From the IMG/VR virus record IMGVR_UViG_3300007735_000523, positions 1-25,131 of that record: a stretch of DNA of 25,131 nucleotides; one strand, 5' to 3'. The notes beneath the pieces were generated by a model. It saw nothing but the letters and a program-made list of their open reading frames with translations, made no database searches and was not told the origin of the DNA. Positions 1-25,131 of this stretch are shown here, in pieces (positions within the stretch are counted from its first letter, which is position 1; the number at the start of each line of letters is the position of its first letter). The position numbers were made by a program, and so were the translations under genes. The stretch is from a virus.

Positions 1-844
1 TCCGCCTTCCGGTAAACCCCGCAGCACTGCGGGCTTGGTCCATGTCGAGGGTGCCGCGACGACCGTAGATGTCCATCAGCCCGCGCTGACGTTCCAGTTC
101 GGCAGAGGTTTGTTCGCCGATAAACCCCATCCGCCCTTCACGAACACGGCGTTGCGCATCGGCGATGTCTTGCTGGGCCTGCATGCCAAGCTGCGCACCC
201 TGCGTGGCAAACTGACCCATGAGCGCAGCGCGAGCAGCCGGGCCGCCGAGCCGGGCCTTCTGCATGGCTTGTGCGCGAGCAAGCGCGTTCTGCTGCTGCT
301 GCCGCTCAAGCAATCCACCGGGAGCCGTTACGCGTCGAGCAGCAGCTTCTTCCGTTCCCAGCAATGCTTCGCGCTGCCGGATGCCTTCAAGCTGAAGCTG
401 CCGGACAACATCAAGGCCGCCTTCTTGTTGCTTAAGTGCTCCGCGCAGGCCCTCAAAGCCTTTGTCGATCTGCCTCTCTTCTTCGGAGATTCCGCTTTTC
501 TCGGCAGTCGCAACTTCTTCCGCCAGCTTCTGCTTGCGAACCCGAACCTCATTGAGGACGTTCTTCTGCCCGTTGATAAATTCTTCTAGCGCCGCCTTCT
601 GCTCAGCGTTAGCCGCCGCCAACTTAGCTGATGCTTCGTTGATGGCCTTCTTGGCCAAGTCCTCGGCACTACTAAGCTGAGCGTTTTCTTCGTTGGCGCT
701 CATGTAACCCGTAACAGCGCCGTACAACCCGCCGATGCTTGCGCCAAGAAGCGTGCCAATGCCCGGAATAAACGAGCCAATGACAGCGCCAGCCGCCGCA
801 GCGCTACCTGCGGACTCTAGTGCGCGGCGATTTGCGTCAGCCAT
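1..844 (-). CDS. Partial virion-associated protein with N-terminal glycine-zipper segment (3' end outside window)
   Basis: An open frame runs leftward from ATG at 844 to the window edge with no stop, giving at least 281 codons; the C-terminus is missing. The start overlaps the stop of the preceding 54-aa gene as TAATG, which fixes it. Residues about 12-48 are an Ala/Gly-rich hydrophobic stretch (GAVIGSFIPGIGTLLGASIGG) with glycine-zipper spacing that could insert in a membrane. The rest is charged, Gln/Ala/Glu-rich and probably helical or coiled-coil. The gene follows the tail fibre in a podovirus-like virion operon, where internal or ejected proteins are often found. A DNA-ejection or internal virion protein is therefore my inference; I do not recognise the family. 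Confidence 0.8.
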   Translation of the reverse strand, partial: MADANRRALESAGSAAAAGAVIGSFIPGIGTLLGASIGGLYGAVTGYMSANEENAQLSSAEDLAKKAINEASAKLAAANAEQKAALEEFINGQKNVLNEVRVRKQKLAEEVATAEKSGISEEERQIDKGFEGLRGALKQQEGGLDVVRQLQLEGIRQREALLGTEEAAARRVTAPGGLLERQQQQNALARAQAMQKARLGGPAARAALMGQFATQGAQLGMQAQQDIADAQRRVREGRMGFIGEQTSAELERQRGLMDIYGRRGTLDMDQARSAAGFTGRR

Positions 845-1008
845 TAGCCCTCGGCTTCGGCAGGCGGTGCCTGCTCGCTGGCCACCAGATTCTCAAGCAC
901 CATGATCTGCTCGATAGCACGCTTGGCCTCGGCCTCGGCACGTTCCTTCTGGAACATGGCTCGACCGTAGAGCGCCCACGCCTGCTCAAGCTGCTGCTGC
1001 TTTTCCAT
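844..1008 (-). CDS. Small coiled-coil protein, 54 aa, unknown function
   Basis: A short frame starts at ATG 1008 and ends at TAA 846-844, which overlaps the ATG of the next gene (TAATG), so the two are probably translationally coupled. The protein begins MEKQQQLEQAWALYG, is rich in Glu, Gln and Ala, and should be mostly one amphipathic helix with a flexible Pro/Glu-rich end. It has no signal peptide or membrane segment. The ribosome binding site is weak (CAGGGT directly before the ATG). It lies 35 nt after the tail fibre stop. Function is unknown; a small virion or chaperone-type accessory protein would fit the position. Confidence 0.65.
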   Translation of the reverse strand: MEKQQQLEQAWALYGRAMFQKERAEAEAKRAIEQIMVLENLVASEQAPPAEAEG

Positions 1009-1043
1009 ACCCTGACTGTACCCGATTCCTCACAGGCGTTCAA

Positions 1044-4000
1044 CTACAGGATGTTCAGCGTCCCTGCGCCATTACGGAATACCGTGTACCTGATGCGCGG
1101 GTAGCCCGCCGATACCGCAAGACTGGACGTTGCTGTTACCTGCACCAAACTAGGGTCGGCTCCAGTAGGGGCGGACCACGTGACCGTCAATGTACCCGAT
1201 GTCGTAGACGTGGCAGTCTTGGTATCGCTTACCTGTCCAGTTGCAAATGTGCCTGCGGTGTTGCGGGCAATAGCCACGCTCACAATCCCCGAGACAGCCT
1301 GATGGTTGGTTCCGTCCGTGGCTTCAATGGTGTAGATAATGGTGGCGCCCGCAAACGAACCGGCGCTCAAGCCAAGCGAGATTACCGATGTGAGGCCAGA
1401 CAGAGCCTTGACATCGCCTTTGATTCGCATGCGCTCGCCAGTCGGGAACGTAGCAGCGGTCGAGACAGAGAAGAACCCGGCAGCATTGTCGGATTCCATG
1501 ACCACGCCGCCAGCAGCACCGTTGTACAACTTGAGTCGGCTGGGGTACGTCGTGAAGCTGGCCCCCGTAAGCTCAAGGCCAGCGTTGGCCGAACCATTGG
1601 TCAGCAGATAGGTCATCACCGCCGCCGTGCCTGCGTTGTTGTTGTTCAGCCGTACCTGCGCATCGCCCGTGGTGCTTTGGAAGAAGTGCGCCAGAACGGA
1701 CGGCGTAGCCGTGCCAACACCGATGCGGTTGTTGGTGGAGTCCACAAAGAACGTCGTCGTATCCACCGTGAAGTCCGCAGTGACCTTGGCAGAGCCTGTC
1801 ACATCCAGCGCGACGGTTGGCGTCATGTTCACGCCAACACGATTGTTCACTGCATCGACGTACAAGACGTTGGTGTCTACAAGGAAGTTGCCGTTGTCCT
1901 GAATCGTCACACGATCCGTGTTGGTGCTGGCGGTGCGGGACGAGAAGTGCAGCTTCCATCCCGTGCCGTCGCCGATGAAGATACGACCAATGTCAGGGCT
2001 TGCGTAACCGCCTGTGATGCGGACATTGGTCCCCGCAGAGGCAGGCATGTCGCTGTTGCCCGTGACGATGAGCGTGCCCGCCACGTCAAGTTTCTGGGCC
2101 GGGGCAATCGTACCGATGCCGACTTTGTTTGAGGTAGCGTCCACAAACAATGTGTCGGTATCGACCGCAAAATTGCCAGACACCGTAGCTGCGCCAGTAA
2201 CATCTAGCGCATTTGTCGGCGTCGTTGTGCTACCAATACGCACGCCGCCTGCAAGAATGTTCTTGTCCGATGTGCTGGCTTGATAGATGCCGTACGCCGT
2301 GCCCGTTACTGCACCACCAGTTTGCGCGTCGATGTACACGCCCGCTGCGTAGCCCGTGATGCGGCCCGTAGACGAGGCGGTGGGAGCGCCAGCATGCACA
2401 GCGATGGCGTTGGTGGTATTGGCGGTGCCCGTCAGAGTAATATCGCCGTATACAGCCGATACGTCTGCAATAGCTGTCTGTGCAAGTATCTCGCCCCACA
2501 CCGCCCGTACTCGATTAGAGATCGTGTTTACCGAGTTAATCGTGGTCGATGCGTACATCGACGTGTACTGGGTCGTAGGCGCCGCAGCACTAGGCGACAC
2601 CGTGTAGTTGAAGAACCCCAAGTCACGAAATGCGTCAGTAAACGTCGTGTCGGTATTTTGAGCGTAGAAAGGATTTCCGCCTGAAACTGCTGCGCCAATA
2701 AAGACCTGCGTAGCGCTAATGCCGTCTACGTTGGTGAGGTCGTTACTGTTCATGTTGATGCTGCCAGACATCGTGCCGCCAGCAAGCGGCAGATACGTGG
2801 CGCTCAGACTCGGGATGTCGGCAGCAACCAAGGCGCGGAACGTAGGCGAGCCTGCCGATCCGTTCGGCGACGCATATACTCGGTTCTGCAACACCGAACT
2901 GATGTCGGCCCCGAAACCGCCTCGCGATTGAGCAAGGTGGCCCGTCCAACCAAGGGTAAGCGACACCGCTTTAAGCAATGCGCCAGAAGGCGTGCCGCCA
3001 AGCGTCAGCGTGACGTTGGTGTCGTCTACCTTGGTCAAAGCCGCGCCGGAAATTACATCGGAAGCTGCGACGTTAGTCCACGTCGGCGCCGCCGATACCG
3101 TGCCAGTGCCTGTCTGGGCCAAGAACAATCGCGTAGTGAGCGTGTTGCCCGCCAACCGCACATTGTTTGTGCCGTCGTGGTAGATGATGTCACCGAGCGT
3201 AGTGAGCGGAGACAATGCATTGAACGCCGCAGTAGATGTGGTCTGTCCCGTACCGCCGCGCGCAATTCCAAACGTGCCTGACGTAATCTTGGAGGCGTCC
3301 AAGTTTGGAATGTCCGCCGCCACCAGCGCACGGAAAGACGGTACGCCCGCTGACCCGTTTGGCGCGGCAAGAACAAAGTTGGCGGTCTTGCTGCCGTAGG
3401 GGTTGAGGGTATCGCCGTATGCGGCATTAAGGCTGATGGCTGGTGTGGCACCACCGCTTGAAGCGACAGGGCTTGTACCCGTGACCGAAGTGACCGTGCC
3501 TGTAGTAGCCGACAAAGGACCAACCGTGGCGCCGTTGATGCGCACGTAGATGCCTGTCGTCGTGGTCCACAAGTCGCCGTTTACTGGTGTCGTAGGCGCG
3601 GCGCCGTGCGGAAGATTGAAGCCTGCCGACGACGTACCAGACGCAACGGTAGTCAACAGCCCCGTCATCGTGCCGCCAGCCAAAGGCAGGTACACGCCCG
3701 ACGCCGCCGAGAATGGGCCTACGATAGTGCCGTTGATGTACGCAAACAGCCCGGACGTGGTGGTCCACATGTCACCGTTGACGGGCGACGACGGAGCCGT
3801 ACCGTGAGGGAGGCGGAACCCGGCGTACCCGGTCGCTGGCGCGGTGGTAACAAGGGTCGGGCCGGTGTTGCTGTAGGGCGCAGCAGATGCTGATTGAGCC
3901 GCCGCAGCGGACACCGTGGCAGGGCCGCCTTGCAGCAAGCGAATCGACTCGGCAATCTCCTTCAGGCTGTCTCGGATGGCTGTGTACACAGCAGGGTTGT

Positions 4001-4052
4001 CCGCAGTGCCACCGTTGGGCACGCGGTTCCACAACACCGGACTACGAGCCAT
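1044..4052 (-). CDS. Modular phage tail fibre, 1002 aa
   Basis: This is a receptor-binding tail fibre-type protein, inferred from its repeats. Residues about 79-115 and 145-182 are two copies of a module with the core LPHG[TA]AP..PVNGD[ML]WTTT.G. They are followed by YLPLAGGTM[TS]G motifs and FRALVAADIP segments, all common in phage fibres. Farther on, segments such as LFVDATSNKVGIGT and LYVDAVNNRVGV recur, each followed by ALDVTG-like sequence, which suggests a trimeric beta-rich shaft. The N-terminus (MARSPVLWNRVPNGGT, then a helix to about residue 42) probably attaches to the tail. The C-terminus shows no recognisable intramolecular chaperone (peptidase S74) domain. The start at ATG 4052 overlaps the end of the upstream gene by 11 nt. 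Confidence 0.85.
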   Translation of the reverse strand: MARSPVLWNRVPNGGTADNPAVYTAIRDSLKEIAESIRLLQGGPATVSAAAAQSASAAPYSNTGPTLVTTAPATGYAGFRLPHGTAPSSPVNGDMWTTTSGLFAYINGTIVGPFSAASGVYLPLAGGTMTGLLTTVASGTSSAGFNLPHGAAPTTPVNGDLWTTTTGIYVRINGATVGPLSATTGTVTSVTGTSPVASSGGATPAISLNAAYGDTLNPYGSKTANFVLAAPNGSAGVPSFRALVAADIPNLDASKITSGTFGIARGGTGQTTSTAAFNALSPLTTLGDIIYHDGTNNVRLAGNTLTTRLFLAQTGTGTVSAAPTWTNVAASDVISGAALTKVDDTNVTLTLGGTPSGALLKAVSLTLGWTGHLAQSRGGFGADISSVLQNRVYASPNGSAGSPTFRALVAADIPSLSATYLPLAGGTMSGSINMNSNDLTNVDGISATQVFIGAAVSGGNPFYAQNTDTTFTDAFRDLGFFNYTVSPSAAAPTTQYTSMYASTTINSVNTISNRVRAVWGEILAQTAIADVSAVYGDITLTGTANTTNAIAVHAGAPTASSTGRITGYAAGVYIDAQTGGAVTGTAYGIYQASTSDKNILAGGVRIGSTTTPTNALDVTGAATVSGNFAVDTDTLFVDATSNKVGIGTIAPAQKLDVAGTLIVTGNSDMPASAGTNVRITGGYASPDIGRIFIGDGTGWKLHFSSRTASTNTDRVTIQDNGNFLVDTNVLYVDAVNNRVGVNMTPTVALDVTGSAKVTADFTVDTTTFFVDSTNNRIGVGTATPSVLAHFFQSTTGDAQVRLNNNNAGTAAVMTYLLTNGSANAGLELTGASFTTYPSRLKLYNGAAGGVVMESDNAAGFFSVSTAATFPTGERMRIKGDVKALSGLTSVISLGLSAGSFAGATIIYTIEATDGTNHQAVSGIVSVAIARNTAGTFATGQVSDTKTATSTTSGTLTVTWSAPTGADPSLVQVTATSSLAVSAGYPRIRYTVFRNGAGTLNIL

Positions 4053-7000
4053 CGGTCTTGCCGTCCACCTCGAACCTGTACACTACCGTATCATCTGAGA
4101 TGGACGCTGGCGACTTGAATTGCACGGAAAGACGACGACCATCAGGCCGTGTAGAAGACGCGCTGGGAAACCACTGACGAGCCTGCGTACGAGAGGGGGC
4201 CGACGTGCCGTCAAAGAAGAATGACGCACCGCCCGGTTTCTCAGTGCCGTCAGCAAAGATCGACAACTGCGGATCGCCCTCGTAATCGAGACGGAACCGC
4301 GTCATCACATGCTGCTGTCCGGGCAGAGGAGACGTTTCCTCTCGTCCGCGCCACTGCATCGCTAGGTACGTGGAGCCGGTACCCCACGGCTTGACTGACC
4401 ACGAAGTACCTGAGCCTTCAGTCACATACATCGTCGTCACGGTGGCCGGATCAAACGCGCCGCGCGGCGAGAACTGAATGCCCGTGCTCTCTGGCAGCGC
4501 TACCGTACCTGCCGACACGCCGCCGTAAATCACGACGGAGCCGTCGGCCAACTTGGTCATCGTATGCCCACGAAGCTCGTTCAGGCCAAGAATGTTGTTG
4601 ACTTGCTTGGTGAACGTCTCACTGCTGGTAGCAAACACCCACATCGACGAATATGTTGTGTTGATTTCGGGCGGCCCTGCCCGCATGCATTGACCGCCGT
4701 ACAGGATAACGTAGGTCGAACTGCCGACGGTAAGCACGGTGGCCGTACTGGAGTCGCGCGCCGTAATCGTGGCATCCGATGCCTTGGTCCCGGTGGTGGA
4801 AGCCATCGTGGCGTTCAACACAAACTTGTCCCAAGCCGTGCCGGGTTCCGTGTATGTTTGGTCTACCGCGTCCCGTCCACCAAACACATAAACCGTACTG
4901 CCGTTAACAGCCACTGCGCCGTAAGCAAGATCATTAACGGTACCCGCAGAAAATACTTTCTGCTCCCACACCCTAGTAGACAGATTTACTCGAAATAGCG
5001 TAAGCGACGTGGGCAGTGCGGGCACGTTGTTGAATCCGCCGTAAATGTACATGTAACTGCTGCCGCCAAGCGAAGCGTACCACGCCGCTGCTCCTGCCAG
5101 ACCTGTTGCAGGCGGTGTGCCACTCGCTGCGGTAACGGTGGACCATGTGTCCGTACTGACGGTGTACTTGTATAAAGCTGCCGTACCGCTTCCAGCGTCG
5201 GATGTACCGTCGGCTCCACGCCACACCCAGATGTCGGTGCCGTCTGTAATCGGCGTGATTGAGTGCATGGCCGCCGGCATCGACGCTTTGGCCGACCATG
5301 TGCGCGTAGCGGTGTCGTAGACCTGCATGTATTTGACGGCATTCAGGCCCGTAGAACCACCCACACCTGCGCCCGCACCCGTGTCGAGTGGCGCCGGGGT
5401 ATAGGTCAGCCCGCCCATGACGAACAGTTTGGTACCAACAAGCACCGCTCCATGCTGGTACAAACCCAACGGCTGAATGATGCCGACTGCGGTGGCCGCG
5501 CGAGTGGGCGACCCCCCGCTTAACGTAATAGCGGGATTGGTGCTGAAACCGAATCCGGTCTGCGTCACACGAGCGCCAGTAAGGGTGACGCGCGCCGTAG
5601 CCGTTGCCTGCGTGCCCGAGATAGGAGCAGCCACGGTAATCGTAGGGACAGCGGTGTACCCACTGCCGGGTTCTGTCACCTCAATAGCTACGACAGCGCC
5701 GTTGACGATAAACGCTTGCGCGGTTGCCTGAACACCGCCAAAACCTGTAGGAGGGGCGATGGTGACAACAGGCGCAGCGGTGTACCCCGCACCCACGGCG
5801 GTCAACACGATGCTTTCGACACTGCCCGAAAATTCTACACTTGCTGCAACACCGCCAGACGGAGCACTGACACTGCCTGTGGGAATAGAAGTGTACCCCG
5901 ACCCGCCGTCCGTGATGATTACCTCGTTCAACACACCGAGCGGCGACGCAAACGGGGACGAAGCAATAGGGGCGTCAAACGACGCTACTGCCGCGCCAGC
6001 AATACTGAAGGCGGACGGGGTGTAGTTCCAGAAACGGACGCCGCCAAGCCCGTCTTGCAAGTCCGCGACCAGCGCGCCTGCGGTATGGAACAGGAACCAT
6101 TGGTTGTCGTAGAAGACTGCTGAGTGGTAGGTGTATGCCTCGACCGTAGAGAGCGCCAGCTTGTTTGTCGAGAACACCGTGGACGACGACCCGTTGAAGA
6201 CTGTCAGTCCTTCCGCAGACTGGTACAACATGCCGAACGGGGTGTCCGTGACCAGATGCCCGGTGCCGGGGCGAACGCCGTGCGCTGCGTTGGTCTGCTG
6301 CACGACAATGGCATCGTCAGATGAGCCAAGAAACTGGAACACGCCCGTGGCAGTAAACGCATACGTCACGCCTGAAACCGACACAAGCGCTTCGCACACA
6401 CCCGGTAGAGAGGCTTCGTTGACCACGGGCCAATAGTCGGGCGCGCCGAGAATAGACCAACGGACGCTGGCGCCGGAAGCACCGAACACGATGCCAGCGC
6501 CGGGCTTACCTGTGCTGCTGCCCGCGTGAAGTCGGTTTGAGATAGCCGTCAAAGTGGGACACGGCGAGTGGTCTTCAATGTACTGCCCGCCACTAGCCGG
6601 GAAGCCGCCCTGCGCCCACGTAAGTTGCGTCTCGACGTCCAACTGCGTTTCGTTGCCCGTGGTATCCACGTTAATTGTCGTGGTCGCCGTAACCCCGTAA
6701 ACTTCCTTTGCCAAGAAGTAAACGTCTTCGTCTGCACGCGTCCGATAAATACGGGCACCAATCACGCGGTCGTTCTTAGGGTCAGGCAGCGTAAACTGAA
6801 TACCTTGGCTGGACAAAGAGATGTCAGCAAAGAACGTTGGATTGGACTCAATGTCGTCGGAAGTAAAGAACGTAATGGCGTACTTGAACCGACCGCTCAA
6901 AGCGCCTGCTGCTTTAGTCAGATTGGTGGGTGGAGTTGGCGGAATAACACCAATACTAGTGGGCGCCTGCGCGTCTGCCGAAATGGCGCGAAGCGGATAC

Positions 7001-7347
7001 GACGAGGCGTTTGTAAAGTACGTTACGTCTCCGTCATCCAAATACTGACGGTAGAAACCAGCAGGATTAGGGAACGAGAACAAAGAACTTTGGTAGGTAT
7101 AGTCGTCCATGAAATACGCCGAGGCAGCAAAGTGCAAAGACTTGCCGGATTGAAACGTAGCGGCTTCTGACGACAGGTACTCGGACGTGAGTGCGGTACC
7201 CAAGTTCTTGATGCTCTTCAACGCACCAGAGCGCAAGTCCACGTTGACCGCGACCTGCGCCTCGTTGCGAGCAATCTGACTGGCGGGGAGCCGAGTGTTC
7301 AGTCCCCCGCTGAAGTCGTTGTACTCAAGGGAGTAACCCTTGGGCAT
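4042..7347 (-). CDS. Tail nozzle/stabilisation-like protein with inserted GSGYT repeats and Kelch propeller, 1101 aa
   Basis: This is probably the structural protein at the base of a short tail. Residues 1-465 start with EYNDFSGGLNTRLPASQIARNEAQ, a pattern typical of podovirus tail nozzle or stabilisation proteins. Residues about 970-1101 (WRGREET, RFRLDYEGDPQLSIFADG) look like the end of the same fold. Between them lie about 500 extra residues. Residues 468-620 hold three to four GSGYT..P beta repeats. Residues 625-950 hold Kelch repeats with motifs such as LFVMGG, YMYIYGG, VYVFGG and VILYGG, each followed by a conserved aromatic W/F about 40 residues on, giving a predicted beta-propeller that may bind sugar or protein. 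The start ATG 7347 has GGAGG six nt upstream and lies 3 nt after the previous gene. The family assignment of the base is tentative; the Kelch call is firm. Confidence 0.8.
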   Translation of the reverse strand: MPKGYSLEYNDFSGGLNTRLPASQIARNEAQVAVNVDLRSGALKSIKNLGTALTSEYLSSEAATFQSGKSLHFAASAYFMDDYTYQSSLFSFPNPAGFYRQYLDDGDVTYFTNASSYPLRAISADAQAPTSIGVIPPTPPTNLTKAAGALSGRFKYAITFFTSDDIESNPTFFADISLSSQGIQFTLPDPKNDRVIGARIYRTRADEDVYFLAKEVYGVTATTTINVDTTGNETQLDVETQLTWAQGGFPASGGQYIEDHSPCPTLTAISNRLHAGSSTGKPGAGIVFGASGASVRWSILGAPDYWPVVNEASLPGVCEALVSVSGVTYAFTATGVFQFLGSSDDAIVVQQTNAAHGVRPGTGHLVTDTPFGMLYQSAEGLTVFNGSSSTVFSTNKLALSTVEAYTYHSAVFYDNQWFLFHTAGALVADLQDGLGGVRFWNYTPSAFSIAGAAVASFDAPIASSPFASPLGVLNEVIITDGGSGYTSIPTGSVSAPSGGVAASVEFSGSVESIVLTAVGAGYTAAPVVTIAPPTGFGGVQATAQAFIVNGAVVAIEVTEPGSGYTAVPTITVAAPISGTQATATARVTLTGARVTQTGFGFSTNPAITLSGGSPTRAATAVGIIQPLGLYQHGAVLVGTKLFVMGGLTYTPAPLDTGAGAGVGGSTGLNAVKYMQVYDTATRTWSAKASMPAAMHSITPITDGTDIWVWRGADGTSDAGSGTAALYKYTVSTDTWSTVTAASGTPPATGLAGAAAWYASLGGSSYMYIYGGFNNVPALPTSLTLFRVNLSTRVWEQKVFSAGTVNDLAYGAVAVNGSTVYVFGGRDAVDQTYTEPGTAWDKFVLNATMASTTGTKASDATITARDSSTATVLTVGSSTYVILYGGQCMRAGPPEINTTYSSMWVFATSSETFTKQVNNILGLNELRGHTMTKLADGSVVIYGGVSAGTVALPESTGIQFSPRGAFDPATVTTMYVTEGSGTSWSVKPWGTGSTYLAMQWRGREETSPLPGQQHVMTRFRLDYEGDPQLSIFADGTEKPGGASFFFDGTSAPSRTQARQWFPSASSTRPDGRRLSVQFKSPASISDDTVVYRFEVDGKTDGS

Positions 7348-7350
7348 GGA

Positions 7351-8277
7351 CTACCTCCAGCGCAGGGACTGGTCTGCTTCCTCGATGCCGCGCTTGACGA
7401 ACTCCTGATACCGAGCCGCCGCCTGCTGGGCCTTGGCGTTGTCGGCCTCGTTGGGCGACTCGGACAGCAGGGTCGAGGTAGCGTGCCACACAAGAGCCAT
7501 GTGGTAGTGCTCGGGAATGGAGGGCGTGTCGAAGTCAGCCACCATATCGGGCGGACGCTTCACGTACCAGACACGAATGCCGCGACTGGCCACCAGCGGG
7601 TAGATGGTGATGGCCTCGTAGCCATTGTAGTTGGTGGTCGCGTCTGTGAAGCCGCCCCACTGAATGCCGCCCTTGCCGCGAATGTAGAACTGCGGGGAGC
7701 CGACTGCCGTGCTGCGCCACTGAGGGCCAACCAGCACGTCCAGAGCTTCTTCCGAGGTACGAACAAGAGCCACTGCCGGGGTAGCACCCTTGTCCTCGAC
7801 GCGCAGGATTTCGCCCTGAATGGCGATGCTGTCCTGCGTAATGAGGTTGGCCGTAATAGTCGCGGTGGTGCCGCTAGTAGGTGCAGCGACCGTAGGACTC
7901 GGCGCCGAAGTGTAACCCGAACCGGGATTCGTAATGACGACCTGAGTGATTGCGCCGTTCTGTACCACAGCAACTGCGGTAGCCTGAACGCCTGCGCCGG
8001 GAGCGGGGATTGTTACAGCCGGGGCGGTTGTGTAGCCCGAACCCGCATTTGTGATCGAGATGCTGGCAATCTGCCCGTTATTCGTTGACGTGACCAGATC
8101 GGCAGTACCCTTGGCATCCGTGGTCAGGTCCGTGGACGTACGGAAAATCTTGGTCTGCCCGTTGAACTCTTCCTGAGCCTCAGACAGCAAGCGGTCAATG
8201 AGGAGCGGGTCGAACCGCTCGCGCTTGAAGTCACGGGTGTGGATGTACACCCGATTGCGCAAGGTCTGAAGATTCAT
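7351..8277 (-). CDS. Head-tail adaptor-like protein with GSGYT repeat insertion, 308 aa
   Basis: The N-terminus (LQTLRNRVYIHTRDF, then LIDRLLSEAQEEFNG) matches the starts of the two upstream genes, so the three form an adaptor or head-completion paralogue set. Residues about 61-145 are an insertion of two GSGYTTAPAVTI / GSGYTSAPSPTV repeats of about 45 residues, like those in the neighbouring nozzle protein and absent from the two paralogues. The C-terminal half contains TIYPLVASRGIRVWYVKRPPD and a helical end, typical of connector proteins. ATG 8277 overlaps the upstream stop (ATGA), and a GGGGGTG ribosome binding site precedes it. Exact role in the neck is inferred from position between the capsid and tail genes. 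Confidence 0.7.
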   Translation of the reverse strand: MNLQTLRNRVYIHTRDFKRERFDPLLIDRLLSEAQEEFNGQTKIFRTSTDLTTDAKGTADLVTSTNNGQIASISITNAGSGYTTAPAVTIPAPGAGVQATAVAVVQNGAITQVVITNPGSGYTSAPSPTVAAPTSGTTATITANLITQDSIAIQGEILRVEDKGATPAVALVRTSEEALDVLVGPQWRSTAVGSPQFYIRGKGGIQWGGFTDATTNYNGYEAITIYPLVASRGIRVWYVKRPPDMVADFDTPSIPEHYHMALVWHATSTLLSESPNEADNAKAQQAAARYQEFVKRGIEEADQSLRWR

Positions 8278-8948
8278 CGGACACCCCCAAGAGTGGCACG
8301 CGCCATCTCGACGAACTCATTGAACCGAGACTTGTATGCCCCGGCTAGTTCCAACGATACCGTATCTTGGTTCCGCAGCAAAGCCCGATATGCACATCCG
8401 TAGGGGAGGGCCTGATGGAACTGCAAGAAAATCTCGGGAATGTCCCCTGTGTTCACAAGCGTGGTTGGAACTACAGGCCCAGAAATCACGATACTGTGCG
8501 AGCCTGCCGATATAGTAGGCTTACGGTAAATGCCGATCTTGAACAACGCTGCGGACGAGGACGCTGTGGTGTCCGGCGTAAGGTAGTACTGAACTGGCGC
8601 CTGCCGGTTGTCGCACGAGAACGTCTCGTCACGCCAAGTCGGACCCACCGTAGCATCTAGCTGCTTCTCGGTCGTAGGGTACAGCGTGCGCGTGAACACA
8701 GGCGACGAGCCGCTCACAAAGTAAACGGTGTCCAGCGGACCAACAAGTCCGGGCGCCGTAATCGTGTACTCGGCAATATTGTTTGTCAGACTGATTGTGA
8801 TCTTCTTGGTGACGATGCCCGTGGTAACAGCAAATTCGTACTGAGCGTCATTGAGGTAGCTAAGAAGATCGGCATCTGTCCAGCGCGTGCTTGCCGTGTC
8901 GTCCAGCAGATTACGCGCTTCGGTGCGCAAGTCTCCCATCGTGGCCAT
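8274..8948 (-). CDS. Head-tail adaptor-like protein, 224 aa
   Basis: Second of three related adaptor-type genes. The protein starts MATMGDLRTEARNLLDD and continues with DADLLSYLNDAQYEFAV, the same helix-turn-helix-like N-terminal layout as its neighbours. A beta-rich middle and a C-terminal helix (LPYGCAYRALLRNQD, then KSRFNEFVEMARATLGG) follow. I chose ATG 8948 because it overlaps the TAA of the upstream gene as TAATG; a longer frame extends 19 codons upstream but has no good ribosome binding site and an out-of-character sequence. A second ATG at 8939 is possible. The protein probably sits between the portal and the tail nozzle; this is inferred from family layout and gene order. Confidence 0.7.
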   Translation of the reverse strand: MATMGDLRTEARNLLDDTASTRWTDADLLSYLNDAQYEFAVTTGIVTKKITISLTNNIAEYTITAPGLVGPLDTVYFVSGSSPVFTRTLYPTTEKQLDATVGPTWRDETFSCDNRQAPVQYYLTPDTTASSSAALFKIGIYRKPTISAGSHSIVISGPVVPTTLVNTGDIPEIFLQFHQALPYGCAYRALLRNQDTVSLELAGAYKSRFNEFVEMARATLGGVR

Positions 8949-9655
8949 TAGAAGTAGTACCCCATAGACGTGAACAGGGACCGGCCACGACCCGTCTTGA
9001 CCCACGCCGAAGTCTTTTCCATCTGGGCATCGTATCGCTTACGGAACAGCGCACCCATCTCGGCGTAGGTCGATTGCCTGTCACCAGCAAACGGAAGCGC
9101 CAGCAACAGTGCCTCGGCAGTAGCCCAGTCTGCGACCGCATCTTCCATCTCGTCAGGCACCGCCATGGCCGAGTCGTCCATGGTCATCTGGCCCTTGGTG
9201 ATCATCGAATACGCCACGCGCAGGCCATCAGCCTTGTCCGTGTTAGGCGTTGGGTACAGCCACATCGAATCGTTGGTAGGCAGCGGGGAGGTCGGGCTAA
9301 AGTCCCGCAGGTAGAACAGCGGCAGATCGCCCGTCGTGTTTCGCCAGTTGTAGTCAATGTTGTCAAGCTGCGTGAGCGTGACAGGCTCAATGGGGTAGCC
9401 GTCCCGGTTGGCGTCGTAAATCTTGACGCTCAGCACGCGATACAGCCGATAGCCGGGTGGCGGCTTGATCTGGTAAATCTGCTGGTTGGCGTTGATGTCG
9501 GTGATGTAGGAGCCTTGCAGAATCTCGGTGTCCCGCGTGAGCGTGTCCTGAGCCTCGTTGATGAGGTTGTTCAGTTCAAGCGGTTCCCAGCCCTTCTGCG
9601 AGTAGTCACGCAGGCGCATCTGCACCTTACGACGCAGTTCCCCTAGCGTAACCAT
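8948..9655 (-). CDS. Head-tail adaptor-like protein, 235 aa
   Basis: First of the three adaptor-type paralogues. It starts MVTLGELRRKVQMRLRDYSQKGWEPLELNNLINEAQDTL, the pattern shared by the next two genes. A beta-rich centre (PPPGYRLYRVLSVKIYDANRDGYPIEPV, WLYPTPNTDKADGLRVAYS) and C-terminal helices rich in Ala and Arg follow. This layout is typical of podovirus connector or head-completion proteins placed between the capsid genes and the tail. ATG 9655 has GGAGG about 9 nt upstream. The stop overlaps the next start (TAATG), so translation of the pair is probably coupled. Confidence 0.7.
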   Translation of the reverse strand: MVTLGELRRKVQMRLRDYSQKGWEPLELNNLINEAQDTLTRDTEILQGSYITDINANQQIYQIKPPPGYRLYRVLSVKIYDANRDGYPIEPVTLTQLDNIDYNWRNTTGDLPLFYLRDFSPTSPLPTNDSMWLYPTPNTDKADGLRVAYSMITKGQMTMDDSAMAVPDEMEDAVADWATAEALLLALPFAGDRQSTYAEMGALFRKRYDAQMEKTSAWVKTGRGRSLFTSMGYYF

Positions 9656-9679
9656 ACTTTGCTTCCTCCGCCCCCGTTG

Positions 9680-10009
9680 CTACGAAACCGCAGCCTTCTT
9701 GGGCCTGCCGCGAGTCGGTGCCGGTTTCTTCGGCGCATCTTCTTCGGCAACAACTTGCTCGACCACCACGTCCGGCGCAGGCACGTCAGCGGTATTCGCT
9801 TCCGCCTCTGCGACACTTCCCCGTGCAGGAACATCGGGAGCCCCTTCCCAGACCATCTCGTAGTCCAGCGGATACGCCATCACGAGTTTGCGCGCGGTGA
9901 GCAGGTCCACATCCAGCGGCACGTAGCGCTCGAAATGAATGCCCATGCGATCGATCCAGTTACGGCGACCGACGTACACCATACGCTTCTTGCGGCCCAT
10001 TGGATTCAC
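9680..10009 (-). CDS. Unknown protein with basic N-terminus and Pro/Ala-rich tail, 109 aa
   Basis: I do not recognise this family. GTG at 10009 overlaps the previous stop as GTGA and has AGGTGG seven nt upstream, so I prefer it over ATG 10000. The N-terminal half (GRKKRMVYVGRRNWIDRMGIHFE...LDVDLLTARKLVMAYPLDYEMVWEG) could be a small folded domain. The C-terminal half is low complexity, acidic and Ala/Pro/Val-rich, ending in a basic TRGRPKKAAVS stretch that resembles an AT-hook-like or nucleic acid-binding tail. Its place between decoration-type proteins and adaptors suggests a virion or assembly role. Confidence 0.65.
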   Translation of the reverse strand: MNPMGRKKRMVYVGRRNWIDRMGIHFERYVPLDVDLLTARKLVMAYPLDYEMVWEGAPDVPARGSVAEAEANTADVPAPDVVVEQVVAEEDAPKKPAPTRGRPKKAAVS

Positions 10010-10371
10010 AGGAACACCACCTGAACTGTAACTGCGCCGCTGGGATAGAGCACGATGTCCGTTTGCGTAGCGGACTGACTGCCGTCGAGAGCAATCACGC
10101 TCGGCATCGTCTTGTGCAAGAACACGCCCGTATCGCCGCTCGCGCCCTTGAGCAACAGCGTAGCCGTGTTGTTGACAGGCGGAACGATAATCGCCGCCGT
10201 GCAGTTACCCGCATTCGGCAGCGTGATGCTGTTGTTGGTCGTGGCCGCGAGGGCAACGGACTTGGCTTCGTACTGGGCATCGGTCGTAGTAATGGCGCCC
10301 GGCAGGACGCTCATCGCGCCAGAGTCAAGGCCCATCACAGCCCCGGCGATGTTGACGATTGCAGTAGCCAT
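10006..10371 (-). CDS. Small virion-type beta protein, 121 aa, unknown
   Basis: The product is Ala/Thr/Val-rich with few charges (for example NNSITLPNAGNCTAAIIVPPVNNTATLLLKG), which suggests an all-beta virion protein such as a decoration or minor capsid component. ATG 10371 overlaps the TAA of the gene upstream (TAATG), and its own stop overlaps the next GTG, so it sits in a translationally coupled chain. It shares composition, but no clear sequence repeat, with the next two genes upstream. No specific family is recognised. Confidence 0.7.
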   Translation of the reverse strand: MATAIVNIAGAVMGLDSGAMSVLPGAITTTDAQYEAKSVALAATTNNSITLPNAGNCTAAIIVPPVNNTATLLLKGASGDTGVFLHKTMPSVIALDGSQSATQTDIVLYPSGAVTVQVVFL

Positions 10372-10793
10372 TAGCCGCCCGCGATGACGTAGGCCGTGAA
10401 CTGGGCCTGAGGGGTACCCGTTGCGGTAGCCACCACGCGGACATAGCCCGACAGGGGGCCTGCGGCGTTTGCACCAATAGTCGTAGCAGCGTTCGTGGTG
10501 ATTTCAACCGTCGCCGTCAGCGGGACCGGTAGCCACGGACCCGACGACGTGCGCCCGGTCTGCAACGTGAACGTGAACTTGTTGCCCGAGTTGTTGCCCG
10601 AGCCCGCTGCGGTCTGCTCGACAATCAGCGTGGCCTTTTCCAAGAACCCGGTGTGCTGATCCAGACCATTTACATCATGGTTGATTGCAAGGTTGGTACC
10701 AGTACCAGTCTGGGTGGTCGTGTAGTAACCAACGCCTGCCGACTCGGCAGGAATACCTACGAAGGTGTAGGTACAGTACGTGGGACGAGGCAT
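10371..10793 (-). CDS. Small virion-type beta protein, 140 aa, unknown
   Basis: This beta-rich, Thr/Gly-rich protein (MPRPTYCTYTFVGIPAES; NKFTFTLQTGRTSSGPWLPVPLTATVEI) may be a virion surface or neck protein. AAGGAG lies 9 nt before ATG 10793. A strong hairpin at 10822-10851 sits in the leader just upstream, between this gene and the 164-aa gene, and may adjust its expression. The last part, GYVRVVATATGTPQAQFTAYVIAGG, resembles the end of the 164-aa protein (IRIRYLCTGAGAKTATIATAVALVQG) in pattern, so the two may be distant relatives. Confidence 0.7.
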   Translation of the reverse strand: MPRPTYCTYTFVGIPAESAGVGYYTTTQTGTGTNLAINHDVNGLDQHTGFLEKATLIVEQTAAGSGNNSGNKFTFTLQTGRTSSGPWLPVPLTATVEITTNAATTIGANAAGPLSGYVRVVATATGTPQAQFTAYVIAGG

Positions 10794-10821
10794 TGTGAGA
10801 GTCTCCTTGGAACAATACTAA

Positions 10822-10851
10822 GGGAGGAGGCTACGTTTGTAACCCCCTCCC
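10822..10851 (-). terminator. 13-bp intergenic hairpin (attenuator, weak terminator or RNase III site)
   Basis: On the minus-strand RNA, GGGAGGGGGTTAC pairs with GTAGCCTCCTCCC across an AAAC loop: 13 pairs including two G-U. The following bases (CTTAGTATTGTT) are only moderately U-rich, so termination would be partial. It lies in the 72-nt gap between two small virion genes. The two wobble pairs are consistent with function on the minus-strand RNA. Confidence 0.6.
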
Positions 10852-10865
10852 CCAGCTTGTTTGCC

Positions 10866-11360
10866 TTAGCCCTGAACGAGCGCCACCGCCGTAGCGATGG
10901 TGGCCGTCTTGGCACCTGCGCCAGTGCAGAGGTAACGGATGCGAATCCACTGGGGCAGAGGCCCATGCAGAAGCGCAGCCAGCTTTACCGCCGCAGCCGA
11001 ACCCATGGTGTAGCTGAGCGCACCTGAAGCCGAACCGGAAGGGCCGGTAGAGGTGCTGGTTGCAGGGGTAGCCTGAAGCACGGGAAGGGTAAACCAATCC
11101 GTGTCCGTGGTACCGGCTGCAATCTGATCAGCATTGGCAAAGCTGCCTTCAATCGACACGACCAGCGAATCACCGGAAGTGACAGCCGACGTGGTGATTT
11201 CGAGCAGCAGCCCGCCGAAGTTGCCGAGCACACCGCCCTGAATGGGCAGAGCCTGCTTGGCAAGCGAGACGGGAGTGCTCAGCGCCGCCGTCGAAGTGAC
11301 GGACAGCGCCGAACCAAGACTCACCTGCTTGGTGATCGACGAAGAAGGAACGTCAGCCAT
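10866..11360 (-). CDS. Virion-type beta protein, 164 aa, unknown
   Basis: The protein begins MADVPSSSITKQVSLGSALSVTSTAALS and is rich in Ser, Thr, Ala and Gly, with alternating hydrophobic strands (GGLLLEITTSAVTSGDSLVVSIEGSF). It ends in IRIRYLCTGAGAKTATIATAVALVQG. This profile fits a capsid decoration or minor structural protein. A GGAGGG ribosome binding site lies seven nt before ATG 11360. It sits two genes after the major capsid gene, where decoration and neck proteins are usual. No family recognised. Confidence 0.7.
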   Translation of the reverse strand: MADVPSSSITKQVSLGSALSVTSTAALSTPVSLAKQALPIQGGVLGNFGGLLLEITTSAVTSGDSLVVSIEGSFANADQIAAGTTDTDWFTLPVLQATPATSTSTGPSGSASGALSYTMGSAAAVKLAALLHGPLPQWIRIRYLCTGAGAKTATIATAVALVQG

Positions 11361-11372
11361 TGACTAACCCTC

Positions 11373-11861
11373 CTACTCAGCCGCTTCGCCAGCAACAGTG
11401 ACGGCCTTCTTCATTCCATCCAGCGTGACGTTGGACAGTTCGACGAAGCCCTTGATTACGCCAGTGGTCGAGTTTGCATTCTGCGGGACGAGACGGAACG
11501 TGAGAACCGTATCAGCCGCATAGTACTTGCCCGTAGCGTAATCACCGCCCGACACCGTGCGCGAGGTGACGGGAACGACCGAAGCACTGGCCTTGACCGA
11601 AGTCGAGGGAATCCAGTCATTCGATCCACCGGCAGCAACATCATACACCATGAAGGTGCAGGTGCCGCTGTCGTTGAAGACTTCACCAAGGATGTAGGCG
11701 ACTTCCTTGACGAAAGTGCCGCCCTTGATGGGCAACGTGAACTCCACATTGGTACCGGCCTGAGCCGACTTGTTGATGTCGTTCGCGTTGAACTCGAAAT
11801 GGACGAGGGTCGGAGTCCGCTGAGCGGCGAAAATCTCCGACTGCTGAAGCAGTACAGCCAT
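11373..11861 (-). CDS. Capsid-associated virion protein, 162 aa, unknown
   Basis: This gene directly follows the major capsid gene by 18 nt and has a strong GGAGGAGAAAG ribosome binding site before ATG 11861, implying high expression. The protein (MAVLLQQSEIFAAQRTPTLVHFEFNANDI; FTLPIKGGTFVKEVAYILGEVFNDSGTCTFMVYDV) is predicted beta-rich. A head decoration or cement protein is the most likely role from position and expression, but the sequence gives no recognised family. Confidence 0.7.
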   Translation of the reverse strand: MAVLLQQSEIFAAQRTPTLVHFEFNANDINKSAQAGTNVEFTLPIKGGTFVKEVAYILGEVFNDSGTCTFMVYDVAAGGSNDWIPSTSVKASASVVPVTSRTVSGGDYATGKYYAADTVLTFRLVPQNANSTTGVIKGFVELSNVTLDGMKKAVTVAGEAAE

Positions 11862-11879
11862 TTTAGCTTTCTCCTCCCA

Positions 11880-12968
11880 CTACCGAACGTAGTGATCGAC
11901 AGCAAGCGCGTTGCGACGGCTGCTGTTGAAGTACGTGGGGGCCATTCCGAGGAAAGCGCTGATCGAGACGACCTTGCGGCGCTCGGCGTTGTCCTCGAAA
12001 CCTTCCCACCAAGACCAGTCATCCTTCTTGGCGAGATGCAGCGCATCCTGTCCGAGGACGAGGGCACGCGACACGTTTGCCGCAGGCTTCAGCATCTTGG
12101 GGTAGGGGCGAACATAGAACATGCCGAACTTACCGATGACGCCGGTAAGCAGCGGATTGCTCTTGTTGTAGGTGTTAGCCCGCTGAGCCTGAACGAAGTC
12201 AGGATCATACAGAAGCTGCTCCACGCCCTGATTGCTGCACATCAGCATGAAGCAATCCTCGCCCTCGATCTGGAGCGGCTGCATAGGAATATCCAGCGTT
12301 TCCATAGCGACGGTCTGGAGCTTCGTGAGAAGCTGTGCAGTCAGCACGTCGTCCGAACCGATGGTAGCGGTCGAAGTCGCATCACCGGCATAGACGATGT
12401 GGTTGGCATCGAACGCCTGAATCGTGTTGCCGAAGCAAGCCGACTCAGTGTTGAAGCCTGCGGTAACGCCCTGTCCCCAGTTGCTGAGGGTGTTGCCATA
12501 GTAGCTGGTAAGGCCGCTAAGGCTCAGGATGATACCCTCTTCGACCTTACGGGCAGCCCACTCAGCCAGCTTGAGCCGGAACTCCTTGCGGAAGTTCAGA
12601 AGCGTACGCTGCTCCGAGAGGAGACCCGAGGTACGAAGCTGCTGGGCGATGGGCTGAATGTACACGTCCATGGCGAACGTGTTCAGGTCAGTACCAGTGT
12701 CACGCAGAAGCGCGTCGCCCTCGACGCCGCGACCGTTCACACGAGCGGTGTTGGCAATGGTCACGCGATCACCAGCCGAAGACTGGAACTCGCTGTGAAC
12801 CTTGATGACACCCTGCGCCTTCTGAGCGTCGGGAGCCTTGTTCTTCATGCCGCCGTCCACGCTGTACATCAGCGGGGCGAAGACCTGCATCTTTTCAGCG
12901 TCGCGAACAACCAGTTCGCTCCACTGCCTGACCCTCAAGGGGTCGTTATCGCCGAAGACCCATGCCAT
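11880..12968 (-). CDS. Major capsid protein, N4-gp56-like family, 362 aa
   Basis: Forms the icosahedral shell. Several features match the N4-gp56-like capsid family (HK97-type fold). There is an N-terminal MAWVFGDNDPLRVRQWSELVVRDAEK, then a GDRVTIANTARVNGRGVEGDALLRDTG segment at about residues 70-95, and then FAMDVYIQPIAQQLRTSGLLSEQRTLLNFRKEFRLKLAEWAARKVEEGI. The last part, AQQLRTSGLLSEQRT plus a long helix, is diagnostic in layout. GGAGG lies 9 nt before ATG 12968. It follows the scaffold gene by 24 nt, the usual scaffold-capsid order. Length fits the family. Confidence 0.88.
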   Translation of the reverse strand: MAWVFGDNDPLRVRQWSELVVRDAEKMQVFAPLMYSVDGGMKNKAPDAQKAQGVIKVHSEFQSSAGDRVTIANTARVNGRGVEGDALLRDTGTDLNTFAMDVYIQPIAQQLRTSGLLSEQRTLLNFRKEFRLKLAEWAARKVEEGIILSLSGLTSYYGNTLSNWGQGVTAGFNTESACFGNTIQAFDANHIVYAGDATSTATIGSDDVLTAQLLTKLQTVAMETLDIPMQPLQIEGEDCFMLMCSNQGVEQLLYDPDFVQAQRANTYNKSNPLLTGVIGKFGMFYVRPYPKMLKPAANVSRALVLGQDALHLAKKDDWSWWEGFEDNAERRKVVSISAFLGMAPTYFNSSRRNALAVDHYVR

Positions 12969-12992
12969 AAGGCGTTACCTCCAGTAAGTGGG

Positions 12993-13844
12993 TTACTCGA
13001 AAGCAGCCGCCTCAAGCTCCGCATCCGACAACTGCCTGAAATCCTTGGGACTCTTGCTGGTACCGGTCGCGTTGCTACTGAGGGAAGCCACTGACCTCGG
13101 TCCCTTGACGGGACCACGAGACTTGCTCAACAACTCCTGAAGCACTTCTTTGCGAATCTGCTCGCGCAGCTTGTTCGCATGCTTGCTGGCGTAGTCTGGA
13201 TTCATCGTGATCTGCTGGTTGCGCGCCAGTTGCAGCGCGAAACGAGCAGGGTCAGGATCGCTCAAGATACGGTCCATCAAGCCGGGTGTTCCGTTGACGA
13301 GCTTGGCAAACGGGTGATCCGCGTCCTTGAGATTGACCAGTTCGTAGTATTCCTCAAGCTCGCCAGACTGCTTCAGACCTTCTTCAGACCTGCGAATGTC
13401 CATGGCAACTTGCCGCTGGCGCAGGCTTTCGATTTCTTGGCGGTACTGACGGTCGCGCTTTTCAAGCTCGTACTTGACGTAGTTCTCGGGATCGAGAAAC
13501 GGGTCAGGTGCTTCCTCGACTGCTTCCGGTTCGGGTTCTGGCTCCTGTGCGCGCCTCTGGTTCTGCGAAAGCAGTTCCGTCAGTTGGCGAACAGTAGCCT
13601 CGGCATCACGCCGACGATCCCGCTCTTTCTGCAACGCGACGTTGAGGTTTCCTCGCTTCTGCTCCGGTTCGTCCGCAGCATCGGCTTGGTCGTCCTCTTG
13701 GACGTGATCCTCGTTCTGAGTGGTCTTGGATGCTTCGGGTGCTGATTCCGAAGTATTGGCAGCGGGTTCATCTTCGGCCAAGTCGTTGGCGAGGCGCTCG
13801 ATGTCCTCGTCAGACAGATTGCTCAGGTCGAGTTCGTTGTCCAT
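12993..13844 (-). CDS. Capsid scaffolding protein, 283 aa
   Basis: Guides prohead assembly and is absent from mature capsids, as known for this class. The protein is very acidic at the N-terminus (DNELDLSNLSDEDIERLANDLAEDE). A long charged helical or coiled-coil centre follows (KERDRRRDAEATVRQLTELLSQNQRR and YVKYELEKRDRQYRQEIESLRQRQ). It ends in a basic stretch (RGPVKGPRS) followed by a short helical end, the usual capsid-binding arrangement. It sits immediately upstream of the capsid gene. ATG 13844 has GAGGGAACC upstream. No protease motif was seen. Confidence 0.85.
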   Translation of the reverse strand: MDNELDLSNLSDEDIERLANDLAEDEPAANTSESAPEASKTTQNEDHVQEDDQADAADEPEQKRGNLNVALQKERDRRRDAEATVRQLTELLSQNQRRAQEPEPEPEAVEEAPDPFLDPENYVKYELEKRDRQYRQEIESLRQRQVAMDIRRSEEGLKQSGELEEYYELVNLKDADHPFAKLVNGTPGLMDRILSDPDPARFALQLARNQQITMNPDYASKHANKLREQIRKEVLQELLSKSRGPVKGPRSVASLSSNATGTSKSPKDFRQLSDAELEAAAFE

Positions 13845-13858
13845 GGTTCCCTCATTGA

Positions 13859-13903
13859 CGTAGCAGGCACGATACGGTGGTTAGGCCACCGACCTGTCCT
13901 ACG
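13859..13903 (-). other. Imperfect intergenic hairpin before the scaffold gene
   Basis: In the 87-nt gap upstream of the scaffold gene, GGTGG and CCACC (13876-13890) form a 5-bp core with a 5-nt loop. It is flanked by CGTAG/CTACG and CAGG/CCTG arms with unequal internal loops. The structure ends 15 nt before the scaffold ATG. It could influence processing or translation of the scaffold and capsid genes; evidence is structural only. Confidence 0.35.
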
Positions 13904-13931
13904 TCTACCCGAAAACTAACGGACAGTCAAG

Positions 13932-14135
13932 TTAGAGAATGAATCTTCCCATCGCCCACACGCGAGGGTCGCGCACAATGGTCGCGCACTGCGCAGGCGT
14001 CTTGATGAATCCCGCCTTGACGAACGCCTGCCACAGAGCAGCGGCATGTTTCATCGCCTCGGTCTTGGAAGCGTAGCCAAGCTCTTCCCAACCCGTAAGG
14101 CTGTCGTTCAGTTCTGGCACACTCTTGGTTTCCAT
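13932..14135 (-). CDS. Small conserved-looking phage protein between portal and scaffold, 67 aa
   Basis: The protein (METKSVPELNDSLTGWEELGYASKTEAMKHAAALWQAFVKAGFIKTPAQCATIVRDPRVWAMGRFIL) is mostly helical and has no recognised domain. GAGGAG lies three nt before ATG 14135, and the gene starts eight nt after the portal stop, so it is clearly part of the operon. A role in head assembly is possible from its place between portal and scaffold. Confidence 0.7.
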   Translation of the reverse strand: METKSVPELNDSLTGWEELGYASKTEAMKHAAALWQAFVKAGFIKTPAQCATIVRDPRVWAMGRFIL

Positions 14136-14143
14136 AGGCTCCT

Positions 14144-16228
14144 CTAATCGCCCATCATCGTAGCAGGGTCAAGCAGCCCCTGCAATACGGCGGGCGACGT
14201 GTTTACCGCCTCTGAAACAGGATTCTTTGCGCCCGGTGGCAAGAATGTTTGCGGACCCACGGCAGACATATCCTGCGCAGCCAAGTCTGCCTGCGCCTGC
14301 GCCATCTTCATCTGCTGTGCCTGCTGTGCTTGCTGCACCATTGTCTGACCCGCTTGCTGGACAAGGCCCATGATGCGTGTCTTGTTCGGGATGTCGCCGA
14401 CCATAAGCGCAGCCTGATGCATGGTCTGACGCATGATCGGGTCCGGCTCGGCCTCGGCCATACGTGTAAGCATCTCGAAAGCGCGGTCGCGTTGCGTCGG
14501 GGTCCACGGGGCCTCTTCGACGATAAGGTCGAACCGCGCCTGCGTGATGTCGTTCAGGACACGCTTGTTGCCCATCTCGTCCATCTGCGCAGCGTTGATG
14601 TTGATGAACTTCTCGCCCTCGATGTCGTCCGTAATGCGGACCAGCCACTCATCCGTGTGCGCCTGTTGGATAAGCTGCAAGACAATTTCGCCCAGCAACT
14701 TGTGCGCGATATGCAGGTTCTTTTCTTTCGGGCGCTGGATGGTCGCGCCCTGAATCATCGTGATCTGCTTGGCCTTGCCCGAGCGAGACGACGAGTCGAA
14801 GCCCATCAGGTCGTCGTTGATGCCCGACACCGATTGGATTTCCTGCTTGGCCTCGTTCATCAACTGGAACTGGCCCGACGCCTGACCGGGCCGGGGCAGC
14901 ATCTCGATGTCGCCAGAGTCCCCGATCCACACGGCGTCCGGTCGGGCAGCCTTGATCTGGACCTCTTCCATCGAAAGGTTGGTCTGGGCAAATGCCTTCT
15001 GGCTGATGCGCACGCTGTTTGAGATAAGCTCCCACAGCAAGCGCGAACGACGATGGTTGATCTCTCGCTGCGGGTCTTTCAGCATTTCGACCATCGACAG
15101 CGGGTCGCCGTGACGGTCGCGCTTATGCCACACCGGAACGAACGGGAACTTGTTGTGCTGGTAAGGCGAGTCCTCGTTGACAAGCATTACGTCGCCGGTA
15201 AACACGTAGTAGCGCATGAACGGTACCGGCGCGACATAGAAGCGCTTCACGCTTGGATTGAACAACGACTGCATGTCGTCTTCTTTGTCCGAGTCAAGTA
15301 CCTGCACCCAGCCGTTCTTGTGCTCGACAATCACGGACTCCTTGGTGCTCTTCTCCCAGAACTCGTGGACGTAAATCATCTCGGACTCGCGATCGTAGTC
15401 CTCTTTGTACGCCTCGTTGTAGTCGAGCGAGTCCCACAAACTGGGCGGCGGCACGATGTCAATCGGTCCCTCGTACACCTTGTACGAACCTTCCTCCATG
15501 TATGAGGAATCTTCGTACGCCACGTACTCAACGCCTTCGCCATAGCCGCCTTTGACCTTACGCTTCAGCTTCGGGTAAGCGCGCATCGCATCTTCGATGT
15601 CCACCTTGCGCGACCAGACCATGAACCGCGCGTCGGACAAATCCTTCTGCTTGGCCTGTGGGTCGTAGCGAATCTCGCGAGGATCGACGCTGATGACCTG
15701 CACGGGTTCGCTGCGCGGGTCCGGGTCGCGGATGAAGAAACCAGCGGCCAGCCAGCCAACGCCGTACGTCAGGCTGTACTTGTATGCCTCGATCACCTTG
15801 TCGAACACGTCGTTCTGGATGCTGATGGTCTTGAGCGCAGCGGTCGCAGCTTCTGCCACACCGTCGTCCTGCATGCCCACGGGCTTGGCCACCCAGTCGA
15901 TGGGCTGAGTAACCTGAAGGCCCACCACGAGGTCGATGGTGGGCGCAATGCGGTTGATGGTGACGGGAGCCTGCCTGCGGCCTTCCAGCACGCGCTTGTC
16001 CCCTTCGCGCCACTGGTCGCCGTCGTAGTAGGCCATGCCCTCTTCGGCACGCTTCCGCCAGCGGTCGTCCGCGTGCTTGGCCTGCCGCAGCAGCTTCTGA
16101 AGCCGCTCGATGGTCTTCTTGTCCGACTCACCGCGCTTGCGGTTGACGGTCTGCATCATCAACGCAAGCTGAACGTCCGGTGCGTTGAGGTCCGCTCCCT
16201 TCTCTGTCAGCAGTTCTTCTTCGTCCAT
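14144..16228 (-). CDS. Portal protein, P22-like, 694 aa
   Basis: Forms the dodecameric DNA entry and exit channel at one capsid vertex. The N-terminal region has RWRKRAEEGMAYYDGDQWREGDKRVLEGRRQAPVTINRIAPTIDLVVGLQVTQ. The segment with VISVDPREIRYDPQAKQKDLSDARFMVWSRKVD follows. Farther on come FVPVWHKRDRHGDPLSMVEMLKDPQREINHRRSRLLWEL and a Gln-rich helical C-terminal barrel region. These match the P22-type portal family in order and length. I chose ATG 16228, which shares one base with the terminase stop (TGATG); a TTG 15 nt upstream also opens the frame but has a poorer ribosome binding site. Confidence 0.9.
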   Translation of the reverse strand: MDEEELLTEKGADLNAPDVQLALMMQTVNRKRGESDKKTIERLQKLLRQAKHADDRWRKRAEEGMAYYDGDQWREGDKRVLEGRRQAPVTINRIAPTIDLVVGLQVTQPIDWVAKPVGMQDDGVAEAATAALKTISIQNDVFDKVIEAYKYSLTYGVGWLAAGFFIRDPDPRSEPVQVISVDPREIRYDPQAKQKDLSDARFMVWSRKVDIEDAMRAYPKLKRKVKGGYGEGVEYVAYEDSSYMEEGSYKVYEGPIDIVPPPSLWDSLDYNEAYKEDYDRESEMIYVHEFWEKSTKESVIVEHKNGWVQVLDSDKEDDMQSLFNPSVKRFYVAPVPFMRYYVFTGDVMLVNEDSPYQHNKFPFVPVWHKRDRHGDPLSMVEMLKDPQREINHRRSRLLWELISNSVRISQKAFAQTNLSMEEVQIKAARPDAVWIGDSGDIEMLPRPGQASGQFQLMNEAKQEIQSVSGINDDLMGFDSSSRSGKAKQITMIQGATIQRPKEKNLHIAHKLLGEIVLQLIQQAHTDEWLVRITDDIEGEKFININAAQMDEMGNKRVLNDITQARFDLIVEEAPWTPTQRDRAFEMLTRMAEAEPDPIMRQTMHQAALMVGDIPNKTRIMGLVQQAGQTMVQQAQQAQQMKMAQAQADLAAQDMSAVGPQTFLPPGAKNPVSEAVNTSPAVLQGLLDPATMMGD

Positions 16229-17712
16229 CAGTAGCTCATCCAACTCGCGTTGCGGTCACGGTCCCGCTTGAGCCATGGCAGTGATTCTTTCGCTTGCTGT
16301 GGTGCCAGTGGCCTGCTGAACAAGAGATACCTTAGCGCATCCAAGGCGTGGTCTTCCATTTTTGTGTCCACATCCTCTGGATTTGTTTTCGACTGGAGGA
16401 TTTCGATGAACTGGCGGATAAGGTTTGGGCACTCCGCACTGATCATCACGCCGGGCAGTTCTCCCTCGGACAGCGGCTCAAGACGCTTGTGCACTTGGTG
16501 CCAACCTTGTACCCGCGACTTGTCTGCCTTATCCCAGACGACGCCATAGGAGGCAAACTCTTCGCCCACTGACGGCCCGCTGGAACCTCGGTTGTCCCAC
16601 ACATGGTCGCCCACCCGGTAGTTGATATGCTCGTCAAACGCCTGCTCGATTTCCAGCATCGTCTGCGCAACCTGCCCTGCCGTGCGTTGCTTATCGTACA
16701 GCTCGCGGTAAATCCAGATACGTCCGTCAAAGTCTACGGCGCCCCACAAGATGCAGAACGGCGATGAGTAGCCCCAGTCCATTCCGGTGATAAGCTGCCC
16801 GCTTTCGGTCGGGTCAATCTCCTCTGGGTCGTACACGTGGTACGCCGGATCAAACGTTGTGAAGAACCTGTCCACGCCGACCGACCACGCCTCTTCCGCA
16901 GTGTTCGGATACTCAGCCCGGTACGAGCGGGGCAGCGCCTTCTTCGTGGCCTCGTACCAGTCCATGTCTCGGCGCGGGTCCGTATTCCACGACAAGAACA
17001 CGCGCGTAAAGCCGTTGTCGGGCGCGCCCTTCCACAAATCGTGGAACAGCGTGCCCGGCTTGGCCGTAGAAATCCCGATGACCTGACCGCCTGTCGGACG
17101 GTTGATGGTGGGATACGCGGCTTGCCAGATTTCGTAGGCCCACTGCTGCAACGCCCACTCGTCAATGAGCACCATGTTGGCGGTGAACGAACGGCCCGAG
17201 TCTTTTGCTGCCGCTTCTGCCAAGAATCGCGACGGAGCCTTGCCCTCACCGTGATGAATCTTGAGATTCAGCGTCTGGTCTTCCCACGTCGGCCCTGTCC
17301 AGTCCTTCGGGGCATCCTTGTAGTAGCGAATCAGCCACTTTGGCGCGCGTTCCAGCATGAACGTCAGGCGGCGCACAAGTTCTTTGGCCTCGTCTTCACC
17401 CTTCGACAGACCGACGACGGTGTAGCCGACGTTGAAGATCATCTTCCACAGCACGTACGCCAGTGCCAGCCACGTGAGACCAAGCTGACGTGCCTTGAGC
17501 ACGATCATCAGTCGGTTTGTCTGAAACGCCTGCAACGCTTGTCTTTGTCCGTCCCACAACTCAAACGTGGTTTCTGCCCCAACGCTATCCACGTCCTCAA
17601 TGCGGACACACAAATCAATGAAAGCAAAGACAGACTTGCGACAAACAGCCCGTCTGCGTGCAACTTCCTTGGCCCTTGCGAATGCTTGCGCGTCAACTGA
17701 TGTCTGTGACAT
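16228..17712 (-). CDS. terL: Terminase large subunit (packaging ATPase and nuclease), 494 aa
   Basis: Motor that pumps and cuts phage DNA at the portal. The ATPase domain shows the terminase-type Walker A KARQLGLT at residues 73-80, with Leu in place of the classical Lys as in many TerL proteins. Walker B MVLIDEW is at 180-186, with catalytic Asp-Glu at 184-185, and coupling motif GISTAKPGT follows. The nuclease domain has acidic residues in GMDWGYSSP (Asp 311) and HALDALRY (Asp 458). Length is normal. ATG 17712 has GAGG six nt upstream; the TTG one codon earlier is less likely. It overlaps the small-subunit gene by 20 nt. Confidence 0.93.
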   Translation of the reverse strand: MSQTSVDAQAFARAKEVARRRAVCRKSVFAFIDLCVRIEDVDSVGAETTFELWDGQRQALQAFQTNRLMIVLKARQLGLTWLALAYVLWKMIFNVGYTVVGLSKGEDEAKELVRRLTFMLERAPKWLIRYYKDAPKDWTGPTWEDQTLNLKIHHGEGKAPSRFLAEAAAKDSGRSFTANMVLIDEWALQQWAYEIWQAAYPTINRPTGGQVIGISTAKPGTLFHDLWKGAPDNGFTRVFLSWNTDPRRDMDWYEATKKALPRSYRAEYPNTAEEAWSVGVDRFFTTFDPAYHVYDPEEIDPTESGQLITGMDWGYSSPFCILWGAVDFDGRIWIYRELYDKQRTAGQVAQTMLEIEQAFDEHINYRVGDHVWDNRGSSGPSVGEEFASYGVVWDKADKSRVQGWHQVHKRLEPLSEGELPGVMISAECPNLIRQFIEILQSKTNPEDVDTKMEDHALDALRYLLFSRPLAPQQAKESLPWLKRDRDRNASWMSY

Positions 17713-18184
17713 CAATCACCTCGTACTTGGCCAAATCCGTCGGACTGTCTAGTTCGGCAAGGTCTTCGTCCGACAAACCCGTCAGGCGCTGCGCAATGAT
17801 TGTGTGCGTGCTGGTGATTTCCTGCTGGATTTCCTGCGGCGGCCTGCCGAATCCACGGTCGGCCAGTTCTTTTGCGGCCTGCATCCGAATCGGCAAATCC
17901 TGATTCTCGTCGTTCAGGATACGCAGCCAGAACTCGACCATCTGCCAGCCTTCGCCCGTCATCCCTTGGATGATCTTGGCCAGTCGAGCGCCGGGCTTAC
18001 GCATCCCTGCGGGAATCTCGTACGCCTTCATCGCCATCTCGGGCGGCAAGTCCGCAAGCACCTTGCGAATTGCCACCTGTTCCTGCGGCGACATCTTGTC
18101 GATGAGCTTGTTGCCGTCCGTCAAACGCTTCGGCACGTCGTCAAACTCGTCGATGTGCTTCTTCTTCCAGCGGTTGGCTTCCAT
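17693..18184 (-). CDS. terS: Probable terminase small subunit, 163 aa
   Basis: Position directly before terL with a 20-nt overlap suggests the DNA-recognition subunit of the packaging enzyme. The sequence is helical. The stretch IRMQAAKELADRGFGRPPQEIQQEI is common near the C-terminus of phage small terminases, and RKPGARLAKIIQGMTGEGWQMVEFWLRIL precedes it. I chose ATG 18184, which shares one base with the TGA of the primase-helicase gene (TGATG); GTG one codon upstream is an alternative. A helix-turn-helix is not obvious, so the call leans on context. Confidence 0.75.
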   Translation of the reverse strand: MEANRWKKKHIDEFDDVPKRLTDGNKLIDKMSPQEQVAIRKVLADLPPEMAMKAYEIPAGMRKPGARLAKIIQGMTGEGWQMVEFWLRILNDENQDLPIRMQAAKELADRGFGRPPQEIQQEITSTHTIIAQRLTGLSDEDLAELDSPTDLAKYEVIDVTDIS

Positions 18185-20409
18185 CACATCTTCACCCGCT
18201 CAAAGTAGTTCAGGTACGCCGTGTGCGTGATTCGCCCGAAGTGATCCGCCGCCTTCTGGATCGCAGCGGGCGTGAATGGTCCGCCTTGCCTTGGCACACG
18301 CACCGAGCGCGCCTTCCCGTTGATGGACATCCTGTGGGTATCGGTCCCACCATAGCGCAGCATCGTGCGGTTGAACAGTATTTCGTTGCCGGGCGCAAAG
18401 CCACGCGTCTTGGCCCACACCTGATACGCCTGCCACAGGTCTTCCGTGTAGCACGGGGTATACGGGTACAACGTCTCGTCCCTGCGCCAGTCCAGCACAA
18501 ACGTCTCCTGCGGCGACCGGGACATGTCGATGAGCACGTCCTTGGCCACGGTCTTCGGCGGCTTGGCTGACACACCGCGATACCCGCGCAGGTCGTACGC
18601 CATCAAGTAGTCGTAGAACGCCTGCGTGCCGGGGCCGTCGATTTCGGCAAACAACTTGTCGTAGTAATCGTGGCCGTTCGGCCCCTTGGTTTCCACAATT
18701 GCATAGCGCCTGTCGTCAGCAGAAGGCATAACAGGCTGCATCTCGTTGGACAGGAACACGAGATTGGCATGGTTCTCCTCCATCCGTATCGGTACGAACT
18801 TCTCTTCAATCGTGAACAGGTCGTCCGTAATCATCGACTTCAGCCGGTTCTTTACCAGCTTACGCTCGACAATCGACGACGACACCTCGTTGCACACGAT
18901 GTACAGCTTCCGCGACAGCCAGCCCGTGTACTTCGACTCCAGCTCGGTCTGCCCGATCTGGATGCCGTAGTGGTGGCCGTACACCCGCATCATCACCTTC
19001 TCGAAGATCGCCGACTTGCCCGAGCCTTCCGGCCCTTGGAACACATACGCGTATCCGAGCTTGGCCCCGACGTTCTGTAACGGGTAGGCCAGCCAGCACG
19101 TCAGGTCGTGCGTCAGGTCCGCGTCCCCGCCGCACAGGTAGTACAGGTGCGCGATGATGCGCGCGCACCGCACGCCGGGCGTCACGTCCTCGCTCGTGCG
19201 CATCGGCAGCCCACGGAACAGGTTGATCTCGCCGTCCCCCGCGCCCTGTGGCTTGAACACAACGTCCGCAGGCCGCACCACCCGCCGCGCCGCATGGCGA
19301 ATCCACATCGGACCTGACACAGGCCAGCGCAGCTTGAATGCGTCCACCTTCATCAACTCAAACGTGGTGGCGTCCAAGATGTTCGTCGAACCCTCGATGA
19401 GCGCGTACCGCTGCAACAGCGCCTCGATCTCGGTGATTTCCCGAACCGCTTCCTCTGCCGCCTCCTCTTCCGCGCCCTGCGGCGCAAAGTATCCGTCGCG
19501 CTCAAGCAGTTCCAGCCGCGACATATCCGCCTGATGCGCCAGCACGTCCAGCACGTCCCCGTGCCGCACGCCGTTCCCCTCGACGCCCACGTCCCCGTGG
19601 TCTGCGCTGAAGCACGCCCAGCGCCCCTCTACGTCGCCCAACTGGCCGAAGCAGCCCCGATGGTCACAGATGGGGCAGTCACCCCCGCTACGCGGCCACT
19701 CATCGGCCACAGACGAATGATCCCGGTTGAACCGCTCGACCGCACGACCGATGTTCGGCACGCGATACCAGCGATCCACCGTCTGGTCGCGCTCGTCCAG
19801 CACGATCACGTCCGCAGACCGACGCACACCCTCGACAATCGAGTTCGGCGCGTAGATGAGCTTGGCCCGATCGAACTGGACGCTCTCGTCTACCTTGAAC
19901 CCACCGAAGTGCCTCCGTCCCTCGGTAGTAGCCGCAAGGCTCAGACTACTGATTCGGGCGCTTACGTGCGTGAATATCTCGCCAGACACGCGGGTCCACA
20001 CGTTGGCCGACCTGATGGGCCGCTCAAACACATACACCAGACGTACGCCGCGAGGCGTGTCGTGGTAAATGTTGGCACCGAAGTCACCCGTCAAGGCAGC
20101 GATGGTGATTGCCTCGGCAGACGCCTGATCCTTGGGTGCGTGGTTGCCCTCTGTGTCGTAGAAGTCAATGTCCACGACGACACCGTGGGCCATCTCCCAC
20201 ATGTTCTGTTGACGGCGGCTGCCTCGCCACACGTGCACCGACCACCAGCCCAAGTTCTCGGCGGGCTTTTGCTCTAGCACTTGGGCGAGCGAGAGAGTCC
20301 TTGTCCTCGAAGAGGGAAGAGGAACGGTACGAAAGCGGGCGAATTCCGCACCGTCATTGACACAGACGCTATTGACGAGCGTCGCTGGATGGGCTACAAT
20401 AGAGGTCAC
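18184..20409 (-). CDS. Primase-helicase fusion (AEP-type primase plus D5-like/SF3 helicase), 741 aa
   Basis: Predicted to start DNA synthesis and unwind the origin. Residues about 74-82 contain VVVDIDF, an Asp-x-Asp metal site as in archaeo-eukaryotic primases, and RHFGGFKVD near 166-174 may complete the site. CPICDHRGCFG at 245-255 looks like a zinc knuckle. The C-terminal helicase has Walker A GPEGSGKS at 459-466, a Walker B-like LYIVCNE at about 502-508, and a DUF5906/D5-type region (FLSNEMQPVMPSADDRRYAIVE). The true start is GTG 20409, with AGAAGGAG seven nt upstream. The 38 codons farther upstream lie inside the leader and promoter and are not credible protein. Placing it directly before the terminase genes is unusual. 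Confidence 0.85.
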   Translation of the reverse strand: MTSIVAHPATLVNSVCVNDGAEFARFRTVPLPSSRTRTLSLAQVLEQKPAENLGWWSVHVWRGSRRQQNMWEMAHGVVVDIDFYDTEGNHAPKDQASAEAITIAALTGDFGANIYHDTPRGVRLVYVFERPIRSANVWTRVSGEIFTHVSARISSLSLAATTEGRRHFGGFKVDESVQFDRAKLIYAPNSIVEGVRRSADVIVLDERDQTVDRWYRVPNIGRAVERFNRDHSSVADEWPRSGGDCPICDHRGCFGQLGDVEGRWACFSADHGDVGVEGNGVRHGDVLDVLAHQADMSRLELLERDGYFAPQGAEEEAAEEAVREITEIEALLQRYALIEGSTNILDATTFELMKVDAFKLRWPVSGPMWIRHAARRVVRPADVVFKPQGAGDGEINLFRGLPMRTSEDVTPGVRCARIIAHLYYLCGGDADLTHDLTCWLAYPLQNVGAKLGYAYVFQGPEGSGKSAIFEKVMMRVYGHHYGIQIGQTELESKYTGWLSRKLYIVCNEVSSSIVERKLVKNRLKSMITDDLFTIEEKFVPIRMEENHANLVFLSNEMQPVMPSADDRRYAIVETKGPNGHDYYDKLFAEIDGPGTQAFYDYLMAYDLRGYRGVSAKPPKTVAKDVLIDMSRSPQETFVLDWRRDETLYPYTPCYTEDLWQAYQVWAKTRGFAPGNEILFNRTMLRYGGTDTHRMSINGKARSVRVPRQGGPFTPAAIQKAADHFGRITHTAYLNYFERVKM
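20372..20400 (+). promoter_or_regulatory. Sigma70-type promoter for antisense RNA
   Basis: The plus strand carries TTGACG, a 17-bp spacer and TACAAT, close to the TTGACA/TATAAT consensus with ideal spacing. It lies inside the 5' end of the primase-helicase gene on the opposite strand. The expected start is A20408, just before two hairpins and an intrinsic terminator, so the transcript would be about 72 nt. Confidence 0.65.
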
Positions 20410-20416
20410 TTCAGCA

Positions 20417-20424
20417 CTCCTTCT
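20417..20424 (-). promoter_or_regulatory. Ribosome binding site of the primase-helicase gene
   Basis: On the minus strand AGAAGGAG lies seven nt before the GTG at 20409-20407. It fixes the start of the gene. In the mRNA the core GAAGGAG would sit in a hairpin loop between CAGCA and TGCTG, the mirror of the antisense RNA loop, an arrangement suited to loop-loop pairing. Confidence 0.7.
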
Positions 20425-20441
20425 GCTGGAGCCCCGCTCAA

Positions 20442-20479
20442 CAGACCTCGTGTTACTGCACGGGGTCTGTTTCTTTGTC
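20442..20479 (+). terminator. Intrinsic terminator of the antisense RNA
   Basis: CAGACCTCGTG pairs with CACGGGGTCTG (11 pairs, one U-G) around the loop TTACTG, followed by TTTCTTTGT. It is a standard rho-independent shape on the plus strand. No plus-strand gene ends here, so its presence 40 nt after a promoter supports a short RNA gene. Confidence 0.65.
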
Positions 20480-20494
20480 TGGGGGCAGGGTCTC

Positions 20495-20523
20495 ATCGTA
20501 TACGCGCGTGGGCACGGAGTCAA
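20495..20523 (-). promoter_or_regulatory. Sigma70-type promoter for the leftward primase-terminase operon
   Basis: The minus strand has TTGACT (20523-20518), a 17-bp spacer and TACGAT (20500-20495). The start would be near 20488, giving a leader of about 79 nt before the GTG at 20409. Almost all of that leader is complementary to the antisense RNA. The promoter faces the antisense promoter, so polymerase collision could add to control. Confidence 0.55.
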
Positions 20524-21165
20524 GTGTCTGAATAAACTTGAATATGTAGGAATAAAAGTTATGCTGTTGATTATTTAGTGCAAAGTTTTATTAGGGGTTA
20601 GTATGTTGCGTAGGGCTGAAAGGCAGTAACGATGCGGGTTACGGCGGTTTAGGGGGCGAAACGCGTCGTAGGAGCCAGTCGTGGCGCGGGTTTCAGCGAT
20701 CGCAAATTTGGGGGTTGTGCAATATCGAAGGGGGCTGAAACCCAGTAGGGGCGCGAAAGCGATTATTTCGTATGTTCCTACTATTGCAACAGTCTGTATT
20801 CATTTATAAACACATACACGATCATGCGTACAAGACAAGATATTCACAATATTCAATAATAAATAATAAAATATTATACAATACCCCCTCTTCACAAATG
20901 AATCTAACTATTACAATACGAATGACATATAGAATAATAAAGAGTGAGTACTGGTGCGGGTTTGCACCTGTTTGATTATTGCAAGGGGGTAGGGTCTAAC
21001 AGGGCTGAAGCTCGCACTATTGGCGGCTCTCGGGCCGATTTCGGGCTGAAACCCGCATGCCTACTGGGTTTGAGGCGAGTTATGTCGTGAGCGTTATGCA
21101 CTTTCTATTGAGCGATATTCTAACTCGCTAGTTGTGCACTTAACTGTAGAGTTATGCACACGGCT
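20524..21165. other. Candidate replication origin region
   Basis: No credible gene lies between the operon promoter and the next gene at 21338. The stretch 20765-20945 is strongly AT-rich in a GC-rich genome (for example AATAATAAATAATAAAATAT) and could be a DNA-unwinding element. To its right, TTATGCACA at 21152-21160 matches the DnaA box TTATNCACA, and TTATGCACT (21094-21102) and TTGTGCACT (21132-21140) are near matches; TTGTGCAAT (20715-20723) is weaker. GGGCTGAA repeats flank the AT-rich core. The neighbouring primase-helicase gene fits an origin. No origin assay or skew data are available. Confidence 0.5.
20613..21050. repeat. Dispersed GGGCTGAA motif flanking the AT-rich core
   Basis: GGGCTGAA occurs at 20613-20620, 20732-20739, 21002-21009 and 21043-21050, and an inverted relative (CGCTGAAACC on the minus strand) at 20689-20698. 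Two copies continue as AAACCC, so GGG and CCC can pair as a small hairpin. In addition AACCCAGTAGG (20739-20749) has its inverse CCTACTGGGTT at 21060-21070. These may be iteron-like or regulator binding sites. Confidence 0.5.
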
Positions 21166-21279
21166 GGAATTGAGAATATAATAAATTACTACGGATATGG
21201 TTGGGCGGGTACGGGAGGGCCGGGTGCGTTTTTGTTTGCAGACGCCGCCCCCGGTCGATGCAGTCCGTCCCGACGGGTA

Positions 21280-21288
21280 TGCTATGAT
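21280..21288 (+). promoter_or_regulatory. Possible extended -10 promoter for the 184-aa gene
   Basis: TGCTATGAT is an extended -10 (TGN plus TATGAT) 49 nt before the ATG at 21338. No good -35 is seen. A second candidate is a perfect TATAAT at 21177-21182, also with a poor -35. One of these probably starts rightward transcription; host sigma is assumed. Confidence 0.35.
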
Positions 21289-21337
21289 GGTTGTGTGGAG
21301 GCAATCCCGCCCCACGTTAGCACAAGGTATCACGACT

Positions 21338-21892
21338 ATGGCTAGGACAATCAGGCTTAAGACGACGACGGCGACGGCGCAAGCGAAGGACAAGGCCCCT
21401 GTGGCCACCGCTACGGGTCCCGCTATCACCACGATTGCGGACAAGTTCTCTGATATTGCGCCTAAGATTCAGGCGGCTGTAATCGACGCACAAGAGGCAA
21501 AGGCACTGGCTGCGGCATACAGGCTTATGGGCGGCAAGTCCGTCACCACGCCGGAGGCTGCCACGGGCAACGTCGGTAAGTTCCACAAGGCCGCGCTCCG
21601 GAAGTTTGCGACCGATGCGGCCTTCCGTGCAAAGGCGCTTGACGCTGCGGCCGCCAAGTCTCCCTACTCCCTTGCAGAGCTTGTCGCGATGACTCGTGGC
21701 TTGGTAAGCAAGTCTCAGGTGATGCATAAGAGCGTAACGGGTACGGACGGTAAGACTGCCGTCACCGGGTCGGCTGCCCGTAACCTGTACGACGCCCCGG
21801 ATTGCTTCCAGTTCTCGGCCATGGCCCGGCTGGACAGCATGGCCTTCCTGCCCGGCAAGGGTCTCATGACCTTCATTACTGAGCAGGTTTAG
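21338..21892 (+). CDS. Unknown protein, first gene of the rightward arm, 184 aa
   Basis: I do not recognise this family. The N-terminus is basic and Thr/Ala-rich (MARTIRLKTTTATAQAKDKAPVATATG), probably disordered. It is followed by an Ala-rich helical domain (AAVIDAQEAKALAAAYRLMGG; FHKAALRKFATDAAFRAKALDAAAAK). The C-terminal part SARNLYDAPDCFQFSAMARLDSMAFLPGKG is more varied. It is net basic, so nucleic acid binding is possible but unproven. ATG 21338 has AAGG about nine nt upstream. It is followed by a tandem pair of stable hairpins. Confidence 0.7.
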   Translation: MARTIRLKTTTATAQAKDKAPVATATGPAITTIADKFSDIAPKIQAAVIDAQEAKALAAAYRLMGGKSVTTPEAATGNVGKFHKAALRKFATDAAFRAKALDAAAAKSPYSLAELVAMTRGLVSKSQVMHKSVTGTDGKTAVTGSAARNLYDAPDCFQFSAMARLDSMAFLPGKGLMTFITEQV

Positions 21893-21904
21893 TCCACACG
21901 GCGT

Positions 21905-21984
21905 ACCCGATTGCCCCGCTTCGGCGGGGCATCGGCGTTTCTGGACCCGATTGCCCGGCTTCGGCCGGGCATCGGCGTGTCTAG
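21905..21984 (+). repeat. Tandem pair of UUCG hairpins (40-bp direct repeat), possible double terminator
   Basis: Two 40-bp units (21905-21944 and 21945-21984) are about 36/40 identical. Each forms an 8-bp stem capped by UUCG: TGCCCCGC with GCGGGGCA (912-931) and TGCCCGGC with GCCGGGCA (952-971). The stems differ at one pair, C-G against G-C, a compensatory change. The unit starts 12 nt after the stop of the 184-aa gene. U-tracts are poor (GTTTCT, GTGTCT), so they may terminate or stabilise the transcript. Confidence 0.65.
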
Positions 21985-22104
21985 GCCTTGCGTCTGAGGC
22001 CTCTAGGAGCCCCTAGGACGCGCGTTTGCCCGGTACGGGTACCCTACCCCTACCCTTGCCCGAACGCCTGCCCTAGGCCCGCCTAGAGGCCTTAAACGCA
22101 AGGC
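21985..22104. repeat. 33-nt inverted repeat rich in CTAG
   Basis: The arm at 21985-22017 is the reverse complement of 22072-22104 at 28 of 33 positions, with a 54-nt GC-rich loop containing GGTACGGGTACC. CTAG, usually scarce in bacterial DNA, occurs six times between 21981 and 22137, three of them as CCTAGG. GGACGCGCG (22016-22024) also has an inverse at 22138-22146. The stretch 21893-22215 holds no credible gene. Confidence 0.6.
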
Positions 22105-22215
22105 TACGGCTTGCCCTATGCCCGATGCCCGCCTAGGCGCGCGTCCACGGCCACGGGTAGGCCATCCCATCCCCTACGCGCACGGCTTGTGCGCACCATC
22201 GGAGGTTCAACGACT

Positions 22216-22404
22216 ATGGACATCGAAACGTTGCTGGCACGCGCCACGATGGCGCGGGACGAACTGTCCGCCATCGTGGCGCGGCAGGACGAGATGCTGC
22301 GCGACATCGACGAGACACTCGCCGAGATCGAGGCGGAGCGTGCCGAAACGGCGCGCATCATCGCCGAAGCCGACCGGGTTTGGGCGGAGGTGACCCATGC
22401 CTGA
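22216..22404 (+). CDS. Small coiled-coil protein, 62 aa, unknown
   Basis: GGAGG lies ten nt before ATG 22216; longer frames upstream have no ribosome binding site and run through the inverted-repeat region. The protein (MDIETLLARATMARDELSAIVARQDEMLRDIDETLAEIEAERAETARIIAEADRVWAEVTHA) is a nearly continuous acidic amphipathic helix with heptad character. Its last codons overlap the ATG of the next gene by eight nt, so the two are probably coupled. Function unknown. Confidence 0.7.
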   Translation: MDIETLLARATMARDELSAIVARQDEMLRDIDETLAEIEAERAETARIIAEADRVWAEVTHA

Positions 22405-22672
22405 GCGGTACACCATGTCTGCCCCTGCTGTCCTGCGCGTCACGGCGCAGGGCACGCCACGCAACGCGCACGGCGACGTGACGTTGCGAGTGGCAACACG
22501 GCGCGGCACAGAGACGCGCACGGTCGGCTTCACCGTCGCTCCGGGCGGATGGGGCACGCCCCACCTGACGCTCGGCAACGGCGTTCCGTCGGTCGTGCAT
22601 GCCAGCGTCATGGTGGCAGTGAGCGATGCCCTCGCGTCTCTGCCCATTCAGGGTGGCGTGGTTTCTCGTTAG
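22397..22672 (+). CDS. Unknown small beta protein, 91 aa
   Basis: ATG 22397 lies inside the end of the preceding gene. The protein (YTMSAPAVLRVTAQGTPRNAHGDVTLRVATRRGTETRTVGFTVAPGGWG...) is predicted beta-rich with many Thr/Val/Arg and no recognised domain. A second ATG at 22415 is possible but less likely. Its TAG (22670-22672) is followed after six nt by the first pseudoknot. Confidence 0.65.
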   Translation: MPERYTMSAPAVLRVTAQGTPRNAHGDVTLRVATRRGTETRTVGFTVAPGGWGTPHLTLGNGVPSVVHASVMVAVSDALASLPIQGGVVSR

Positions 22673-22678
22673 TCGCAT

Positions 22679-22706
22679 GGACCTGAGCACGTCCGTAAAC
22701 TGCTCA
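22679..22706 (+). promoter_or_regulatory. H-type RNA pseudoknot 1 (after TAG 22670-22672)
   Basis: Stem 1 is GGAC (679-682) with GTCC (691-694). Loop 1 is one C. Stem 2 is TGAGCA (684-689) with TGCTCA (701-706). Loop 3 is GTAAAC. The stop-to-stem spacer is 6 nt, and 28 nt separate the element from ATG 22735. The next gene is not in the same frame, and reading on past the stop meets another TAG at 22721. Confidence 0.75.
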
Positions 22707-22734
22707 ATCCCACACGTTATTAGGAGTTACGACA

Positions 22735-23052
22735 ATGGCTTACAATCCCTTGCTGCGCAGCGTCCCCGGTTTCGACCTCCTCATCGGCACGTGCCCGTGC
22801 CACAGCCCCCGCTTGACGCGCGCCGACTACCGTTTGATCGAAGATCCGAGGATCGAGATCGCGGTTAGCTTTCTGGGGCGTCTGCTTCCGAGCCACCAAT
22901 GGGTGGCGACGGTGAATGACGAAGCCGCGCACGCGATAGCGTGTGACGACCCCGAGACGGCCGATAAGGCTGTCGCAGCGGCGAGCCGACTGGCTGAGGC
23001 GCTGGCCGATTGGCCCGAAGACTGGGGGCAGCACGTCGATCTGGCTGTCTAG
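22735..23052 (+). CDS. Unknown protein, 105 aa
   Basis: TAGGAG lies eight nt before ATG 22735. The protein (MAYNPLLRSVPGFDLLIGTCPCHSPRLTRADYRLIEDPRIEIAVSFLGRLLPSHQWVATVNDEAAHAIACDD...) has a mixed fold with an Ala-rich helix near the C-terminus (ADKAVAAASRLAEALADW). CPCH near residue 20 is suggestive of metal binding but is not a full motif. No family recognised. It is flanked by pseudoknots on both sides. Confidence 0.7.
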   Translation: MAYNPLLRSVPGFDLLIGTCPCHSPRLTRADYRLIEDPRIEIAVSFLGRLLPSHQWVATVNDEAAHAIACDDPETADKAVAAASRLAEALADWPEDWGQHVDLAV

Positions 23053-23058
23053 GTGTGT

Positions 23059-23086
23059 GGACCTGAGCATGTCCGTAAACTGCTCG
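23059..23086 (+). promoter_or_regulatory. H-type RNA pseudoknot 2 (after TAG 23050-23052)
   Basis: Stem 1 is GGAC/GTCC (059-062 with 071-074). Stem 2 is TGAGCA (064-069) with TGCTCG (081-086), where the last pair has become U-G. Loop 3 is GTAAAC. The spacer from the stop is 6 nt of different sequence (GTGTGT). ATG 23114 follows 27 nt later and is out of frame with the upstream gene. Confidence 0.75.
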
Positions 23087-23113
23087 TCCCTTCACTATCA
23101 CAGGAGAATCGTC

Positions 23114-23344
23114 ATGGCTACCCTTCCCCGTTTCGCTGTTCTCGCGCAACAAGAGCGCGCCGACGAGTTGTTCCGGCAAGAGTGCGCCGATAGGGCGCGC
23201 GAGTACGTGATGCGCGTCCGGGCGCGCAAGATTTACCAGCGCAACGTGCGCCTCTTCGGCCTCGCCGTGGCCAGCACGGCGGCTACTGCTTTGTTCGTCG
23301 GCTGGCAGATTGCCAGCGTCGTGGCGTGGCTGCTCAATAACTGA
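23114..23344 (+). CDS. Small single-pass membrane protein, 76 aa
   Basis: CAGGAG lies eight nt before ATG 23114. The first two thirds are highly charged and helical (QQERADELFRQECADRAREYVMRVRARKIYQRNVRL). Residues about 49-74 (FGLAVASTAATALFVGWQIASVVAWLL) are one hydrophobic segment ending with NN, so the bulk is predicted cytoplasmic with a C-terminal anchor. A holin or an inner-membrane early protein are both possible; nothing in the context decides. It ends in TGA (23342-23344), followed by the divergent pseudoknot. Confidence 0.7.
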   Translation: MATLPRFAVLAQQERADELFRQECADRAREYVMRVRARKIYQRNVRLFGLAVASTAATALFVGWQIASVVAWLLNN

Positions 23345-23352
23345 GCGGGCCC

Positions 23353-23381
23353 CGACGTGGGGCGCGTCGCTAACCTGCCCC
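23353..23381 (+). promoter_or_regulatory. H-type RNA pseudoknot 3, divergent copy with compensatory stems (after TGA 23342-23344)
   Basis: Stem 1 is CGACG (353-357) with CGTCG (365-369). Loop 1 is one T. Stem 2 is GGGGCG (359-364) with TGCCCC (376-381), including one G-U. Loop 3 is CTAACC, equivalent to NTAAAC. Both stems differ in sequence from the other copies but keep pairing. The spacer is 8 nt and ATG 23411 is in frame with the TGA. Confidence 0.72.
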
Positions 23382-23410
23382 GTCGTTACCCATTATCACA
23401 GGAGATTGTC

Positions 23411-23599
23411 ATGGAAATCGAGAAGGTAAAGGCGGCGTTGGAGGCGTTGGTGGCGGAAATCCGCCACACTGAGGCGGCCTTTAAGGAGGAAGAGGAACTC
23501 TTCGGCGATGATGTCGATCCCGTTCCGTATTTGGAACGGTTGGCGTTCCTACACGCTGTGCGTGTAGCCACCATCAAGAAGCTCGCGGCAGAAGTCTAG
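23411..23599 (+). CDS. Small acidic helical protein, 62 aa, unknown
   Basis: GGAG lies six nt before ATG 23411. The protein (MEIEKVKAALEALVAEIRHTEAAFKEEEELFGDDVDPVPYLERLAFLHAVRVATIKKLAAEV) is helical with a short acidic turn. It could be a coiled-coil dimer. The frame is open back to the preceding TGA, so the protein could exist as a readthrough fusion to the membrane protein, but the ribosome binding site supports independent synthesis. It ends in TAG (23597-23599). Confidence 0.7.
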   Translation: MEIEKVKAALEALVAEIRHTEAAFKEEEELFGDDVDPVPYLERLAFLHAVRVATIKKLAAEV

Positions 23600-23605
23600 G
23601 TGTAC

Positions 23606-23633
23606 GGACCTGAGCATGTCCCTAAACTGCTCA
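23606..23633 (+). promoter_or_regulatory. H-type RNA pseudoknot 4 (after TAG 23597-23599)
   Basis: Stem 1 is GGAC/GTCC (606-609 with 618-621). Stem 2 is TGAGCA/TGCTCA (611-616 with 628-633). Loop 3 is CTAAAC. The spacer is 6 nt (GTGTAC). ATG 23663 follows 29 nt later and is in frame with the TAG, with no intervening stop. Confidence 0.75.
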
Positions 23634-23662
23634 ATCCCACTCATTATCACGGAGATGTTGTC

Positions 23663-24637
23663 ATGGCTATTACAGTTACGGATAAGGTGCGGGCGTTCAT
23701 CAAGGAGCGCAAGGCGGCTACGCTGCGGGAGATCAAGGCGGCGCTCCAGCTGGAGCACGCTCCCGCACAGTCCATCGTCTCCCATCTGCGAACGCTTGGT
23801 GAGATACGGTACGAGAACGGGACGCACTACTTTGTCCGCGATTACGTGGCAAAGCCGCGCGCTGACAAGGGAACCCGTAGGCCCTTCAAGGGCGACACCT
23901 ACGTCAACCAGATACGACAGCTGTTGGTGGAGCGTGGGTTCGCCACGCAGCGCGAAATAAAGGCGGCAGTCGGGCAGCCGGGCGGTCGAGTATCGCGTGT
24001 CCTCGCACGACTCGCTCAGCGCGGCGAAGCGCTCCGTGGGAGCGATGGTAAGTGGATGATTATCCCCAAGAAGGCAGAGCCCGCGCCTCAGTCCGTCTCA
24101 TGGGAAGCCGACTACCGGGAGGCTCTTCTGCGCGGCCTTAAAGCCGCGAGGCAGGCCGACGCGTTGCGAGACGCGGTGCAGTTGATGCCAGATAACCATG
24201 CCCTAGCCGAGATGGTGCGCGAAGCCGAGGAGCGTGCAGAGTCCGCCGTTCGCCTGCGGGCGTTTACCCGCATCAGGGTAGAGGAGTACGCCGGGATTCC
24301 GGCCTTCACCCTCTGGTTGCAGGAGGAGGAGACGGACGTAAACTGGAGCGGCATCCGGTTTACGTATCGGGTGGAGGAAGTTCCGTCCGGCTTCCGCGAC
24401 GCCGACTGGTGGCAGGGCAAGCCGCGCGGAATGGCGGTGTATGCCACCGTCTGTAAAGACCCCTTCACGCTGGAGCCGAAGTGGGAGTGGGAGATCTTCT
24501 TCCCCGGCATCGGGGCGGCAGATAAAGACTTTACTGCCCACATTTACAGGTCTGCGGTAGGGCAGTACAAGTTGCCCCAGTACCACGTTAACACCGGGCC
24601 GCACGGACGGTCTGTCCTCAACGCGGCGCAGGTTTAG
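23663..24637 (+). CDS. Protein with two N-terminal winged-helix domains and unknown C-terminal domain, 324 aa
   Basis: Two winged-helix-type units lie in tandem. Residues about 1-57 contain KVRAFIKERKAATLREIKAALQLEHAPAQSIVSHLRTLGEIRYENGTHYF. Residues about 82-135 contain QIRQLLVERGFATQREIKAAVGQPGGRVSRVLARLAQRGEALRGSDGKWMI. This suggests DNA or RNA binding and a regulatory role. Residues about 150-210 are charged helices. The C-terminal part (IPAFTLWLQEEETDVNWSGIRFTYRVEEVPSGFRDADWWQGKPRG...) is an unrecognised beta-rich domain. GGAG lies ten nt before ATG 23663; the open frame reaches back to the preceding TAG. It is flanked by pseudoknots, so it may regulate or be regulated by them. Confidence 0.78.
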   Translation: MAITVTDKVRAFIKERKAATLREIKAALQLEHAPAQSIVSHLRTLGEIRYENGTHYFVRDYVAKPRADKGTRRPFKGDTYVNQIRQLLVERGFATQREIKAAVGQPGGRVSRVLARLAQRGEALRGSDGKWMIIPKKAEPAPQSVSWEADYREALLRGLKAARQADALRDAVQLMPDNHALAEMVREAEERAESAVRLRAFTRIRVEEYAGIPAFTLWLQEEETDVNWSGIRFTYRVEEVPSGFRDADWWQGKPRGMAVYATVCKDPFTLEPKWEWEIFFPGIGAADKDFTAHIYRSAVGQYKLPQYHVNTGPHGRSVLNAAQV

Positions 24638-24643
24638 CTGTCT

Positions 24644-24671
24644 GGACCTGAGCAAGTCCATAAACTGCTCA
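24644..24671 (+). promoter_or_regulatory. H-type RNA pseudoknot 5 (after TAG 24635-24637)
   Basis: Stem 1 is GGAC/GTCC (644-647 with 656-659). Stem 2 is TGAGCA/TGCTCA (649-654 with 666-671). Loop 3 is ATAAAC. The spacer is 6 nt (CTGTCT). The next ATG, 24734, is 62 nt away because an extra hairpin is inserted, yet it is still in frame with the TAG and no stop intervenes. Confidence 0.75.
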
Positions 24672-24678
24672 ATCCCAC

Positions 24679-24704
24679 GGGGGGTCAGCGCGTGCTGGCT
24701 CCCC
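24679..24704 (+). terminator. 11-bp hairpin between pseudoknot 5 and the last gene
   Basis: GGGGGGTCAGC pairs with GCTGGCTCCCC around GCGT (11 pairs, two of them G-U). The following TCTTCACGTT is a poor U-tract, so it may be a leaky terminator or a stabilising hairpin. The other four junctions lack it. Confidence 0.5.
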
Positions 24705-24733
24705 TCTTCACGTTGCCTAGGAGGGCAACACAC

Positions 24734-25131
24734 ATGCAAGTAGAACAAGTAATGGCGATGTACGGTGGCGAATATCCCGGTGACGCCGGGCTACTCAAGC
24801 GCATCTCGCCACCCCACGTATTCCGCTCCATTGTGGAGCGCATGGCCCTCCGCAAGGAGGGCCTCGTCAACTTCTTCGGGCTGGACGAGCTCGGGCGGCG
24901 GCTCTTTCAGGGCACACCCGTGCCGCTGCACGAGGTGGCCTCTGCCCTCAAGGGCGGCGACCTCGCCAGCAAGGCTTGGGCGGCGCTTCGCAGCGACGTC
25001 CTGTCGCTCGTCGAATACCAAGACGTGGACGACAAGATCCGCGATCTCTGGCGGCCATGGCTGTCGGCCACGTCGTGGTCGTACCACGATGCGCTCGTCG
25101 ATGCGCTCCGGGACAGTGACGCCCTGATGTT
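24734..25131 (+). CDS. Partial unknown protein (3' end outside window)
   Basis: AGGAGGG lies eight nt before ATG 24734, and the frame stays open to the window end (132 codons). The protein (MQVEQVMAMYGGEYPGDAGLLKRISPPHVFRSIVERMALRKEGLVNFFGLDELGRRLFQGTPVPLHEV...) looks helical and globular, with no recognised domain in the visible part. It is downstream of the winged-helix gene and in the same frame. Confidence 0.75.
   Translation, partial: MQVEQVMAMYGGEYPGDAGLLKRISPPHVFRSIVERMALRKEGLVNFFGLDELGRRLFQGTPVPLHEVASALKGGDLASKAWAALRSDVLSLVEYQDVDDKIRDLWRPWLSATSWSYHDALVDALRDSDALM

Follow-up and report, generated by a model that had tools for sequence, protein, structure and literature searches.

The 25,131-nt stretch of viral DNA analysed here (the window) raises the question of what a compact RNA fold is doing at five gene junctions, each time a few nucleotides past a stop codon. 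On rescanning the window we recovered all five copies at the coordinates and with the topology that an earlier note had given, and the distances from stop codon to first stem (6, 6, 8, 6 and 6 nt) were also as claimed there. Its account of stem 1 (S1), loop 1 (L1), stem 2 (S2) and loop 3 (L3) stood, but the 1-nt junction between the stems (loop 2, L2) had been named without being counted. The copies are sited between genes, with 250-1,040 nt between neighbours, as follows.

22397..22672, plus strand: ORF preceding copy 1 (91 aa), no known family
22679..22706, plus strand: pseudoknot copy 1, 6 nt past TAG 22670-22672, model R1 36.8 bits; S1 GGAC/GTCC, L1 C, S2 TGAGCA/TGCTCA, L2 C, L3 GTAAAC
22735..23052, plus strand: ORF preceding copy 2 (105 aa), no known family
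23059..23086, plus strand: pseudoknot copy 2, 6 nt past TAG 23050-23052, model R1 37.0 bits
23114..23344, plus strand: ORF preceding copy 3 (76 aa), no known family
23353..23381, plus strand: pseudoknot copy 3, a divergent variant, 8 nt past TGA 23342-23344; S1 CGACG/CGTCG (5 bp), L1 T, S2 GGGGCG/TGCCCC, without L2, L3 CTAACC
23411..23599, plus strand: ORF preceding copy 4 (62 aa), no known family
23606..23633, plus strand: pseudoknot copy 4, 6 nt past TAG 23597-23599, model R1 40.2 bits
23663..24637, plus strand: ORF preceding copy 5 (324 aa), PHROG transcriptional regulator, winged-helix like (phrog_633, E 4.9e-08)
24644..24671, plus strand: pseudoknot copy 5, 6 nt past TAG 24635-24637, model R1 38.7 bits
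24734..25131, plus strand: ORF downstream of copy 5, running past the window end, no known family

Copies 1, 2, 4 and 5 have the form GGAC-C-TGAGCA-N-GTCC-NTAAAC-TGCTC(A/G), with most of the 28 bases common to all four and a U-G at the outer S2 pair of copy 2. Dinucleotide-shuffled junctions for every one of the 305 stops that end an ORF on either strand of the window gave a chance expectation of 0.32 pseudoknots lying 4-9 nt past a stop, against six found, namely the five noted copies and one G+C-rich minus-strand match that is probably due to chance. Copy 3 was not matched by model R1 and was assigned by its topology and position; it was recovered by the same unconstrained topology scan as the other copies, and one more element of the CTAACC type was found past a stop among the fetched loci. 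Taken alone, copy 3 would not be a safe call. The observation of five copies is confirmed as real. A megablast search of the whole window against annotated phages gave no match.

The scale far exceeds the window, as the element is confirmed across hundreds of unrelated phages as well as some bacteria. The 28-nt element was present in hundreds of IMG/VR contigs, its exact core was found again in 100 IMG/VR stretches, and some bacterial genomes also carry it. The annotated carrier phages belong to the S. aureus phiETA/80 group, to Lactobacillus, Nostoc, Arthrobacter, crAss-like and Roseobacter phages and to a microvirus, with a host range spanning cyanobacteria, Firmicutes, Actinobacteria, alphaproteobacteria and Bacteroidota. 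Gammaproteobacteria seem to be without the element, which was found in 0 of 273 besides the seed genome. Weak matches in Vibrio phages (E 0.6) and loci in Xenorhabdus and Oceanobacter in which S1 or S2 pairing fails were treated as chance.

No Rfam 15 family matched over the element at E-values up to 1-10 in the window and 22 other loci, where tRNA, tmRNA and one hammerhead alone passed the Rfam gathering threshold. Open papers about phage pseudoknots, about RNA resistant to exonucleases and about hammerheads and RAGATH motifs also gave no description of the element, and the claim that no such phage element had been described stands within the limits of Rfam 15 and the searchable open literature. 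To our knowledge it is among the smallest conserved RNA structures. It occurs in the well-studied S. aureus phiETA/80 group, yet Rfam contains nothing like it; some S. aureus phage records annotate it as a promoter. A riboswitch reading was rejected, the downstream genes being unrelated.

Comparison of homologous sequences identifies the element as a conserved cis-acting RNA 28-30 nt long, predicted to fold as an H-type pseudoknot with a consensus of S1 (4-5 bp), L1 (1 nt, C), S2 (6 bp), L3 (6 nt, NUAAAC) and, between the stems, one junction base (U, A or C, rarely G). Fixing S2 and leaving S1 free at 436 places, we found the inner three S1 pairs to be 98-99% Watson-Crick and mean S1 pairing to be 0.905 against 0.54 in shuffled controls; with its 3' half free S2 was Watson-Crick at 0.876 against 0.51 shuffled. 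Double-changed cells numbered 127 against 39 shuffled, and sliding the partners by 1-3 columns lowered pairing from 95% to 23-42%. The two interleaved helices that define the H-type topology both covary, and at the level of sequence we regard this covariation as decisive evidence for the pseudoknot proposed earlier. Since S2 keeps G-U (38) and not A-C (5), the strand that pairs is the sense-strand RNA.

The distance to the upstream stop codon is equally distinctive. Among 591 elements, 146 begin exactly 5 nt past a stop, 52 at 6 nt, 34 at 7 nt and three at 3 nt or less, compared with 1-4 per distance bin in the control, and the distribution has a long tail toward larger distances. This peak at 5 nt bears out the suggestion that spacing from the stop is selected. 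The stops found across these elements were TAA (308), TAG (95) and TGA (78). The upstream stop is constant whereas the downstream neighbour varies (tRNA, ribozyme, ORF of any function or occasionally a convergent gene), the next gene usually starting 20-100 nt beyond the element. The gene-orientation tally around the elements is noisy with spurious small ORFs and carries no weight. In loci of Omnitrophota and Desulfobacterota type the element and the end of a tiny ORF overlap, and this small-ORF class had no microprotein family match in NCBIfam or Pfam.

Structured RNAs were observed directly 3' of the element. Hammerheads occupy this position in nine loci (L185, L205, L681, L682, L684, L685, L691, L274 and L328), and in seven of the nine the cut falls 4-7 nt past the element, those of L684 and L691 being taken by visual inspection of the same output. 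The L685 hammerhead passes Rfam's own cut-off, and a control scan with a scrambled hammerhead core gave 0 matches. The element itself is not a self-cleaving hammerhead ribozyme, as the CUGANGA...GAAA core is absent from it and occurs only in the separate RNA 3' of it at some loci. A tRNA starts 1-10 nt past the element in 12 cases against 0.18 expected, and ends 10 nt or less before it in one; annotated examples of the element followed by a tRNA are crAss cr124_1, Nostoc NMeng1 and Arthrobacter Molivia. Downstream of most elements there is just the next gene and no recognisable signal for cleavage.

Among the roles listed in the earlier note, mRNA processing or an exonuclease block fits best because the element stands directly 5' of hammerheads and tRNAs. 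Our best reading, which we hold to be probable by a modest degree, is a 3'-end cap that blocks 3' to 5' exonucleases. The element belongs to the 3' UTR of the upstream gene, and on this reading the polycistronic transcript would be cut just 3' of it by endonucleases, by RNase P at the next tRNA or by the next hammerhead. The cut would leave a compact knot with a single-stranded tail of a few nucleotides, which may deny exonucleases of the PNPase, RNase R or RNase II type both a landing pad and passage, so that the upstream cistron would survive behind the knot; exonuclease resistance and an effect on mRNA lifetime are what we infer for it. The knot would have to lie at least 4-5 nt from the stop, since a terminating ribosome would unwind a nearer one, and its usual place near that limit would leave little naked RNA between the last ribosome and the cap.

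Equally, the 5-nt peak may arise because the element acts through contact with the terminating ribosome. The knot would then touch the mRNA entry site while the stop codon occupies the A site, and would alter termination, recycling, post-termination scanning or coupling to the next cistron. Two facts agree with this: the optimum at 5 nt is sharp and lies where stimulators of frameshifting and readthrough act, and the next gene mostly begins 20-100 nt on. Yet tRNAs and hammerheads, neither of which needs a ribosome, are left unexplained after the element, and the long tail of larger stop distances does not fit; we judge this account unlikely. The small-ORF loci of Omnitrophota and Desulfobacterota type, with the stop inside or next to the knot, speak against ribosome contact and the cap alike. 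Less likely again is a processing aid or insulator, in which the knot would shield the folding of downstream RNA (tRNA, hammerhead or next leader) from upstream RNA or ribosomes, or form part of the cleavage site; it accounts for the position directly 5' of tRNAs and hammerheads, but a structured RNA is missing downstream of most elements and spacing is kept to the upstream stop, not to a downstream feature.

A barrier to 5' to 3' decay by RNase J, protecting the downstream cistron, appears improbable. SPP1-like phages often have highly expressed scaffold and capsid genes after the element, and the apparent lack of the element in Gammaproteobacteria would suit it, but the link is rejected by host repertoire, there being no TIGR00649 match in four of the element-bearing genomes tested, from Omnitrophota and Bacteroidota, and a barrier 4-7 nt before a hammerhead cut cannot shield RNA beyond the cut. 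Gammaproteobacteria also own PNPase and RNase R, so that their seeming lack of the element is not predicted by the cap either. It is scarcely plausible that the element binds, or acts as a decoy for, a single protein coded by the phage or a type III toxin. Some single-stranded bases of the element are nearly invariant, which speaks for it, but the carriers (dsDNA phages of many hosts, an ssDNA microvirus and bacteria) have no obvious gene in common, which tells against the proposed control by one phage protein. The ToxN decoy suggested earlier likewise found no support, the copies being dispersed singles and not a tandem array adjoining a toxin gene; a ToxI-like antitoxin does not describe the window copies either, given their wide separation and ORFs between and after them that are one regulator and otherwise of no known family. 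Stop-codon readthrough, also raised earlier, is the least credible role: the spacing resembles that of the MuLV readthrough knot and the post-stop frame is open through the element in four window copies, but across the 591 elements no frame is kept open past the stop, TAA is the commonest stop, and spacings of 7 and 10 nt give an in-frame TGA inside the element.

If the 3'-end cap is true, it would account for the way in which the ends left by phage hammerheads and tRNAs are protected, a point that the discovery of phage hammerheads did not settle, and would provide bacteria with a portable mRNA stabiliser of 30 nt. Should the element face the ribosome, it would represent a novel type of stop-codon signal. 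Tentatively, and leaning slightly toward doubt, we propose that this host-independent, unlisted RNA family of tailed and ssDNA phages may serve universally to cap mRNA ends, as a pseudoknot of 28 nt that fits exactly against the terminating ribosome and is coupled to cuts by ribozymes or RNase P, turning polycistronic phage transcripts into capped single-gene mRNAs.

Among known systems, the T4/T2 gene 32 leader pseudoknot is also of H-type, with a 1-nt loop 1 across a long stem 2 in a phage mRNA. It lies in the 5' leader of one gene, where it nucleates gp32 autoregulation, and unlike the element has no conserved NUAAAC loop or stop-codon spacing; an autoregulatory leader of this type does not describe an element that comes after the stops of unrelated genes and, in Arthrobacter phage Molivia, after the ssb gene and not before it. 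The BWYV and SRV-1 frameshift pseudoknots are similarly compact, with an A-rich loop 3 beside stem 1 and a comparable spacing of about 5-8 nt past the A-site codon, but the element lacks both a slippery site and a conserved reading frame. The REP elements of E. coli and intrinsic terminators are post-stop structures that protect upstream mRNA; they are simple hairpins, REP having no knot or conserved loop, and the element differs from terminators in having no general U-tract. The upstream pseudoknot domain of the tobamovirus 3' UTR has the same order of stop codon, H-type knot(s) and tRNA-like fold, but belongs to a plant RNA virus, with unrelated sequence and three stacked knots. The STAXI motif (Weinberg et al. 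2010, PMC2864571), which has UUCG loops and occurs in tandem copies close to genes for ssb and topoisomerase, is like the element a small bacterial pseudoknot without an assigned role, but gave no match to it in the Rfam scans. Prophage hammerheads that segment transcripts (Perreault et al. 2011, PMC3088659) differ from the element, which has no ribozyme core, and the searched passages of that paper describe no knot 5' of the ribozyme. The hammerheads have the same habit of cutting phage transcripts into gene-sized mRNAs, and some hammerheads directly follow the element.

The window is a 25-kb virus record; its minus-strand arm encodes a P22-like portal, terminase, major head protein and primase, and the right end is a rightward operon made of small genes. 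The five H-type pseudoknots that the earlier note had placed at window positions 22679-24671 were recovered there, with stop-to-knot gaps of 6, 6, 8, 6 and 6 nt. As an unconstrained scan of both strands gave 11 matches to the topology in the window and 10 in its reversed sequence, the topology alone is cheap. Knots lying 4-9 nt 3' of a stop codon numbered six in the window against 0.32 expected, comprising the five noted copies and one G+C-rich match on the minus strand. Four of the five copies have a common sequence; copy 3 (23353..23381) was assigned as a divergent variant from its topology and position. The window also carries the following repeat, each 40-nt unit of which is a G+C-rich hairpin that has TTCG in its loop and lacks a T-run:
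Window 21905-21984: tandem repeat pair, 2 x 40 nt, 90% identical, 3' of the stop of the ORF ending at 21892.

Pairing was examined in two clean covariation tests, each leaving one helix outside the search pattern. With stem 1 (S1) and the 5' half of stem 2 (S2) fixed, the inner three positions of the S2 3' half were Watson-Crick in 87.6% against 51% when shuffled (124 places); in the converse test, where the pattern set S2 and the loop but neither strand of S1, Watson-Crick pairing reached 98, 99 and 99% at the three inner pairs of S1 (436 places), with pair types as diverse as CGTC/GACG, ACAC/GTGT, ACTC/GAGT, CCAC/GTGG, CATC/GATG and CTTC/GAAG. Across 85 distinct element sequences, a set selected partly for pairing, double changes occurred at 8 of the 10 pairs, and shifting the partner by 1-3 columns lowered pairing from 95% to 23-42%. 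Both stems therefore covary in homologues, a check proposed in the earlier note, and the element is an RNA structure. As S2 accepts G-U (38) and not A-C (5), the sense RNA is the pairing strand. Every perfect 4-bp copy had C as loop 1, and the loop 3 sequence was NUAAAC; because the search patterns fixed those bases, this invariance is partly built in.

For 591 elements, excluding the small-ORF class described below, the gap between S1 and the nearest stop that ends an ORF was measured, with ORF-based gene calls in the retrieved loci. It peaked at 5 nt (146 elements), followed by 6 (52), 7 (34), 8 (25), 9 (22) and 10 nt (19), with 11 elements at 4 nt and 3 at 3 nt or less, against 1-4 per bin in a shifted control, and the suggestion of a selected spacing was thus borne out. 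With the stop codon in the A site, a 5-nt gap means that S1 begins at +12 relative to the P site, the edge of the ribosome-unwound region, so the element lies as near the stop as a terminating ribosome permits without melting it. This optimum is as sharp as that of frameshift stimulators, which speaks for a ribosome-facing role of the knot; we hold this main rival to the 3' cap proposed below to be possible, though rather improbable. The stop codons were TAA (308), TAG (95) and TGA (78). Readthrough, a role also raised earlier, is disfavoured because no reading frame is kept open past the stop in the 591 elements and an in-frame TGA falls inside the element at spacings of 7 and 10 nt. In viral contigs L013, L018, L012, L019, L023, L009, L040 and L070, a short hairpin intervenes between stop and pseudoknot, and the spacing is larger for that reason.

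The small-ORF class consists of bacterial loci in which a tiny unannotated ORF (~14-32 aa) that has a strong ribosome-binding site is placed immediately 5' of the pseudoknot or overlaps it:
L229, L247, L248, L256, L273, L275, L278-L283, L288, L305, L310, L313, L322, L330, L331: bacterial loci with the tiny ORF.
The peptide (...VAHCxxGC..., frequently ending in SWARR) had no Pfam or NCBIfam match. Its hosts are Omnitrophota, Desulfobacterota-type and Firmicute genomes, and in some Omnitrophota a gene whose product begins MKLITRDTDYA (Rrf2-like by eye), together with redox genes, comes after the ORF.

In database scans, whose samples are not random, the exact core CTGAGCANGTCCNTAAACTGCTC was present in 100 IMG/VR stretches, and other stem variants had at least 120 IMG/VR matches each. 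Whole-record searches of 47 virus and phage records bearing the element gave 1 to 9 copies apiece. Annotated carriers include crAss-like phages cr7_1 and cr124_1, Lactobacillus phages phiEF-1.1, phig1e, Lj771 and KC5a, Staphylococcus StB12, over 80 Staphylococcus records (chiefly the S. aureus phiETA/80 group), thermophilic phage D6E, Roseobacter SIO1 and relatives, Paracoccus ParMal1, the cyanobacterial phages Nostoc NMeng1 and Synechococcus S-EIVl, Arthrobacter Molivia and Mycobacterium Labelle. The element is not confined to tailed phages, as it also follows a gene of an ssDNA phage:
L347 1064-1090: element 3' of the VP4 gene in Microviridae genome MG945738.1.
Among bacterial genomes, surveyed by class or phylum under stricter filters that lose weak matches and with seed genomes excluded, it occurred in 24/144 Omnitrophota, 7/249 Bacilli, 2/193 of the cyanobacterial class and 0/273 Gammaproteobacteria. 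Several S. aureus phage records, such as Staphylococcus phage B166 (L345 608-644), annotate the pseudoknot as a promoter (BPROM P5R), probably a misannotation.

The context 3' of the element is variable, with tRNAs and hammerheads as its two recurrent neighbours. A tRNA started 1-10 nt (mostly 2-7) 3' of 12 elements and ended within 10 nt 5' of one; the 0.18 starts expected from uniform placement of 218 tRNAs in 4.4 Mb is too low, since tRNAs and elements both avoid genes, which leaves the 12:1 asymmetry unaffected. Convincing hammerheads were located by core pattern scans 3' of the element in L185, L205, L681, L682, L684, L685 and L691, adding to those found earlier in bacterial loci L274 and L328; the one in L685 scored above the Rfam hammerhead threshold and the others were judged by core and stems. 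Their cut sites mostly lie 4-7 nt 3' of the element, two being at 18-20 nt. A scrambled-core scan 3' of the element gave no match. The matches in L687-L690 lie in coding sequence and look like chance, and the L683 candidate has no other stems; these were rejected. In crAss-like phages, two knots stand in tandem:
L221 2458-2527 and L346 1958-2027: knot pair, 42 nt apart, before primase or tRNA-Val.
In SPP1-like Staphylococcus and Lactobacillus phages and D6E, the element separates the scaffold gene from the portal or minor head gene, a natural point for splitting the transcript. A second conserved stretch, ~TTTTTATGC, was seen 3' of the pseudoknot and 5' of the scaffold-gene ribosome-binding site in L222, L223 and L353, and in loci from Firmicute prophages (L235, L254 and L291 among them), followed in some phages by a hairpin and AATAAA; this stretch may be where cleavage takes place, or it may form a structure at the 5' end.

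The element is constantly partnered by the stop codon upstream and recurrently by a cleavage site downstream, and we therefore favour, with some reserve, a reading in which it would cap the 3' UTR of the upstream cistron and halt 3'->5' exonucleases. A cut by the ribozyme or RNase P just 3' of the element would leave an upstream mRNA that ends in the knot and a short tail. For PNPase and RNase R, as for most 3'->5' exonucleases, a too-short 3' tail prevents loading, and a knot so tailed would stop them, sparing the upstream cistron. That the knot instead blocks RNase J is very unlikely, as four carrier genomes from Omnitrophota and Bacteroidota had no match to that enzyme, and a block placed 5 nt 5' of a ribozyme cut cannot shield RNA beyond the cut.

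No Rfam 15 family exists for the element, and no testable known family contains it, the literature considered being open-access papers. RAGATH motifs were found near hammerheads and twisters, and the element may already stand, without a role, in such large unnamed supplementary motif sets; as motif surveys may thus contain it, we do not hold it to be categorically new. We file it with the structured mRNA end elements, a known kind. Where neither ribozyme nor tRNA follows, the proposed cap would work as REP elements do, halting decay that enters from the 3' side once an ordinary endonuclease has cut.
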